Shown here: positions 1 to 64,000 of the stretch, piece by piece
How the letters are laid out: the number at the start of each line of letters is the position of its first letter
Position numbering within the stretch: the stretch's first letter is position 1
NCBI RefSeq assembly: GCF_009184545.1
Contig: NZ_QJOW01000004.1
Location: 1-64,000 of the forward strand
DNA from: Halosegnis rubeus
Lineage (GTDB): Archaea > Halobacteriota > Halobacteria > Halobacteriales > Haloarculaceae
Length of the DNA: 64,000 bases
Reading direction: 5' to 3'
The notes under the pieces: model-generated
Seen by the model: only the letters and a program-made list of their open reading frames with translations
The model's database searches: none
Told to the model about the DNA's origin: nothing
Program-made: the position numbers and the translations under genes

Positions 1-111
1 TGCGGGTACTTATATGAACGGGTTTGTAACCCATGCGAACGCGCTCCTCCCCTCCCTACTCGCTCCCTTTGGTCGCTCCTTGAGGAAGGGGACTCCGCGC
101 TACCGCTTCAG

Positions 112-669
112 TTGAACGTCGCCGTGGGCCGCGTCGAGTTGGCACGGGAGACCGGCGAGTTGGACCACCTCGATGCCGTCGAACGGGCACACGAGCGAAT
201 GAACGCGCTCATCGATGACCTGCTCACGCTCGCGAGAGAGGGCGACCGGGTGAGCGACGTCGAAGCCGTCGACATCCGTGATATCGCGAGGGGGTGTTGG
301 GCCAACGTCTCCACCGTGGACGCGACCCTCAACGTGCGGACCGAACGGTCTATTTCCGCCGACAGGAGTCGGCTACAACAGCTGCTGGAGAATCTGATGC
401 GGAACGCGCTCGACCACGCCGGCGACGACGTGACCGTCACCGTCGGCGACATCGACGGTGGATTCTACGTCGAGGACGACGGTCCCGGGGTACCCCCGGA
501 CATACGCGAGTCGGTGTTCGACGCCGGCTACTCGACGGACCCGAGCGGGACTGGCTTCGGGCTGAGCATCGTCGAGCAGATCGTCAGCGGTCACGGCTGG
601 GACATCACCGTGACCGACGGGACCGACGGCGGCGCGCGGTTCGAGATAACCGGCGTTGAGTTCGCGTGA
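112..669 (+). pseudogene. 5'-truncated sensor histidine kinase remnant
   Basis: The 185 codons cover the end of a dimerisation helix (ALIDDLLTLAREG, about residues 40-52) and a full HATPase domain: N-box NLMRNALDHA, G1 box DDGPGVP and G2 box GTGFGLSIV. The usual H-box with the phosphoacceptor His, expected just before LNVAVGRVELA, is absent. The first possible start is a TTG at 112. The same frame stays open back to base 1 but encodes nothing kinase-like and has no ATG. The break falls exactly inside the H-box, so I read it as a deletion or insertion remnant. It ends 10 bp from the convergent kinase at 679. A product would lack autophosphorylation; the family assignment is certain, its status as pseudogene is inferred. 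Confidence 0.8.
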
Positions 670-678
670 GCAGGTCAC

Positions 679-2364
679 TCATATCCGGTCGGGGAGCGTA
701 ATCGTGACGACGTTGCCATCGTCGTAGCCGAAGTCGATATCGGCACCCATGGCGGTAACGCTCCACGTCACGATCCAGAGACCGATGCTGCTGCCGTGTT
801 CCAGTTGCGTCTCGTCGCCGGCGCGGATGGGGGCGAGTTCGGCCTCGTTGATGCGCTCGTTCCGGTCTGTGACGACACACTCCGCACGGCCGTCCTGGGT
901 CTGGGAGACGCTGACCGAGGCGTACGGCTCGTCGCCGTGGTCGAGCCCGTTCTCGACGAGATTCGAGAGCGCGACTGTGAGCAGTCCGGGGTCGGCGCGT
1001 ATCTGCGTTCCCGCCCGCACGTCGAGGTCGATGGTCGCCTCGGGGAAGCCGTCGAAGAGTTCCTCCCGGAGGTCGGCGAGGAGGTCGGCGGCGTCGACCT
1101 CGACGACGCGGAGGTCACGCCGCTTGATTCGGTCGAAGTCCTGTGCCTTCTCGGCGATAGAGAGGAGACTCTCGCTGGAGTCGATGATGGCTTCGGCGGG
1201 GAGTTCCAGCCGCTCGTCGTCGATTTCATCGCGGAGGAGGTTCGCGTGGCCCTTGATGACGGTCATCTCGTTGCGCATGTTGTGCCGGAGCACGCGATTG
1301 AGCACCGTGAGCTGTTGTTTCTGCTGGCGTTCTTCGGTTACGTCGTAGAGGACGACCAACCCCCCGACGACGGTGTCGTGGGTGTCTGTCAGCTCGGTGT
1401 ACGACACGGCGAAGATGCGGCTTTCTGTTCCTCCCACGGTGATCTCGCCTGCCTCGCGCATCACGTCGAGGGGAGTGCCAACGAGCGTCTCGACCGGGGT
1501 GGGAAGCTGGCCGTCGTCGGTGACGCCAAACAGCGTCTCGGCGCGGTCGTTGAGGTTGACGACCTGCTGTTCGGTGTCGACCGCGAACAGCGGGTCTTCG
1601 AGGTCATCGAGGGCGCTGCGCTCTGCGGCCCGCTGTGTGGTCGGGTTCGTCTCAAACATGTGGGTGCCGACGAAGGCGTAGGTGTCGAGCAGCGAGTGGG
1701 GAAGCAAGAGAGCGGGCATGAGGTTCAACTCGGGATACGGGCCGATACGGAGCACCCACGTGACGATACCGATAGCCGGGAAGACCGTGCTCAACGCGAT
1801 GGCGGCCGCCTCTCGTCGATAGAGCGCGCCGTACGCGAGCGTCGTCTCGACCAGCAAGAGGACGCCGACGGCGGCCGCGGCGAAGGTGACGGCCACGGCG
1901 AGATACCCACACGGCTGGATGGTGTAGAGGGCACCCGACAGCCCGAACGGCGAGAGGAGTTCAAACCCCTGCCAGAGCAGGCCGTGATACGGGTGGGTGA
2001 GCGCGAGCCCCGTCATCACGGTCGGAACGAGGAGTATCAGCCCGAAGCCGTAGGTGTGGACGAATCGCTCGCGGCCAGTGTACTCGAGCGCGAATCCCAT
2101 GAACAGCGGTCCCATCCACGCGAGACCGGTCCACGTGAGGGCCTCGAGGTACGCACGCGCCGTCGGCTGTGAGACGAGCATCGCGACGGCGTACGAGAGC
2201 GTGACGAGGACCTGCGCGGTGAGCGTGGCGATGAACCAGTTCGCCCCGGCGCTCCCCCGGTGACGGTCGAGATACCAGACGAGACCGACGGTCCCGACTC
2301 CCGCCGCGAGCGTGGCGAAGACGAACACAGCGGCGACGAGTCCGAACACGACTAGCCGAAACAC
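679..2364 (-). CDS. Membrane sensor histidine kinase (7TM N-terminal, PAS, HisKA, HATPase)
   Basis: This 561-residue protein starts at GTG 2364. About seven hydrophobic segments fill residues 1-230, the arrangement of the haloarchaeal 7TM-type sensor domain. A PAS domain follows (about 245-345, ending in LYDVTEERQQK). The H-box LNRVLRHNMRNEM lies near residue 360 and the N-box is NLVENGLDHG. The G1 box is DRNERIN rather than DNGPGI; this divergent form occurs in one haloarchaeal kinase subfamily, and the G2 region SSIGLWIV is preserved. It should sense a membrane or small-molecule signal and phosphorylate a response regulator, but no intact regulator is adjacent. Signal and partner are unknown. 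Confidence 0.9.
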   Translation of the reverse strand: MFRLVVFGLVAAVFVFATLAAGVGTVGLVWYLDRHRGSAGANWFIATLTAQVLVTLSYAVAMLVSQPTARAYLEALTWTGLAWMGPLFMGFALEYTGRERFVHTYGFGLILLVPTVMTGLALTHPYHGLLWQGFELLSPFGLSGALYTIQPCGYLAVAVTFAAAAVGVLLLVETTLAYGALYRREAAAIALSTVFPAIGIVTWVLRIGPYPELNLMPALLLPHSLLDTYAFVGTHMFETNPTTQRAAERSALDDLEDPLFAVDTEQQVVNLNDRAETLFGVTDDGQLPTPVETLVGTPLDVMREAGEITVGGTESRIFAVSYTELTDTHDTVVGGLVVLYDVTEERQQKQQLTVLNRVLRHNMRNEMTVIKGHANLLRDEIDDERLELPAEAIIDSSESLLSIAEKAQDFDRIKRRDLRVVEVDAADLLADLREELFDGFPEATIDLDVRAGTQIRADPGLLTVALSNLVENGLDHGDEPYASVSVSQTQDGRAECVVTDRNERINEAELAPIRAGDETQLEHGSSIGLWIVTWSVTAMGADIDFGYDDGNVVTITLPDRI

Positions 2365-2414
2365 CGTCGATTAGCCCAATAACTGTTGGCCTTCCCGGCC
2401 CCAGTGCTGGGGTG

Positions 2415-2420
2415 TTTTAT
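2415..2420 (+). promoter_or_regulatory. TATA-like element of the photolyase gene
   Basis: The sequence TTTTAT sits about 25 bp before the ATG at 2443. In haloarchaea this spacing suits a transcript that starts at or next to the start codon. It also favours ATG 2443 over the longer reading frame opening at 2386. Inferred from spacing only. Confidence 0.45.
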
Positions 2421-2442
2421 CTCGGTAGTCCCTCGAGTCAGT

Positions 2443-4068
2443 ATGGCCGACGGTGGCGACCCCCCGCTGGACACGATGCCACTCGCTCCGCTCGTTCCGT
2501 CCGTCCCGGACGAGGAGACGGGGGCCGTCGTCTGGCACCGCGACGAACTCCGGACCGCGGACCACCCCGTACTCACCGCCGCAGCCCGCAACGCCGACAC
2601 GCTCTTGCCGCTGTTCGTCTTCGACCCGCAGTTCTACGGCGACAGCGGGCTCGCCTGTGACGACCGACTTCGCTTTCTCCACGAGTCGCTTGCCGACCTC
2701 GACGAGCAGTACCGACACGCCACCGCGGGCGGGATGGGTCTCTCCTTTGCCCACGGCGACCCCGTCGAGGTGTTGGCTCGGTTTCACAACGCCGGCTGGG
2801 ACGTGTTCGCCGCGCGGGGGCCGACAGGCCGGTACGGCCGCGACCGCGACGAGCGCGCCCGCGAGGCCGCCAACGTGCTGTTCGTCTCCGGTGACGGGCT
2901 CGTTCGCGGGACCGAGGACACGCGCGACGGCTGGGCCGACCACGTCGAGTCGTGGTTCACCGACGAGACGCTGACATGGGACCCCGAGGGCGTCGAACTC
3001 GATCACGTCCCCGCGGAACTCACTCCCGAGGATATCGAGGACGCGTACGGAATCACCTCGGTGAAGACGCGCGTCCCGACCGGGGGACGGGAGGCAGGTG
3101 TCGAGACCCTGCGAGCGTTCACCGACCGCATCGACCGTTACCCGGAGAGCATCTCCGCCCCCCTCGCGGCGCGTGAGGGGACCAGCGGTCTCTCCCCGTA
3201 TCTCCGCTTCGGCTGTCTCTCCGTGCGCGAGGTGTACCAACACGTCGCCACGAACGCGACGGCCGACCGCGCCCGCGAGCTGTTCACCTCCCGGCTCTAC
3301 TGGAATCGCCACTACAAGCAGAAGCTCGAAGACTGGCCCGGCTGGCTGGACGAGGCCGCAAACCCCGTGCTCGCGGGGTTCAACGCCGACCGCTACGACC
3401 CCGAGTACGTCACCGCCTGGAAGGAGGGGAAGACGGGGTATCCGATGGTCGATGCGGCGATGCGGTGTCTCCGCGAGACGGGTTGGCTGAACTTCCGGAT
3501 GCGCGCGATGTGCGTCTCCGTCTACTTCCACATCCTCCAGCAGCCGTGGAAGCCGGGCGCGGACTGGTATCACCACCACCTCATCGACTCGGACTCGGCC
3601 ATCAACTACACGCAGTGGCAGTCTCAGTGTGGGCTCGTCGGGAAGCCGACGCTCCGATTTTACAATCCGCGCAAACAGGTGCGCGACCACGACCCCGACG
3701 GGGAGTGGATTCGCCGCTGGGTCCCCGAACTCGTCGACCTCCCCGACGACCACCTCCCCCGGCCGGAACGCACCCCTATCCACGTGCAGGAGTCGTGTGG
3801 CGTGAAGATCGGCGAGACGTACCCGTACCCGCTGGTCGAGTACGAGGCCGCCAAAGAGGAGTTCTGGCAGCGATACGACGCAATCAAACCCGAGGCCGCG
3901 GCCAGACTCGGCGACGAGGAGATTGCACGGCGCGTCTCGCTTTCCGGTGGCGTGCCGGGCGCGAAACGCATCGCCGACGAACACGGCGACGGAGCCGCCG
4001 GACGCGACCGAGACGGCGACACGCCCCGAGACAGCCCCAGACAGACCGACCTGACGCGCTTCGAGTAA
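2443..4068 (+). CDS. phr: Deoxyribodipyrimidine photolyase / cryptochrome family protein
   Basis: The 541-residue product has an N-terminal alpha/beta antenna-binding domain (VVWHRDELR, about residues 29-37) and a C-terminal helical FAD-binding domain. The signature GKTGYPMVDAAMRCLRETGW lies near residue 330. The region after it reads INYTQWQSQCGLVGKPTLR, which differs from the NWQW form of classical class I CPD photolyases, so the lesion specificity (CPD, 6-4, or a signalling cryptochrome) is open. ATG 2443 was chosen because the family core begins soon after and a TATA-like box precedes it. It heads a repair-gene neighbourhood and converges on the helicase gene at 4091. Confidence 0.9.
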   Translation: MADGGDPPLDTMPLAPLVPSVPDEETGAVVWHRDELRTADHPVLTAAARNADTLLPLFVFDPQFYGDSGLACDDRLRFLHESLADLDEQYRHATAGGMGLSFAHGDPVEVLARFHNAGWDVFAARGPTGRYGRDRDERAREAANVLFVSGDGLVRGTEDTRDGWADHVESWFTDETLTWDPEGVELDHVPAELTPEDIEDAYGITSVKTRVPTGGREAGVETLRAFTDRIDRYPESISAPLAAREGTSGLSPYLRFGCLSVREVYQHVATNATADRARELFTSRLYWNRHYKQKLEDWPGWLDEAANPVLAGFNADRYDPEYVTAWKEGKTGYPMVDAAMRCLRETGWLNFRMRAMCVSVYFHILQQPWKPGADWYHHHLIDSDSAINYTQWQSQCGLVGKPTLRFYNPRKQVRDHDPDGEWIRRWVPELVDLPDDHLPRPERTPIHVQESCGVKIGETYPYPLVEYEAAKEEFWQRYDAIKPEAAARLGDEEIARRVSLSGGVPGAKRIADEHGDGAAGRDRDGDTPRDSPRQTDLTRFE

Positions 4069-4090
4069 TCAGGTCCGCGAGGGACGAAGT

Positions 4091-6784
4091 TCACGAGTAG
4101 AAGATAGAGGGTCGCCGCTCGCCGCCGTACTCGTCGTCAGGTAGGTGCGCGTCGAGGGCGTCACCCTCGCCGAGCAGGTGGTCGAACACGTCGACAGCAG
4201 AGCCACGCAAAAGCGGTTTGTTGTCGTTGCCGCAGTTGCGGTCGAAGGTGCAGGCCGGACAGCCGTTCGGTCGCCCGCAGCCGCAGTCGCGCAGGGAGTC
4301 GCGGGCGCGTTCGGCCAACGCCTCGAACTGCTCGTATATCGCTCGCGAGAAGCCCAGTCCCCCCTCTACGCCGTCGTAGATGAACCACCCCGAAGACACG
4401 TCGCCGTCGAGCGCGCGCGTCCGCTGTTCGATGACGCGCTCGGTGGCCGCGATAGTGTCCGTGCGCGTCGCTTCGTCATCGCGCGCCATGTGGGTGTCGA
4501 GCACGAGCGTCGAAAGCCCCCCGAGGTCGTTCTTGTCGACGAGCAGTTCGAGCGGCGCGGTCTTTATCATCGCGTGCTCCGCTGCGTGCAACCCTGCGAC
4601 GTAGCCCAACTGCGGCGGATGGTCGCCTTCCATCCCGGTCTCGACGCCGAACTCGCGGTACTTGTGGACGAGCGCCGTCTCGATTCGGTCGGGAACCTCC
4701 AGCCAGCAGAGCTGCGTCTGCATCTCGACGGGCCGGCGACCGGTCGGGATGTTCTGCGCGAGCGTCTCTCCGTTGCCGACATGCACCTCGTCGTAGCTCC
4801 CGTGTTCAACGATGACGGTCCCCGTGCCGTAGTGGAGGGTGTAGCCGTTCACCTCGCGGCTGCGCTCGCTGTCCGCGTCGACGACGTTCACCGTCGTCCG
4901 GGTCTGGGTGTAGTAGTCCACGTCGACGGGAGTGAGTTCGACGAACGGCTGCGGGTGGTCGTCCACGACGCGGGTCACCTCGAACTGCTGGCCGTCGTGG
5001 AGCCGAACGGCACCCTCGTGGTAGTCGCGGAACGCCCGCGACTTCGCCACCGGCTCGATATCGAGGTCGTCGGCGAGTCCCCACTCCCGTGGGTTCGCGT
5101 CGTCGGCGAGTCGGACGTGGTACTTGTCGTCGCCGGTCCCGTAGATGCTCACGTCGGCCTGCGGGCGCGGAGAGCCGACGTAGTGGACCGCCGCGTCGAG
5201 ATACCCCTCCAGCTCGCCCGCGCGCCGCAGCATCTCGACGGCTCGCTCCAGCCGGTCGCGCTCGGCGAAGCTGTCTGCGTCGTCTTCGGTCAGGGCCAAC
5301 TCCTCGGCCGCACACCGCAGATGCTGGACGAAGACGGCGTCGTTGTCGGTGTCGACGACCGCATCCTCCACGTCGGATTCGAGCAGGTAGTCTGGGTTCG
5401 CGACGACGTACTGGTCGAGGGTGCGGTGGTCTGCGACCATGACGGCGAGCGAGCGACTGGCCCCCCGCCCCGCGCGGCCGATGCGCTGCCAGAAGGACTG
5501 GCGTTGCCCCGGATACCCCAACAGCACGGTCGCGTCCAGCCCGCCGATGTCGATACCGAGTTCGAGCGCCGAAGTCGTCGCCAGCCCGGTGAGCGTCCCA
5601 GTTTTGAACTCCGTCTCGCGGGCGTGGCGCGTCCGCTTTCCCATCCCCGCGTTGTACGGTTCGACCCGCGGGCGCGCACCGTAGCTCGCGGTGTTCCCGT
5701 CGTAAAACTCGTTCACGCGCTCGACGGCGAGTTCGGTCAGCTTCCGACTCGGACAAAACAGCAGCGTCTGAATCTGGCTGCCCGTGAGGTGAGCGAAGAC
5801 GCGGGGAGCCTCGATGGAGGCGGGAACGCGCTCTGGGGCCGGCTGGTCTCCCCCCTCGTCGTCGGCTCCCTCGGGGAGCGCGTCGGTGTCGGTGTGTGCG
5901 TCCGCGGGAGTGTCCTCGCGCGACTCGTCCGGTCCCTGCTTGTTCCGCGGCGGGGGATTCCAGAGCACGAGGTCGCGTGTCCCCCGCGGAGAGCCGTCCT
6001 CGTCGACGACGGTCACGTCCTCGCCGACGAGATACGCAGAGTGTTCGCCGGGGTTGCCGACCGTCGCAGACGTGAGGGTGTACTGCGGGTCTCCGCCCCA
6101 GTAGGCGACGACGCGGCGGAGTCGCCGGAGAATCCACGCCGCGTGCATCCCCTGCACGCCGGTATGGGTGTGTGATTCGTCGATGGCGATCAGATCGAGA
6201 GCGCTGAACAGCCGGCTCCACTTGTCGTGGTGGTTGAGATAGACGCTCATCGCCTGGAAGTTGGTCAGTATCACGTCGGCCTCGGCACGGATGGTCCGGC
6301 GGTCGGCTTTGGGCGTATCGCCGTCGTAGATGCGAACCCGGATATCGAGACCAAGCGTCTCGTACAGCTCCTCGAGGTTGCGCTTCTGGTCCTTGGTGAG
6401 CGCCTTCATCGGGTAGAGCGCGAGCGCGGTCGAGGCGTCGTTCCCCTCGCTCGCGCGGGTCCCGTCGGAGTTGAGCACGCCGGCGTCGAGCAGGTTCCGC
6501 GCAATCTGGAGACCGTACACTGCGGTCTTGCCGGACGACGTGGAAGTGGCGACGGTGACGTTGTCGCCGTCGGCGAGGGAATCGAGCGCGGCGGCCTGAT
6601 GCGAGTAGGGGTCGTACGGGAGCGCGTGCGCGAGCCGCGGCCGGAGCACAGCCGCCGCCGAGACGTGGCTCCCCTCGCGGGCCGGGAGTTCACGAACCGT
6701 CACGCGCTCGCGGTCGGGGGTGAGACTCGCGCGCGGGAACGAGTCCACCAGCTCGCGGCCGGTCATGCGTGGCTCGTCGGTCAT
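4091..6784 (-). CDS. DEAD/DEAH-type helicase with C-terminal DUF1998 domain (MrfA-like)
   Basis: This 897-residue superfamily 2 helicase has Walker A TSTSSGKT near residue 80, a DESH Walker B variant near 200, and motif VI QRIGRAGRG near 434. The C-terminus has a cysteine cluster (CGCGRPNGCPACTF plus NCG, about 836-855) typical of the DUF1998 zinc module of YprA/MrfA and Hrq1 helicases. An acidic insert (about 285-320) looks like a halophilic linker. It lies 39 bp downstream of the RNase H-like nuclease gene on the same strand, presumably one operon. In Bacillus the equivalent pair repairs mitomycin C damage; a role in bulky-lesion or crosslink repair here is inferred from family and neighbours. 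Confidence 0.9.
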   Translation of the reverse strand: MTDEPRMTGRELVDSFPRASLTPDRERVTVRELPAREGSHVSAAAVLRPRLAHALPYDPYSHQAAALDSLADGDNVTVATSTSSGKTAVYGLQIARNLLDAGVLNSDGTRASEGNDASTALALYPMKALTKDQKRNLEELYETLGLDIRVRIYDGDTPKADRRTIRAEADVILTNFQAMSVYLNHHDKWSRLFSALDLIAIDESHTHTGVQGMHAAWILRRLRRVVAYWGGDPQYTLTSATVGNPGEHSAYLVGEDVTVVDEDGSPRGTRDLVLWNPPPRNKQGPDESREDTPADAHTDTDALPEGADDEGGDQPAPERVPASIEAPRVFAHLTGSQIQTLLFCPSRKLTELAVERVNEFYDGNTASYGARPRVEPYNAGMGKRTRHARETEFKTGTLTGLATTSALELGIDIGGLDATVLLGYPGQRQSFWQRIGRAGRGASRSLAVMVADHRTLDQYVVANPDYLLESDVEDAVVDTDNDAVFVQHLRCAAEELALTEDDADSFAERDRLERAVEMLRRAGELEGYLDAAVHYVGSPRPQADVSIYGTGDDKYHVRLADDANPREWGLADDLDIEPVAKSRAFRDYHEGAVRLHDGQQFEVTRVVDDHPQPFVELTPVDVDYYTQTRTTVNVVDADSERSREVNGYTLHYGTGTVIVEHGSYDEVHVGNGETLAQNIPTGRRPVEMQTQLCWLEVPDRIETALVHKYREFGVETGMEGDHPPQLGYVAGLHAAEHAMIKTAPLELLVDKNDLGGLSTLVLDTHMARDDEATRTDTIAATERVIEQRTRALDGDVSSGWFIYDGVEGGLGFSRAIYEQFEALAERARDSLRDCGCGRPNGCPACTFDRNCGNDNKPLLRGSAVDVFDHLLGEGDALDAHLPDDEYGGERRPSIFYS

Positions 6785-6823
6785 ACGGGGACGACGTGCG
6801 AGCCGGCTATCAATCGTTCGCCG

Positions 6824-8317
6824 TCAGAAGTCACCGAGTCCCGCCTGAGTGCCCCCGGAGTCGGTGGCGGTGTCGGTCGTCGCGCGGCGGTCGGCGTCGC
6901 GAATCGCGGCGTAGACGTGCCACAGGGCGCGACAGTCGTCTTCGCAGTAGCGCTCGTGGCGACCCCAGTCGACGGTGGCGGGGTCGCCGGTACGCATGAA
7001 CTGCTGGTAGGCGGCGGCGGTCTGTGCCCCCGACAGCCCGGTCTCGGCTCCCTCGAAGCCGAGGGCTGCAGCCACGTCGTCCAGCTTGTTCGTCCGGCCC
7101 GGCAGGAGCGCGTTTCCGTCGCGCACGGCCCATTTGTAGAGGTCGTAGGTCCACACGTCGGCCCACGCCTCGGCGTAGTGGGGGGCGTGCTTGTCGATGA
7201 ACCGCTCCAACTCGGGGTAGTCGAACCGGTAGCCGTTCCACGTGAGGACGGTCCGGTCGGCGTGTGTCGCGAGGAACCACTCGAGAAACGCCTCGATGAT
7301 CGTCCCCGGCTCGTCGGGGTCCTCTCGTTCCACGAACGACCGGTAGCTGTCGTCGTGCGGGTCGTAGACGCCGACTTGCCAGATGATCGTCGGTGACAGT
7401 CCGTCTGTCTCGATATCGAGACAGAGTGGCGGCCGGTCGTCGCGCGTGACGGGGAGCGTCTCGTTCGTCAAACGGAGGGGGTCGCCGGTCGCGAGCACCT
7501 CGGCGTGGGCGTGCATCCGCTCGGCGTTCGCCCTCGAGACCCCGGACACGTCCACGAGGTTTCGGACAGGCGTCTCGCGCACGTCGGTCCGGGAATCCAC
7601 CCCGCGGTCGTGGAGGCGGGTCGCCGTCGCCGCGCCGATGCCGGCGAGCGCGCGGAGACCGAACTGCGAAGTTCGCATCGGCGTCGCGGCCACGGTCCCG
7701 GCAGAGACACATCGGAGCGTGGCGAACGTCGGCGTCTCGCCGTGGCCGGGCGGAGGACCGCAGCCGTACACCGGAACCGTCGTCCCGTCGAGCGTCCAGT
7801 CGTGGTGGTATCCCGCCGGAAGTTCGCCGGCGAGTACGGTAATCGGCGCATCCGTCGCGCGCTGGAGTCGCGTCAGTTCGTCGCTCGCAGTGAGGGTCGC
7901 CGAGAGGCTCGTCGCGTCCGTCTCAACGTCGAGTCCCGGGACGACGAGGTGCGTTCGCTCGCTGGCGGGCCGTCGCTCACCCGCCTCGAAGGCGGCCGCG
8001 AGGTCGTCGAGGACGGCGGAGGACTGTACCGTGAGTACGTCGAGTTCGGGCGCGGCGTCGGGGGCGACTGCAGCGAGTGCGTCGTCCACGCGGGCGTGCC
8101 GGACGACCGAGTCGCCGTCGCTTCCCAACTGCGGGTGGACGACGGGAACGGAGAGCGAATCGCGGACGGTCGCGTAGGCGCGCGGCTCGGGCGTCGGGTC
8201 GGAGAGCCAGACGCCGTCGGGGTCGCCGTAGGCGACGGCGTCGGCGAGCGCCGGCGCGGCGAGCTCACGCACCGCTCGTGCCGGCAGCGACAACAGCGTC
8301 AGGGGCTCCTCGCTCAC
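6824..8317 (-). CDS. RNase H-like 3'-5' exonuclease with helix-hairpin-helix (MrfB/YprB-like)
   Basis: The 497-residue protein starts at GTG 8317. A helix-hairpin-helix region (LAGIGAATATRLHDRGV to VSGVSRANAERM) lies at about 225-265. The C-terminal half is a DEDD-type exonuclease: LCLDIETDGL near 299, TWNGYRFDYPEL, and YCEDDCRALWHVY near 457, giving all four acidic positions. This is the domain found in YprB/MrfB. The N-terminal 200 residues are unassigned. The gene precedes the MrfA-like helicase, so both are probably co-transcribed from upstream of 8317. A nuclease acting on strands opened by the helicase is the expected role; substrate is not shown by sequence. Confidence 0.85.
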   Translation of the reverse strand: MSEEPLTLLSLPARAVRELAAPALADAVAYGDPDGVWLSDPTPEPRAYATVRDSLSVPVVHPQLGSDGDSVVRHARVDDALAAVAPDAAPELDVLTVQSSAVLDDLAAAFEAGERRPASERTHLVVPGLDVETDATSLSATLTASDELTRLQRATDAPITVLAGELPAGYHHDWTLDGTTVPVYGCGPPPGHGETPTFATLRCVSAGTVAATPMRTSQFGLRALAGIGAATATRLHDRGVDSRTDVRETPVRNLVDVSGVSRANAERMHAHAEVLATGDPLRLTNETLPVTRDDRPPLCLDIETDGLSPTIIWQVGVYDPHDDSYRSFVEREDPDEPGTIIEAFLEWFLATHADRTVLTWNGYRFDYPELERFIDKHAPHYAEAWADVWTYDLYKWAVRDGNALLPGRTNKLDDVAAALGFEGAETGLSGAQTAAAYQQFMRTGDPATVDWGRHERYCEDDCRALWHVYAAIRDADRRATTDTATDSGGTQAGLGDF

Positions 8318-8489
8318 GGGCGTCGCTACGCGAGTCGGGCGAAAAGAGCTTCCGGCGTGAACTCAGTAGCCGGCTCTCCGTGGACGGTCTCGCCGTCGGC
8401 GTTCCGTGAATCAGGTCCCGGACGTACAGCTCTCGGTCAACACCGAACCGGCGGTCGTAGCACCATTCGTTCAGTTCGTCGTACCACAC
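8265..8489 (-). other. Possible small or remnant ORF upstream of the nuclease gene
   Basis: A 74-codon minus-strand frame opens with a GTG at 8489. Its first half (MWYDELNEWCYDRR, then ELYVRDLIHG) has protein-like composition and good haloarchaeal codon use. The second half overlaps the nuclease start region and looks random. It could be a short conserved gene, an N-terminal remnant, or chance. I do not recognise a family. The 8318-8558 gap otherwise holds only the likely divergent promoters. Confidence 0.25.
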
Positions 8490-8558
8490 CGCCGTCGCGC
8501 AGCGACCCCTCGGGGGTCGGCTCCCAAGCGTTTAGCAGGTGTCGCCCGAAGCCGGGGC

Positions 8559-9044
8559 GTGAGTCGACTCGTCGCGACAGTCACGTTCGGTCGGCGGCCG
8601 GCCATCGGATCCGGCATCGAGCCGGTCGCGGTCGCGCACGGCTACGCCGAGCCGATGGCGCGGTTCCTCGGCTACAACCTCACCGACGACGGGACCCTCG
8701 ACCGCGTCCCGGGTGCGTACGCGCCCGTGCTCGGCGACCGACCCTCGGTCGTGACGGACCTGTTGCTCGCGCTCGCGCCAGAGCTGTCGAGCATCGCAGA
8801 CCGCATCGGGACGCTCGACACCAAATCGCGCGTGAACTACGGCGTCGACTTCCGCGAGAAGGCGTTCGACTCCGCTGTCGGCTGGGGGTCGGACGGCTAC
8901 GGCCGCCACTTCGAAGCGCGCTCGCAGTTGGAGTCACATCCCATCGACGGGGCCGTCGCGGTCGCCTGCTACGGCAGCGGCGAACTGTGTCGAGCAATCG
9001 AGGCGAACCTTGACCGACTAGACGTCGACGCGCTCCGCGGGTAA
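8559..9044 (+). CDS. Hypothetical protein
   Basis: About 161 codons from a GTG at 8559 (an ATG at 8655 would give 129 residues). From residue 33 onward codon use is strongly haloarchaeal and the sequence is protein-like (MARFLGYNLTDDGTLDRV, then YGVDFREKAFDSAVGWGSDG), so I take it as real. No motif, signal peptide or membrane segment is evident and I recognise no family. The 3' end overlaps the antisense fragment of a response regulator (9018-9146), meaning the two were probably brought together by rearrangement. Function unknown. Confidence 0.5.
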   Translation: MSRLVATVTFGRRPAIGSGIEPVAVAHGYAEPMARFLGYNLTDDGTLDRVPGAYAPVLGDRPSVVTDLLLALAPELSSIADRIGTLDTKSRVNYGVDFREKAFDSAVGWGSDGYGRHFEARSQLESHPIDGAVAVACYGSGELCRAIEANLDRLDVDALRG

Positions 9045-9146
9045 CCTCACGTCGACGGCGGCGAGTTCGCGGTCGAGATACGCCGCCGTGAGGTCGAGAA
9101 CTGCGGCGTCGTCATCGACGTGTAACACACCGATTCTGTCGGTCAC
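9018..9146 (-). pseudogene. Response regulator receiver-domain remnant (N-terminal 42 codons)
   Basis: On the minus strand a GTG at 9146 opens a frame reading RIGVLHVDDDAAVLDLTAAY, the first strand, acidic pocket (DDD) and first helix of a haloarchaeal receiver domain. After about 33 residues the similarity stops and the frame ends at TAG 9018, so no phosphoacceptor Asp (normally near residue 55) remains. It is a clear 3'-truncated relic. The break coincides with the end of the neighbouring hypothetical gene. Confidence 0.75.
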
Positions 9147-9249
9147 ACAAGAAGGACGGAACTGACAGATAAACCCGTGTCGCCTGTCTGTGCCAACGAC
9201 CGCGCCGGCGTGCAGACGCTTAAGTTCGCGAGGCACCCAGACGGCGCTA

Positions 9250-10521
9250 ATGGCGGGCGGAACGCTCCCGGTCCGTGACGGTCGCGAGCAGTCGCGCGAC
9301 CGGGTTGTCTGTCACGTCGACATGGACTGTTTTTACGCGGCGTGTGAACGGCTTCGCGAACCGGCACTCGCCGGTGAACCCCTCGTCGTCGGGATGGGGT
9401 ACGAGACCGGTGCGGATGTCGGGGCGGTCGCGACGGCCTCCTACGAGGCGCGGGCGTTCGGCGTCGAGAGCGCGATGCCGATCTCAGAGGCACTGGAGCG
9501 GTTGCCTCGCAAGCGAACCGCCGCCCGCGAGGACGACCTCGACGTGTCCGAAGCGGGCTTCTACCGCTCCGTCGACATGGCGTACTACGAATCCGTCAGC
9601 GAGGCCGTCGACGAGGTCGTAGAGCGCGCGGTCGCCGACGCCGACCCGGAAGGCGTCGTCCGGTCGGTCTCTATCGACGAGGCGTATCTCGACGTGTCGG
9701 CCGTCGGCTGGGAGCGCGCACGGGAGTTCGCCGCCGACCTCCGGGCAGACGTCGAAGCCGAGGTCGGCGTGACGGCCAGCGTCGGCGTCGCACCGAACAT
9801 GTCGGCCGCGAAGGTGGCTTCCGACGCCGACAAACCCGACGGACTAGTGGTCGTCCCGCCCGACGAGGTTCGGGCGTTTCTCGCCGACAGACCGGTTGGT
9901 GAGCTACACGGCGTCGGGCCGGTGACGGCCGACCGGCTCGCCGAGATGGGCATCGAGACGGCCGCCGACCTCGCGAGCGCCGACCCCGATGACCTCGAAT
10001 CGACGTTCGGCTCGCGGGGGCGACAGATACACCGCCACGCCCGCGGTATCGACCGCCGCGAGGTCGAACCCGTCGGGAAGCCCAAGTCCATCTCCTCGGA
10101 GAAGGCGCTGTCCGTCACGGACGACGGCACGACGAAACGTGAAGTCCTCAAGCGGCTGGCGGGTGAGGTGACGGAACGCGCCAGCGGGAAGGGGGCACTC
10201 TACAAGACCATCGGCGTGAAGGTGGTCCGCCCGCCCTTCGACGTGAACACCCGTGCGCGGTCGCTCTCCGGCCCTGTCGACGACCCCGGCCTCGTGGAAG
10301 AGATCGCCCTCGACCTGTTGGGTGAGTTCAGCGACGACCGGGTGCGGAAGCTCGGGGTGCGCGTCTCGAATCTGGACTTCGCCGAGACCGACCAAGCCTC
10401 CCTCGACAGTTGGGACTCGGGTAGCGGGCAGTCCGGCGAAACGGGGTCGAGTCGGGCCGGCCGGCGGACACGCGACCGTCGTGGACGCGGGCAAACTACG
10501 TTCGGCGACTTCGACGAGTGA
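9250..10521 (+). CDS. dinB: Y-family DNA polymerase IV (translesion polymerase)
   Basis: The 423-residue enzyme carries the Y-family motifs: VDMDCFYAACE near 22-32 (metal-binding Asp, steric-gate region), SYEARAFGV, and the catalytic SIDEAYLDVS near 141. A helix-hairpin-helix (LHGVGPVTADRLAEMGI) and the little-finger domain follow. The C-terminus RGQTTFGDFDE contains a QxxhxxF-type PIP box, which should tether it to PCNA. ATG 9250 is used because the frame upstream (from 9190) lacks family similarity. It performs lesion bypass during replication and fits the surrounding repair genes. Two halves of the linker are Gly/Ser/Arg-rich. Confidence 0.95.
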   Translation: MAGGTLPVRDGREQSRDRVVCHVDMDCFYAACERLREPALAGEPLVVGMGYETGADVGAVATASYEARAFGVESAMPISEALERLPRKRTAAREDDLDVSEAGFYRSVDMAYYESVSEAVDEVVERAVADADPEGVVRSVSIDEAYLDVSAVGWERAREFAADLRADVEAEVGVTASVGVAPNMSAAKVASDADKPDGLVVVPPDEVRAFLADRPVGELHGVGPVTADRLAEMGIETAADLASADPDDLESTFGSRGRQIHRHARGIDRREVEPVGKPKSISSEKALSVTDDGTTKREVLKRLAGEVTERASGKGALYKTIGVKVVRPPFDVNTRARSLSGPVDDPGLVEEIALDLLGEFSDDRVRKLGVRVSNLDFAETDQASLDSWDSGSGQSGETGSSRAGRRTRDRRGRGQTTFGDFDE

Positions 10522-10558
10522 CCGGTGGCACTTTGTGACTCGTGGCGCGATGCTGAGT

Positions 10559-10828
10559 ATGAACAAGCTCGCCTCAACCGGCGACGGCCGGTGGCAGTTG
10601 GCGCGCCACGCGCACATCGTCGTCTACGAGGCCGACGACGGCGGACAACTGCTCACCGTTTACGACTGCGGAGCGAGTCAGGCCCCGCCGCGTGCGAAGC
10701 TCGTCGGCCACCTCGCCGGCGTCGAGGCCGACCACGAGCGCACGCCACAGCCGACGGGTAGTATCGTCTCCTTGCGCGAGCCAGCCGAACTCCTCAGCGA
10801 GGAGGACGGCTACGTTGTTCGCGCCTGA
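10559..10828 (+). CDS. Conserved-looking small hypothetical protein
   Basis: Eighty-nine codons from ATG 10559 (another in-frame ATG at 10550). The product is soluble and acidic with a possible small beta-rich fold (HIVVYEADDGGQLLTVYDCG at about 18-37). It sits 37 bp after the polymerase gene and 52 bp before the HerA-like ATPase on the same strand. Codon use is typical of the genome. No family is recognised. Confidence 0.6.
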   Translation: MNKLASTGDGRWQLARHAHIVVYEADDGGQLLTVYDCGASQAPPRAKLVGHLAGVEADHERTPQPTGSIVSLREPAELLSEEDGYVVRA

Positions 10829-10880
10829 TATGCCGCGCGTCTGACGCGGCTTTATTCGAGTCGGAACGCACGTTCCGGTA

Positions 10881-12827
10881 ATGAGTACGGAGACCATCAC
10901 CGTCGGCGAGGTGAGCGCCGGCGACGCGGCGGGCCAGTCGGTCGAGCTGCCCATCGTCGATATCCTCACGGGCCGGGGGTTCATCACCGGCAAGTCCGGC
11001 TCCGGCAAGTCGAACTCCGCGTCCGTCATCGCGGAGAAGCTGCTCGACCGGGGCTACTCGCTGATGTGCGTCGACATCGACGGCGAGTACTACGGGCTGA
11101 AAGAGGAGTACGAGATTCTCCACGTCGGGGCCGACGACGAGTGTGACCTGCAGGTGTCGGTCGAACACGCCGAGAAGCTGGCCTCACTCGCGCTCGAACA
11201 GGGGGTTCCCATCATCCTCGACGTGTCCAGCTTCCTCGACGAGCGAGACGCCCGCGAACTGCTGAAAGAGGTCGCCAAACAGCTGTTCGCGAAGGAGAAA
11301 AAGCAGAAACAGCCGTTCTTGATGCTCATCGAGGAGATTCACGAGTACATCCCCGAGGGCGGCGGAATGGACGAGTGTGGCCGCATGCTCGTGAAGGTGG
11401 GAAAGCGCGGGCGGAAACACGGGCTCGGCGTGGTCGGCATCTCACAGCGACCCGCTGACGTGAAGAAGGACTTCATCACGCAGTGTGACTGGCTGCTCTG
11501 GCACCGGCTCACCTGGTCGAACGACACCAAGGTCGCAGGGAGAATTCTCGGGAGCGAGTACCGCGGGCACGTCGAGGAATTGGGCGACGGCGAGTGTTTC
11601 ATGATGAGCGACTTCGAGGAGTCGCTCCGGCAGGTCCAGATGGAGCGCAAACAGACGTTCGACGCCGGCGCGACGCCCGGACTTGACGACTTCGAGCGCC
11701 CGGAGCTCAAGTCCGTCTCCGACGACCTGATGGGCGAACTCGAGACCATCTCGGAGAACGAACAACAGCGCGAATCCCGGGTTCAGGAACTCGAGCTCGA
11801 ACTCAAGGACAAGAAGGAGCGCATCAAGCAACTGGAAGCGGAACTGGAGGAGGCGAAAGACCTCTCCGCGATGGCCGAACGGTTCTCGCGGGCGATGTTG
11901 GAACACGCCTCCGGGCGGGCGTTCCGGACCGACATCACCGGCCGGCAGTCGGAGTTGAACGAGCACGACGAATCCGGCGGCACGGTCGTCACGAGCGGCG
12001 ACGAGACGAGCCGGGGGCGCGAAGCCGAAGCCGGGAGTCGGGCCGCAAGCGACGGCTTCGACCACCTCTGGTCGACTGACTCCGGTGCGAGCCGGATGGC
12101 CGAGAAGGCCGGCCACTCGGAGCGGAATGCGACCGGGGACGAGGCGGATGTGGCGGACCCGCCCACCGGCGGGCCGACCGGCCCTGAGGAAACCGATACC
12201 GGTGGCGTCGCCGACCCCACGGACGGAGCGAGCGACGACGACGGTGACACGCCGGCTCCGGATGACATCGACGCGCCGGGTGACGTAGAGCCGTCCTTTG
12301 CCGGCGACACGGAGCGGTTGGTCGTCGCGGACCTCCGTGAGACGGTCGAGTCGCTTGACCCCATCGCGCGGGAGATGTTGGCCGTCTACCGGACGGAGCC
12401 GAAGCTGTCACCCCTCGACGCCCACGTCCGGGCCGGCGGCGACGGCGACCGCACGGCCGCGTACCGGCGCAACGGCGAACTGCGGGCGGGCGACCTCGTG
12501 GAACACGCCGGCCGCGGCGGCTACCGGTCGCGGCTGCGCGCCGAGATTCAGACGCGCCACGACGGTCGCCTCGGCGACGAGGCGCTCGAGACTGCCGTCT
12601 CGCGAGTGACTGAGCTGTTACCCGCGGTCGGGGACGGTTCGACGGAGCAGTCGGCAGACGGAACCGACAGAGAGTCACGCGAGCCAGCGGAGTCGGACAC
12701 AGAGCCGACAGCCACGGACGCCGAGATCATCACGGAGTCGCCGCTCGCGAACGCGGCGAAACCAGAGGTCGACGTAGCGGACGAGGAATCGGAGCCCCAC
12801 GAACGGACCCAGACGGAGATTCTATAA
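10881..12827 (+). CDS. HerA/DUF87-type ATPase with coiled coil and C-terminal domain
   Basis: The 648-residue protein has Walker [11 protein letters not shown] near residue 38, a Walker B-like [10 protein letters not shown] near 150 and an arginine-rich [17 protein letters not shown] segment, as in HerA/FtsK-like DNA pumps. Residues about 290-350 form a Glu/Lys-rich coiled coil. A low-complexity acidic linker (about 370-490) leads to a globular, possibly winged-helix, C-terminal domain (about 495-600). HerA normally pairs with the NurA nuclease in end resection; no NurA is nearby. Many haloarchaea have several DUF87 paralogues, so the exact role is uncertain. Its stop overlaps the convergent tpiA stop. 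Confidence 0.85.
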
Positions 12828-13463
12828 CCCGGCGACGAGCTTTTCGAGGGCGGCCCGGGGGTCGTCTGCCTTGGCGACCCCGGATGCGAGTAACACACCC
12901 CGAGCGCCGAGGCTGCGGGCGGCGAGTACGTCGTCTCCCGTCGAGATGCCGGCTCCACAGAACACGTTGACCGACGGGTCCACGTCGCCGGCGGCGGCGA
13001 CCGCACCCTCGACGATTTCGGGGTCGGCCGAGGCGACCGAGACGCCGGTGCCGATGAGCTCCGGCGGCTCGACGGCGACGGCATCCGGGCCGAGGGCGGT
13101 GACGGCGGCGATCTGTTCGGGGTTGTTCGCACAGACGACAGTTTCGAGGCCGGCGTTGTGGGCGGTCTCGACGCTCGCGTCGATGTCAGCGAGTCGGAGT
13201 CGGCGCTCGGAGTGGTTCAGCAGGGTGCCGTCGGCGTACTGTGCGACGGCGTCGGCGAGCGTCGACCCGGTGTGGCTCCCGTGACCGTTCGGAGAGACGT
13301 GTTGCGCGAACGTCTCGACGCCGGTCTCGGCGACGGCGGCGAGGTCGACGGCCTGCGGTGCGACGGCGATGCGAGCGTCGGTGTCTGTGGCCACGTCGGC
13401 GGCGGCCTCCGCGATGGCGACGGAGTCACAGTCGTACGCCTTCAGATTGACGAGAATGAACAT
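12822..13463 (-). CDS. tpiA: Triosephosphate isomerase
   Basis: The 213-residue protein matches the short archaeal triosephosphate isomerases. The substrate Lys lies in LVNLKAYD (residue 8), the catalytic His in LLNHSERR (near 82) and the catalytic Glu in [11 protein letters not shown] (near 130). The phosphate-binding loops CGAGIS and VLLASG close the barrel. It interconverts glyceraldehyde 3-phosphate and dihydroxyacetone phosphate. It converges on the HerA-like gene with a 6-bp overlap of stop codons. Confidence 0.97.
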
Positions 13464-13508
13464 ACTCCCAGAGCGAGGGGCCGCCGCAAATAGTTGTTCG
13501 TTCGCGGC

Positions 13509-14231
13509 TCAGACGCGCTCGCCGTCGGCAGGAATGGTGACGTTCTCGACACCCTCGGCGTCGAGATGCTCGCGCAGCTCCACACGCGTACAGAGGCAGT
13601 GGTTGATAGCCTCCATGTGGACGGCGACGACCTCGCCGTCGGTGACCTCGGCGACGGCGGCGACACCTTCACGCGACATCGTAATCGGGTTGCCCTCGAC
13701 GAACTGCGCTTCACCGGTGTTGACCACGACGGTGTCCGGGTCGTGTTGGGTGATTACGTCGCCGACGGGACCGTACCAGACGGTGTCACCGGCGACGTAG
13801 GTGGTCTCCGTGCCGTCGAACAGGAAGCCGGTGACGGGCCCCATCTGTTCTGCGAGGTCGCCCGTCCCGTGGCGGGCTGGCGTGGCGGCGATAGTAATGT
13901 CATCGAACTCGACGAGTCCCGAGACCGGGCGTACGTCGTCGAAGCTCGCTTCGAGGTCGCCGCTGTCCTCGGGCTGGCAGAACACCGGGACGCCGTCGAT
14001 GCGGTCGCGGGCCGTGTCGTCGACGTGGTCCTCGTGGAGGTGGGTGACGACGACGGCGTCGACGCCGTCGAGGTCGACCGACGGGAGGGGAGCAGTCGGG
14101 TTCCGGTCGTCGGTCGATGTATTCTGAATCGGCGGGCGCGCGGCTTCGGGGTCGAGCATCGGGTCGACCAGAAAGCGCGTTCCGTCGATGTCGAGTTCGA
14201 GCGTGGCGTGGCGGACGAGTCTAAGCTCCAT
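13509..14231 (-). CDS. Metallo-beta-lactamase fold hydrolase
   Basis: The 240-residue protein has the zinc signature THLHEDHVD near residue 63, a distal GDTVWYGP Asp and a C-terminal VHMEAINH His, in the layout of UlaG-like MBL proteins rather than glyoxalases. Its substrate is not evident. It starts at ATG 14231, sharing one base with the MBF1 stop codon, so the two are translationally coupled. No signal peptide is present. Confidence 0.85.
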   Translation of the reverse strand: MELRLVRHATLELDIDGTRFLVDPMLDPEAARPPIQNTSTDDRNPTAPLPSVDLDGVDAVVVTHLHEDHVDDTARDRIDGVPVFCQPEDSGDLEASFDDVRPVSGLVEFDDITIAATPARHGTGDLAEQMGPVTGFLFDGTETTYVAGDTVWYGPVGDVITQHDPDTVVVNTGEAQFVEGNPITMSREGVAAVAEVTDGEVVAVHMEAINHCLCTRVELREHLDAEGVENVTIPADGERV

Positions 14232-14761
14232 CAGTCCTTCCGCTTGACAACGTCACCGAGCGTGTACGACCCGGAGGAGGAGCCGCCTTCGAACTCGTAG
14301 TCGTCGTCGCCGCCGTCACCCTCCGTGAGCGAGATACCGAGTTCGGGCTCCAACTTCTCTCGTATCTCGTCGGTCGGCATGATATCGGCTCGTTCGAGCT
14401 TCCGGATGACGCTCGCCTTCTCGTTGAGCTTGTTCGCGAGGTCCTCCTGTGAGAGATTGAGGGACTCCCGGGCGTTCCGGATGCGGTCGTCGTAGTCCGT
14501 CGCGATCTGGTCCATCGTGTCGAACATGTCGCGGCGACGGCTCTGGCTGCTGGAGCCGCCCGACCCCGTCGAACTCGACGACGAAGACGAGGAGGACGAC
14601 GAAGACGAGGTGGAGTACTTGCTCGACGCCGACGAGGAGGTCTGCTGGCGCACCTCCGTGCCGAACTCGGTGCAGTCGCTGCACACGTCGAGTTCGGCGC
14701 CTTCTACCTTCACCGTCGTCGGATTTGCGACCTCACTGCCGCACATCTCACACTGTACCAT
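14231..14761 (-). CDS. mbf1: Archaeal multiprotein bridging factor 1 (aMBF1)
   Basis: The 176-residue protein has an N-terminal zinc ribbon (CEMCGSE and CSDC, residues about 4-33), a serine-rich linker and a Cro/C1-type helix-turn-helix (ARESLNLSQEDLANKLN, then VIRKLERADIMPT) near 95-130. ATG 14761 places the zinc ribbon at the N-terminus as in the family; the upstream in-frame extension has no similarity. aMBF1 associates with transcription and, in other archaea, with ribosomes. The linker has an almost uninterrupted run of serines, unusually long. Confidence 0.93.
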   Translation of the reverse strand: MVQCEMCGSEVANPTTVKVEGAELDVCSDCTEFGTEVRQQTSSSASSKYSTSSSSSSSSSSSSSTGSGGSSSQSRRRDMFDTMDQIATDYDDRIRNARESLNLSQEDLANKLNEKASVIRKLERADIMPTDEIREKLEPELGISLTEGDGGDDDYEFEGGSSSGSYTLGDVVKRKD

Positions 14762-14816
14762 ACTGTCGGATTCGACAGCGGCGTCAATAAAGCACACGCC
14801 GTCGGCTTCCGGTCGG

Positions 14817-16940
14817 CTACTCGTCGGTCTCCACGCGGGTCAGCGCGTGCTCGAAGCCGTCGTCGGTCAACACCACCTCGTCGGTGTGTTCGTTCGCCTC
14901 CTCTGGGGTGCGGCCGTCGGCGACTGCCCGGATTGCGTACATCGACGCCTCGCGCACGAGCGAGGCGAGTTCTGCGCCCGAAAAGCCCTCCGTGCTCGTC
15001 GCCAGCGCCGCCAGGTCCACGTCGTCGGCCAGCGGCTTGTCGTCGGTGTGAACACCCAGGATTGCGCGCCGTGATTCCTCGTCGGGATTGGGGACCTCGA
15101 TGTGCGTCTCCAGTCGGCCGGGCCGGAGGAGTGCCTCGTCCAGCGCGCCCTGTCGGTTCGTCGCCGCGAGTACTGCGAGCCGCGGGTTCGAGGCGGCGTT
15201 GTCCATCTCCGTGAGCAGTTGGGAGACGACGCGCTCTGTCACCTCCGAGTCGCCGCCCCCGCGCATCCCGGCGAGCGCGTCGATCTCATCGAGGAACACG
15301 ATGGAGGGGGCAGCCTGTCGCGCCCGGTCGAACACCTCGCGGACGGCTTTCTCCGACTCGCCGACGTAGCGGTCGAGCAGCTCCGGGCCGGCCACCCGGA
15401 GGAAGTTGACGCCCGTCTCGCCGGCGAGTGCACGGGCGAGGAGCGTCTTGCCCGTGCCCGGTGGGCCGTACAACAGGACGCCGGATGCCGGCTCGGTGTC
15501 CGCCGCCTCGAACAGCGGAGCGTACTGGACGGGCCACTCGACGGCCTCCCGAAGTGTGGTCTTTGTCTCTTCGAGCCCGCCCACGTCGGCGAAGTCAACG
15601 GTCGGCGTCTCGGCGACGTATTCGCGCATCGCCGAGGGGTCGACGGACGCCATCGCGTCGTCGAAGTCGCCGCGCGTCACCCGCAGTTCGTCGCGGTTCT
15701 CGCGGTCGCGGAGGGCAGCCATCGCCGCCTCCTGCGTGAGCGTCTTCACGTCCGCGCCGACGAAGCCGTGGGTCCGGGCCGCGAGTCGGTCGAGGTTCAC
15801 GTCGTCGGCGAGCGCCATGGCCCGCGTGTGCACGTCGAGAATCTCGCGGCGACCGGTCTCGTCGGGAGCGCCGATCTCGATCTCACGGTCGAATCGGCCG
15901 CCGCGTCTGAGCGCGGGGTCGATGGCGTCGACGCGGTTCGTCGCGCCGATGACGATGACCTGCCCGCGGGATTCGAGCCCGTCGAGGAGGGTGAGCAGTT
16001 GCGCGACCAGCCGATTCTCCATGTCGCTTTCCTCGTCTCGCTCCCCGCCGATGGCGTCGAGTTCGTCGATGAAGATGATGGCGGGCTGATTGTCGGCGGC
16101 CTCCTCGAACATCGTCCGGAGTCGTTCTTCGCTGTCGCCCTTGTACTTCGAGACAATCTCCGGGCCGTTGATGACGCGGAAGCTGGCGTTCACCTCATTG
16201 GCGACGGCGCGGGCGATGAGGGTCTTTCCCGTGCCCGGCGGGCCGTGCAGGAGCACGCCCCTCGGCGGGTCGACGCCGATCTCGCGGAACAGTTCCGGCT
16301 CCGAAAGCGGGAGTTCGACCATCTCCCGGACCAAATCGAGTTCCTCGTCTAGCCCGCCGATGTCCTCGTAGGCGACGCCGGAGGCGGTCGTCGTCGAGGC
16401 GTCCGTCGGCTCCTCGGTGACGGGGATGTCGGTATCGGTCGAGCCGGTCGGCGTCTCCGACTCCGACTCGTCGCCCTGTACCGACAGTGTCGTCGTCTCG
16501 GTCACCATCACGACGCCGTCGGGGTCGGTTGCGGTGACGCGCGCCTCGATGTCGGCGGCGTTGAGGTGAACCGTATCCCCCGCACGCAGCGGCCGGTCCA
16601 ACAGCGACCGCTTCAGTAGCGATTCAGCGTTGCCCGGAACCGAACCGCGCACGTCGAGGGTGACACGGGTCGCGTCGCTGACAGTGACGCGGCGAACGGT
16701 CACTTCGTCGCCGACGGTGACCCCGGCGTTGGCGCGGGTGTCGGCGTCGATTCGCACTACGTCGTTTTCCGTGCCTGGCCACACCTTCGCGACGGCCTGT
16801 CGGTCACCCTCGATGACGACCGTATCCCCCGAGAGCACGCCGAGTCGCGACCGCGCTGGTTCGGGGAGTCGGGCGACGCCGCGGCCGGCTTCGCGCTTCT
16901 TGGCGGCGGCCACCGGGAGCCGTACCGTCTCGTCAGTCAT
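14817..16940 (-). CDS. cdc48: CDC48/VAT-family AAA+ ATPase
   Basis: The 707-residue protein has an N-terminal double-psi barrel domain (VRLPVAAAKKREAGRGVARL), then two AAA modules. D1 has Walker A GPPGTGKTLIAR near 233 and Walker B IIFIDELDAIGG; D2 has Walker A GPPGTGKTLLAR near 490 and IVFLDEIDALAG. An acidic linker joins N and D1. ATG 16940 starts the conserved N domain. Such unfoldases extract and remodel proteins, feeding the proteasome. Haloarchaea carry several paralogues, so this need not be the only CDC48. Confidence 0.93.
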   Translation of the reverse strand: MTDETVRLPVAAAKKREAGRGVARLPEPARSRLGVLSGDTVVIEGDRQAVAKVWPGTENDVVRIDADTRANAGVTVGDEVTVRRVTVSDATRVTLDVRGSVPGNAESLLKRSLLDRPLRAGDTVHLNAADIEARVTATDPDGVVMVTETTTLSVQGDESESETPTGSTDTDIPVTEEPTDASTTTASGVAYEDIGGLDEELDLVREMVELPLSEPELFREIGVDPPRGVLLHGPPGTGKTLIARAVANEVNASFRVINGPEIVSKYKGDSEERLRTMFEEAADNQPAIIFIDELDAIGGERDEESDMENRLVAQLLTLLDGLESRGQVIVIGATNRVDAIDPALRRGGRFDREIEIGAPDETGRREILDVHTRAMALADDVNLDRLAARTHGFVGADVKTLTQEAAMAALRDRENRDELRVTRGDFDDAMASVDPSAMREYVAETPTVDFADVGGLEETKTTLREAVEWPVQYAPLFEAADTEPASGVLLYGPPGTGKTLLARALAGETGVNFLRVAGPELLDRYVGESEKAVREVFDRARQAAPSIVFLDEIDALAGMRGGGDSEVTERVVSQLLTEMDNAASNPRLAVLAATNRQGALDEALLRPGRLETHIEVPNPDEESRRAILGVHTDDKPLADDVDLAALATSTEGFSGAELASLVREASMYAIRAVADGRTPEEANEHTDEVVLTDDGFEHALTRVETDE

Positions 16941-16977
16941 ACGTGTGAGAGGTCTGGCGCGAGTTTCAATCCCCCGG

Positions 16978-17223
16978 TCACGACGACAGGCGGTCGCGGT
17001 GTTCGCGGGCGAGTCGCTCGGCGTGGTCGCGGTGTTGTGCCGTCTCCCAGCGGACCTGCTCGTGGTCACCGTAGGTGAGTGTCTCTTTCAGCACGTCGCG
17101 AATCATCCCCGCCTCGACGGTCTCGATTTCGCCCCCGGTGCCGAACTCGATGACGCCGTAGCGGTCGGGTGCACTCGCGACAGTCGCGCGCGTCAGGTCC
17201 GACCACGCCTTGCGCAGGGGCAT
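16978..17223 (-). CDS. Small conserved-type haloarchaeal protein
   Basis: About 81 codons from ATG 17223, which overlaps the TGA of the upstream gene in an ATGA arrangement. It reads KAWSDLTRATVASAPDRYGV followed by EFGTGGEIETVEAGMI and an Arg/His-rich helical tail. Tight coupling to the neighbouring gene and normal codon use support expression. It resembles small haloarchaeal proteins of unknown function; no catalytic motif is seen. Confidence 0.65.
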   Translation of the reverse strand: MPLRKAWSDLTRATVASAPDRYGVIEFGTGGEIETVEAGMIRDVLKETLTYGDHEQVRWETAQHRDHAERLAREHRDRLSS

Positions 17224-17651
17224 CACTCTGCACCGACGATTTCGTAGCTCTCCTCGCCGAGTTCGTCCTCGGCGAAGACGAAGACGCGCCCCCGTGCTGT
17301 CTCTGGGTCGGCGGTGATCTCGGTGCGGTAGCCGGCGTTCGTCGCCTCCACGCCGGGGAAGATGGATTCGGTCTCGTCGCGGTCGATGATGACCCGACCC
17401 ACGCCCGTCGAGCGCAGGATGTCGTCGTCGGTGGCGCGGTCGTTCACGTACAGCATGACGCCCTCCTCCTCGGAGGGGTCGGTGACGAGGACGTGCACGT
17501 CTTTGCCCGGTGCGGTCGTGACGGTCTCTTCTGCCTTCGTCGGGACGCCGTGGTAGAAGACGCTCCGGCCGTCGGCGTACGTCACCTCGACGCCCTCCGG
17601 CTCCAGCGAGATGTCGATGAGTTCGGGGGCGATGTCGCTGCGGAAGCTCAT
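17223..17651 (-). CDS. Haloarchaeal DUF5796-like protein
   Basis: A 142-residue acidic protein from ATG 17651. It appears beta-rich (IDISLEPEGVEVTYADGRSV, then VHVLVTDPSEEEGVMLYV), without signal or membrane segments. The likely family is a haloarchaea-only domain of unknown function. It is coupled to the small gene below it and divergent from the shikimate kinase gene, with about 88 bp between them for two promoters. Confidence 0.65.
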   Translation of the reverse strand: MSFRSDIAPELIDISLEPEGVEVTYADGRSVFYHGVPTKAEETVTTAPGKDVHVLVTDPSEEEGVMLYVNDRATDDDILRSTGVGRVIIDRDETESIFPGVEATNAGYRTEITADPETARGRVFVFAEDELGEESYEIVGAE

Positions 17652-17739
17652 ACCCGACGTTCGGCAGGCCGGCGGAAAAACCGTCGTGTTCGTTGTTCCG
17701 ACCGTCACGGCTTTACTCGTGCCCGGACTCTCAGGGACA

Positions 17740-18585
17740 ATGCGAGCCACCGCACGGGCACCCGCAGCGGGGACGGTCCTCAACGCGCTCGCCACCGGGC
17801 ACGGCAGCGCGTTCGCCATCGACGAGTACGTCCACGCGACGGTCGACCTCGACGACGCGGGCGAGGTAACCGGCGAGGTGGCCGATTTTCCCGACGCCGA
17901 CACGACGCTCATCGAGGCGTGCGTCGAGATGGTCGCGCGCGAGCACGACCGCGACGTGGGCGGAACGGTCCGCACGCAGACGGCGATTCCGATGGCCGGC
18001 GGGCTGAAGTCCTCCTCGGCGGCGGCGAACGCGACGGTTCTTGCGACGCTCGACGCGCTCGGCGTGGAGATGAACAGAGAAGACGCCTGTCGACTGGGCG
18101 TGCAGGCGGCCCGGGAGGCCGGTGTCACCATCACGGGCGCGTTCGACGACGCCAGCGCGTCGATGCTCGGGGGCGTCACCGTGACGGACAACACGAGCGA
18201 CGAACTGTTGGCACGCGAGGAGCCGGAGTGGCACGTCGTTGTGTTCACCCCCGATGAGCGGGCCTACTCCGCTGACGCCGACGTGGCGCGGTGTGAGCGC
18301 ATCGCCGGCACCGCGCAGGTAGTCGAGGAGCTGGCGCTCGATTCTCGCTACGGCGAGGCGATGACGGTCAACGGCTTCGCCTACTGTGGCGCGCTGAACT
18401 TCGACACCGAGCCGATGCTCGATGCGCTGCCGGACGTGCGGGGCGTCTCGCTGTCGGGGACTGGACCGAGCTACGTCGCGGTCGGGACGCGCGAACAGAT
18501 GGAGCAGACCCAGACGGCTTGGGCGGAATACGAGGGAACAACATGGCTGACGACAACACAACGGGCGGGAGCACAGCTGACATGA
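17740..18585 (+). CDS. aroK: Archaeal shikimate kinase (GHMP type)
   Basis: The 281-residue enzyme belongs to the GHMP kinases: N-terminal APAAGTVLNALATGHGSAFA, the ATP loop GGLKSSSAAANATV near 87-100 and C-terminal SLSGTGPSYVAVG near 240. This is the archaeal, non-orthologous shikimate kinase of aromatic amino acid synthesis. ATG 17740 was chosen; the frame upstream is unrelated. Its 3' end overlaps the chorismate mutase gene by 43 bp, an operon of two steps of the same pathway. Confidence 0.93.
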   Translation: MRATARAPAAGTVLNALATGHGSAFAIDEYVHATVDLDDAGEVTGEVADFPDADTTLIEACVEMVAREHDRDVGGTVRTQTAIPMAGGLKSSSAAANATVLATLDALGVEMNREDACRLGVQAAREAGVTITGAFDDASASMLGGVTVTDNTSDELLAREEPEWHVVVFTPDERAYSADADVARCERIAGTAQVVEELALDSRYGEAMTVNGFAYCGALNFDTEPMLDALPDVRGVSLSGTGPSYVAVGTREQMEQTQTAWAEYEGTTWLTTTQRAGAQLT

Positions 18586-18863
18586 ACGTCGAAGAGATGG
18601 AGTTAGACGAACTGCGCGAGGAAATCCGGAGTATCGACCACGAAATCGTCCAGCTCATCGCCCAACGCACCTACGTCGCGGAGTCGATTGCCGCGGTCAA
18701 GCGGGAACACGACATCCCGACGACAGACGAGACACAGGAGCAGGCGGTGATGGACCGTGCCGGCGAGAACGCAGAGCAGTTCGACGTGGATTCGAATCTC
18801 GTGAAGGCGGTGTTCCGGCTACTCATCGAGTTGAACAAGGTCGAGCAGCGAGAGAGCCGATAG
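18543..18863 (+). CDS. aroQ: Chorismate mutase (AroQ type)
   Basis: A 106-residue all-helical chorismate mutase. After a short polar N-terminus come ELDELREEIRSIDHEIVQLI, RTYVAESIAAVKREHDIP and the final helix FRLLIELNKVEQRESR. The Arg and Lys of helix 1 and the RTYVAES segment match the AroQ active site. It converts chorismate to prephenate. The last 39 bp, including the stop, are repeated in diverged form at 20058-20096, with a toxin-antitoxin cassette in between. Confidence 0.93.
   Translation: MADDNTTGGSTADMNVEEMELDELREEIRSIDHEIVQLIAQRTYVAESIAAVKREHDIPTTDETQEQAVMDRAGENAEQFDVDSNLVKAVFRLLIELNKVEQRESR
18825..18863 (+). repeat. Direct repeat, proximal copy (3' end of chorismate mutase gene)
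   Basis: The last 12 codons plus stop of aroQ. The distal copy at 20058-20096 matches 32 of 39 bases. Six codons differ, five of them silently (including TAG versus TGA). Read as the functional, chromosomal end of the gene. Confidence 0.75.
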
Positions 18864-18994
18864 CTCGAAATTCGATAATACAAGCCGTATTGAGTCTGTT
18901 TTGACCTCGAAATATTCTTCTGGTAGCTGCTCTTTCGATTCAGGCTGGGTGAAAAACACCATGTCCGGTTTCGGTGGCTCCGAAGGGTGTGGTA

Positions 18995-19030
18995 GTGAGG
19001 TGGGGGCAAGCGTCTTGCCCCTGCACTCAC
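18995..19030. promoter_or_regulatory. Palindrome upstream of the antitoxin gene (candidate operator)
   Basis: Arms GGGGCAAG (19003-19010) and CTTGCCCC (19014-19021) are perfectly complementary around a 3-base centre. Outer arms GTGAG (18995) and CTCAC (19026) extend the symmetry. It ends 12 bp before the antitoxin ATG. Ribbon-helix-helix antitoxins usually repress their own operon through such palindromes, so autoregulation is the inferred role. Confidence 0.5.
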
Positions 19031-19041
19031 AATGTACACAT

Positions 19042-19362
19042 ATGAGTTCCGAGTCCAAGAAGAAACGCGTCCAGTTCCGTGCACCGAGGGGGCTGGTAGA
19101 CCGGGCCGACGCGCTCGCAGCGGTGTTCGAGACGGATCGGACGGACATCCTCATCTCCGCGCTTCGGGACTACCTGCGGGACGCCGCGCACTCCGACGAT
19201 GTGAAACAGGAGATCGCGGAGGCCTTCTACGACGACGAGATCACGTTCGAGGAACTGAAAGACCTCGTCGGGCACGAGGAGGCCGCCAACTTTCGACTGC
19301 TGAAAGAGCAACTGACCGATGAATTCGTGGACGAGGTCGCGGAAGAGCTGGCCGACTCGTAG
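19042..19362 (+). CDS. Ribbon-helix-helix antitoxin (VapB-like)
   Basis: The 106-residue protein has an N-terminal strand and helices (KKRVQFRAPRGLVDRADALA, then TDRTDILISALRDYLRD) of a ribbon-helix-helix DNA-binding domain, residues 5-50. An acidic C-terminal part (EITFEELKDLVGHEEAANF) would wrap the toxin. Its stop TAG is followed directly by the toxin ATG. A palindrome lies just upstream. The pair forms a type II toxin-antitoxin module, probably mobile judging from the surrounding repeat. Confidence 0.8.
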   Translation: MSSESKKKRVQFRAPRGLVDRADALAAVFETDRTDILISALRDYLRDAAHSDDVKQEIAEAFYDDEITFEELKDLVGHEEAANFRLLKEQLTDEFVDEVAEELADS

Positions 19363-19902
19363 ATGGTTCTGATAGTCGCCGACACGTCGGCTCTCGTAAG
19401 CCTCGGGACGGTGGCGGGCACCTCACCGAATCCACTCGACCTTCTTCTCGATTCGCACACCGTGGTTGTCCCAGAGCAGGTCGTCGACGAACTCACCGAA
19501 ACGGCGTCCTACGACGACGTATCCGGTGAGGCAGCACAGGCGGTTCTCGATCGTCGCTCTGCGTTCGAGACCCGTTCCATCGAACTGGACGAGACGTTCC
19601 CGCTGGATGACGGCGAGAACGCAGCGGTCACGCTAGCGAACGATATCGACGCCGTGCAACTGCTCTGTGACGAGTTCAATCGACTTGCGCTCGTCCACGC
19701 CTCGCTGGCCGAGACCCGCCTCGTCACGACGCCCATCCTCCTCACCGCCCTGGTTCGCAACGACGCGATCTTGCCGGACGCTGCCGACGAGTTCCTGGCT
19801 GAGATGAGTGACGCTCGCAGTTGGTCGTCGAACTCCTACGTCGAGCGGGCGCAGTCCACGCTTCGACAGCAAACCGATAACGAGCAACCCGAGCCGAAGT
19901 GA
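19363..19902 (+). CDS. PIN-domain toxin (VapC-like ribonuclease)
   Basis: The 179-residue protein has PIN-type acidic residues: Asp in VADTSALVSL (residue 7), Glu in VVDELTETA (about 44) and the cluster LDDGENAAVTLA (about 81). It should be a Mg-dependent RNase. It is longer than typical VapC because of an unassigned C-terminal tail (about 140-179). It follows the antitoxin with no gap, indicating co-translation. Target RNA is not predictable from sequence. Confidence 0.8.
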   Translation: MVLIVADTSALVSLGTVAGTSPNPLDLLLDSHTVVVPEQVVDELTETASYDDVSGEAAQAVLDRRSAFETRSIELDETFPLDDGENAAVTLANDIDAVQLLCDEFNRLALVHASLAETRLVTTPILLTALVRNDAILPDAADEFLAEMSDARSWSSNSYVERAQSTLRQQTDNEQPEPK

Positions 19903-20380
19903 TCGACTCGTCAGACACTCGCTAGCCGATCGGAACGACTCTCCGTAGAGCAAGGGCACCTCATTTAAATATGTCACCGATACAGGCCCTTTGTATCTTG
20001 AATTCTGTCGTATCGGACGTGTTATTAGACAATATGCAAGGGAATCGTATGGATTTTATCGAGTTGAACAAAGTGGGGCAGCGGGAGAGCCGGTGAGCGT
20101 GAAAATAGCTGTTTGAGGGCTCCTAGACGCGTATTAGCGAGTTGGTGAGTCGATTCGTGACGCTGCCTTGCGGATTTTGGACTCAATTAGCAGTCGGAAG
20201 ATTCAATCACGTCTTTGACCCCTGAACTGGTGACGCACCCAGTGGGTCGCTCCCTACCGAACAAGCAATCACACCTCCCATACTGTCCGAAGGGATTTAC
20301 ATCAGTCAGTCCTATCCGGATTCATGTGAAGCTATGCGACTCCGCCGGACTGGGCAGACTCCGGTGACGAGGGTGACGGC
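19903..20380. other. Non-coding accessory stretch between two toxin-antitoxin cassettes
   Basis: This 478-bp stretch is AT-richer than the chromosome. It holds a short hairpin (GATACA 19979 / TGTATC 19992), the distal copy of the chorismate mutase 3' end (20058-20096), and about 280 bp with no gene I can support. The last 70 bp likely contain the promoter of the second cassette. I find no integrase, tRNA or complete transposon. Confidence 0.6.
20058..20096 (+). repeat. Direct repeat, distal copy (diverged chorismate mutase tail)
   Basis: It encodes IELNKVGQRESR-stop in frame, versus IELNKVEQRESR at the true gene end. Similarity begins exactly at the ATC codon; an ATG lies nine bases before it by chance. 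Mostly third-position differences show that this copy evolved as coding DNA before it was stranded here. It looks like an attachment-site remnant or a leftover gene tail. Confidence 0.7.
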
Positions 20381-20473
20381 GTGACGGCTAAACTCGGAGA
20401 CGTACTCTTGGGACGGCTGGCGGACGTCGATATCGACTCCGTCGAAGCGGTTCGAGACGTGCGCGAGCGCTGA
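20381..20473 (+). CDS. Very short putative antitoxin fragment
   Basis: Thirty codons from GTG 20381 (TAKLGDVLLGRLADVDIDSV, ending in RDVRER). The TGA overlaps the toxin start as TGATG, the usual coupling of antitoxin to toxin genes. No ATG exists upstream before an in-frame stop near 20327, so either this 30-residue peptide is the whole antitoxin or the N-terminal DNA-binding part is lost. Its identity rests only on position. Confidence 0.45.
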   Translation: MTAKLGDVLLGRLADVDIDSVEAVRDVRER

Positions 20474-20871
20474 TGAAAGTTCTGGTTGATACGAACGTCT
20501 TCGTCGCCAGTTTAACTGACGAACCCGCCAGAGGAGACGTTGCGACGGAGTTTCTGAATCAGGATCACGACTTCTGTACGTCCATCCTGAATCTCATGGA
20601 AATTCGGTCGGTGATGACGAAAAAGAAGCGAGTCGAACAGGGCAGAGTCGAGGACGTACTCTCCGACATCTACACCCGGGTCGATATTTACGCACCGGAA
20701 ATCAGCGACCAGATTTCCGCGTACAGTCTGCAACAGGACACGCTGCTGTACACGCTCGATTGCGTCCTCCTCGCGCTGGCCGACGACCTCAACGCAACGC
20801 TCGCTACGTTCGACGGCGAGCTAAGATATGGTTGGTTCGGCAGTACTACAGGAACTGTATGTTATAGCTGA
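20473..20871 (+). CDS. vapC: PIN-domain toxin (VapC)
   Basis: The 132-residue protein has the canonical VapC layout: VDTNVFVASL with Asp6, MEIRSV with Glu43, YTLDCVLLALADDL with Asp96 and Asp104, and ATFDGEL with Asp114. The family usually ends near this last motif. The remaining tail (from about residue 117) reads antisense to the lipoprotein gene 3' end and has no family similarity, suggesting the original C-terminus was replaced by rearrangement. It should be an RNase held in check by the small upstream peptide. All catalytic acids remain. Confidence 0.8.
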   Translation: MKVLVDTNVFVASLTDEPARGDVATEFLNQDHDFCTSILNLMEIRSVMTKKKRVEQGRVEDVLSDIYTRVDIYAPEISDQISAYSLQQDTLLYTLDCVLLALADDLNATLATFDGELRYGWFGSTTGTVCYS

Positions 20872-21438
20872 GCTCTCAGAAGCGACTCCAAGCTCTTCAA
20901 TTCCACCAACCAACTCACTACGTTTCATCTGCGGTGTATAGATTTCCCATGTCTCTTCTCCTGAGGAGGTGTTCAAAAAAACAGAGATTGCGTTCGGAAA
21001 TGCCTCTCGCACTGTGGATTCTGCGGGTTCATTAGGTATCTGTATCCAGTTCTGAACATCACAAACAGGGCCACCATTCCAAGACACATTCATAATCCCG
21101 CGAGTCTCGAGATCAGCTTCTTGGGCTGATTCTTCGATAGTATTCACATCTTCGGTTGAAATAAAAGCCGTATTCTGTGGACTTGCGGAAGCGACCAAAA
21201 TCCGAGGAATGTCGGTTTTAAACGCATTTCGGATCTCTGTAGGAGAGCTTCCACCGGAAAAGTGAGTGATTGTTCCAAGCCAAGGATTTGCGGCGGCGAC
21301 CGGATTCTCCGGTGTGCCTTCGCCACTACCTCCCGAATTGTTTGGTGATTCGCCGTTACTACCTGAGCTACTACACCCTGCTAATCCACTGACTACAGCT
21401 ATCCCAGCATTAGCCAGTAGTCGTCGCCGCTTGAACAT
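20821..21438 (-). CDS. Putative Tat-exported lipoprotein, AT-rich, function unknown
   Basis: A 205-residue protein from ATG 21438. The signal peptide has consecutive arginines (KRRRLL, residues 3-8), a hydrophobic core and lipobox LAGC with Cys22, followed by a Gly/Ser/Asn-rich spacer, the pattern of haloarchaeal Tat lipoproteins. The mature domain (about 60-205) is not recognised; two late cysteines (SSCST and GPVCDV) could pair. Codon use is much AT-richer than flanking core genes, a sign of transfer. Its 3' end overlaps the convergent toxin by 51 bp. Confidence 0.7.
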   Translation of the reverse strand: MFKRRRLLANAGIAVVSGLAGCSSSGSNGESPNNSGGSGEGTPENPVAAANPWLGTITHFSGGSSPTEIRNAFKTDIPRILVASASPQNTAFISTEDVNTIEESAQEADLETRGIMNVSWNGGPVCDVQNWIQIPNEPAESTVREAFPNAISVFLNTSSGEETWEIYTPQMKRSELVGGIEELGVASESSAITYSSCSTAEPTIS

Positions 21439-21592
21439 AGGGTGGAGTTGAGACGTAAATGTAAAAAATTCTGTTGTAGTATTTTCTACAGTATACATAC
21501 CCTTCGTCTTGTACAGCGATCCGGTGGTCTGGAACAAATAGGAGCCTCTACGGTCAATACGCAGCTCTCATCGGCCGGCTGTTTCAGCGTAA

Positions 21593-21853
21593 TTCAAGCT
21601 GGAGCCTCCGGCCTCAAGCAGCGACCGAAGCGTCAAGAACGCCATCGTTCGCTCAGATGACCCCGCACGAGTCGATATTGAGGTCGAAACAACAACTGAT
21701 GATATCCCGCAGCCCCGAATCGCAGACAATGATCCCGGAATCCCAGAGCAAGAGCGTGACATATTGACCGAATCGAGCGAAACACAACTCGAGCACGGAC
21801 TTGGTGTCGGACTCTGGTTCGTCAATTGGGCAGTAAGCCATCTACCTATATGA
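21593..21853 (+). pseudogene. C-terminal remnant of a sensor histidine kinase
   Basis: Frame open from the TAA at 21590 to TGA 21851-21853. It encodes part of an N-box (VKNAIVRSDDPARVDIEV), a G1 box (IADNDPGIPEQE) and a G2 box (LEHGLGVGLWFVNWAVSHL). There is no H-box, no complete HATPase start and no start codon of its own. The last residues stop abruptly inside the ATP-lid region. It is a relic in the AT-rich accessory patch. Related motifs occur in the kinase at 679-2364, but recent duplication is not implied. Confidence 0.75.
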
Positions 21854-21927
21854 CTTGTCCCACGGATTCTTACCGAGGGAACAAGTGGTAGACTGCAAAC
21901 CCTAATATCCCAACTGCAGTCGGGATT

Positions 21928-21947
21928 CCTCCGCCTTCAGGCGGAGG
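21928..21947. repeat. Hairpin resembling an IS200/IS605-type element end
   Basis: An 8-bp perfect stem (CCTCCGCC / GGCGGAGG) with loop TTCA (TGAA on the other strand). Haloarchaeal IS200/IS605 and derived non-autonomous elements end in such hairpins, and the same design recurs at 40444-40463. No tnpA or tnpB is nearby, so this is a remnant. The 21854-21964 gap holds nothing else that I can see. Confidence 0.5.
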
Positions 21948-21964
21948 AGAATATCAATCAGGTG

Positions 21965-22240
21965 CTACTCCAATTCTGATAGGTCTACTTCTTCCCAGTC
22001 GCCATCTCTGGTCGATTGCTGAATTTCGGGTTCAAAATCTTTTATTTCTTCCACAGTCATGGTAGTCGAAGTACCAGCATCATTCGGATCAAAGGTCTTG
22101 AACAACATACGGCCAGCTATCTGTTCTTCCAATTCAGACATGAGTACTTCAGACTTCGCTGCTACCTTAGCCACCACTTCTCCATCCACAGCGATACCAA
22201 CAATCGGCTCATATTCAGAGGCTTCTTCTGGCTCTGACAC
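21965..22240 (-). CDS. Small acidic hypothetical protein
   Basis: Ninety-one codons from GTG 22240. The protein is acidic and soluble (VGIAVDGEVVAKVAAKSEVL at about 14-33, then a Glu-rich C-terminus). A good TATA-like box at 22257-22268 stands about 20-28 bp upstream of the start. Codon use is relatively AT-rich like the rest of the accessory patch. No family recognised. Confidence 0.55.
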   Translation of the reverse strand: MSEPEEASEYEPIVGIAVDGEVVAKVAAKSEVLMSELEEQIAGRMLFKTFDPNDAGTSTTMTVEEIKDFEPEIQQSTRDGDWEEVDLSELE

Positions 22241-22256
22241 ACTGATAGATGAACGG

Positions 22257-22268
22257 AATATAATATTA
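22257..22268 (-). promoter_or_regulatory. TATA-like element for the small acidic gene
   Basis: AATATAATATTA, read TAATATTATATT on the minus strand, at leaderless-promoter distance from the GTG at 22240. The surrounding 150 bp to the divergent transporter start hold no other gene. Confidence 0.45.
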
Positions 22269-22393
22269 GTCTTTTTCGCTATTTTACTGATTCATCGCCC
22301 TGCGACACAAAATGCCCGACTGCGTCGGTATGTCATCCGTTCTCGCACACAATATTTCCGAATCGCGACCGTTGTGTGCCGTATGCGACTGTT

Positions 22394-23992
22394 ATGAGTC
22401 AGAAGAGCGACGAGGGACCCATCGCGCGGTTCCTCACGAAAATCGACCCCGTGCCATTCGTCGGTGGGTTGGTGGTGACACTCGCGTTCGTGGCACTCGC
22501 CGGTCTCCGGACGAGTCTCGTGCAGACGGGTATCAATCGGGCGTTTACCGTCGTCGGGCAGAATCTCGCGTGGCTGTATCTCGGGAGCGTCCTGCTGTTG
22601 GTCGCTATCGGCGCGTACCTGATGGTCAGTCCGTACGGGAACATCAAACTCGGGGACGGCGACCCAGAGTACGGACAGTTCTCGTATCTCGCGATGTTCT
22701 TCTCCGCCGGACTCTCCGCCGGCGTCGTTTTCTTCGGCCCGTCGGAGTCGATTACGCACTTCCAGACGGTGCCGCCGCTGTTCGCCGAGACGGCACCACA
22801 GACCGACGCGGCAATGATTCCGGCCCTCGCGTACAGCCTCTTCCACTACGGGCTGTCGGCGTGGGGCGCGTATCTCGCCGTCGGGATTCCCGTCGCGTAC
22901 TACGTCTACAATCGGGGCGCACCGTTCCGCGTGTCGACGGCGCTGATTCCCATACTCGGACGTGAGAATCTGGACGGCGTCGTCGGGCGGACGGTCGACA
23001 CGCTGGCGGTCATCGCTACGCTTGGGGGTATCGCGACCGGGCTCGGCTTCATCGCCACGCAGCTGCTCACCGGGGTGACGTACCTCACCGGCGTCGAGTT
23101 CGGCAGCGTCGAGACGCTCCTTGCCGTCGTCGGCATCACGACGGTGTTCACGATTTCGCTGCTGGCCGGCGTCGACCGCGGGATTCGCCGGCTATCGGAT
23201 TTCAATCTCGCGTTGATGACGGGACTGTTGTCGGTGACGTTCCTCCTCGGTCCGACGCTCGAGATTCTCAACCTCGGGACGGCGGCGGTCGGGACCTACC
23301 TCTCGGAGTTCTTCGCGATGAGCCTCTTCACCGGGAACGGTGTCGAGGGCGGCGCGTCGTGGAGTTCCTACTGGACGGTGTTCTACTGGGCATGGTATCT
23401 CGCGTGGGCACCGTTCGTCGGGCTGTTTCTCGCGCGCATCTCCCGCGGCCGGACGATTCGACAGGTGTTGTTCACGGGCTTCGTGAGCATGTCCGCCGTC
23501 TCCATCGTCTGGTTCACCGTCATCGGCGGCACGTCGATGCTGCTCCAGCAGGCCGGCGCGGCCGACATCATCGGCGCGATTTCCGAGTACGGCAACGGAG
23601 TCGCCGGCTACGCGCTCTTCGGTGCGCTTCCTCTTGGTGCAGTTTGGAGCGTCGGCTTCTTCGTGCTCGTGGTGACGTTCTTCGCCACCTCGGCCGACTC
23701 GTCGACGCTGGCCGTGGCGATGTTGACCACCGGCGGCGAGGCGTCGCCGAGCCGCGTCAACCGACTCTTTTGGGGTCTCCTGCAGGGAATCATCGCCTCG
23801 ATTCTCGTCGTCCTGGGCGGCGCGGACGCGCTCCGCTCGTCGGTCATCATCACGGGCGCACCGTTCGCGTTCGTCTGTGTGGCCGCCTTCGGCAGCTTCC
23901 TCTGGCGGCTCTCCTCGCGGTACGGCGCGGCGGTGTTCACCCAGGAAAAATCGGGGCCACAGCCGACCGAGCGGCCGGCCGACGACGACTGA
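22394..23992 (+). CDS. BCCT-family transporter (betaine/choline/carnitine type)
   Basis: The 532-residue protein has about twelve membrane segments and the BCCT signature around residue 330 (FYWAWYLAWAPFVG followed by LARISRGRTIRQ). ATG 22394 gives a 15-residue cytoplasmic N-terminus. BCCT carriers import quaternary ammonium compounds with Na+ or H+; in a halophile uptake of glycine betaine as osmolyte is the likely role, though the substrate-box aromatic residues were not checked. It stands alone, next to the accessory patch, and its GC is that of core genes. Confidence 0.92.
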   Translation: MSQKSDEGPIARFLTKIDPVPFVGGLVVTLAFVALAGLRTSLVQTGINRAFTVVGQNLAWLYLGSVLLLVAIGAYLMVSPYGNIKLGDGDPEYGQFSYLAMFFSAGLSAGVVFFGPSESITHFQTVPPLFAETAPQTDAAMIPALAYSLFHYGLSAWGAYLAVGIPVAYYVYNRGAPFRVSTALIPILGRENLDGVVGRTVDTLAVIATLGGIATGLGFIATQLLTGVTYLTGVEFGSVETLLAVVGITTVFTISLLAGVDRGIRRLSDFNLALMTGLLSVTFLLGPTLEILNLGTAAVGTYLSEFFAMSLFTGNGVEGGASWSSYWTVFYWAWYLAWAPFVGLFLARISRGRTIRQVLFTGFVSMSAVSIVWFTVIGGTSMLLQQAGAADIIGAISEYGNGVAGYALFGALPLGAVWSVGFFVLVVTFFATSADSSTLAVAMLTTGGEASPSRVNRLFWGLLQGIIASILVVLGGADALRSSVIITGAPFAFVCVAAFGSFLWRLSSRYGAAVFTQEKSGPQPTERPADDD

Positions 23993-23995
23993 CGG

Positions 23996-24445
23996 TTAGT
24001 CGCCGCGCAGCGAGGCGAGCGTCTCGGCGACGTTCTCGACGGCGTGTTCCTTCTTCGCCGGATACGCCTCCACCTTCGCGCGAAGGGTAATCCCGTCGCC
24101 CTGTACGACGTCACCGCGGAACGCGGCCTGCTTGTCCAGCGTCAGGAAGAAGGTGCAGTCCTCGTCGACGCGGTGGTCGAGTTCCTCGATGACGGTGTCG
24201 ATGTCGTCCAGTTCCGTGAGTTTCGACAGGACGTGGCGCATCTCGTCGGCCCGCTCCAGTCGGATGGAGACGACGAGAATGCGGTCGCCGTTGAACCCTT
24301 CCGTCTCGGCGTAGTCCAGTTCCAACGCCTCACCGTCGTCGCCGTCGGGGACGAACGTTCCGAGCGCGTCCGCGACGCGTTTCCTGTCTTCCGTGACGTA
24401 ACAGAACGCCCGGAGGTCGACGTAGTGGAACGGGACCGACGCCAC
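23996..24445 (-). CDS. RNA-binding protein, COG1325 (predicted exosome-associated)
   Basis: The 149-residue protein starts at GTG 24445 with VPFHYVDLRAFCYVTEDRKR, the start typical of the archaeal COG1325/DUF54 family. This family is predicted to assist the RNA exosome. There are no membrane segments. The gene lies 1 bp after the small gene at 24447, in the same operon. Confidence 0.8.
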   Translation of the reverse strand: MASVPFHYVDLRAFCYVTEDRKRVADALGTFVPDGDDGEALELDYAETEGFNGDRILVVSIRLERADEMRHVLSKLTELDDIDTVIEELDHRVDEDCTFFLTLDKQAAFRGDVVQGDGITLRAKVEAYPAKKEHAVENVAETLASLRGD

Positions 24446-24446
24446 G

Positions 24447-24653
24447 TTACTCCTCGTCGTCCTCGTCGTACGTCTCCTCGGCGGCGGTCAGGGAGTCGGC
24501 CGCGATGCCGGCCTCCTGGCCGTCCTCGAAGGAGATGACGTACTGTTCGTCGCCGAACATCGTCTCGGAGACGCTCTGGACGATGCCGACCTCGCCGTCG
24601 TGTTCGCTGTGCTCGTCGTGCAGCACGACCTCGTCGTCCTCTTCGAAGCTCAT
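24447..24653 (-). CDS. Small acidic protein with SH3/KOW-like sequence
   Basis: Sixty-eight codons from ATG 24653. The core (DDEVVLHDEHSEHDGEVGIV, then EQYVISFEDGQEAGI) has the turn and strand pattern of a small SH3-like or DUF1918-type barrel, and the C-terminus is an acidic tail. It is coupled to the COG1325 gene, suggesting an RNA- or nucleoid-linked role, which is inference only. Confidence 0.65.
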   Translation of the reverse strand: MSFEEDDEVVLHDEHSEHDGEVGIVQSVSETMFGDEQYVISFEDGQEAGIAADSLTAAEETYDEDDEE

Positions 24654-24699
24654 ACCTGCGATTCCAGCGAACGAGCAAAAAGCGCGTCGTTTCGTCGGA

Positions 24700-25566
24700 T
24701 TACCACTCAACGCCCTCCTGCGTCTGCGCGTCCTGTCGCCGGAGCGCGGCCCGCGCGTTCGAGGCGTCGTAGCCGAACAACACGCCCTCGCTGTACGCCT
24801 CTGCCACCTCGACGGCGTGCAGGAGGTTGTCGATATCCACGTCGACCGCGTACAGCTCGACCGACATCGGCGTGTCGAGCCGGTCGCGAAAGCCCGAGGC
24901 GATGGTCTCGAGCCAGTAGGTGGTCCCGTAGTGAGTGTCGTACAGCGGGACCACGAACTCGTCGACGAGCGGTTCGAGCGCGTCCAAATCCAGCCCCGCC
25001 CGCTCGTAGAGGTGGTCGCCGTACGGGTCCGGATACAGCGTGAAGTACGTCCGACCGGGAATCCGGTCGGTCGCCGCCGCCACGAACTCGGTGATGACTT
25101 CCGCGCGCCACTCGTAGCGGTCCTCGACGGTCGTCTCCTCGGGCGGTGGTCCTTCCCCCGCCTCGTGGCGTGTCTCCACCCACTCCTCGAATCGGGCGTT
25201 ACACCGGTCGCAGTAGCAGTACTCCTGTCGCGGGAACCCCACGTCGTCGAGTCGCACGTCGCCGTTCACCTCGGCACAATCCTCGATGATTTCGAGCAGA
25301 CCCTCGCGGTACCCCCCGTGGGTGGGACAGACGTACGCCCAGTCGAAGAACTGGCGGTCGCGGGTCGCCTCCTGGCCCTCTGGGTTGACGGGCACGAGCT
25401 CGTCGTTCTCGCTCCCGGCCGCGTTGTCGCCGAAACAGGAAATCATGCTGACCGCGTCTTCGAGCGGCTCATTCGACCGCCCGGACACGTCTTTCACCTC
25501 GAAGAAGTTCCGCTCGAACTCCGGATACTCGATGTCTTCCGGATTCCGCGTGACGACCCCGTACAT
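24700..25566 (-). CDS. Conserved-looking hypothetical, possible TIM-barrel hydrolase-like
   Basis: A 288-residue soluble protein. It has cysteine pairs FPRQEYCYCDRCNARFEEWV (about 112-131) that could bind metal, and a C-terminal series of beta/alpha-like repeats (YFTLYPDPYGDHLYERAGL, EFVVPLYDTHYGTTYWLE) suggestive of a sugar-hydrolase-like barrel. I do not recognise a named family. No signal peptide. Its start ATG 25566 fits codon use. Confidence 0.6.
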   Translation of the reverse strand: MYGVVTRNPEDIEYPEFERNFFEVKDVSGRSNEPLEDAVSMISCFGDNAAGSENDELVPVNPEGQEATRDRQFFDWAYVCPTHGGYREGLLEIIEDCAEVNGDVRLDDVGFPRQEYCYCDRCNARFEEWVETRHEAGEGPPPEETTVEDRYEWRAEVITEFVAAATDRIPGRTYFTLYPDPYGDHLYERAGLDLDALEPLVDEFVVPLYDTHYGTTYWLETIASGFRDRLDTPMSVELYAVDVDIDNLLHAVEVAEAYSEGVLFGYDASNARAALRRQDAQTQEGVEW

Positions 25567-25619
25567 GCTCCGCGGTAGCCGACGCTCGGGGGTAAGTCGT
25601 TCGAAAGAAGGGGTTGTTG

Positions 25620-25688
25620 TTACCGACGCGCGACGAGCGCGACGATAGCGACCAGTGCGACGACGGCGACGAGTAGTTTCTTCGACAT
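25620..25688 (-). CDS. 22-residue single-membrane-span microprotein
   Basis: ATG 25688 opens a 22-residue peptide, SKKLLVAVVALVAIVALVARR after the Met: two lysines, a 17-residue hydrophobic helix and two arginines. This is an ideal short transmembrane peptide, too short for ordinary gene calling. An AT-rich stretch (25690-25728) upstream could contain its promoter. Expression is unproven; chance cannot be excluded. Confidence 0.4.
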   Translation of the reverse strand: MSKKLLVAVVALVAIVALVARR

Positions 25689-25728
25689 CAATCGAAATGT
25701 CGTAGTCTGAGATGAAATCTTTTCTGGT

Positions 25729-26190
25729 CTATGTGCTCTCGATGAGCGACGCCACGTCGTCGCGCACGATGGTGTCGCAGTAGCGACACCGAACGCCGTC
25801 ATCGAGTACGTCGAACACCGAATCGACCGGCTCGTCACCGGTCGTGATACAGTTCACGTTCGGACACGAGAGGACGCCGACGACCTCCGTGGGCCGTGAG
25901 ACGCGTGACTTCTCGGACACCTCGTAGCCGCGGATGATGTTGATACTCGCCTGCGGGGCGATGAGCGAGAGCACATCCACCTCGTCGGCGCTCAACTCCC
26001 GGTCTTCGACCTTGACGATGTCCTTCCGGCCGAGCCGGTCGGATGGGACGTTCATACCGATGGAGACCTCCTCGCCGCCGGAGCCGTCGATACCGAGGAC
26101 GGCGAGCACGTGGAGCGCGGTCCCGCCGGGGATGTGGTCGATGACGGTGCCGTCTTGAATCTTGGAGACGCGGAGTTCGGTGTCTGTCAT
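25729..26190 (-). CDS. pyrI: Aspartate carbamoyltransferase regulatory chain
   Basis: The 153-residue protein has the nucleotide-binding N-domain ([19 protein letters not shown]) and the C-terminal zinc domain with CPNVNC and CRYC (near 109-141). It confers allosteric control by nucleotides on PyrB. Its ATG overlaps the pyrB stop by 4 bp (ATGA), so the subunits are translated together. Confidence 0.97.
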
Positions 26191-27089
26191 AGCATGGAAT
26201 CGAGTAGCGCCATCCGGACTGGGACGCCGCTGTGGGCCTGTTCGAAGTAGCGGGCGTGGTCGGTGTCGTCGATATCCGGCGCGATTTCGTCGACGCGCGG
26301 CAGCGGGTGCATCACCGTCAGGTCGTCGCGCGCGTCGGCGAGCGTCTCGGCGTCGATGCGGTACTCGCCGGCGACGGCACGGTACTCGCTCTCGTCGGGG
26401 AAGCGCTCCCGCTGGATGCGTGTCACGTACAACACGTCTAACTCCTCGAGTACGGCGTCGAGGTCGGTGTGTTCTTTCACGACAGCGCCCGACTCGTGGA
26501 GGTCGAATCGGACGTTCCGGGGAAGCCGGAGGGACTCGGGGCTGATAAAGTGCATCCGCGCGTCGAAGTTCGTCAACGCGCCGGCCAGTGAATGAACCGT
26601 ACGGCCGTACTTCAGGTCGCCCATCACGCCGACCGTCAGGTCATCGAGGCCAGCGTTTTCTCGGATGGTGTAGAGGTCGAGCAAGGTCTGGGAGGGGTGT
26701 TGGCCGGCACCGTCGCCGGCGTTGACGACGGGGACGTCGACGAACTCGGCGGCGAGTCGGGCGGCTCCCTCGCTCGGGTGCCGGAGGACGATGCCGTCGG
26801 CGTACCCCTCGACGACGCGCATCGTGTCGGCGAGCGATTCGCCTTTCTTGACCGACGACGACTCGACGGTCCCCATGTCGACGGTGTCGCCGCCGAGCCG
26901 TTTGATGGCGGTTTCGAAGCTCATTTTCGTTCGGGTACTCGGCTCGAAGAAACAGAGCGCCAACAGCGCATCGGGGTGCGCGTCGGCGAAGGCGGTCGGG
27001 TCGGCGTCGAACTCGGCGGCCCGGTCGAGCACCGATTCGATGTCCGCCCGCGAGAGCTGTTTCGCGCCGATGAGGTGGTCGTGGCGCAC
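26187..27089 (-). CDS. pyrB: Aspartate carbamoyltransferase catalytic chain
   Basis: The 300-residue catalytic subunit starts at GTG 27089. The carbamoyl phosphate loop [13 protein letters not shown] lies near residues 48-60, and [14 protein letters not shown] and [14 protein letters not shown] complete the active site. It commits carbamoyl phosphate and aspartate to pyrimidine synthesis. It leads the pyrBI operon; about 110 bp separate it from the divergent MinD-like gene. Confidence 0.97.
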
Positions 27090-27201
27090 TATGTGTCTCC
27101 GCGACTGCGAGCACTACCAAGCTTTCGACCCGCGGCCCCTTCCGACCGCCCGGTGGCTGGGCGCGGTCGATGTTCTTCAGTGATGAGGGCCCACGCCCGG
27201 T

Positions 27202-27801
27202 GTGCTCGCAGTCGCTGGCGGAAAGGGCGGTGTCGGACGGACGACGACCACCCTGGGGCTTGCCGCTGCCGCCGCTCGGGTCGGCTACGCACCGGTCGTG
27301 GTCGACGCGAACCGCGACTGTCCGGACCTCGCGCGCCGGGCCACTGTCGACCCTGCTGGCGTCGAGACACTCGCCGCCGGTGGTCCACTCTCGGAGGCCG
27401 GCGAAACTACTGACGGCGTCGCTATCATCGGTGCGAGCTACGAGACTCCGGCGACCGACTACGAAGCCGCACTCCAACGGCTGGTCGAAAGCTCGCGCCC
27501 GGTGTTCATCGACTGTCCCGCGGGAGCCGGTCCCGACGCGACGCGACCCCTCTGGTTCGCCAGCCGAACCGTCCTCGCGACGACGGCAACCGAGCGGGCC
27601 GTTCGTGCAGCCGAAAAGACGAATGCGATAGCGCGTCGGCTCGACGCCCCACCGATTGCGACGGTCGTGACGCGAGCCGAGAAGCCGGGACCGGCGGTGA
27701 ATCTCCGGCCCGCGCTGACGGCGACAGTTCCGACCGTCGACCGGCCGGCGTGGCGACGGGCCGGCCGGGCCTACGACCGGGTGTGGCGACAGCTCGTTTA
27801 G
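27202..27801 (+). CDS. MinD/ParA-like P-loop protein with altered Walker A
   Basis: The 199-residue protein starts at GTG 27202. The deviant Walker A reads GGKGGVGRTTTT (about 5-16): the signature Lys of the motif is kept but the second, phosphate-contacting Lys is Arg. A second strand (VVVDANRDC) and IDCPAGAGPDAT follow the MinD layout. Whether it still hydrolyses ATP is doubtful. Such short MinD-like proteins are frequent in haloarchaea with unknown roles. It converges on the HNH gene with a 4-bp overlap. Confidence 0.75.
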   Translation: MLAVAGGKGGVGRTTTTLGLAAAAARVGYAPVVVDANRDCPDLARRATVDPAGVETLAAGGPLSEAGETTDGVAIIGASYETPATDYEAALQRLVESSRPVFIDCPAGAGPDATRPLWFASRTVLATTATERAVRAAEKTNAIARRLDAPPIATVVTRAEKPGPAVNLRPALTATVPTVDRPAWRRAGRAYDRVWRQLV

Positions 27802-28094
27802 CGTCGCCGACGTACGTCGTTGCTCGTTCGCACGTCGATGCTCGTCTTGTTCGTGGTGCGAATCCAGTCGAGATACGACTGCATCCGGTCGGCCTCACGC
27901 AGCTTCTGTGCTGTGTGGTACTCCTCGATGAGTTCCTCGTTCGTGAACAGCGCGTGGAGCTGGTCGTGACACGGGGAACAAATCAGCGCGACCGGCGACT
28001 CCCTGCGGTGTTCGGGGACGAGGTGGTGTCGCTCCATCGGCAGCGCGTCGCCGTAGCGACCACACAGCGCACACGGCTCCGGCTCGTTGGACAT
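27798..28094 (-). CDS. Small HNH-type nuclease-like protein
   Basis: A 98-residue protein with CALCGRYGD, the HHLVPEHRR motif and CSPCHDQLHALF, the Cys-His arrangement of HNH endonucleases that hold zinc and a catalytic metal. There is no fused domain. Such small proteins occur as stand-alone genes in haloarchaea; a nicking or repair role is possible but not shown. Confidence 0.75.
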   Translation of the reverse strand: MSNEPEPCALCGRYGDALPMERHHLVPEHRRESPVALICSPCHDQLHALFTNEELIEEYHTAQKLREADRMQSYLDWIRTTNKTSIDVRTSNDVRRRR

Positions 28095-28139
28095 GCCTGT
28101 ACGGAGGCGGCGAGGAAAGTAAAATCGCGCGTCGAAGCG

Positions 28140-29051
28140 TTACTCTTCGATCTCTGCGGCGAGTTCGTCGGCGTCGATGTCGGCGTCTTCGAGCGCCTCC
28201 TCGATGTCAGCACCTTCTGCGCCGCCACCCATACCGCCCATGCCACCCATCATGCCACCCATGCCCATGCCGGAGCCGTCGATGACCTCCTCGATGATGA
28301 TGCGGTCGATGCCGGTCTGGTCGATGACCTGCTGGCCGATCTGCTGTTTCTGGAACATCCACTGCTGGTTCATGGCCAGTTGCGGCGTGGACTCGATGTA
28401 CAGCGTCGTCTTCTCGACCGTCTCGGTGACGGTTTCCGGCTCGCCGTCCTCGTCGTCCGGCTCTTCGACGGTCGTCTCCTCGACTTCCTCCTCTTCGAGC
28501 CGCATCTCGAGGTCCACGTCTAGGAACATGCTGAACAGGCCCTCTGCCTGTTCGAGCGTGTCCTCAACCTCTTCGAGAAGCTCGTACTCGTACTCGACGG
28601 ACTCACCGGCCAGCGGGTGATTGAAGTCGACGCGTGCGCGGCCGCCGACGATCGTTTCGAGATACCCCTGATCGCCGTCGATTTGGACCTGCGCGCCCGG
28701 GCGCATGGAGTCTTCCGGAATCTTGTCCGCGGAGACGGTGCGGACCTCGCTCTCGTCGTACTCGCCGAAGGCGTTCTCGGCGCTGACGGTGACAGAGCCG
28801 GAGTCGCCTGCCTCCTTCCCCACGATGTCCTCCTCGACGGTCGGGAAGAGGTGCTGTTCGCCGAGCGCGATGACGCGCGGCTCGAACTCGCCTTGGTCGG
28901 CGACGCCCTCCTCCTCTGCGACTTCCTCGTCGGTCGTGTCGACGAGCTGGCCGCCCTCGGTGGTGCGAGCGGTGTAAGCGATGCGGACGAAGTCGCCGTC
29001 CTGCAGTCCGGTCGTCTCCGTCTCTTCGGTCTCGTCGGCTTCCTCACTCAT
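28140..29051 (-). CDS. FKBP-type peptidyl-prolyl cis-trans isomerase (long, SlyD-like)
   Basis: The 303-residue protein has an N-terminal FKBP domain with an insert-in-flap region (DFVRIAYTARTTEGGQLVDTT, then ARVDFNHPLAGESVEYEYEL), residues about 15-150, as in archaeal long-type FKBPs. The C-terminal half has acidic and Met/Gly-rich segments (MGMGGMMGGMGGMGGG, about 268-283) and a short helical end (IEEALEDADIDADELAAEI). It assists proline isomerisation and folding in the cytoplasm. No signal peptide is visible. Confidence 0.9.
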   Translation of the reverse strand: MSEEADETEETETTGLQDGDFVRIAYTARTTEGGQLVDTTDEEVAEEEGVADQGEFEPRVIALGEQHLFPTVEEDIVGKEAGDSGSVTVSAENAFGEYDESEVRTVSADKIPEDSMRPGAQVQIDGDQGYLETIVGGRARVDFNHPLAGESVEYEYELLEEVEDTLEQAEGLFSMFLDVDLEMRLEEEEVEETTVEEPDDEDGEPETVTETVEKTTLYIESTPQLAMNQQWMFQKQQIGQQVIDQTGIDRIIIEEVIDGSGMGMGGMMGGMGGMGGGAEGADIEEALEDADIDADELAAEIEE

Positions 29052-29135
29052 ACCACACGAAACTCACGTCGCACCCTTAACAATCACGTTTCGCCCGCCG
29101 GCGCGTTTTTGCGTCTCGCCCGCTCAAACCGCCTT

Positions 29136-29687
29136 ATGTACGAGGTCGAACTCAAACTCCGTGCCGACCACGACCCCCTCCGCGAGCGACTCGACGCCCG
29201 CGCGACCCGCGACCGGTCCGTCACCCAAACCGACACCTACTACGACGCACCTCACCGCGACTTCGCCGAGACCGACGAGGCCGTCCGGGTCCGCGTCGAA
29301 CGCGAAGCCGAGGAGTCAGTCGCCAAGCTCACCTACAAGGGACCGCTCCTCGATTCGGAGTCGAAGACGCGCGAGGAGCACGAGACCCTCGTCGCGGACG
29401 AGGATGCGACGCGAGGAATCCTCGACGGACTCGGCTTCGAGCCGGCCGCTACCGTCGAGAAGCACCGGGTCTTCTACACCCTCGACGGCTACACCGTCAC
29501 CCTCGATTCCGTCACCGACCTCGGCGAGTTCGTCGAAATCGAGACGGAAGTCGAGACCGAAGCCGAGATTCCGGCCGCCCGCGACCGCGCTCGTGCCCTC
29601 CTCTCCGAGCTCGGAGCGGACCCGGACGAAGGTATCCAAACCTCGTATCTCGGGCTGTTGCTCTCGAAATCAGATACGTCACAGTAA
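29136..29687 (+). CDS. CYTH-domain protein (class IV adenylate cyclase-like)
   Basis: The 183-residue protein begins with the CYTH signature MYEVELKLR and continues with TDTYYDAPHRDFAETDEAVRVR and KLTYKGP, the tunnel of charged residues that binds triphosphates. It resembles CyaB-type enzymes, but archaeal members may act as thiamine triphosphatase or polyphosphatase; activity is uncertain. ATG 29136 is required by the signature. It is 59 bp upstream of the SAM synthetase gene. Confidence 0.9.
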   Translation: MYEVELKLRADHDPLRERLDARATRDRSVTQTDTYYDAPHRDFAETDEAVRVRVEREAEESVAKLTYKGPLLDSESKTREEHETLVADEDATRGILDGLGFEPAATVEKHRVFYTLDGYTVTLDSVTDLGEFVEIETEVETEAEIPAARDRARALLSELGADPDEGIQTSYLGLLLSKSDTSQ

Positions 29688-29746
29688 TTTTCCGTGCCTG
29701 CGGTGTTTCCGTAAGTTATAGAACCGCCCGCGAGGTATCGGAGGCA

Positions 29747-30979
29747 ATGACAGACCGCAATATTCGCGTCGAGCCGGTCGCCGGCCGCGCGGTGGAAGAC
29801 CAGGAGACGGAAATCGTCGAACGCAAGGGGCTCGGCCACCCGGACTCCATCTCCGACGGCATCGCAGAACACGTCTCACAGGCACTCGCTCGCGCGTATC
29901 TCGACCGCGTCGGCAAGGTGCTCCACTACAACACCGACGAGACGCAACTGGTCGCCGGCACCTCAGCGCCCGCCTACGGGGGCGGTGAAGTCCTCGAGCC
30001 AATCTACCTGCTCATCACCGGCCGCGCCACCAAGGAGTACGCCGAGTACGAGAACGGCCAGGTCGTCCGCCACCACACCATCCCGACCGAGACCATCGCG
30101 CTCCGTGCCGCCCGCGACTACTTCGCCGAGAACTTCCCGGAGATCGACTTCGGCACCGAGGTCATCGTCGACGTGAAACTCGGCGAAGGCTCGGGCGACC
30201 TCCAGGAGGTCTTCGGCGAGGAGGGCAAACAGATACCGAAGGCAAACGACACCTCATTCGGTGTTGGGCACGCCCCGCTGACGGAAACCGAACAGATTGT
30301 GCTCAACGCCGAGCGCGAACTCAACGGGAGCTTCGGCGAGCGCCACCCCGCCATCGGACAGGACGTGAAGGTGATGGGCAAACGCGAGGACGACGAAATC
30401 GACGTGACGCTGGCCGTCGCGATGATCGACAGCTTCGTCGACTCGCTGGAGGCGTACAAGGAGCACGTCGCCGCCGTCCGCGAGTTCGTCACCGACCTCG
30501 CCGGCGAGTACACCGACCGCGACGTGACCGTCCACGTCAACACCGCCGACGACTACGACCACAACTCCGTCTTCCTCACCACCACCGGCACCTCCGCCGA
30601 GCAGGGCGACGACGGCTCCGTCGGCCGCGGCAACCGCGCAAACGGTCTCATCACCCCGAACCGGTCGATGTCGATGGAGGCCACCTCCGGAAAGAACCCC
30701 GTCAACCACATCGGGAAGATCTACAATCTGCTCGCCACCCAGATTGCCGAGGCCGTCGTCGCTGAGGTCGACGGGCTGCGCGAGATTCGGATTCGGCTCC
30801 TCTCGCAGATCGGCAAGCCGATCGACGACCCGCACGTCGCCGACGCTTCGCTCGTCACGGAAGACGGCGTCGAGATTGCCGACGTGGAGGAGGAAGTCGA
30901 GGCGGTCGTCGACCGCGAACTCGCCGACGTGTCGAGTATCACTCAACGCGTCATCGACGGCGAACTCTCTACCTTCTGA
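29747..30979 (+). CDS. mat: Archaeal-type S-adenosylmethionine synthetase
   Basis: A 410-residue protein of the archaeal AdoMet synthetase family, distinct in sequence from bacterial MetK. It has [20 protein letters not shown] (near 26-45), the [11 protein letters not shown] loop and the [14 protein letters not shown] segment near 315. It makes SAM from methionine and ATP for methylation and other pathways. A TATA-like GTAAGTTATA precedes the start by about 35 bp. A hairpin-forming region follows the stop codon. Confidence 0.97.
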
Positions 30980-31057
30980 ACCCACCTTTTTGCTGTTCGG
31001 GCTTCCTCGCGCGCCTCCGGCGCGCTGCGGGGAGCCACTCACAGCAAAAATCTGGGT
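30980..31057 (+). terminator. Imperfect inverted repeat after SAM synthetase (possible terminator)
   Basis: ACCCACCTTTTTGCTG (30980-30995) and CAGCAAAAATCTGGGT (31042-31057) are complementary at about 13 of 16 positions, with a T5 run. The loop contains another GC palindrome around 31010-31025. Whether it stops transcription is inferred. Confidence 0.4.
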
Positions 31058-31173
31058 CAAAAAGCCGCAGCCGTGGCTCGCTTCGCTCGCCACGGGGAAA
31101 CGCCTCACTTCGTTCGGCGTACACCTGGACAAGTGAACGAAACCGCTTTGCCGTCGCCTCCGTTGCTCGAAGT

Positions 31174-31626
31174 ATGACCCGCGTGTGTCTCGTCGGCGAC
31201 CCGGAGGTGAATCTCCGCTACGAACTCGTCTCCCGCGAGACCGCACGCAACGCGCTCGCGACCTACTCGCTCGCAGAACCGTACCAGAACACCGTCGCCG
31301 TCGAAACCGTCAGTCTCGGCGCGGCGGTCTCGCTGCTCAACGACCTGAACTGGTATCTCGTCCGGTTTGCCGACGCCGCGCTCGTGCTCGAACCCTCAGT
31401 CAGCGACGAGGAGTGGCTCTCGCGTGACCTCGCGCGACAGGTCCGCGACGACGAGATTCCCCCCGACGAGACCGACCGATATCTGAAGGTGTACGGTATC
31501 GAGGACGGCGAACTCGTCGAACCGATGTTCGTCGCCCGCACCGGCCACGAACTCCCCGACTACGACCTCCAAGACGTGGACGAGACTCTCCGCGTCCGGG
31601 TGACCGAATCCGAGTTCGGTGCGTAA
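31174..31626 (+). CDS. Haloarchaeal DUF5804-like protein
   Basis: A 150-residue acidic protein from ATG 31174 with no membrane segment, beginning TRVCLVGDPEVNLRYELVSR. The overall character matches haloarchaea-specific proteins of unknown function. It is separated from the preceding gene by a hairpin-rich spacer and from the next by 34 bp, and may start an operon with the two membrane proteins. Confidence 0.6.
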   Translation: MTRVCLVGDPEVNLRYELVSRETARNALATYSLAEPYQNTVAVETVSLGAAVSLLNDLNWYLVRFADAALVLEPSVSDEEWLSRDLARQVRDDEIPPDETDRYLKVYGIEDGELVEPMFVARTGHELPDYDLQDVDETLRVRVTESEFGA

Positions 31627-31660
31627 CACCTGAGTTGTAGACGGGAAAACACGACCAGAT

Positions 31661-32134
31661 ATGGTCTCCCTCCAGTCGTATCTCGACCGCGCGAGAGCCG
31701 GCCTCGATGGGGTCTGGTGGCTCGCTGTCGTCCCGTTCGCCGTCGCCCTCCTCTCGACGGAGAAATTCACCCAACTCGGCAACGCCGACTTCCACGTCGG
31801 CGTCTCCGTCTCGTTCCCGTTTCCCGTCACGGGCGGGTGGGCATTCCTGAGTCTCCCCGACACTACCACCGGGGTCGGAACGGACGGCGTCCAGACGGCC
31901 GTCACGCAGTTCGGAGCCGTCGCCCTCGGGTTCGCGCTCGTCTCGCTGCCGGCGACCGCCCTGTTCGTCAATTTCGGCCTTTCGGGTTCCGTCGGTGGGT
32001 TGGCCGTGCTCGCGCCGGTCGGTCTCGTCTTCGACACCGCCACGATGGCGTTTGTCCACGACGCGTTCGACCTGTCGTCTGCGGAACAACGCGAATCCTT
32101 TTCGGCCTCCGACGACTCCACGACCTATGAGTAG
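31661..32134 (+). CDS. Small membrane protein, unknown function
   Basis: The 157-residue protein has three hydrophobic segments (about 18-33, 87-107 and 113-130). The start region (SLQSYLDRARAGLDGVWW) looks amphipathic. The C-terminal tail is acidic. It overlaps the next membrane protein gene by 8 bp, so the two are likely co-translated and may form a complex. No family recognised. Confidence 0.6.
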   Translation: MVSLQSYLDRARAGLDGVWWLAVVPFAVALLSTEKFTQLGNADFHVGVSVSFPFPVTGGWAFLSLPDTTTGVGTDGVQTAVTQFGAVALGFALVSLPATALFVNFGLSGSVGGLAVLAPVGLVFDTATMAFVHDAFDLSSAEQRESFSASDDSTTYE

Positions 32135-32816
32135 CTACGAGAGACAGTCGAGCAACAGCTTCCTCCTCGCGGCGCGCGAGTGGCAGGCAATCGGCGGCGC
32201 GACCGGGCTGATGATTCTGAACGTCATCCTGATGTACGCCGTCGCGTTCACCCCGCTTGCCGGCATCAATCGCATCGTCTTCGCGGTGCCGATCGTCGGT
32301 TCACTCGTCTACGGTGCCGTCATCACCGTCGGCGAACTGCTCGCCGAACGCGGCTTCAAGAACAACACGACCCCCCTCACACTGGTGGGGGTCGTCCTGC
32401 TAGAGGTCGGGTTCGGGCTGTTCGGCGGCGGAATACTCTCATTTCTCGCTCCCGACGTGCGACTCCTCGCGCTCGGTGTCGCGGGCGTCGTCACGGCTGT
32501 CATGACTGCCGGCATCGGCACCTACGTCTACGCCCGCTCGGACACTGACTTCGACCACTACGGCAAAATCGCGACGGGCGCGTTCCTCGTCGGCTTGGTC
32601 GCTATCCTCGCCGGGTCGTTCATCTCCATCGTGTTGCTGGTCGGCTTCGTTGCCATCTTCCTTGGGTTTCTCTTTCGGTTCGGCTACGAGATGTGGGAGA
32701 TTCGAGAGAATCGCGGGCTGAACACGGCGATGCAGGCTATCGGTCTCTACGTCGCCGTCGCCGGTGTCTTCGTCCACATCCTCCAGCTCGTCGTCCGCGC
32801 GCTTGCTCGCCGCTAA
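32127..32816 (+). CDS. Multi-pass membrane protein, unknown function
   Basis: A 229-residue protein with about six transmembrane helices, beginning at ATG 32127 inside the previous gene. The cytoplasmic connection FGYEMWEIRENRGLN precedes the last helix. No transport or enzymatic motif is recognised. It converges on cysK with a 4-bp CTAA overlap of stop codons. Confidence 0.65.
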   Translation: MSSYERQSSNSFLLAAREWQAIGGATGLMILNVILMYAVAFTPLAGINRIVFAVPIVGSLVYGAVITVGELLAERGFKNNTTPLTLVGVVLLEVGFGLFGGGILSFLAPDVRLLALGVAGVVTAVMTAGIGTYVYARSDTDFDHYGKIATGAFLVGLVAILAGSFISIVLLVGFVAIFLGFLFRFGYEMWEIRENRGLNTAMQAIGLYVAVAGVFVHILQLVVRALARR

Positions 32817-33790
32817 TCGAACATCCCGGTCGACATGTACCGTTCGCCGGAGTCCCAGTACACCGTGACGACGAGCGGCGCGTCGGCGGGCAGTTCACGC
32901 TCGGGAGCCTCCGGATTCCCGTCGAGGAGATTCGTCCGTGTGTCCGGTCCCGGCACGTCGGCGTCGGTCGCGAGCCGCTCGGCAACGCGCTTGGCGGCGA
33001 GGTTCGACGCCGCTGACGACTGGCCGACGAGCAGTCCCTCCTCGCGGGCGAGTCGGCGCGCCTCCTCCTCGGCGGCGTCAAGCGAGACCGTCTCCACGCC
33101 GTCCAGCAAGTCACGGTCCAGATTCGGCGAGACGAACCCCGGTCCCATCCCCTGGAAGGAGTCGCCGACTGGCTCGCGTCCGGAGAGAACTGCGCTGTCC
33201 TCGGGTTCGACCGCGACGATATCCATCTCCGGGTGCTCCTCGCGGAGTCGCCGCCCGATACCCGAGATTGTCCCACCCGTGCCGACCCCGGCAACGAGCG
33301 CGTCGATGTCTCTCCCCTCGACCTGCTCGAGAATCTCCTTGCCCGTCGTCTCGTAGTGCGCGCGCGGATTCGCCTCGTTCTCGAACTGCCGGAGCTGGAC
33401 GGCGTCTTCCGTCTCCTCCAGTTCGTCGGCGTGGTCCTTCGCGTCGGAAATATCCCCCTCTACAAGGTCGAGGCGTGCGCCGTACGCCCGCATAATCTGC
33501 TGGCGCTCCGGCGATTTCGACCCCGGCATCACGATGATGGCGTTGTAGCCGCGCGCTGCGGCGACCATCGCGATACCGATGCCCGTGTTCCCCGAGGTGG
33601 GTTCGACGATGGTGTCGCCCGGTTCGATTTCGCCGGCTCGCTCAGCGGCCTCAATCATCGCGAGTGCGGGCCGGTCCTTCGCGCTCCCGCCCGGATTGCG
33701 CGACTCTACCTTCGCGGCGACGATGCTGCCAGGGGGTGACTCCACCTGCACGAGCGGGGAGCCGACCGTGCCGAGTACGCTCCGATTCAT
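32813..33790 (-). CDS. cysK: Cysteine synthase (O-acetylserine sulfhydrylase type)
   Basis: The 325-residue PLP enzyme has the Schiff-base Lys in NPGGSAKDRPA (near 39), the substrate loop PTSGNTGIGIA (near 64-74) and the phosphate loop GVGTGGTISG (near 170). The family is either cysteine synthase or the related cystathionine beta-synthase; without a CBS domain the first is more likely. It uses sulfide to make cysteine. Confidence 0.9.
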   Translation of the reverse strand: MNRSVLGTVGSPLVQVESPPGSIVAAKVESRNPGGSAKDRPALAMIEAAERAGEIEPGDTIVEPTSGNTGIGIAMVAAARGYNAIIVMPGSKSPERQQIMRAYGARLDLVEGDISDAKDHADELEETEDAVQLRQFENEANPRAHYETTGKEILEQVEGRDIDALVAGVGTGGTISGIGRRLREEHPEMDIVAVEPEDSAVLSGREPVGDSFQGMGPGFVSPNLDRDLLDGVETVSLDAAEEEARRLAREEGLLVGQSSAASNLAAKRVAERLATDADVPGPDTRTNLLDGNPEAPERELPADAPLVVTVYWDSGERYMSTGMFD

Positions 33791-33877
33791 TGGCCGACGT
33801 TCGCCAGCGACGGATAAGGGGGCTACGGTCTCCCGGGTCGCCGCCCGTTATATAGTACCGTCAGCCGTACAATCGGT

Positions 33878-34651
33878 GTGGAGTACGACGAGATTCGCTA
33901 CGAGACGGACGACGGTATCACAACCATCACCATCGACCGGCCGGAGGTGTACAACGCCTTCACCCGGACGACCGTGCTCGAACTCAACGACGCGGTTCGG
34001 CAGGCGGGGAACGACGAGGACACCTACGCCGTCGTCCTGACGGGGGCGGGCGACGGCTTCTGTGCCGGCGCGGACACGACCGAGATGCCCGACTGGGACG
34101 ACCAGTCGCCCGAGGAGTACGGCGCGTATCTCTGGCTCATCCAGCAGTTGGTCGCGAAGCTCCGGGGCCTGTCGACGCCCTCTATCGCGGCCGTGAACGG
34201 GCCGGCCGTCGGGGCGGGCTGTGACTTCGCGCTCGCGTGTGACCTCCGGGTCGTCGGCGACGAGTCGCTCCTCCGCGAGGGGTTCGTCAACATCGGTCTC
34301 ATTCCGGGGGACGGCGGGGCGTGGCTGTTACCCCGGCTCGTCGGCGAAGCGAAAGCCCGCGAGTATCTCCTCACCGGCCGCGATATCACCCCCGAGGCGG
34401 CCGTCGATATCGGCCTCGCCGTCGAATCCAGCCCCGACCCGCTCGACGCGGCGACCGGCCTCGCGCGCGAAATCGCCAACAAGCCGGCGACGGCCGTCCG
34501 TCGGACGAACGACCTCGTGGATCCGACCCGTTCCTTCGAGGAGTACTGTCAGCTCGCGAGCGAGTACCAGTGGGAGTGTGTCACCGACCCGGAACACGCC
34601 GAGGCGGTCACGGCGTTCAACGAGGGCCGCGAGCCTGACTTCGACCGCTAA
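33878..34651 (+). CDS. Enoyl-CoA hydratase/isomerase family protein
   Basis: The 257-residue crotonase-fold protein starts at GTG 33878. The oxyanion-hole regions are GFCAGADTTEM (about 61-71) and AVNGPAVGAGCDFALACD (near 107-124). The catalytic-loop segment is LREGFVNIGLIPGDGGAW, with a Glu/Asp pair compatible with hydration. The fatty-acid or branched-chain substrate is unclear. It converges on an acyl-CoA dehydrogenase gene (4-bp overlap), consistent with beta-oxidation. Confidence 0.9.
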   Translation: MEYDEIRYETDDGITTITIDRPEVYNAFTRTTVLELNDAVRQAGNDEDTYAVVLTGAGDGFCAGADTTEMPDWDDQSPEEYGAYLWLIQQLVAKLRGLSTPSIAAVNGPAVGAGCDFALACDLRVVGDESLLREGFVNIGLIPGDGGAWLLPRLVGEAKAREYLLTGRDITPEAAVDIGLAVESSPDPLDAATGLAREIANKPATAVRRTNDLVDPTRSFEEYCQLASEYQWECVTDPEHAEAVTAFNEGREPDFDR

Positions 34652-35787
34652 CGCTCAGAGACCTTCGGCACGCCGTCTCCTTTCAACGCCCTCGCGATGG
34701 TGTTCAGCTGCATCTCGTCGGTGCCGGCCGCGATGCGGCGACCCCGCGCCAGCCGGTAGAGATACTCCAGCGGGTGGCCCTGCTGGTAGGCGCGCGCGCC
34801 GACGATTTGGACCGCCTCGCTGATGACTTCCTCGGCGACCTGTGAGGCGTGGAGCTTCGCGACCGAGGTCTTGAGCCGCGAGGGTGCACTCTCGTGGCCA
34901 TCTGCGCTCGCGGCCGTGTTGTAGACGACGCCGGCGGCCGTCTCCAACTCACGATACATCTCGGCGAGCTTCCACTCGATGCCCTGAAACTCGTCGAGCG
35001 ACTGGCCGAACTGCTCGCGCTCGTCCGCGTACGCGAGCGCCCGCTCCAGTGCGGCCGCGGCCCACCCGATAGCGAGCGTCGAACTGCCGAGTCGCTCCCA
35101 GTTCAGCGACACCAACTGCTGTTTGAAGCCGTCCTCCCCTCGGGTGAGGACGTGGTCTGTCGGTATCTCCACGTCGTCGATGCTGAACTGCGTCTGGCTG
35201 TACCCAGCCATGTTCCGGTACTCCTCGACAACCTCGATGCCGGGGTCGTCAAGCGGGAGCACGACCGAGCCGAGACCCTCCGGGAACCCGACCCACGTGA
35301 CGGCCACGTCCGAGAAGGGGACGCCGCCGACCCACATCTTCTCGCCGTTACAGACGAGCCGGCCGTCTTCCTCCTCGACGGTCGTCGTCATGTTCCCCAC
35401 GTCGGAGCCGGCGTCGGGTTCGGAGATGGCGATGGAGATGTGGTCCTCGCCGGCGGTCACGCCCGGCAGGTACGCCTCCTTCACCGACTCGCTCCCGAAC
35501 AGGTCGATGGCGCGGGGACCGACCATCGACTGGGTGTACACAAACCAGCCGGTGTCCGGGCAGGCGCGGCTCACTGCCTCGGTCAACACCACCGACGCGA
35601 GGTCGGACATCCCCTCGCCGCCGTACGCCTCGTCGATGGAGGGACAGTACAGCCCCTCGTCGGCGAGCAACCGGAGGTTCTCCCAGGGAATCTCCCCCTG
35701 CCACGTGTACGCGTCGGCTTCGAACGCCGTCGCGACCTCCTCGACGCGCTCGGCGTACGCCCGCAGTTCCGGCGATAATGCCTGCAT
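34648..35787 (-). CDS. Acyl-CoA dehydrogenase
   Basis: The 379-residue flavoprotein starts at ATG 35787, where similarity begins; a longer frame upstream is unrelated. It shows SIAISEPDAGSDVGNMTT (FAD/substrate region), the helical C-domain LSLNWERLG-like segment and IAAGTDEMQLNTIAR near the end, where the family motif is usually GTSEIQ. It oxidises acyl-CoAs and passes electrons to ETF. Confidence 0.92.
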   Translation of the reverse strand: MQALSPELRAYAERVEEVATAFEADAYTWQGEIPWENLRLLADEGLYCPSIDEAYGGEGMSDLASVVLTEAVSRACPDTGWFVYTQSMVGPRAIDLFGSESVKEAYLPGVTAGEDHISIAISEPDAGSDVGNMTTTVEEEDGRLVCNGEKMWVGGVPFSDVAVTWVGFPEGLGSVVLPLDDPGIEVVEEYRNMAGYSQTQFSIDDVEIPTDHVLTRGEDGFKQQLVSLNWERLGSSTLAIGWAAAALERALAYADEREQFGQSLDEFQGIEWKLAEMYRELETAAGVVYNTAASADGHESAPSRLKTSVAKLHASQVAEEVISEAVQIVGARAYQQGHPLEYLYRLARGRRIAAGTDEMQLNTIARALKGDGVPKVSER

Positions 35788-35899
35788 GTCCCCAGATTGG
35801 AGTGCCAGACGGTTAATTCGTGGCGTCGGCTCTGTCCACGACGGCGGGTGTCTCCCCCGACACGACAACTGATAAATCGCCCCGGACCCTCCCTCCGGT

Positions 35900-36268
35900 A
35901 TGCAACTCGAGACTATGCGGCCGAACCCGACGTGGGACGCGGCCTCGTATGAAAGCGCCGTCGAGACATTCGCGCAGTTGGACGACCCGACCATCCACGT
36001 CTGGGGCGGCGACTGGTGTAAGGACTGCCGGTCGCAGCTCCCGGACTTCGGTGCCGCGCTCGAGGCCGCCGGCATCCCCGACGAGCAGATTCACCATCAC
36101 CCCGTCGAGAAGAACGACGACGGCTCGAAGTCGGGCGAGCTGGTGGAGGAGTACGGTATCGAGCTGATTCCGACGGTCGTCGTCGAACTCGACGGCGAGG
36201 AGCGCGCCCGCTTCGTCGAAGAGGAGAACGCCCCTATCGTCGTCTACCTCGCAGAACAGTTCGCCTAA
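35900..36268 (+). CDS. Thioredoxin-family protein
   Basis: The 122-residue protein contains the redox motif WCKDC (near 40-44) and the cis-proline region LIPTVVVELDGEE. It resembles archaeal thioredoxin-like disulfide reductases. It overlaps the convergent DUF35 gene by 4 bp (CTAA). A partner reductase is not in the window. Confidence 0.88.
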   Translation: MQLETMRPNPTWDAASYESAVETFAQLDDPTIHVWGGDWCKDCRSQLPDFGAALEAAGIPDEQIHHHPVEKNDDGSKSGELVEEYGIELIPTVVVELDGEERARFVEEENAPIVVYLAEQFA

Positions 36269-36633
36269 GCCGACGCGAACAGCGGCGCGGGGTGGTCGTC
36301 GTCTTCGGTTATCACGCCCGACAGCACGACCTCGTCACCGATAGCGACGCGCTCGCTGTCCCCGTCGATGCGTACCATCACCTTCGCGTCGCCGAGTTCG
36401 ACGACCGTGACCTGGTAGCCGCGCTCCTCGAACCCTTCGGGCGGCACCTGAATTGTCGTCTCCGAGTGGACGACTCCCTCGGTCGGAAGCGACACGCGGG
36501 TCAGTTCGCGGTTCCCGCAGTGGGGACACGCGCCCGTCGGCACGCCGTTCGTGTGGCCGCACTCCTCGCAGGCGAGTCCGAGCAGTTCGCCGTCGCGGAC
36601 CGCCGCCGCCCACTCGTCGTACGTCAGGCTCAT
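36265..36633 (-). CDS. DUF35 OB-fold/zinc-ribbon protein
   Basis: The 122-residue protein has a zinc ribbon (CEECGHTNGVPTGACPHCG, about 22-40) followed by an OB-fold. DUF35 proteins partner with thiolases and, in archaea, bridge thiolase to HMG-CoA synthase to channel acetoacetyl-CoA. Its ATG overlaps the stop of the adjacent thiolase gene by 4 bp, so they are presumably a complex. Confidence 0.9.
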   Translation of the reverse strand: MSLTYDEWAAAVRDGELLGLACEECGHTNGVPTGACPHCGNRELTRVSLPTEGVVHSETTIQVPPEGFEERGYQVTVVELGDAKVMVRIDGDSERVAIGDEVVLSGVITEDDDHPAPLFASA

Positions 36634-37796
36634 GCACGACCCTCCAGGACGCTGACGACGGTCGTGGCAGCGTCCCCGCCGAGGTTGTGCGCGACGCCGA
36701 CGTTCGCGTCGGGGATCTGACGCTCCCCGACCGTACCGCGAATCTGCTCGGTCAACTCGACGATTTGGGCCGTCCCGGTCGCACCGATGGGGTGGCCCTT
36801 CGCCTTCAGCCCGCCGGACGGATTGATCGGTCGGTCGCCGTCCAGCGCGGTGCGGCCCTCGGTCGCGTAGGTCCCGCCCTCGCCGTCGGGGGCGAAGCCG
36901 ATAGCCTCGCTGGCGAGAATCTCAGCGCCGGTGAAGCAGTCGTGTACCTCCGCGAAGTCGGCGTCGTCGGCCGCGATGTCGGCCTGCGCGTACGCCTCAC
37001 TCGCGGCGTCGCGGGCGGCCTGTGTCGCGGACAGGTCAGCCTTGTCGGCAATCGGGACCACGTCTGTCGCGTGGCCGACGCCGGTCACGTCAACGGGCGC
37101 GTCGAAGGAGTCGGCGAGGTCGTCACTCACGACGACCACAGCGCTCGCGCCGTCGGAGAAGGGACAACAGTCCATCAGCCGGAACGGGTCGGCGACGACC
37201 GGTCCCTCGAGCACCTCGTCGACGGTCGTCTCCTTCCCGAAGTGCGCGCGCGGATTCAGCCGCCCGTTCGCGTGGTTCTTCACGGCGACCGCGGCGAGGT
37301 CCTCTTCGGTCGTCCCGTGCTCGTGCATGTGGCGTTTCGTCAGGAGGGCGAAGACGCTCGGGAACGTCAGTCCGGTCGGCTGCTCGTACTGGCGGTGGGA
37401 GGCGGACGCGAAGATGCGCGTCATCGCCGGGGTGTCCTTGCCCGTCTCAGGGGTACACCGCTCGACGCCGCCGACGAGGACGATATCGTGGACGCCGGCA
37501 TCGACCGCCTGCACGGCGTTTTTGAACGCGTTGGCCGAGGTGGCACAGGCGTCCTCGAACCGCTGGACTTCGAGACCGGCCGCACCGATGTGGCTGGCGA
37601 CGCGCGGGCCGAGATGCGTCTCGTTTTCGGCCTGCCCGCTCATCGCGTTCCCGAAGTAGAGCGCGTCGAGGTCGTCGGTCGTCACGCCCGCGTCGTCGAG
37701 CGCGCCGAAGGCTGCCTCGCCGAACAGTTCTTGTAGTGGTGTGTCGTGGACGCCGAACTTGGTCATGCCGGCCCCGACGACTGCTGCGCGAGTCAT
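36630..37796 (-). CDS. Thiolase-family acetyl-CoA C-acyltransferase
   Basis: The 388-residue protein has the nucleophilic Cys in EDACATSANAF (near 84), VHDCFTGAE near 281 and KAKGHPIGATGTAQ near 330. Near the C-terminus AHNLGGDA replaces the CGGG motif with the second cysteine of classical thiolases, as in the SCP2-like group. Coupling to the DUF35 gene supports a joint role. Direction (degradation or synthesis) is unresolved; a second thiolase occurs at 58579. Confidence 0.9.
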   Translation of the reverse strand: MTRAAVVGAGMTKFGVHDTPLQELFGEAAFGALDDAGVTTDDLDALYFGNAMSGQAENETHLGPRVASHIGAAGLEVQRFEDACATSANAFKNAVQAVDAGVHDIVLVGGVERCTPETGKDTPAMTRIFASASHRQYEQPTGLTFPSVFALLTKRHMHEHGTTEEDLAAVAVKNHANGRLNPRAHFGKETTVDEVLEGPVVADPFRLMDCCPFSDGASAVVVVSDDLADSFDAPVDVTGVGHATDVVPIADKADLSATQAARDAASEAYAQADIAADDADFAEVHDCFTGAEILASEAIGFAPDGEGGTYATEGRTALDGDRPINPSGGLKAKGHPIGATGTAQIVELTEQIRGTVGERQIPDANVGVAHNLGGDAATTVVSVLEGRA

Positions 37797-37843
37797 ACCG
37801 CTGTTCGTGTGTGAGCGCTAATCAAGGGACCGCTTGTCGGCGG

Positions 37844-38086
37844 CTACTTCCGGAACTCCCGGTTTGGGGGGTCGCGCCGTTGTCTCCCGCCGGAGCCGGG
37901 AATCGCGAGCCAGATGAGCGGCGCGCCGACGACCACACCGGCGAGGGTGGCGACGACGACCGCAACCGGCGACGCTTCCGCCTGTACCGCGATGAGTCCC
38001 GCAGAGAGCGCGACAATCGCCGTCAGTCCCGCCTTCACGCGGAACGCGAAGGAGTCGCGCTCTTCGGAGCTGATGGGACCGACCAT
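37844..38086 (-). CDS. Small two-span membrane protein
   Basis: Eighty residues from ATG 38086, with two transmembrane segments (about 18-38 and 40-62) and a basic C-terminal tail RQRRDPPNREFRK. The 141 bp up to tyrS hold the divergent promoters. No family recognised. Confidence 0.55.
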   Translation of the reverse strand: MVGPISSEERDSFAFRVKAGLTAIVALSAGLIAVQAEASPVAVVVATLAGVVVGAPLIWLAIPGSGGRQRRDPPNREFRK

Positions 38087-38227
38087 CAGTTCTGCCCCCG
38101 AACGCGTCCCCGCCGCTCCGTACGCATCTCCATACTCCCGGATGCAGTGGCACCGAGTTACCCCTTCCGGTTCGGGCGTCGCACGCGACAACAGACGTTT
38201 TATCCACTTCACCCCGAAACTGCGAGC

Positions 38228-39259
38228 ATGAACGCCCGCGACCGCACGGACCTGATTACGCGGTACACCGAAGAGACCGTCACCGAAGAGGAGATCGAGA
38301 CGCTGCTCGAGGAGCGCGAGGACCCCCACGCGTACATCGGCTACGCCCCGACCGGCGAGATGCACATCGGCCACTTCACGACGATGCGCAAGCTCGCAGA
38401 CTTCGTCGCCGCCGGACTCGAGGTGACCGTCCTCGTCGCCGACCTCCACGCCCACCTCGACGACGAGAAGTCGCCCTTCGAGCTACTGGAGGCTCGGTCG
38501 ACCTACTACGAGGAGGCCATCCGCGGGATGATCGAGGCGGCCGGCGGCGACCCGGACGACGTGGAGTTCGTCCGCGGCACCGACTACCAGCTTGAGGAGC
38601 CGTACACGCTCGAACTCTACCGGCTCATCGCCGACACCACTATCTCGCGGGCGAAACGGGCAGGCAGCGAGGTCGTCCGCCAGTCCGACAACCCCAAACT
38701 CGGCGGCTTGGTTTACACGCTGATGCAGAGTCTCGACGTGCTGGCGCTCGATGCCGACATCGCCTACGGCGGTATCGACCAGCGGGGTATCTACATGCTC
38801 TCCCGTGAGCTGTTCGACGACGACGAGAAGCCGGCCTGCGTGTTCGCACCGCTACTCTCGGGGTTGACCGGCGGGAAGATGTCCGCCTCCGACGCCACCT
38901 CGAAGGTGAATCTCACCGACTCCCCCGATCAGGTCGACGAGAAGATACAGGGAGCATACTGCCCGCAAGGCGAAGTCGAGGACAACGGCGTTCTCGAATA
39001 CCTCGAATACCTCGTCTTCCCGGTGTTCGACGAGCGCGGTGAGGTCCTCACGGTCGAACGCCCCGAGGAGTACGGCGGTAACCTCGTCTACGAGACGTAC
39101 GACGAACTGGAGACCGACTACGTCTCCGGCGAGCTCCATCCCGCCGATTTAAAACCCGGCGCGGCGGCGGCCATCTCGGAGGTGATCGACCCGGTTCGCG
39201 AGCGGCTCACGAGCCAGCCGGACCTGCTGGCGGACGCATACCCGGACACCTACGATTGA
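38228..39259 (+). CDS. tyrS: Tyrosyl-tRNA synthetase
   Basis: The 343-residue class I synthetase has HIGHF (near 46), the KMSKS equivalent GGKMSASD near 219 and GGIDQRGIYML, all as in archaeal TyrRS. Length matches the archaeal short form without a C-terminal S4 domain. It charges tRNA-Tyr. ATG 38228 follows an unrelated upstream frame. An IS200/IS605-type remnant begins directly after the stop codon. Confidence 0.96.
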   Translation: MNARDRTDLITRYTEETVTEEEIETLLEEREDPHAYIGYAPTGEMHIGHFTTMRKLADFVAAGLEVTVLVADLHAHLDDEKSPFELLEARSTYYEEAIRGMIEAAGGDPDDVEFVRGTDYQLEEPYTLELYRLIADTTISRAKRAGSEVVRQSDNPKLGGLVYTLMQSLDVLALDADIAYGGIDQRGIYMLSRELFDDDEKPACVFAPLLSGLTGGKMSASDATSKVNLTDSPDQVDEKIQGAYCPQGEVEDNGVLEYLEYLVFPVFDERGEVLTVERPEEYGGNLVYETYDELETDYVSGELHPADLKPGAAAAISEVIDPVRERLTSQPDLLADAYPDTYD

Positions 39260-39261
39260 CA

Positions 39262-39343
39262 TCCTCCCCTCCCTGAAGAGCGAGGATCCCCACGTTGGGA
39301 TATTGTGGTTTACGACGTGACCTGTTCTTGAGGCGCGAATGCG
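39262..39343. mobile_element. Left part of an IS200/IS605-type remnant, interrupted by an IS
   Basis: The 83 bp after the tyrS stop start with the imperfect hairpin ATCCTC...GAGGAT with TGAA in the loop, the standard terminal structure of haloarchaeal IS200/IS605 elements. The remainder resembles the end region beyond a tnpB gene. Continues after the inserted IS at 40285. Confidence 0.5.
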
Positions 39344-40278
39344 CTGCTCTATTGAAAATGGAAGACAGCAACGGGATCACGCCGTAATGAGTTTAGGAAA
39401 ACGAGGTCGAGAAGACGGTAATGGGAGTCGCCTTGCTCGACCTCGTTGAGACAGCACTACGTGTAGCTAAACAAGCGTTGGGGAAGCGAGCGGGCAAGCC
39501 CGTCTCGGGCGGGCTTGCCCGCGAGACCCACATCGTCGCACACTGTATTCGGAAGGAAGAAGACCACAGCTACGCCGAACTCGTAGATCGGCTCAGTCTC
39601 ATGCCGGACGTGTGTGAGCGTCTCGGGATCAGCTCGGATGCTCCACCTGATCCAACCACGTTCTACCACTCGTTTGATCGGTATGCGATGTATGTCTGGC
39701 GGGCGTTGCTGCGCGTTTCAGCGCAGCAACACCCGCAATCCGGCCACGTTGCCCTCGACAGCACGTTCTTCGAGCGATCTAACGCTTCCCAGTATTATTG
39801 TCAGCGGAAAGGACGGACAGTAAAGACGGTCAAGGCGACGACATTGACCGATACAGAGTCGCTGGCGGTGTTGGACGTTCACTGCTGTATCAAGCATGAG
39901 CACGATACGAAGGCTGGCCCGCGGGTCGTCCGCCGGAACGCGGACGACCTGCGGGCCGTCGCTGCCGATAACGGATTTCAAGATTGGCACACCGAATGCG
40001 AGATCGCAGCATTAGATGTGGACTACCTCATTCAGTACCGTGGATCGACCCCGAAGGCAGCAGCAAACAACGCGCTGATCCGGGCAAAAGGCTATACACA
40101 GCGGTGGATGTCGGAAACATCCTACTCAACGGTCAAGCGAACGCAGGACTCCGCCCTGCGTTCGCAATTCTGGTACCGACAGTTCCGTGAGATCATCCTC
40201 TCGTTCGCCCTCAACAACCTCAAGAAGCTCACCAAAACACTATGATCCCGCTCCCGTACCGCATTTTCAATAGAGCAG
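39344..40278 (+). mobile_element. IS5-like insertion sequence, complete
   Basis: A 935-bp element with perfect 17-bp terminal inverted repeats (CTGCTCTATTGAAAATG at 39344-39360 and its complement at 40262-40278). A 6-bp direct repeat AATGCG flanks it (39338-39343 and 40279-40284), indicating insertion with target duplication. One transposase gene fills most of it. Intact ends and frame suggest recent activity. Confidence 0.88.
39421..40245 (+). CDS. IS5-family-like DDE transposase
   Basis: The 274-residue transposase has a DDE triad: Asp in VALDSTFFERS (near 115), Asp in AVAADNGFQDW (near 183) and Glu in RWMSETSYSTVKRT (near 237), followed by the C-terminal helix FALNNLKKLTKTL. The frame is complete with no damage. 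It catalyses cut-and-paste movement of the surrounding element. Confidence 0.88.
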   Translation: MGVALLDLVETALRVAKQALGKRAGKPVSGGLARETHIVAHCIRKEEDHSYAELVDRLSLMPDVCERLGISSDAPPDPTTFYHSFDRYAMYVWRALLRVSAQQHPQSGHVALDSTFFERSNASQYYCQRKGRTVKTVKATTLTDTESLAVLDVHCCIKHEHDTKAGPRVVRRNADDLRAVAADNGFQDWHTECEIAALDVDYLIQYRGSTPKAAANNALIRAKGYTQRWMSETSYSTVKRTQDSALRSQFWYRQFREIILSFALNNLKKLTKTL

Positions 40279-40284
40279 AATGCG

Positions 40285-42377
<2,093 letters not shown>

Positions 42378-42516
42378 GGTCGAACGTCACTGGAATCGGT
42401 CAAAAGCGTTGGTGGTGGGTGCTCTCCTGGACACAGACTGCGGCACGTCCCGGTCTTCGCGCTCTCTGGGGCTCCAACTGATTCTCGCGGTGAGCTAAAC
42501 GCGTGAGCCGTGGCGC

Positions 42517-43335
42517 TTACGCCTCCTGGCTCCGGTTGAGAAACCGCGCCACCGGTTTGTCGACGCGTCGGCCGCCGTCTATCAACACGTCGTGTCCCCA
42601 GCCGTCGAGTCGTTCGTATCGACCCCCAAGCGCGTCTGCGGTGGTCGCGAACCGCCTCGCTGTGAAGAAGGGGTCGGCTGTTCCCCCGACGATGAGGCTC
42701 GGTACCGATAGCTCCCCCAGCCACGCCGTCGCGTCGAACCCGGTTGCGATTGCAAGTGAGCGTCGAAACGCCTCGGTCGGGTGGTCGGGGAGTCGTGTAA
42801 AAGCGCGAATTGCGGGTGCGGCGACCCGATTTCTCCAACCGTCGGTGACGGTGTTGAGACCGGCGCGATACACCTTCCGCCACTGCCCGCTGTGCGCCCA
42901 CTCGCTCCACTTTTTCAGTGACTCTCGGCCGTGTCTGGAGAGCCGTGCCGCGGCCAGCGCCAGCGTGACCGACCGAACGCGGTCGTCTTGGCGTGCGAGC
43001 GCGAGCGTCAGAAACCCTCCCATCGAGACGCCGAGCACGTCGGCCGGGCCGATTTCGTCCAGTACGCTCCGGTAGCCGTCAGCCATCGCCGATGCCGTCG
43101 CGGCCTCGCTCTCGACCGGTCGCGAAACGTAATAGACCGTCCGCGGAGCGCCGGCGGCTACACACGCCGTCGCCTGCCGGTAGCAGTAGCCCGCCAGCAC
43201 GCCGTCGAACCACAACTGGTCGCCGGCGGGAAACAGCGGGTCGTTCACGCCGGGGACGACGAGCAGTGGTGGCCCCGTTCCGTAGCGCACGTACGGATGT
43301 CCGGCGACCGTCCCGCGTCGAGGAAACAGACTCAT
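42517..43335 (-). CDS. Alpha/beta-fold hydrolase
   Basis: The 272-residue protein shows the nucleophile elbow GVSMGGFL (Ser near 104), the acid in GGTADPFF (near 218) and the His in GWGHDVL (near 249). The oxyanion segment PPLLVVPGVNDPL is present near 23. No signal peptide. The substrate is unknown; close in plan to esterases and C-C hydrolases. The 42378-42516 gap before it holds nothing supported. Confidence 0.85.
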   Translation of the reverse strand: MSLFPRRGTVAGHPYVRYGTGPPLLVVPGVNDPLFPAGDQLWFDGVLAGYCYRQATACVAAGAPRTVYYVSRPVESEAATASAMADGYRSVLDEIGPADVLGVSMGGFLTLALARQDDRVRSVTLALAAARLSRHGRESLKKWSEWAHSGQWRKVYRAGLNTVTDGWRNRVAAPAIRAFTRLPDHPTEAFRRSLAIATGFDATAWLGELSVPSLIVGGTADPFFTARRFATTADALGGRYERLDGWGHDVLIDGGRRVDKPVARFLNRSQEA

Positions 43336-43426
43336 CGTCTACCGTCTCGTGTGGCAGATGCAAAAGCTGTCTCTCCGGCGGGGGGCGTGACACAATTCTT
43401 ATTCGCCGGTGACGGCTACCCGGGGT

Positions 43427-44467
43427 ATGAACGAGGAGCGGGTCCGTGACATCCTGCGTGGAGTCGAGGACCCAGCGCTGGGCGACGATATCGTCTCGTT
43501 GGGACTTGTCAACAGCATTGAACTCGACGGCGACGCGGTGACCGTCGACCTCGCGCTCGGGGCACCCTACTCGCCCGTCGAGACCGATATCGCGAACGAG
43601 GTGCGGGAACTGCTCGAGACCGAAGGGCTCGACGTGGAACTTGCAGCCAACGTCGACCGCGGAATCGATCCCGACGAGGAGGTCCTTCCGGGCGTGGAGA
43701 ACATCATCGCGGTCTCGTCCGGCAAGGGCGGTGTCGGAAAGTCGACGGTGGCCGTCAACCTCGCGGCCGGGCTCGCCGATATGGGCGCGAGCGTCGGGCT
43801 GTTCGACGCTGATGTGTACGGGCCGAACGTCCCACGGATGGTCGAGAGCGACGAGCGTCCCCAGGCAACGCCAGACGAGACCATCGTGCCGCCAGAGCGG
43901 TTCGGCATGAAGCTGATGAGCATGGCCTTCCTCGTCGGCGAGGAGGACCCCGTCATCTGGCGAGGGCCGATGATCCACAAGCTCATCACGCAACTCGTCG
44001 AGGACGTGGAGTGGGGGCGACTCGACTACATGATCGTCGACCTTCCGCCGGGGACGGGCGATACGCAGCTCACGCTGCTTCAGTCGGTCCCGATTTCGGG
44101 GTCAGTCATCGTGACGACGCCACAGGAGGTCGCACTCGACGACGCGCGCAAGGGCCTGCGTATGTTCGGCAAACACGACACTCCCGTGCTCGGCATCGTC
44201 GAGAACATGTCCGGGTTCAAATGTCCCGACTGCGGGAACGTCCACGACATCTTCGGCTCCGGCGGCGGTCAGCGATTCGCCGACGAGAACGAACTGCCGT
44301 TCCTCGGCGAACTTCCCCTCGATCCCGACGTACGCGAGGGTGGCGACACGGGACAGCCGGTCGTGCTGGACGACGACAGCGACACGGGCGAGGCGTTCCG
44401 CGAGTTCGTCCGCGAGACGGCCGATATGCAGGGAATTGTCCACCGCCAGCGCACCGCGAACCGATGA
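43427..44467 (+). CDS. mrp: Mrp/NBP35-type iron-sulfur cluster carrier ATPase
   Basis: The 346-residue protein has an N-terminal DUF59/MIP18 domain (about 1-80), the deviant Walker A SSGKGGVGKST near 99, DADVYGPNVP and LPPGTGDTQLTL, and a CPDCG cysteine pair (near 265) for the bridging cluster. It assembles and transfers Fe-S clusters in the cytoplasm. ATG 43427 is preceded by an AT-rich CACAATTCTTATTCG promoter. It is coupled (ATGA) to the next small gene. Confidence 0.95.
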   Translation: MNEERVRDILRGVEDPALGDDIVSLGLVNSIELDGDAVTVDLALGAPYSPVETDIANEVRELLETEGLDVELAANVDRGIDPDEEVLPGVENIIAVSSGKGGVGKSTVAVNLAAGLADMGASVGLFDADVYGPNVPRMVESDERPQATPDETIVPPERFGMKLMSMAFLVGEEDPVIWRGPMIHKLITQLVEDVEWGRLDYMIVDLPPGTGDTQLTLLQSVPISGSVIVTTPQEVALDDARKGLRMFGKHDTPVLGIVENMSGFKCPDCGNVHDIFGSGGGQRFADENELPFLGELPLDPDVREGGDTGQPVVLDDDSDTGEAFREFVRETADMQGIVHRQRTANR

Positions 44468-44673
44468 GCCACTCCGACGAGTACCGCGAACTCCTGCGTG
44501 AAGTCGCCGAGGACGTGCGTGGAGATAGCTCCGAGTCAGAGCAGCTCGCGGCCATCCTCTATCGCGTCTCGGACCTCTACGACGAGGAGGAAGACACCGA
44601 CCCACAGGACGTGTACCGGAACGTGAAGACCATCTTCGAGATCAAAGACCGAGGGACGCTGGCACGCGATTGA
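44464..44673 (+). CDS. Small conserved-type hypothetical protein
   Basis: Sixty-nine residues, acidic and helical (SDEYRELLREVAEDVRGD, then SEQLAAILYRVSDLYDEEED). Its ATG overlaps the mrp stop, so it is made with Mrp. No motif. A partner role in Fe-S handling is only suggested by position. Confidence 0.65.
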   Translation: MSHSDEYRELLREVAEDVRGDSSESEQLAAILYRVSDLYDEEEDTDPQDVYRNVKTIFEIKDRGTLARD

Positions 44674-44979
44674 CTCGGGAGTGTCTGTCGTAGCGAACAG
44701 GCGACGCAACTGCGTTCCGAACCGGCGCGTCACACGGTTTTGCCGCCGCGGTTGCCCGCGCTCCCGCCGTGACCGGTCCGGGCGGCTCGTCAGGTCATAT
44801 CGGCCGTGGTCCCGGCTTCGGATTTGAACCTTCACGCTCCGTGGCCTCTCGTGGCACACCGGCGTTCGGTTCGTGATGCTTAAGTAGGCAAGCCGAGTTC
44901 CTACAGACGCACTCGATGTAGGGGCGGATGCCCCGAGTCGGGCGGACTCGATCCGTCGGGCGAAGATACACGACCGCGT
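44674..44979 (+). promoter_or_regulatory. Intergenic region with promoter of the tRNA-Ser/ribosomal operon
   Basis: The 306-bp gap has no supported gene. A TATA-like element GCTTAAGTA lies at 44878-44886, followed by a GC-rich, structure-prone leader (about 44905-44979) immediately before tRNA-Ser. Strong promoters of this type drive tRNA and ribosomal operons in haloarchaea. Placement of the start is inferred. Confidence 0.55.
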
Positions 44980-45062
44980 GTTGCGGTAGCCAAGTGGCCC
45001 AAGGCGCTGGGTTGCTAACTCAGTGGCGTAATGCCCCCGGGGTTCGAATCCCCGCCGCAACG
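44980..45062 (+). tRNA. tRNA-Ser (GCT anticodon)
   Basis: Cloverleaf with acceptor GTTGCGG/CCGCAAC (44980-44986, 45055-45061), anticodon stem around TTGCTAA giving GCT, a long variable arm (class II) and a T-arm GGGGTTCGAATCCCC. Discriminator G at 45062; CCA is not encoded. It lies 25 bp before rps13 and is likely co-transcribed. Confidence 0.95.
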
Positions 45063-45087
45063 CTCACCCACCCCGATAATCATAGAT

Positions 45088-45609
45088 ATGAGCGCGGAAG
45101 AACCAGACACAGACGCCGAGGAAGACGAGGACATTCAGTACTTCGTCCGCATCGGCCAGACCGACCTCGACGGGACGAAGACCGTCGAGCGGTCGCTGAT
45201 GGAGTTGAACGGAATCGGCCAGCGAACGGCCCGCATTGTCGCAGCGAAGGCAGACGTCGACCGCGACTCGGTCTTCGGCTCCCTCGACGAGAGCGTCATC
45301 GAACGCGTCGTCGAGACCGTCGAGAATCTCGCCGACGAGATTCCAGAGTGGATGGTCAACCACCAGGACCACTACTTCACCGGCGAGTCCACCCACGAGT
45401 TCGGCAACGACCTCGAGATGACGCGTCGACGCGACATCAACCGCATGAAGATGATCGACTCCTATCGTGGCGTCCGACACAAGCGCGGTCAGAAGGTCCG
45501 CGGACAGCGCACCAAGTCCACCGGCCGTACCGAGGGAACCATTGGTGTGAACGTCGAGGCCATCAAGGAGCAGCAGGCTGAGGAAGCCGCCGAGGGGGAT
45601 GAAGAGTAA
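45088..45609 (+). CDS. rps13: Ribosomal protein S13
   Basis: The 173-residue protein has the family core QYFVRIGQTDLDGTKTVERS, LNGIGQRTARIVAAKA and the C-terminal YRGVRHKRGQKVRGQRTKST. The N- and C-termini carry acidic extensions usual in haloarchaea. ATG 45088 follows the tRNA. It contacts 16S rRNA in the small-subunit head. Its stop overlaps the rps4 start (TAATG). Confidence 0.97.
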   Translation: MSAEEPDTDAEEDEDIQYFVRIGQTDLDGTKTVERSLMELNGIGQRTARIVAAKADVDRDSVFGSLDESVIERVVETVENLADEIPEWMVNHQDHYFTGESTHEFGNDLEMTRRRDINRMKMIDSYRGVRHKRGQKVRGQRTKSTGRTEGTIGVNVEAIKEQQAEEAAEGDEE

Positions 45610-46139
45610 TGCCTCTTGGCTCAAACACGAAGTTCTACGAGACGCCGAATCACCCGTACCAGGGCGAGCGCATCGACGACGAGGCGCGCACCCTCGAAAC
45701 CTACGGGCTGAAGAACAAAGAAGAGCTGTGGCGGGCACAGTCCGAGCTCCGTAGCTACCGACAGGAGGCGCGTGACCTGCTCGGGGACGCGCAGGGCGAC
45801 GCCGAAGTCGCCGCCGAGGCGGGCGCGGAGTTCCTCGCTCGGCTCAAGCGCTACAGCATTCTCGACGAGAACGAGAGTCTCGACGACGTGCTGTCGCTCG
45901 ATCTGACGGACGTACTCGAACGACGGCTCCAGACGCTCGTGTACCGCTCTGGACTGGCCAACACGCCGAATCAGGCGCGCCAGTTCATCAACCACGGCCA
46001 CATCACGCTCGACGGCGCACGCGTTACCACGCCGTCGATGAAAATTGAAGCCGGCGCATCGGACAACCTCGAGTACGAGGAGCGGAGTCCGCTCGCAGAC
46101 GACCTGCACCCCGAGCGTGCAGGAGGTGATCAAGAATGA
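45609..46139 (+). CDS. rps4: Ribosomal protein S4
   Basis: A 176-residue small-subunit assembly protein. The S4 RNA-binding domain (about 100-150) includes [20 protein letters not shown] and [12 protein letters not shown]. The N-terminus [20 protein letters not shown] matches archaeal members. The stop overlaps rps11 by 4 bp. Confidence 0.97.
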
Positions 46140-46516
46140 GTGACGAGAAATGGGGCGTCGCACACGTGTACGCCTCGTTCAACAATACGATTATCACGGT
46201 AACGGACGTGACCGGCGCGGAGACCATCGTGAAGTCCTCCGGCGGAACGGTCGTGAAACAAAATCGTGACGAGGCGTCGCCGTACGCGGCCATGCAGATG
46301 GCCGAGGCGGTCGCCGACGACATCCAAGAGGCCGGCATCACCGGCCTGCACGTCCGCGTGCGCGGTCCGGGTGGGAACCTCAACAAGTCTCCCGGTCCCG
46401 GCGCGCAGGCGACGATTCGTGCGCTCGCACGCGCAGGACTCGAAATCGGTCGCATCGAGGACGTAACTCCGATTCCGCACGACGGAACGCGCGCACCGAA
46501 GAACGCAGGGTTCTGA
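46136..46516 (+). CDS. rps11: Ribosomal protein S11
   Basis: A 126-residue protein with [31 protein letters not shown] and the C-terminal [14 protein letters not shown], all S11 landmarks. It lines the small-subunit platform. Coupled upstream to rps4 and 1 bp from rpoD downstream. Confidence 0.97.
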
Positions 46517-46517
46517 G

Positions 46518-47264
46518 ATGAGCGAGGAGTACGCCGTAGAGTTCATCGAGCGGGGCGACGACGAGGCGCGGTTCCTCGTGCGCAATCTCGAACCGGCGTT
46601 CGCCAACGGTATTCGCCGTGCGATGGTGGCGGACGTGCCGACGCTCTCGATCGACGAAGTGCGGGTCGTCGAGAACTCGTCGGTGATGTTCGACGAGCAG
46701 ATCGCCCACCGACTCGGGATGGTCCCGCTGACCACGCCCCCGGGCGAGTTCGACGAGGACGATGTCGTCACGCTCGCCATCGACGTCGAGGGGCCGGACA
46801 CGGCCTACTCGGGCGATCTCGTGTCGAGCGACGGGCTCGTCGAGCCCGCTACCGACGGCATCCCCATCATCGAACTGAAGGAGGACCAGCGGCTCGAAGT
46901 TGAAGCCGACGCCGTCCTCGATACCGGGAAGTCCCACGCCAAACACCAGGGCGGCGTGGCCGTCGGCTACCGACATCTCCAGCGCGTGGAGGTCGTCGGT
47001 GACCGCGGCGAGTTCGAGGACGAGGAGCCACAGGTCGTGCGCGGCGTCATCGAGGAGGATGGTGAACTCATCCCCGCCGAGGCGTTCGACAACGACCTCA
47101 CGAACCGCTACGACGGCGAGGAAATCGAGGTCCACGACGTGCCGAACGCGTTCGTCTTCGAGGTGGAGACGGACGGGTCGATGAGCGTCGACGACCTCGT
47201 GACCGAGGCGGTCGGCACCCTCCGCGCTCGCGCGGACGAACTGGAATCCGCAGTCCAACTGTAA
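46518..47264 (+). CDS. rpoD: RNA polymerase subunit D
   Basis: The 248-residue alpha-like subunit has the signature [20 protein letters not shown] near 21-40 and a C-terminal dimerisation helix. It pairs with subunit L to nucleate RNA polymerase assembly. The cysteines that bind Fe-S in some archaeal D subunits are absent: no Cys appears in the insert domain. Confidence 0.96.
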
Positions 47265-47365
47265 GATGACCACACACGCCCACACCCCGGTCGCGCCCGC
47301 TGGCTCTGTCAGCGACGGCGACACCGAAGGGGTTACGTACGGGCGTGTGGTACGGTCGTCTGCCT

Positions 47366-47450
47366 GCAGGGATAGCCAAGTCAGGCCAAAGGCGCAGCGT
47401 TCAGGGCGCTGTCGTGTAGACGTTCGCAGGTTCAAATCCTGCTCCCTGCA
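47366..47450 (+). tRNA. tRNA-Leu (CAG anticodon)
   Basis: Acceptor GCAGGGA/TCCCTGC (47366-47372, 47443-47449), anticodon loop TTCAGGG giving CAG, long variable arm and T-arm GCAGGTTCAAATCCTGC. Discriminator A at 47450; no CCA. It lies between rpoD and rpl18e in the ribosomal operon, so the transcript must be processed here. The 101 bp before it contain a 9-bp inverted repeat (CACACGCCC 47273 / GGGCGTGTG 47341). Confidence 0.95.
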
Positions 47451-47483
47451 TCCATTTTCCTACCAGATGGAGAGTGATACCGA

Positions 47484-47834
47484 ATGAGTAAGACAAATCC
47501 GAGACTTGATAGTCTCATCGCCGACCTCAAATCGACCGCCCGCAACGGCGGTGGAGACGTGTGGGCAGACCTCGCCGAACGGCTCGAGAAGCCCCGGCGC
47601 ACCCACGCGGAGGTCAACCTCGGTCGTATCGAGCGGTACGCCCGCGAGGACGAGACGGTACTCGTGCCGGGCAAGGTGCTCGGCTCCGGTGCGCTCCGCA
47701 AGGACGTTACCGTCGCCGCCGTCGACTTCTCCGGTTCCGCCGAGACGAAGATCGAGGCCGCTGGTGAGACCCAGACACTTGAGGAAGCGCTCGAGAACAA
47801 CCCAGACGGCAACGACGTTCGGGTGATTCGATGA
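47484..47834 (+). CDS. rpl18e: Ribosomal protein L18e
   Basis: The 116-residue protein has [16 protein letters not shown] at its N-terminus and [20 protein letters not shown] near 61-80, defining archaeal L18e. It binds 23S rRNA. The stop overlaps rpl13 by 4 bp. Confidence 0.96.
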
Positions 47835-48268
47835 ACACAGCAGAGTTCGATGCAGATCTCGTCGTCGACGCCCGCGACTGCATCGTCGGTCGCGTCGCGT
47901 CCAACGTCGCACAGCAGGCCCTTGACGGTGACCGCGTGGCTATCGTCAACGCCGAACGCGCCGTCATCACGGGCAACGAGGAGGCCACGATGGACGTGTA
48001 CCGCAAGCGCGTGGAGGTCGGCTCCGACAGCGGTCCCTACTACCCGAAGCGCCCGGACCGCATCTTCAAGCGAGCCGTGCGCGGCATGCTCCCGTACAAG
48101 ACGACGAACGGGCGCGAGGCGTTCGAGAACGTCCGCGTCTACGTCGGGAATCCGCACGACGAGGAGGGTGAGGTGCTCGAGGGCACGTCGCTCGACCGAC
48201 TGTCGAACATCAAATTCACCTCGCTCGCCGAGGTGTCCGAGGAACTTGGTGCAAACGTCACATGGTAA
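47831..48268 (+). CDS. rpl13: Ribosomal protein L13
   Basis: A 145-residue large-subunit protein with [20 protein letters not shown], the [20 protein letters not shown] segment and [11 protein letters not shown]. Overlaps rps9 by 7 bp. Confidence 0.96.
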
Positions 48269-48660
48269 CGAACACATCCGGCAAGAAGAAGACCGCCGTC
48301 GCCCGGGCGACCGTCAGCGACGGCACTGGTAAGGTACGCATCAACAGCCAGCCGGTCGAGTTGATCGAACCGGAGCAGTCCCGGCTGAAGATGCTCGAAC
48401 CGTTCCGCATCGCGGAGGCAGACCTCCGCGAGGAGATCGACATCGACGTCGAAATCAGCGGCGGTGGCTTCGCCGGGCAGGCAGACGCCGCCCGGACGGC
48501 CATCGCACGCGGGCTGGTCCAGCACAACAACGACGCCGAGCTCCGCGACGCGTACCTCTCGTTCGACCGGTCGCTCTTGGTCAACGACGTGCGACAGTCC
48601 GAATCGAAGAAGTGGGGCGGTCCCGGTGCGCGGGCTCGCTACCAGAAGTCCTACCGCTAG
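48262..48660 (+). CDS. rps9: Ribosomal protein S9
   Basis: A 132-residue protein beginning [20 protein letters not shown] and ending [13 protein letters not shown], the basic tail that reaches the decoding centre. Its [19 protein letters not shown] segment is a family landmark. Twelve bases precede rpoN. Confidence 0.97.
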
Positions 48661-48671
48661 GTGATTCACAC

Positions 48672-48866
48672 ATGATGGTTCCAGTTCGGTGTTTCACGTG
48701 CGGAAAGGTCGTCGGTGAGCACTGGGAGGAGTTCAAAGAGCGCTCCCGCGAGGGCGACGAGGACCCCAAACAGGTGCTTGACGAGCTTGGCGTGGACCGC
48801 GCCTGTTGTCGACGCATGCTCGTCTCGCACAAGGACCTCGTCGACATCGTTGCCCCATACCAATGA
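48672..48866 (+). CDS. rpoN: RNA polymerase subunit N
   Basis: A 64-residue zinc-binding subunit: [19 protein letters not shown] and [17 protein letters not shown] supply the four cysteines. Two adjacent ATGs (48672, 48675) are possible starts. Its stop overlaps rpoK by 4 bp. It is homologous to eukaryotic Rpb10. Confidence 0.97.
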
Positions 48867-49039
48867 AAACCGACAACCGATACGAGAAGGCCCGACTCCT
48901 CGGGGCACGCGCCCTGCAGGTAAGCTACGGTGCGCCCGTGCTCGTGGACACGAACCAGACCGAGCCGATCCTCATCGCGGCCGAGGAGTACGACGCCGGT
49001 GTGCTTCCGTTCACCGTACGGCGAGGTGACGAGACGTGA
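48863..49039 (+). CDS. rpoK: RNA polymerase subunit K
   Basis: A 58-residue protein with [20 protein letters not shown], homologous to Rpb6/omega, which stabilises the clamp. ATG 48863 overlaps the rpoN stop; its own stop overlaps the enolase GTG. Confidence 0.96.
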
Positions 49040-50232
49040 CGCTCATCACCGAGGTGCGATTGCGAGAGATACTCGACTCGCGGGGAAATCCGACGGTCGA
49101 AGCCGAGGTCCGGACCGAGTCCGGCGGCTTCGGCCGCGCGGCGGCTCCCTCCGGAGCCTCGACCGGCGAGTACGAGGCCGTCGAACTCCCGCCCGAGGAG
49201 GCGATCGCGAACGCTCGCGAACGCGCCGTCCCGCGCATCGAGGGACAGGTGTACGCCGGCGACCAGCGGACGGTCGACCGGACGCTCCACGGCGCGGACG
49301 GTACGGACGACTTCTCCGGCATCGGAGCCAACGTCGCCGTCGCCGTCTCGATGGCCGCAGCGAAGGCGGGGGCCGACATGCTCGGCGCGCCGCTGTACCA
49401 GCACCTCGGTGGTGCGTTCCGTGGCGACGGCTTCCCGACGCCGCTTGGTAACGTCGTCGGTGGCGGTGAACACGCCGCCGACGCGACAGATATCCAGGAG
49501 TTCCTCGCCGCGCCCGTCGGCGCACCGAGCGTGACGGATGCGGTGTTCGCGAACGCGGCCGTCCACGGGGCGGTCGCCGACCTGCTCGCCGAGCGTGACA
49601 TCCCCGCCGCGAAGGGGGACGAGGGAGCGTGGGCCCCGTCGGTCACCGACGAGGAGGCGTTCGCCATCGTCTCGGCCGCCATCGAGTCCGTGGAAGACGA
49701 GGTCGGCTTCGAGATTCGCATGGGACTTGACGTGGCCGCGAGCGAACTGTTCGACGGCGAGCAGTACGTCTACGCCGACACGACGCGCACGCCCGACGAG
49801 CAGATCGAGTACGTCGCCGAGTTGGCGAGCGACTACGATCTCGCGTACATCGAGGATCCGCTGGACGAGGACGACTACGAAGGCTTTGCCGAACTGACCG
49901 GCCGTGTGTCCGACGAGACGCTCGTCTGTGGCGATGACCTGTTCGTCACCAACACGGAGCGTCTCGCGACGGGGATCGAGACCGGTGCGGCCAACTCGAT
50001 TCTCATCAAGCCAAATCAGATTGGCACGCTCTCTGACGCGTTCGACGCGATCGAACTCGCGAGAGAGAACGGTTACGACGCCGTCGTCTCCCACCGGAGC
50101 GGAGAGACGGAGGACACGACGATTGCACACCTCGCCGTCGCGACCGACGCCCCGTTCATCAAGACGGGCGCGGTCGGCGGCGAGCGAACCGCCAAGCTGA
50201 ACGAACTAATCCGAATCGAGGCAAACGCATGA
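49036..50232 (+). CDS. eno: Enolase
   Basis: The 398-residue enzyme starts at GTG 49036 with [16 protein letters not shown] and has [11 protein letters not shown], metal ligands in [13 protein letters not shown] and [12 protein letters not shown], and the Lys of [11 protein letters not shown]. It converts 2-phosphoglycerate to phosphoenolpyruvate. Its presence inside the ribosomal operon is conserved across many Euryarchaeota. Confidence 0.97.
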
Positions 50233-50984
50233 GCGACAACGACGAAGGTCTCGAAGCGGCCGAATCCGAGGTCGAGGAGGAGCCCACCGGCGAGACCGGT
50301 GCCGTTCCGTCCGAGGACCCGGAGCCGGTCGCCGAGACTGATGACACAGACGAATCGAGCGACGAGACACCGATGCTGGACGAGGACGTCATGCCGGACG
50401 ACGAGGCGGACCTCCTCATCCCCGTCGAGGACTACCTGGCTGCCGGTGCCCACATCGGGACCCAGCAGAAGACCAAGTCGATGGAGCGGTTCATCCACCG
50501 GGTCCGCACGGACGGGCTGTACGTGCTCGACGTGTCCCAGACCGACAGCCGCATCCGAACCGCGGCGTCGTTCCTCTCGAACTACGAGCCGGAGCAGATT
50601 CTGGTCGCCTCTTCGCGCCAGTACGGTCGCTTCCCGGCCGAGAAGTTCGCCGAGGCCGTGGGCGCACGCGCCCGCACCGGTCGCTTCATCCCCGGCACCC
50701 TGACCAACCCCGACTACGACGGCTACATCGAGCCGGACGTCGTCGTGGTGACCGACCCAATCGGTGACGCCCAGGCAGTGAAGGAGGCCATCACCGTCGG
50801 TATCCCGGTCATCGCGATGTGCGACTCCAACAACACGACCTCGAACGTCGACCTCGTCGTCCCGACGAACAACAAGGGTCGAAAGGCGCTGTCTGTCGTC
50901 TACTGGCTGCTCGCCAACGAGACGCTCGACAAGCGCGGCGCGGAGCCGACGTACGCCCTCGAAGACTTCGAGACCGAACTGTAA
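50229..50984 (+). CDS. rps2: Ribosomal protein S2
   Basis: The 251-residue protein has a 50-residue acidic N-terminal extension, typical of haloarchaea, then the S2 core with [33 protein letters not shown] and [20 protein letters not shown]. It overlaps eno by 4 bp and ends the first part of the operon. Confidence 0.97.
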
Positions 50985-50994
50985 GGCCGATTTT

Positions 50995-51501
50995 CTACTT
51001 TCTCGCGCCCGACAGCGGTAGCTCTCGCAGATACGCGTACAGCAGCTCGTCGGGGAGCGTCGCGTGCCACGCCGCTCCATCCGTCGGCGTCCCCGTCGCT
51101 CGCGCCGAGAAGACGGCAAACGGCTGTGGAACCGGCTCGCGGTCGGTCCAGTCGCTGAGATACCGGACGTGGATGTGGGACAAGCCGGTGAGTGAGACGT
51201 TCAGCCCGTACTCTCGGACGGCGGTCTCAGCACACTCGACGTACTCCTGTCCCGGACGGCAGGTGGCTGCCGGCTCGGCCCACCCCTCGTCGGTGTCGAC
51301 GAGGAGGACGCGGCCGTCGGGGTCGCGGACCCACGCGCCCGCCCCACCCGGGCCGTCGAAGGCAGCCGCGCGTTCACGCAGGCGGTCGTACACGTCTGGC
51401 TCGACCTCGCGGTGTTCACCGACCACCTCGACGCTGCCGTACTCGGCGGCGAGTTCCGAGAGGGTGCGGTCGAGGTGCCGGCGGGCATCGAGGACGGACA
51501 C
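50995..51501 (-). CDS. NUDIX-like domain protein, degenerate
   Basis: A 168-residue protein with NUDIX-like strands (GAWVRDPDGRVLLVDTDEGW) and a helix segment (CRPGQEYVECAETAVREYGL) where the Nudix box should be. The box REUXEEXGU is incomplete, missing the EE pair, so hydrolase activity is doubtful. It lies antisense inside the otherwise same-direction rps2-mvk run. Confidence 0.65.
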   Translation of the reverse strand: MSVLDARRHLDRTLSELAAEYGSVEVVGEHREVEPDVYDRLRERAAAFDGPGGAGAWVRDPDGRVLLVDTDEGWAEPAATCRPGQEYVECAETAVREYGLNVSLTGLSHIHVRYLSDWTDREPVPQPFAVFSARATGTPTDGAAWHATLPDELLYAYLRELPLSGARK

Positions 51502-51586
51502 GGTCGTCGTTGTCGCGGCGGCGGCTTAGTCCTGTTCCAGGCGCGCATCGAACACACTTAACCCGAGCGCGGAGTCACGACGAGAC

Positions 51587-52570
51587 ATGACAACATCGAG
51601 TGCTCCCGGCAAGGTGTATCTGTTCGGGGAGCACGCCGTCGTCTACGGGGAGCCGGCGGTGCCGTGTGCCGTCGGGCGGCGGGCACGGGTCACCGTCGAG
51701 GAGCGCGACGACGACCGCATCCGCGTCGAGGCCGAGGACCTCTCGCTGGACGGGTTCACGGTCACCTACGGCGACGACCCGGGCGACGCCGACGTGAACG
51801 TCCCCGGTGACCTCGTCGCGGCCGCGACGGGCTACGTCGACGGCGCGGTCGCACAGGCACGCGACGCCGCGGACGCCCCCGACGCCGGCTTCTCGGTCAC
51901 CATCGAGTCGGACATCCCGCTCGGTGCGGGGCTCGGGTCGTCGGCCGCCGTCGCCGTCGCCGGTATCGACGCCGCGACGCGGGAACTCGGCGTGGAACTC
52001 ACGCCGACCGAACTTGCGGACCGTGCCTACCAGGTGGAACACGAAGTGCAGGAGGGACAGGCCTCACGGGCCGACACGTTCTGCTCGGCGATGGGTGGGG
52101 TCGTCCGCGTCGAGGGCGACGACTGCAAGCGGCTACCGGACCCGCCGGACCTTCCGTTCGTCGTCGGCTACGACGGGGGTGCCGGCAACACCGGCGAACT
52201 CGTCGCCGGGGTGCGTGACCTCCGCGAGCGGTACGACTTCGCCGCCGACGCCGTCGAGTCCATCGGCGACCTCGTGCGCGAGGGCGAGCGCGCCCTCCGC
52301 GGGAACGACGTGACCAGACTCGGCGAACTGATGGACTTCAACCACGGGCTGCTCTCCGCGCTCGGCGTCTCCGCGCGGTCGCTGGACGCGATGGTGTGGG
52401 CCGCCCGTGGCGCGGGGGCGACTGGCGCGAAGCTGACGGGTGCCGGCGGCGGCGGCTGTGTCGTCGCCCTCGATGAGAGCGACGCCACACGGACTGCCCT
52501 CGAGTACACGACCGCCTGCGAGACGGCGTTCCGTGCCGAGCTCGACACGGAGGGCGTTCGCCGTGAGTAG
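51587..52570 (+). CDS. mvk: Mevalonate kinase
   Basis: The 327-residue GHMP kinase has SAPGKVYLFGEHAVVYGEPA, the ATP loop IPLGAGLGSSAAVAVAG (near 108-124) and the C-terminal KLTGAGGGGCVVAL. It phosphorylates mevalonate, an early step to archaeal membrane isoprenoids. It overlaps the IPK gene by 8 bp. Confidence 0.97.
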   Translation: MTTSSAPGKVYLFGEHAVVYGEPAVPCAVGRRARVTVEERDDDRIRVEAEDLSLDGFTVTYGDDPGDADVNVPGDLVAAATGYVDGAVAQARDAADAPDAGFSVTIESDIPLGAGLGSSAAVAVAGIDAATRELGVELTPTELADRAYQVEHEVQEGQASRADTFCSAMGGVVRVEGDDCKRLPDPPDLPFVVGYDGGAGNTGELVAGVRDLRERYDFAADAVESIGDLVREGERALRGNDVTRLGELMDFNHGLLSALGVSARSLDAMVWAARGAGATGAKLTGAGGGGCVVALDESDATRTALEYTTACETAFRAELDTEGVRRE

Positions 52571-53300
52571 CCCGACGATTCTCAAGCTCGGCGGGAGCGT
52601 CATCACCGACAAGGACGCTCCCGAGACGGTCGCAACGAATCGACTCGCCCGACTCGCGGCCGACATCGCCGGGGCCGACGGTCCGCTCGTCGTCGTCCAC
52701 GGCGGCGGGAGCTTCGGCCACCACCACGCCAGCGAACACGGCGTCTCCCGGACGAACGGGAGCCGCGACGCGCAGGCGGCCCGCGATATCACGAACGCAA
52801 TGCGTACGCTCAACGACGCCGTGGTCGCGGCGCTCGCCGACGCCGGCGTGGCGGCCGTCCCGGTCCACCCGTTCTCGATGGCCGCACGAGACGCCGACAG
52901 CGACCTCACGCTCCCAGCCGGGAGCGTCGAGACGATGCTCGGTTCGGGTTTCGTGCCCGTGCTTCACGGCGACGTGGTCGTCCACGCCGGCGAGGGCGTG
53001 ACCATCCTTTCGGGCGATGAAATCGTCGTCTCGCTGGCCGAGTCGCTGGGGGCCGACCGCGTCGGACTCTGCTCTGCCGTGCCGGGCGTGCTCGACGACG
53101 ACGAGAATGTGATTTCCACTATCGAGGCGTTCGACGACGTGGCTCATGTCCTCGGCGGGAGCGACTCGACGGACGTGACCGGCGGGATGGCGGCGAAGGT
53201 GCGGGAACTGCTCGCGCTCGACTCGCCGGCGTACATCTTCGACGCCGACGGCGTCGGGCCGTTCCTCGCTGGCGAGCGACCGGGGACGCGTATCGGGTAA
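52563..53300 (+). CDS. ipk: Isopentenyl phosphate kinase
   Basis: The 245-residue amino-acid-kinase-fold protein starts at GTG 52563 with ILKLGGSVITDKD and has VVHGGGSFGHHHASEHG (catalytic His region, near 43-59) and TGGMAAKVRELL. In haloarchaea mevalonate 5-phosphate is decarboxylated to isopentenyl phosphate, which IPK phosphorylates to IPP. Overlap with mvk shows the pathway is co-regulated. Confidence 0.96.
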   Translation: MSSPTILKLGGSVITDKDAPETVATNRLARLAADIAGADGPLVVVHGGGSFGHHHASEHGVSRTNGSRDAQAARDITNAMRTLNDAVVAALADAGVAAVPVHPFSMAARDADSDLTLPAGSVETMLGSGFVPVLHGDVVVHAGEGVTILSGDEIVVSLAESLGADRVGLCSAVPGVLDDDENVISTIEAFDDVAHVLGGSDSTDVTGGMAAKVRELLALDSPAYIFDADGVGPFLAGERPGTRIG

Positions 53301-53362
53301 GCGAGTGTCAAGATTCAACTGAGTGCCACGACCACTCCTGATATGCACGACGGTGACCCGCG

Positions 53363-54154
53363 GTGAATCCGCTCCTCCTGGCTCTTGGCGTACTCGGTGT
53401 CGGCATCGGCGGCTCCCTCTGTTACTCGGGCTGGAAGACGCGCGCGACGCGCAACCTCATCGCGTCGACCGAGACGACAGAGATTCTCCAGCTCACTCCC
53501 GGACCGGCCGAGGTTGTGGGGCAAAGCGAGGCGACCGACGACGGACTGTTTCCCGCCCCGTTCACCGACGACGAGGTCGTTGCGGCGTCGTGGGAAATCG
53601 AGGAGTGGGAGGAGTCGGGGAAACACTCCTCGTGGCGCAGTGAGGGGTCGGGGTCGTACGCGACGGAGTTTTATCTCGACGACGGAACGGACCGCGTGCT
53701 CGTCCGCCCGGAGGGTGCAGACCTGGAGTTCGACCCCGCCGGTCGGTGGGAGCAAGAAATCGGCGTCGACGAACCGTTGCCGGACCCGATACAGGCGTTT
53801 CTCGCGATGGATTCGACGCCCGGCGACCCGCAAGAGGCGCTCATCAAGGCGCTCGACTTCGGCCAGCAGGTCGGCGACAGACGCTACACTCAAAACACCA
53901 TCGCCGCGGGCGACCAAGTGTACGTGCTCGGGACGGCGACCCGCGTCGGGGCACACTCGTTCGGGGCGAACGACTTCGAGATCGTCGCGAGCGCGGACGA
54001 CGGCCACCGCGACGCCGAGCGATTCATCGTCTCGAACCGCTCTGAGTCCGACCTCATCGACGCACAGGCCTCGTCGGCGCGGTGGCGACTGATCGGCGGT
54101 CTCTTCGTGACGCTGCTCGGAGTCGGGTTGCTCGCGGCCGGCGTCGCCGCCTGA
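53363..54154 (+). CDS. GIDE-domain-like membrane protein
   Basis: The 263-residue protein starts at GTG 53363. A transmembrane segment begins at residue 3, a long soluble domain follows (VVAASWEIEEWEESGKHSSW, then DGTDRVLVRPEGADLEF), and a C-terminal membrane helix ends it (about 242-260). This plan matches the GIDE/MULAN intermembrane-type domain found in archaeal membrane proteins; the RING ligase is absent. Function is unknown. It lies within the isoprenoid gene block. Confidence 0.65.
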   Translation: MNPLLLALGVLGVGIGGSLCYSGWKTRATRNLIASTETTEILQLTPGPAEVVGQSEATDDGLFPAPFTDDEVVAASWEIEEWEESGKHSSWRSEGSGSYATEFYLDDGTDRVLVRPEGADLEFDPAGRWEQEIGVDEPLPDPIQAFLAMDSTPGDPQEALIKALDFGQQVGDRRYTQNTIAAGDQVYVLGTATRVGAHSFGANDFEIVASADDGHRDAERFIVSNRSESDLIDAQASSARWRLIGGLFVTLLGVGLLAAGVAA

Positions 54155-54373
54155 TTACGGCCGACGACCCACGACACTTTTACGTCTGGCCACGGGAGTG
54201 ACAGGTAACCGAGACGCGGTCGCCCCGGACCAAGCGGGCGACCGGCTTCGACAGCCGTGGACGGCTGGCTTTCGGGCCACCGTTCCGGTCGGCTGTCACC
54301 CGCGCGTGCCGTATCGGACGACAGTTGCGGGTACTCGCCGGTCGCACTCGTGGCGGCCCCTCGGACGTAACCT

Positions 54374-55726
54374 ATGGAAATCGACATCGCAACAATCGGC
54401 GGCTACGAGGAAGTGGGCCGGCAGATGACTGCCGTCCGCGCTGGCGACGACATCGTCATCTTCGACATGGGACTGAACCTGTCGAAGGTCCTCATCCACG
54501 ACAACGTAGAGACGGAACGAATGCACAGCCTCGACCTCATCGACATGGGGGCGATTCCCGACGACCGCGTGATGAGCGACCTCGAGGGGGACGTGCAGGC
54601 CATCGTGCCGACGCACGGCCACCTCGATCACATCGGGGCAATCTCGAAGCTCGCCCACCGGTACGACGCCCCCATCGTCGCCTCCCCGTACACCATCGAA
54701 CTGGTGAAACAGCAGATCGAGGGCGAACAGAAGTTCGGCGTCGACAACGACCTCCAGAAGATGGAGGCGGGCGAAATGCTCGAAATCGGTGACTCCGGCA
54801 ACGTCCAACTGGAGTTCGTCAACGTCACTCACTCCATCATCGACGCCATCAACCCGGTCGTCCACACCCCCGAGGGCGCTATCGTCTACGGGCTGGACAA
54901 GCGGATGGACCACACCCCGGTTATCGGCGATCCGATCGATATGGACCGCTTCCGCGAAATCGGTCGCGAGGGCAACGGCGTGCTCGCGTACATCGAGGAC
55001 TGTACCAACGCCGGTCGCAAGGGCCGCACGCCCTCGGAGTCGACCGCCCGCGGTCACCTGAAAGATGTGATGGGGTCCATCGAGGACTACGACGGCGGTA
55101 TCGTCGCCACCACGTTCTCCTCACACATCGCGCGCGTCTCCTCGCTCGTCGAGTTCGCGAAGGACATGGGCCGACAGCCGGTCCTGCTCGGGCGCTCGAT
55201 GGAGAAGTACTCCGGGACGGCAGAGCGGCTCGGCTTCGTCGACTTCCCCGACGACGTGGGGATGTACGGCCACCGCAAGTCCGTCGACCGGACGTTCAAA
55301 CGAATCATGAACGAGGGGAAAGAGAACTTCCTCCCAATCGTGACGGGCCACCAGGGCGAGCCGCGTGCAATGCTCACCCGGATGGGTCGCGGCGAGACGC
55401 CGTACCAGCTCGACGAGGGGGACAAGGTGCTGTTTTCGGCACGCGTCATCCCGGAGCCGACCAACGAGGGGCAGCGCTACCAGTCCGAGAAGCTGCTCGG
55501 CATGCAGGGTGCCCGCATCTACGATGACATCCACGTCTCGGGCCACCTCCGCGAGGAGGGCCACTACCAGATGCTCGACGCGCTCGAACCGCAGAACGTC
55601 ATCCCGGCCCACCAAGACATGAAGGGCTTCGCGCCGTACGTGGACCTCGCGGCGAAGAAGGGGTACACGCTCGGGCGTGACCTCCACGTGACGCGCAACG
55701 GCAACATCATCAACCTGGTCGAATGA
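54374..55726 (+). CDS. rnj: Ribonuclease J (MBL/beta-CASP)
   Basis: The 450-residue protein has the metal motif [10 protein letters not shown] near 76, [11 protein letters not shown] near 31, VTHSIIDAI and the beta-CASP region ending [13 protein letters not shown] and [10 protein letters not shown]. Archaeal RNase J is a 5'-3' exoribonuclease for RNA turnover. Its stop overlaps the downstream prenyltransferase gene (ATGA). About 220 bp upstream hold no supported gene. Confidence 0.95.
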
Positions 55727-56760
55727 GCTGCAAAGAGCGCGTCCGCGCGGCTGTCGAAGCCCGTCGCGAGGAGGTGAACGACGCGATTGACGAACAGCTA
55801 CCGCTGGCGCGACCCGAGCGGCTGTACGAGGCCTCCCGGTATCTTCTCACCGCCGGTGGGAAGCGCCTGCGACCGACACTGCTGTTGCTCGTCGCGGAGG
55901 CGCTCACCGACACCGACCCACAGACGCAGCCGTACCGGTCGTTCCCGGACCTCACCGACGAGCCGGTCGACCTGATGAGCGGTGCCGTCTCCATCGAGGT
56001 CATCCAGTCGTTCACGCTCATCCACGACGACATCATGGACGACGACGACCTCCGTCGCGGGGTCCCGTCGGTCCACCGCGAGTACGACGTTGGCACGGCC
56101 ATCCTCGCCGGGGACACGCTCTACTCGAAGGCGTTCGAGTACATGCTGGAGACCGGCGCGCCGGCCGACCGACAGGTTCGGGCGCTCGACGAACTCGCCA
56201 CCACCTGCACGGAAATCTGTGAGGGGCAGGCGTTCGACGTAGAGTTCGAGGGTCGCGGCGACGTGACCACCGACGAGTACATGGAGATGGTTGAGCTGAA
56301 GACCGCCGTTCTGTACGCTGCTGCGGCCGCGATTCCGGCCATCCTGTTGGGTGCGGACGACGAGACCGTCGACGCGCTTCACCAGTACGGCATCGACATC
56401 GGACGGGCGTTCCAGATTCACGACGACGTGCTCGACTTGACGACGCCGTCGGAGAAGTTGGGTAAACAGCGCGGTTCCGACCTCGTCGAGGGCAAACGGA
56501 CCGCCATCACGCTCCACGCCCGCGAGCAGGGCGTCGATATCGAGAGTCTGGTCGACACCGACGACCCCGAAGCCGTCACCGAAGCGACCATCGACGAGGC
56601 CGTCGCGGAACTCGAATCCGCCGGCTCGATTCAGTTCGCCAGCGACCTCGCCGAGGAACACGTCGAGAACGGGAAACAGCGACTCCAGCGGCTCCCCGAC
56701 AACGAGGCGCGGTCGCTGCTCGAGGATATCGCGGACTTCCTCATTACCCGAGAGTACTGA
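55723..56760 (+). CDS. idsA: Polyprenyl (geranylgeranyl/farnesyl) diphosphate synthase
   Basis: The 345-residue all-helical synthase has the first aspartate-rich motif [15 protein letters not shown] (near 98-112) and the second QIHDDVLDL (near 230). GGKRLRPTL near 43 is also characteristic. It condenses IPP with allylic diphosphates to make the C20 (or C25) chains of archaeal lipids. Chain length cannot be set from sequence without the flanking pocket residues. Confidence 0.94.
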
Positions 56761-56805
56761 CGGCGAACCCACGCCCTTTTCGCGCCCGCGGGTCAGGTAC
56801 CGATA

Positions 56806-58515
56806 ATGGACGAGGACCTCCGCGAGCGAGTCGAACGCGAGGCCGAGCGGGCCGCGCTGTTCAACGCGCTCAAACACGGTAGCGACGCACAGGTCGGGGC
56901 CATCATGGGTCCGCTGATGGGTGAGAACCCGGACTTCCGCGAGCACGGCGACCGGATTCCGGGCGTCATCGCGCCGGTCATCGAACGCGTGAACGGGCTG
57001 GACGAGTCGGCAAAGCGCGACCGCCTCGAGGAACTCGACCCTGAGGCGGTCGAAGAACTCGACGCCGAGGAGGAAGAAGACGAACACGACCTTCCGGACC
57101 TCTCGAACACCGACGACGGCGTGAAGATGCGCGCCGCGCCGAACCCGAACGGACCGTGGCACATCGGTCACGCACGGATGCCCGCCGTCATCGGTACCTA
57201 CGCCGAGCGCTACGACGGTGAGTTCATCGTCCGCTTTGACGACACCGACCCGGAGACGAAGCGCCCGGACCTCGATGCCTACGACGCCATCCTCGAGGAT
57301 ATCGAGTATCTCGGTTTCGAGCCGAGCGAGGTGTACCGCGCCAGCGACCGCCTCGATATCTACTACGAGCACGCCCGCGAGCTCATCGACGCCGGCGGTG
57401 CATACACCTGTACCTGCCCGCAGGGTGACTTTTCCGAGCTGAAGAACAGCGGCGAGGCCTGTCCGCACCGCGAGAAAGACGCCGAGACGGTCCACGAGGA
57501 GTTCGACGCGATGGTCGACGGCGAGTACGATTCGGGCGACGTCGTCTTGCGCGTGCGCACCGATATCGACCACAAGAATCCCGCACTGCGCGACTTCGTC
57601 GCCTTCCGGATGATAGATACGCCACACCCGCGTGAGGAAGCAGCCGACTACCGGTGTTGGCCCATGCTCGATTTCCAGTCGGGAATCGACGACCACCTGA
57701 CGGGCGTCACGCACATCATCCGGGGTATCGACCTGCAGGACTCGGCGAAGAAACAGCGATTCGTCTACGACTACTTCGGCTGGGAGTACCCCGAGGTGGT
57801 CCACTGGGGCCACGTCCAGGTGGACGCCTACGACGTGAAACTCTCCACCTCGACGCTGAAAGAGAAGATCGGGGCCGGTGAGTACGACGGCTGGGACGAC
57901 CCCCGGGTGCCGACAATCAAGTCGCTGCGTCGGCGAGGGATTCGCGGGCAGGCCATCGTCGACGCGATGGTGGAACTCGGCACCTCCACCTCCGACGTGG
58001 ACCTCCCGATATCGAACATCTACGCGCACAACCGCGAACTGGTGGACGACGAGACGGACCGCGCCTTCGCCGTCCGCGAGGGCGTCCGCTTCGAGGTCGC
58101 CGGCGGTCCCGGCTCCGCGCACCCGCCAGTCCACCCCGACCACGAGGACAGAGGCGAGCGCGACATCCCGGTCGGGGATTCGGTCATGCTCGAACCCGAC
58201 GACGTGCCCGAAGTCGGGGAACGCGTCTGGCTCAAGGGCTTCGGACCGTTCGGGCGCGAGGGCGACACGCTGGTGTACACCGACGAGTCCATCGATATCG
58301 TGCGCGAGAAGGACGTGCCCGTCGTCCACTGGGTGCCGACCGACGGCTCCGTCTCGGTTCGGATGCGGACGATGGACGGTGACGTGGCCTGCTTCGCGGA
58401 GCCAGGCATCGAATCGTACGACGAAGGCGACCTCCTCCAGTTCGAGCGCATCGGCTTCGTCCGCATCGACGAACAGACCGACCGCGAGACGGTCGTCTAC
58501 TTCACCCACGAGTAA
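56806..58515 (+). CDS. gltX: Glutamyl-tRNA synthetase (archaeal)
   Basis: The 569-residue class I enzyme has PNPNGPWHIGHA (HIGH, near 114-125), FIVRFDDTDPETKRP, and LSTSTLKE as the KMSKS counterpart, followed by the beta-barrel anticodon domain of the archaeal/eukaryotic GluRS-GlnRS group. It charges tRNA-Glu and, with amidotransferase, provides Gln-tRNA. A Glu-rich insert (near 84-98) is a halophilic feature. Confidence 0.95.
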   Translation: MDEDLRERVEREAERAALFNALKHGSDAQVGAIMGPLMGENPDFREHGDRIPGVIAPVIERVNGLDESAKRDRLEELDPEAVEELDAEEEEDEHDLPDLSNTDDGVKMRAAPNPNGPWHIGHARMPAVIGTYAERYDGEFIVRFDDTDPETKRPDLDAYDAILEDIEYLGFEPSEVYRASDRLDIYYEHARELIDAGGAYTCTCPQGDFSELKNSGEACPHREKDAETVHEEFDAMVDGEYDSGDVVLRVRTDIDHKNPALRDFVAFRMIDTPHPREEAADYRCWPMLDFQSGIDDHLTGVTHIIRGIDLQDSAKKQRFVYDYFGWEYPEVVHWGHVQVDAYDVKLSTSTLKEKIGAGEYDGWDDPRVPTIKSLRRRGIRGQAIVDAMVELGTSTSDVDLPISNIYAHNRELVDDETDRAFAVREGVRFEVAGGPGSAHPPVHPDHEDRGERDIPVGDSVMLEPDDVPEVGERVWLKGFGPFGREGDTLVYTDESIDIVREKDVPVVHWVPTDGSVSVRMRTMDGDVACFAEPGIESYDEGDLLQFERIGFVRIDEQTDRETVVYFTHE

Positions 58516-58578
58516 CGCCTCAGTAGTCGATTATTTTACCTCGGGCGTAGTGGCTACCCGTATGCGAGTGAGCCACCC

Positions 58579-59757
58579 GTGACCGACGCGTATCTCGTCG
58601 GCGCAGGACAGTCGGACTACGGCAGCTTCCCGGACGAATCGTACCGGTCGTTGTTCGCGACGGCCTACGAGAGCACCCTCGATTCCGTTCCCGAGGGCAT
58701 CGACCCCGACCGCATCGACGAGGCGTTCGTCGGCACGCTTGGCGTCGGCGGCCGGCAGCTCGGTCTCTCGGGACCGGCAGTCACCGAACACGTCGGTCTC
58801 CATGGCGTCCCGACCACGCGCGTCGAGAACGCGTGTGCCGCCTCGGGGTACGCCGTCCGACAGGCCGTCCAGGCCGTCAAGTCGGGGATGGCAGACGTGG
58901 TGTTGGCCGGCGGCGTTGAAATCATGACCGACGCCTCCGGCGACGCCGTGCGCTACTGGCTCGGGGTCTCCGGCGAAACCGAGTGGGAGCGGCTCTCCGG
59001 GACGACCTTCTCGGGCGTGTACGCGCAGATGGCTTCCGCCCACATGCGCGAGCACGGCACGACGAAAGAACAGCTCTCACACGTCGCCGTCAAGAACCAC
59101 GCCAACGGCGCGAAGAACCCACACGCACAGCTCGGCTTCGAGTGCACGCTGGAGGACGCGATGAACGCCCCGACCGTCGCGGACCCGCTCACGCTCTATC
59201 ACTGCTGTCCGACGACCGACGGCGCGGCGACGGCGCTCATCGTCAGCGAGGACGTGGTCGACGAGTTCACCGGCGACCCGATCCGCGTCGCCGGCGTCGG
59301 TGCCTCCTCCGACCGCGTCGGCCTGTTCCAGCGCGACACCTACTCCGGGGTGCCGGCCTCGAAGCGGGCCGCGGACGAGGCCTACGAGATGGCCGACCGC
59401 TCCGTAGACGACCTCGATTTCGCCGAGGTGCACGACTGCTTCGCCATCGCTGAGCTGATGGCCTACGAGGACATCGGGCTCTGTGAGCGCGGCGAGGCCG
59501 GCGAGTACATCGAGTCGGGCGCAACCAAGATGGACGGTGAGATGCCGGTCAACACCTCGGGTGGACTCAAGTCGAAGGGCCACCCCATCGGCGCGACCGG
59601 TGCCGGACAGGTGGTCGAGGCGTACAAACAGCTCTCCGGGCAGGCGGGCGACCGCCAACTCGACGACCCCGCGGTCGGACTCACCCACAACGTCGGCGGT
59701 TCGGGCGGTGCGGCCGTCGTCCACGTCTTCGAGCGGGAACAGGAGGTGGAACAATGA
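58579..59757 (+). CDS. Thiolase-family acyltransferase
   Basis: The 392-residue protein starts at GTG 58579. It has the nucleophile in VENACAASGYAV (Cys near 88), VHDCFAIAEL near 281, and LKSKGHPIGATGAGQV near 330, with THNVGGSG at the end in place of the CGGG motif. A TATTTTACC box lies about 40 bp upstream. Its stop overlaps the next gene by 4 bp. In archaea, thiolase-DUF35-HMG-CoA synthase complexes channel acetoacetyl-CoA into mevalonate. Confidence 0.9.
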   Translation: MTDAYLVGAGQSDYGSFPDESYRSLFATAYESTLDSVPEGIDPDRIDEAFVGTLGVGGRQLGLSGPAVTEHVGLHGVPTTRVENACAASGYAVRQAVQAVKSGMADVVLAGGVEIMTDASGDAVRYWLGVSGETEWERLSGTTFSGVYAQMASAHMREHGTTKEQLSHVAVKNHANGAKNPHAQLGFECTLEDAMNAPTVADPLTLYHCCPTTDGAATALIVSEDVVDEFTGDPIRVAGVGASSDRVGLFQRDTYSGVPASKRAADEAYEMADRSVDDLDFAEVHDCFAIAELMAYEDIGLCERGEAGEYIESGATKMDGEMPVNTSGGLKSKGHPIGATGAGQVVEAYKQLSGQAGDRQLDDPAVGLTHNVGGSGGAAVVHVFEREQEVEQ

Positions 59758-61151
59758 GCTACGGTCTCACCGCCGTCGGCGCGTACGCGCCCGCCTACCG
59801 CATTGCAGCCGAGGAGTTCGAGGACGCATGGGACTCCTTCCACGCGCCCGGCGTCGAGACGACCGCCGTCCCCGACGCCGACGAGGACGCGCTGACGATG
59901 GGCTGGGAGGCCGCGACCCGCGCGCTCGACGCCGGTGGCTCCGACTCCGAATCGGTCGACTGGCTCGCGTTCGCGAGCACGACCCCACCGCTCGAAGAGG
60001 AGGATTTGACCGCACGCCTCGGCTCTCTGCTCGGCGTGTCGACTGACGCCACGCGGCGTGTCTTCACCGGCAGCACGCGTGCCGGCACGCAGGCGCTCGA
60101 TTCGGCGCTCACCGCCCAACCGGACTGCGGACTCGTCGTCGTATCCGACTGTCCACAGGGCGAACCGCACGACGCCCGCGAGCACGCCGCCGGTGCCGGC
60201 GCCGCTGCGTTCCTCGTCGGCCCGGACGCGCCCGTCGTGGTCGCCGATTCGGCGACTCACACCGAGGCGTACCCCGGGACGCGGTTCCGCGAGCGCGGCA
60301 GCGACGCCGTCGATAGCATCGACGCCGGCACGTACGACCGGAACGCCTTCGCGCGTCCGCTCGATGCGGCCGTTGACGGCGTCGAGACCGGCGACCTCGA
60401 CGCGGCGGCCGTCCAGATGCCAGACGGCAAACAGCCCTACCGCGCGGCCGGCGCGATGGGCGTCGACACCGAAACGATTCACGCCGCGGAGACGGTCTCC
60501 ACGCTCGGTGATACGGGCGCGGCCTCAGTCCCACTCGGCGTGGCGACGGCCTTCGACGAGGGAGCGGCGCGCGTCCTCGCGGCCTCGTGGGGGTCGGGTG
60601 CAGGAGCCGACGCGCTCGTCTTCGAGCGCGACGGCGACCTCCCGACCGCCATCTCGCTCGACGCGGGCGAGTCGGTCAGCTACGCCGCCTACCTCCGACT
60701 GCGCGGCGAGATTACGGCAGAAGAGCCGGACGGCGGCGGCGCGTACGTCTCCGTGCCGACGTGGCACCGCTCGCTCCCGCAGCGACACCGCCTCGTCGCC
60801 GGCCGGTGTCCCGACTGTGGAACTTACACCTTCCCACCGGAAGGTGCCTGTCGCGGCTGTGGTACGCTCGTCGAGTTCGAGGCGGTCGCGCTGGCCGGGA
60901 CGGGAACCGTTGAGGCGAAGACCGAAATCGGCTCCGGCGGTGCACCGCCGGAGTTCGAGGCGCTCCAATCCAAGTCCGGAGCCTTCGGCGTCGCCATCGT
61001 CGCGTTCGACACGCCCGACGACGAGACGGCGAGCAGCCCGGCGATGGTCGTCGGCGACGCGGCCGTGGGCGACGAGGTCGAAACCGTTCAGCGAAAAATC
61101 TACGCGCAGGAGGGCGTCACCCGCTACGGGTTCAAGATCCAGACGACGTAG
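59754..61151 (+). CDS. HMG-CoA synthase-like protein fused to DUF35 zinc/OB domain, catalytic Cys not found
   Basis: The 465-residue protein has a thiolase-fold, HMG-CoA-synthase-like half (1-300; LTAVGAYAPAYRIA, DWLAFASTTPPLE) and a C-terminal DUF35 half (about 330-465) with a zinc ribbon RCPDCGTYTFP plus ACRGCGT and an OB-fold. Where HMG-CoA synthases have the acylated Cys (ACxxGT-like), this reads FTGSTRAGTQAL: Ser/Thr only. The remaining cysteines are elsewhere (PDCGLVVVSDC). It overlaps the thiolase gene by 4 bp. Probably part of a thiolase/DUF35 assembly, but not a conventional synthase; the real one may be elsewhere. Confidence 0.8.
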   Translation: MSYGLTAVGAYAPAYRIAAEEFEDAWDSFHAPGVETTAVPDADEDALTMGWEAATRALDAGGSDSESVDWLAFASTTPPLEEEDLTARLGSLLGVSTDATRRVFTGSTRAGTQALDSALTAQPDCGLVVVSDCPQGEPHDAREHAAGAGAAAFLVGPDAPVVVADSATHTEAYPGTRFRERGSDAVDSIDAGTYDRNAFARPLDAAVDGVETGDLDAAAVQMPDGKQPYRAAGAMGVDTETIHAAETVSTLGDTGAASVPLGVATAFDEGAARVLAASWGSGAGADALVFERDGDLPTAISLDAGESVSYAAYLRLRGEITAEEPDGGGAYVSVPTWHRSLPQRHRLVAGRCPDCGTYTFPPEGACRGCGTLVEFEAVALAGTGTVEAKTEIGSGGAPPEFEALQSKSGAFGVAIVAFDTPDDETASSPAMVVGDAAVGDEVETVQRKIYAQEGVTRYGFKIQTT

Positions 61152-61189
61152 GCGGAACGACTTTTCACCCCTCGCCGTGACGGGCCGGT

Positions 61190-62047
61190 ATGCACGTCGC
61201 TGTACTCGGTGCCGGAACGATGGGCCGTGACATCGCACACGTCTGTGCCGTCGCCGGCCACGAGGTAACACTGCGAGATGTGGACGAGTCCGTGCTCGGA
61301 GAGGCACGCGACCACGTCGCGAGCAACCTTGACGGGAGTGTCGAGCGCGAGAAGCTCACGAAGGTCGAACGTGACGCTGCGCTCGACCGGCTCACGACAA
61401 CGACCGACCTCGATGCGCTCGCCGGCGCGGAGTTGGCCGTCGAGGCCGTCCCCGAGGACATCGACCTGAAACACGCCGTCCTCTCTGAGGTCGACCCGGT
61501 GCTCGACGACGACGCGCTCGTCGGGACGAACACCTCTTCGCTGTCCGTGACGAGCGTGATGGACTGTCTCGACGACCCGAGTCGCGGAGTCGGACTCCAC
61601 TTTTTCAATCCCGCGTACATCATGGGGCTGGTCGAGGTCGTCCTCGGTGAGCGGACGAGCGAGGGGGCCCGTGAGCAGGCGGAGTCGTTCGTCGCCGACG
61701 TCGGCAAGGAGGCCGTCACCGTCACCGACACGCCGGGGTTCGCCTCCTCGCGGCTGGGCGTCGCGCTCGGCTGTGAGGCGATGCGGATGGTCGAATCCGG
61801 CGTCGCGGACCCCGCCGACATCGACGCCGCGATGGAGTTGGGGTACCGGCATCCGATGGGACCGCTCGAACTCACTGACGTGGTCGGTCTCGACGTTCGG
61901 CTCGACATTTTGGAGTATCTCCGCGAGGAGTTGGGCGAACGGTTCAAGCCGCCGCAGGTGCTCAAACGGAAGGTCCGTGCCGGAAAGCTCGGGAAGAAAC
62001 GCGGGGAAGGGTTCTACGTCTGGGAGGACGGCGAACCGGTTAAGTAG
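61190..62047 (+). CDS. hbd: 3-hydroxyacyl-CoA dehydrogenase
   Basis: The 285-residue NAD-dependent enzyme begins with the Rossmann motif VAVLGAGTMGRDIAH and has the catalytic His in GLHFFNPAYIMGLVE (near 136-150) and the C-domain motif YRHPMGPLELTDVVGLD. It oxidises 3-hydroxyacyl-CoAs. With the thiolase upstream it suggests beta-oxidation or acetoacetyl-CoA metabolism. Confidence 0.94.
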   Translation: MHVAVLGAGTMGRDIAHVCAVAGHEVTLRDVDESVLGEARDHVASNLDGSVEREKLTKVERDAALDRLTTTTDLDALAGAELAVEAVPEDIDLKHAVLSEVDPVLDDDALVGTNTSSLSVTSVMDCLDDPSRGVGLHFFNPAYIMGLVEVVLGERTSEGAREQAESFVADVGKEAVTVTDTPGFASSRLGVALGCEAMRMVESGVADPADIDAAMELGYRHPMGPLELTDVVGLDVRLDILEYLREELGERFKPPQVLKRKVRAGKLGKKRGEGFYVWEDGEPVK

Positions 62048-62593
62048 ATGAGCGACTCGGATTCCGACCACGCCGACATCATCGACGAGCTGGAAGAGCT
62101 TCACGACAGAGTCGACGCGGAGACCCGCGAACACGTCGACGAGCTGATGGAGCAAGTGACGGAACTCCAGTCTCGCGGTCGAGGGAACGTCATCGTGGGC
62201 TTCGACCGGACCGACCTCTCCGAGGCGGCCATCGGTTCGCTCGTGTTCGGAATTCCGATGTTCGTGGAGGGGGGAACCAACGAGGTCGGGGGCTATCTCG
62301 CAACCAGACCGCTTCAGCTCCTTGCGACGATTGCCGTCGCCGTCGCCATCGTCTACGGTATCGTCTACGTCGCCGACTTTCAGGACGTGCGAGTCCACCG
62401 GCCCTTCCTCGGCATCGTGCCGCGACGGATGGTCGGTATCTGTGGCGTGACATTCCTCGTCGCGCCGCTGGGGCTGACGGGATGGGGGCGAATCGAGTGG
62501 GAGACACCGCTGCTCGCGGTCGCGACGACGACCGTCGCGTTCGTCCCGATGTCCATCGGCGCGACACTGGGTGACATCCTGCCCGGCTCATAA
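62048..62593 (+). CDS. Membrane protein, DUF2391-like
   Basis: The 181-residue protein has an acidic N-terminal helix (ELEELHDRVDAETREHVDEL), then about four transmembrane segments (near 62-80, 88-110, 125-143, 150-172). It resembles DUF2391 membrane proteins, function unknown. It starts directly after the dehydrogenase stop codon with no gap. Confidence 0.7.
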   Translation: MSDSDSDHADIIDELEELHDRVDAETREHVDELMEQVTELQSRGRGNVIVGFDRTDLSEAAIGSLVFGIPMFVEGGTNEVGGYLATRPLQLLATIAVAVAIVYGIVYVADFQDVRVHRPFLGIVPRRMVGICGVTFLVAPLGLTGWGRIEWETPLLAVATTTVAFVPMSIGATLGDILPGS

Positions 62594-62641
62594 TCGGCCC
62601 TTTTGACAAAGGTTAAACCGCGCGCACACCGACGCGTGAGT

Positions 62642-62821
62642 ATGAGCGAAACCGAGCAGAAGCGCGCACGCAAGTGCGTCTCCTGTGGAATCAACATCTC
62701 CGGCACAGCGGCCGCCCGGTTCGACTGCCCGGACTGCGGCTGTGAGATTTTCCGCTGTGCGACGTGTCGCAAACAGAGCAACCTGTACGAGTGCCCGGAC
62801 TGCGGGTTCACGGGGCCGTAA
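62642..62821 (+). CDS. Small zinc-ribbon protein (two CxxC pairs per ribbon)
   Basis: Fifty-nine residues with four CxxC units: [34 protein letters not shown]. This matches the haloarchaeal HVO_2753-type zinc-finger microprotein with two metal sites. Only 2 bp separate its stop from the EF-1beta ATG, so a translation-linked role is plausible. Confidence 0.85.
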
Positions 62822-62823
62822 CG

Positions 62824-63090
62824 ATGGGACAGGTCGCTGTCAAGATGAAGGTCATGCCGCAAAACCCCGACGTTGACCTCGATGCGCTCCAGGACCGACT
62901 CGAGCAGTCGCTCCCGGAGGGTGCAAAGATCAACGGCTTCCAGCGCGAAGACGTCGCCTTTGGTCTCGTCGCGCTCTTGCCGACCGTCATCGTTCCCGAC
63001 GACGCCGGCGGCAGCGGTGCCGTCGAGGAGGCGTTCTCGACCGTCGAGGGCGTCGAGTCGCTCGAAGTCGAGTCGCAGGGTCGACTGTAG
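62824..63090 (+). CDS. ef1b: Elongation factor 1-beta (aEF-1beta)
   Basis: The 88-residue protein matches the exchange domain: [19 protein letters not shown] and [20 protein letters not shown]. It recycles EF-1alpha by nucleotide exchange. Its small size is normal for archaea. The 100 bp downstream hold the rpl21e promoter with TATA-like TTTTATAAC near 63153. Confidence 0.95.
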
Positions 63091-63190
63091 GTTCGTTCGC
63101 TGCGGTTTTCGGTCACTTCGCCCGTGAGCGGCGCGGCCGGGCCGGAACGCACGTTTTATAACGCTGACCGAGTTACCGTGGGGTACGACA

Positions 63191-63481
63191 ATGCCAAGTT
63201 CCAACGGACCCCTCCACGGTACGCGGAACAAACTCAAGAACAAGCCTCGAGACCGCGGCACCTCCCCGCCACAGCGCTCGGTCGAGGAGTACGAGACCGG
63301 CGAGAAGGTCCATCTCAAGATCGACCCGTCGGTCCACAAGGGCCGCTTCCACCCGCGCTTCGACGGTCAGACCGGCGAAATCGAGGGGTCGCAGGGCCGC
63401 GCGTACAAGGTGCTCATCACCGACGGCGGCAAGGAGAAGACGCTCATCTCGAACCCGGCACATCTCCGCCGGCAGGAGTAA
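63191..63481 (+). CDS. rpl21e: Ribosomal protein L21e
   Basis: A 96-residue protein beginning [20 protein letters not shown], with [20 protein letters not shown] in the middle, landmark of archaeal L21e. It is followed after 4 bp by rpoF. This order L21e-RpoF-DUF655 is conserved in Euryarchaeota. Confidence 0.97.
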
Positions 63482-63485
63482 CCCG

Positions 63486-63842
63486 ATGACCATCTTCAAG
63501 GAGATCGTCGACGAGGAGTATCTCACCACCAGCGAGGTGAAGGAGGAACTCGAAGTCATCGAGGAGGAGCGGTCCGGCGAGGACAGTCCCGAGATGCCCT
63601 ACGAGCTGGCGCGTGCAATCGAACACGCCAACCGGTTCGGTGATCTCTCGGCGGAGGATTCGCGTGCGCTCGTCGCAGACCTACTGGAGTTGGAGAAGGT
63701 GTCTGAAGCGACCGCCTACAAAATCGCCGACCTCCTTCCCGAGGACCGTGCGGAACTGCGGTCCATCTACGCACAGGAGCGCTACTCGCTGTCCGGCGAC
63801 GAACTCGACGACGTGCTCAACGTCGTCTCGCAGTACGCCTGA
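63486..63842 (+). CDS. rpoF: RNA polymerase subunit F (Rpb4-like)
   Basis: The 118-residue helical subunit (TIFKEIVDEEYLTTSEVKEE at the N-terminus, AYKIADLLPEDRAELRSIY near the C-terminus) forms the stalk with subunit E. It contributes to initiation and RNA binding. Confidence 0.94.
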   Translation: MTIFKEIVDEEYLTTSEVKEELEVIEEERSGEDSPEMPYELARAIEHANRFGDLSAEDSRALVADLLELEKVSEATAYKIADLLPEDRAELRSIYAQERYSLSGDELDDVLNVVSQYA

Positions 63843-63852
63843 GGCCGGCGGA

Positions 63853-63860
63853 TTTTAAAT
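63853..63860 (+). promoter_or_regulatory. TATA-like element of the DUF655 gene
   Basis: TTTTAAAT lies about 25-30 bp before the ATG at 63884, suggesting a promoter separate from rpoF. Confidence 0.5.
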
Positions 63861-63883
63861 ACACTGTTGCCATACAAATCACT

Positions 63884-64000
63884 ATGAGTAACGCCGACAG
63901 CAAACCGTCCGGCGACCGCATCGACGTGATTACGCTGGACGTGCTTCCGAACGGTCTCCCTTCGGACAATCGCCCGCGATCACAGGCGACGCCGATCGCG
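63884..64000 (+). CDS. DUF655 protein, partial (window ends)
   Basis: Thirty-nine codons to the window edge. The frame SGDRIDVITLDVLPNGLPSD matches the start of the archaeal DUF655 family, RNA-binding proteins usually placed after rpoF and before the rRNA dimethylase gene. The rest lies outside. Confidence 0.7.
   Translation, partial: MSNADSKPSGDRIDVITLDVLPNGLPSDNRPRSQATPIA

What the first reader, a model, noticed from the sequence alone, without database searches (positions are those of the whole stretch)
4091..8317. Haloarchaeal MrfA/MrfB-like helicase-nuclease pair next to other repair genes
The DUF1998 helicase and the YprB-type nuclease are adjacent in apparent operon order nuclease then helicase. 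In Bacillus these two act together in mitomycin C repair. Here they lie beside a photolyase gene and 0.9 kb from a PIP-box Y-family polymerase. The nuclease additionally has an HhH region. A lesion-repair neighbourhood independent of UvrABC is a reasonable hypothesis.
Basis: partly seen in the sequence, partly recalled or inferred. Interest (0 to 1): 0.55.

Follow-up and report, generated by a model that had tools for sequence, protein, structure and literature searches.

The report
Clamp-tagged helicase-exonuclease pair in haloarchaea
Two neighbouring genes encode a DNA-unwinding enzyme and a DNA-trimming enzyme that travel together in many salt-loving archaea; the trimming enzyme ends in a short tag that should dock it on the sliding clamp PCNA, which suggests a clamp-guided relative of the bacterial MrfAB repair pathway.

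Summary
The pair is real. The helicase (4091-6784, minus strand) is a YprA/MrfA-family enzyme. The gene upstream (6824-8317) encodes a PF13482 exonuclease. In 242 haloarchaeal genomes, 101 of the 109 nuclease matches I compared, including every one with E <= 1.9e-43, have the helicase directly downstream on the same strand (93 genomes). Their divergence is strongly correlated (r = 0.96).

The nuclease is not a standard MrfB. Its architecture is a metallophosphoesterase-fold domain without conserved metal ligands, then HhH, then a PolB-like DEDDy exonuclease, then a disordered tail. The tail ends in a PCNA-interacting (PIP) box in 80 of 80 proteins, although the linker before it is barely conserved. 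Shorter DEDDh relatives in other archaea of the phylum lack it (0 of 7). I found no report of this tag.

The 'repair neighbourhood' is weak: PolY recurs in 1 of 79 other loci (same genus) and photolyase in 2 of 79. UvrABC is complete in this genome, so UvrABC independence is untested.

Best reading: a PCNA-tethered MrfAB-like helicase-exonuclease. PCNA binding, lesion specificity and any link to the Argonaute genes beside some copies remain inferred.

The parts
6824..8317 (-). Exonuclease gene, first of the pair: degenerate metallophosphoesterase-fold domain, HhH, DEDDy exonuclease, PIP box
   Evidence: Pfam RNase_H_2 109.8 bits and HHH_5 29.3 bits; AF2 model pLDDT 91.9; invariant D301, E303, D366, Y457, D461 in 67 aligned sequences
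7664..8317 (-). N-terminal domain, residues 1-218: metallophosphoesterase fold without conserved metal ligands
   Evidence: Model pLDDT 93.1; six best Foldseek matches all metallophosphoesterases, best E 2.3e-4; Rv0805 Z 11.1, rmsd 3.9, 184 aligned; only G185 invariant
7487..7660 (-). HhH region, about residues 220-277
   Evidence: HHH_5 in 67 of 67 aligned members; helices in the model
6872..7438 (-). 3'-5' exonuclease domain, residues 294-482, DEDDy
   Evidence: VIA-align Z 16.2 to archaeal PolB 5mdn, rmsd 2.5, 163 aligned; Y457 and D461 in 80 of 80
6827..6847 (-). C-terminal PIP box QAGLGDF, residues 491-497
   Evidence: Q491, L494, acidic 496 and aromatic 497 each 80 of 80, linker residues 476-490 at most 38 of 80; motif at the C-terminus in 80 of 80 nucleases and 0 of 80 helicases
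4091..6784 (-). Helicase gene, second of the pair: YprA/MrfA family, SF2
   Evidence: phmmer E 1.6e-93 to MrfA 6znp; MZB 59.5 bits; DE.H box 80 of 80 and MZB CxC..CxxC 80 of 80
4247..4582 (-). MZB zinc-binding domain of the helicase
   Evidence: PF09369 62.8 bits, the only match in this genome
4094..4117 (-). Conserved helicase C-terminal tail RRPSIFYS
   Evidence: RPx[LVIA][FY][FY]x at the C-terminus in 40 of 40 group-A helicases

Best explanation
The two genes encode one functional unit, a helicase-exonuclease machine of the YprAB/MrfAB kind that haloarchaea have tied to the sliding clamp. Proposed mechanism: the nuclease's disordered tail docks its C-terminal PIP box on PCNA and holds the HhH and exonuclease domains at a nick or stalled primer end. 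The MrfA-type helicase opens the duplex, translocating 3'-5' by analogy. The DEDDy exonuclease digests the damaged strand from its 3' end. The gap is then filled by a PCNA-bound polymerase. The metallophosphoesterase-fold N-terminal domain, which lacks conserved metal ligands, is probably a structural or binding module. Shown: gene identity, strict pairing, correlated divergence, catalytic residues, predicted fold, and conservation of the PIP box. Inferred: PCNA binding, helicase polarity, physical contact between the two proteins, and that lesions (MMC-type adducts or others) are the substrate.
For: Pairing: 101 of 109 nuclease rows compared (all with E <= 1.9e-43) have the helicase downstream on the same strand, in 93 of 242 genomes. 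In a second set of 82 loci (80 named genome contigs plus 2 plasmid records; some genomes overlap the first set), 81 have the helicase adjacent, and 69 of the 81 junctions are at most 10 bp apart or overlap (some overlaps come from long mechanical ORFs). Nuclease and helicase distances correlate at r = 0.964; the best of 1000 permutations is 0.168. Helicase: MrfA is by far the best PDB match, 317 bits against 65 for the next. Exonuclease: D301, E303, D366, Y457, D461 invariant in 67 sequences; fold as PolB proofreading domains. PIP box: 80 of 80 and 81 of 82 (the exception, L194, is a truncated ORF), against 16 of 1786 other ORFs of 200 aa or more in the same loci with the looser pattern (96 of 1866, minus the 80). 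A PCNA homologue is in the genome (71.1 bits, below the curated cut-off of 99.1; only 2 of the 4 archaeal control genomes that ring clear that cut-off). Precedent: MrfAB in B. subtilis repairs MMC damage (PMC11194089, abstract and passages); in Haloferax, PCNA binding by NreA is needed for its role in MMC repair with UvrABC (PMC7776575, passages).
Against: No binding or phenotype data. The haloarchaeal PIP box has one terminal aromatic, not two, although haloarchaeal PolY also deviates at that last position (PMC2737543, passages). The pair is patchy (93 of 242 genomes) and often on plasmids (48 plasmid records match the nuclease, some of them a different phosphoesterase fusion), which is unusual for core repair. 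In some lineages it sits beside Argonaute genes. The repair-gene neighbourhood in this window is not conserved.
Confidence: 0.6

Rival explanations
1. The pair is mainly an anti-virus or anti-plasmid DNA degradation module, sometimes acting with Argonaute, and the PIP box directs it to actively replicating DNA.
For: pAgo genes flank the pair more often than any other Pfam family: 5 of 100 flanking ORFs sampled at A1 and B loci, one arrangement being pAgo 9 bp upstream on the same strand (L041, L042, L045). Piwi rang in only 29 of 242 genomes (an undercount, since G224, G095 and G151 were missed). The pAgos at L048 and L104 are 62% identical although their nucleases are 34% identical, so the association arose more than once. 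Patchy distribution and plasmid location. Other YprA families serve defence (PMC12458937, section 5).
Against: A large group (many of L052-L078) has a shared chromosomal context with thyA-, folA- and purD-like ORFs (named by me from the sequences, not scanned), as expected for a housekeeping gene. The nuclease matches no PADLOC model, and the helicase matches defence helicases only over the shared core, at most 121 bits. No match in 50,697 phage records. This genome has no Piwi match. The preprint puts MrfB-associated helicases in its repair branch.
Confidence: 0.22
2. It is an ordinary MrfAB orthologue and the PIP box is incidental.
For: Same helicase family and same broad exonuclease family; both B. 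subtilis and Haloferax volcanii ring for MZB and RNase_H_2.
Against: The PIP positions are 80 of 80 while the linker is not conserved, so the motif is under selection. A catalytic Tyr replaces the MrfB His, and an extra MPE-fold domain is present. MrfB itself was only a weak profile hit (8un9, E 0.053).
Confidence: 0.1
3. The pair belongs to a local repair island with photolyase and PolY, acting as one pathway.
For: They are adjacent in the window; the photolyase and PolY tails also carry PIP-like motifs.
Against: Of 79 other loci only 1 keeps PolY (same genus) and 2 a photolyase. The flanking genes are convergent or divergent, not co-directional.
Confidence: 0.04

Closest known systems
Bacillus subtilis MrfA/YprA helicase (6znp)
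   Same: Full helicase core, DE.H box, MZB zinc domain; E 1.6e-93; the paired gene encodes a 3'-5' exonuclease-fold protein
   Different: Group-A haloarchaeal helicases carry a conserved C-terminal tail RPx[LVIA][FY][FY] (40 of 40); the gene is second in its operon, whereas the Bacillus operon is named mrfAB
Bacillus subtilis MrfB/YprB exonuclease (8un9)
   Same: DnaQ/RNase H-fold DEDD exonuclease next to a YprA helicase; the fifth catalytic residue lies four residues before the last Asp in both
   Different: DEDDy not DEDDh; HhH plus an extra MPE-fold N-terminal domain; nothing folded after the exonuclease domain, so no TPR region; C-terminal PIP box; only weak profile similarity, E 0.053
Short DEDDh HhH-exonucleases beside YprA in other archaea of the phylum (L138, L139, L141, L142, L143)
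   Same: HhH plus exonuclease, nuclease before helicase in 5 of 5; adjacent YprA match in 5 of 7 loci read
   Different: 335-386 aa, HN[RK]xD motif in 7 of 7, PIP box in 0 of 7, too short for the MPE-fold domain
TM0106 family (TIGR03491)
   Same: C-terminal half (HhH plus exonuclease) aligns, 60.6 bits
   Different: Below the curated cut-off of 97.45; the N-terminal half does not match
NucS and NreA, archaeal proteins with C-terminal PIP motifs
   Same: C-terminal PIP motif on a DNA-processing or repair protein (PMC4929162, part 1 of 3 of the text)
   Different: Other protein families; not paired with a helicase
ARMADA, BRIGADE, Druantia, DISARM, Dpd (YprA-based defence)
   Same: Related SF2 helicase core
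   Different: Their companion genes as described in PMC12458937 (methyltransferases, PLD nucleases, BrxHII) are not what pairs here; only core-level PADLOC scores

Membership tests
YprA/MrfA helicases | SF2 core with MZB (DUF1998) zinc domain | tested here: met
   Pfam DEAD, Helicase_C, MZB all over cut-off; cysteines 80 of 80
YprA/MrfA helicases | Closest solved relative is MrfA rather than RecQ4, Lhr or a defence helicase | tested here: met
   6znp 317 bits, next 65 bits
YprA/MrfA helicases | 3'-5' translocation and an MMC-repair phenotype | not testable with these tools
   Needs protein and deletion strains
MrfB/YprB | DnaQ-like DEDD 3'-5' exonuclease fold | tested here: met
   D301, E303, D366, D461 invariant; PolB exonuclease fold Z 16.2
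MrfB/YprB | DEDDh: catalytic His four residues before the last Asp (H258-D262 in MrfB, PMC11194089) | tested here: not met
   Tyr at this place in 80 of 80
MrfB/YprB | C-terminal TPR domain | tested here: not met
   The model ends its fold at about residue 480 and the tail is disordered
MrfB/YprB | Sequence similarity to MrfB | tested here: inconclusive
   8un9 E 0.053 with the family profile, part of the domain only
PCNA clients with PIP box | Q-x-x-h-x-x-a(a) motif at an extreme terminus on a flexible tail | tested here: met
   80 of 80, with one terminal aromatic; tail pLDDT under 50
PCNA clients with PIP box | Binds PCNA | not testable with these tools
   No complex prediction or binding assay was available
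Metallophosphoesterase (N-terminal domain) | Fold | tested here: met
   Foldseek top 6 and VIA-align top rows, Z up to 11.1
Metallophosphoesterase (N-terminal domain) | Conserved Asp/His/Asn metal ligands | tested here: not met
   No His or Asn among columns of 75% or more conservation in the domain; only D26 and D34 are acidic
Known YprA-based defence systems | Specific full-length match and the system's companion genes | tested here: not met
   Only helicase-core matches, nuclease no match; flanking genes varied

The most novel reading that the evidence does not exclude
Haloarchaea use a PCNA-tethered helicase-exonuclease (pseudo-phosphoesterase, HhH, DEDDy exonuclease, PIP box, plus a YprA helicase) as a general strand-processing machine. 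In some lineages it is coupled to Argonaute, the way RecBCD-type processing supports Argonautes in bacteria (recalled), feeding guides or finishing the degradation of invading DNA. One clamp-directed engine would then serve both repair and defence.
Probability: 0.15. Interest if true: 0.82.

Novelty: new variant of a known kind. Interest (0 to 1): 0.5.

Why it matters
MrfAB was found in a bacterium, and how its nuclease is brought to damage is not established as far as I know. A haloarchaeal version whose nuclease ends in an invariant clamp-binding motif gives a simple, testable recruitment mechanism and adds a candidate to the poorly mapped set of archaeal PCNA clients. The genes are in Halobacterium salinarum R1 (OE_RS12870/OE_RS12865 on plasmid PHS3), so the idea can be tested in a laboratory strain. 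The repeated placement beside Argonaute genes offers a lead on how archaeal Argonautes get helicase and nuclease help.

Tried and rejected
Repair island with photolyase and PolY: rejected, because the neighbours do not recur.

In-frame TAG codons in a related nuclease looked like recoding. Reading the frames showed that TAG is the ordinary stop and the search frame ran past it.

Known defence system: PADLOC gave no nuclease match and only core-level helicase matches. Phage records: no match.

Sequence evidence that the N-terminal domain derives from the phosphoesterase of the MPE-HhH-exonuclease fusion: profile comparison of the N-terminal domain alone failed (E 0.14). Only the region from profile column 201 onward aligned, E 1.2e-24. 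The MPE assignment therefore rests on predicted structure. In the whole-model second look only the exonuclease region was covered and MrfB was not listed, which says nothing either way.

Literature: one search on MrfB with PCNA returned 0 papers. MrfA with Hrq1 and archaea returned 0. Two broader searches (listings only) and the archaeal-immunity paper PMC12988326 (passages; 0 occurrences of YprA, MrfA or PCNA) gave nothing on this pair. Most subscription papers are not held, so absence in print is not established. Only part 1 of 3 of PMC4929162 was read.

A slip that was put right: one search cut the minus-strand short nucleases at wrong offsets; one search repeats that check correctly, with the same result (HN[RK]xD 7 of 7, PIP 0 of 7).

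Full report
Observation. The window (contig C9 of a 2.66 Mb genome) carries a minus-strand gene pair: a 497-aa nuclease (6824-8317) and, 39 bp downstream, an 897-aa helicase (4091-6784). Pfam finds RNase_H_2 and HHH_5 in the first, and DEAD, Helicase_C, MZB and WHD_HRQ1 in the second, all over the curated cut-offs. The helicase's best solved relative is MrfA/YprA of B. subtilis (E 1.6e-93, 317 bits; the next best match has 65 bits).

Strict pairing. The two proteins were searched separately in the same 242 haloarchaeal genomes. Of 109 nuclease rows compared, 101 have a helicase row downstream on the same strand, including every row with E of 1.9e-43 or better, in 93 genomes. The other 8 rows (E 1.7e-20 to 7.5e-12) are weaker relatives, five of which, read in full (L119-L123), are the phosphoesterase fusion described below. 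In a second set of 82 loci from named genomes and plasmids, 81 have the helicase next door; in the exception (L204) the held stretch ends 1.4 kb downstream. The two sets overlap in genomes. Pairwise divergence of nuclease and helicase across 80 loci correlates at r = 0.964, with at most 0.168 in 1000 permutations. The pair is inherited as a unit, yet it is patchy: a same-genus genome (G131) gave no nuclease match. It also occurs on plasmids, including PHS3 of Halobacterium salinarum R1.

Anatomy of the nuclease. AlphaFold2 with 67 sequences gives pLDDT 91.9 and pTM 0.87, and only the last 16 residues are disordered. Residues 294-482 match 3'-5' exonuclease domains of family-B polymerases (5mdn, Z 16.2, rmsd 2.5, 163 aligned). 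The invariant residues are D301, E303, D366, Y457 and D461, with Y457 and D461 in 80 of 80, so this is a DEDDy enzyme. MrfB is DEDDh with His258 four residues before Asp262 and has a C-terminal TPR domain (PMC11194089, abstract and passages). Here Tyr takes the His position and nothing folded follows the exonuclease domain. Residues 1-218, modelled alone (pLDDT 93.1), match metallophosphoesterases: all six Foldseek matches under 0.001 and the top VIA-align rows (Rv0805, Z 11.1, rmsd 3.9, 184 aligned). No His or Asn is conserved at 75% or more in this domain, so it is probably inactive.

The clamp motif. All 80 nucleases (79 fetched loci plus the window) end with Q-x-x-L-x-x-[FWY], the motif starting 7-9 residues from the C-terminus; none of the 80 helicases does. 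Among the other ORFs of 200 aa or more in the same loci the looser pattern occurs in 16 of 1786. In the alignment Q491, L494, an acid at 496 and an aromatic at 497 are 80 of 80, whereas no linker column from 476 to 490 exceeds 38 of 80. These sequences are related, so 80 is not 80 independent trials; the contrast between motif and linker is the stronger argument. The PIP motif is typically QXXhXXaa (PMC4929162, part 1). Haloarchaeal PolY also lacks the last aromatic (PMC2737543, passages). PCNA binding is inferred.

Where the variant came from. In 196 genomes drawn from the phylum, full-length matches appear only in the haloarchaeal genomes sampled. Elsewhere there are shorter HhH-exonucleases. 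Seven read in full are 335-386 aa with HN[RK]xD (DEDDh) in 7 of 7, no PIP box in 7 of 7, and a YprA match beside them in 5 of 7 loci, nuclease first in 5 of 5. The simplest inference is an older archaeal MrfB-like pair, to which haloarchaea added a phosphoesterase-fold domain and a PIP box and in which the catalytic His became Tyr. The direction of change is inferred; no rooted tree was made.

Neighbourhood. UvrA (1351 bits), UvrB (989) and UvrC (441) are present in this genome; independence from them is untested. A large group (within L052-L078) shares chromosomal flanking ORFs that look like thyA, folA and purD (named by eye). Among 100 flanking ORFs of other loci the most frequent Pfam family is Piwi (5). 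A long pAgo lies 9 bp upstream on the same strand in L041, L042 and L045 (their pAgos 91-96% identical, so probably one event). A second pAgo type (62% identical between L048 and L104) accompanies two pair lineages whose nucleases are 34% identical. L043 has a broken third one. Piwi rang in 29 of 242 genomes, a lower bound because pAgos seen in three fetched loci were missed. This suggests repeated placement near Argonaute, which keeps a defence role open.

Mechanism and verdict. The best-supported reading is a PCNA-tethered MrfAB-like helicase-exonuclease: the tail docks on the clamp, the helicase opens the strand, the exonuclease removes it 3' to 5', and a clamp-bound polymerase refills the gap. 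Lesion type is unknown; MMC-type adducts are suggested only by homology and by the PCNA-dependent MMC role of NreA in Haloferax (PMC7776575, passages). The pairing of YprA with YprB-like nucleases is already published (PMC12458937, passages and section 5). The PIP box, the DEDDy site and the extra domain were not found in print with the searches listed. Novelty: a new variant of a known kind.

Noticed in passing
L119 (G000:C1, about 156,750-158,240, minus) and L120-L123: A second nuclease in the same genome fuses a metallophosphoesterase with GD, GN and GHCH motifs (by eye) to the same HhH-DEDDy exonuclease core; nearly identical copies are in four other genomes on small contigs, so it looks mobile. 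It lacks the C-terminal PIP box.
   Followed up: partly
L041, L042, L045, L048, L043, L104: Argonaute (Piwi) genes lie beside the helicase-nuclease pair in several lineages, once 9 bp upstream on the same strand.
   Followed up: partly
2386-4068 (C-terminus) and L152, L153, L155, L118: The photolyase next to the pair ends in a PIP-like QTDLTRFE; related photolyases end in QSSLARFE, QASLDDF or QTSIQRFE, while one relative (L154) and four other paralogues (L156-L159) do not. Possibly a clamp-bound photolyase.
   Followed up: partly
4094-4117 and group-A loci: Group-A helicases end in a conserved RPx[LVIA][FY][FY]x tail (40 of 40) after a variable stretch; a likely docking peptide of unknown partner.
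   Followed up: no
L241 (plasmid pAArc1-01), 2785-17065; also L084, L087: A plasmid cluster with a PLD-like protein, two YprA helicases, the nuclease, an unknown protein, an SMC/LmuB-like ATPase and an integrase; it may be an uncharacterised defence or plasmid-maintenance cassette.
   Followed up: partly
L240 11567-12211 (OE_RS12860): In H. salinarum R1 a third, small RNase H-like exonuclease gene follows the helicase directly.
   Followed up: no
8406-9044, plus strand: Small gene between the nuclease and PolY, no Pfam or NCBIfam match; among the loci fetched, found only in the same-genus genome.
   Followed up: no
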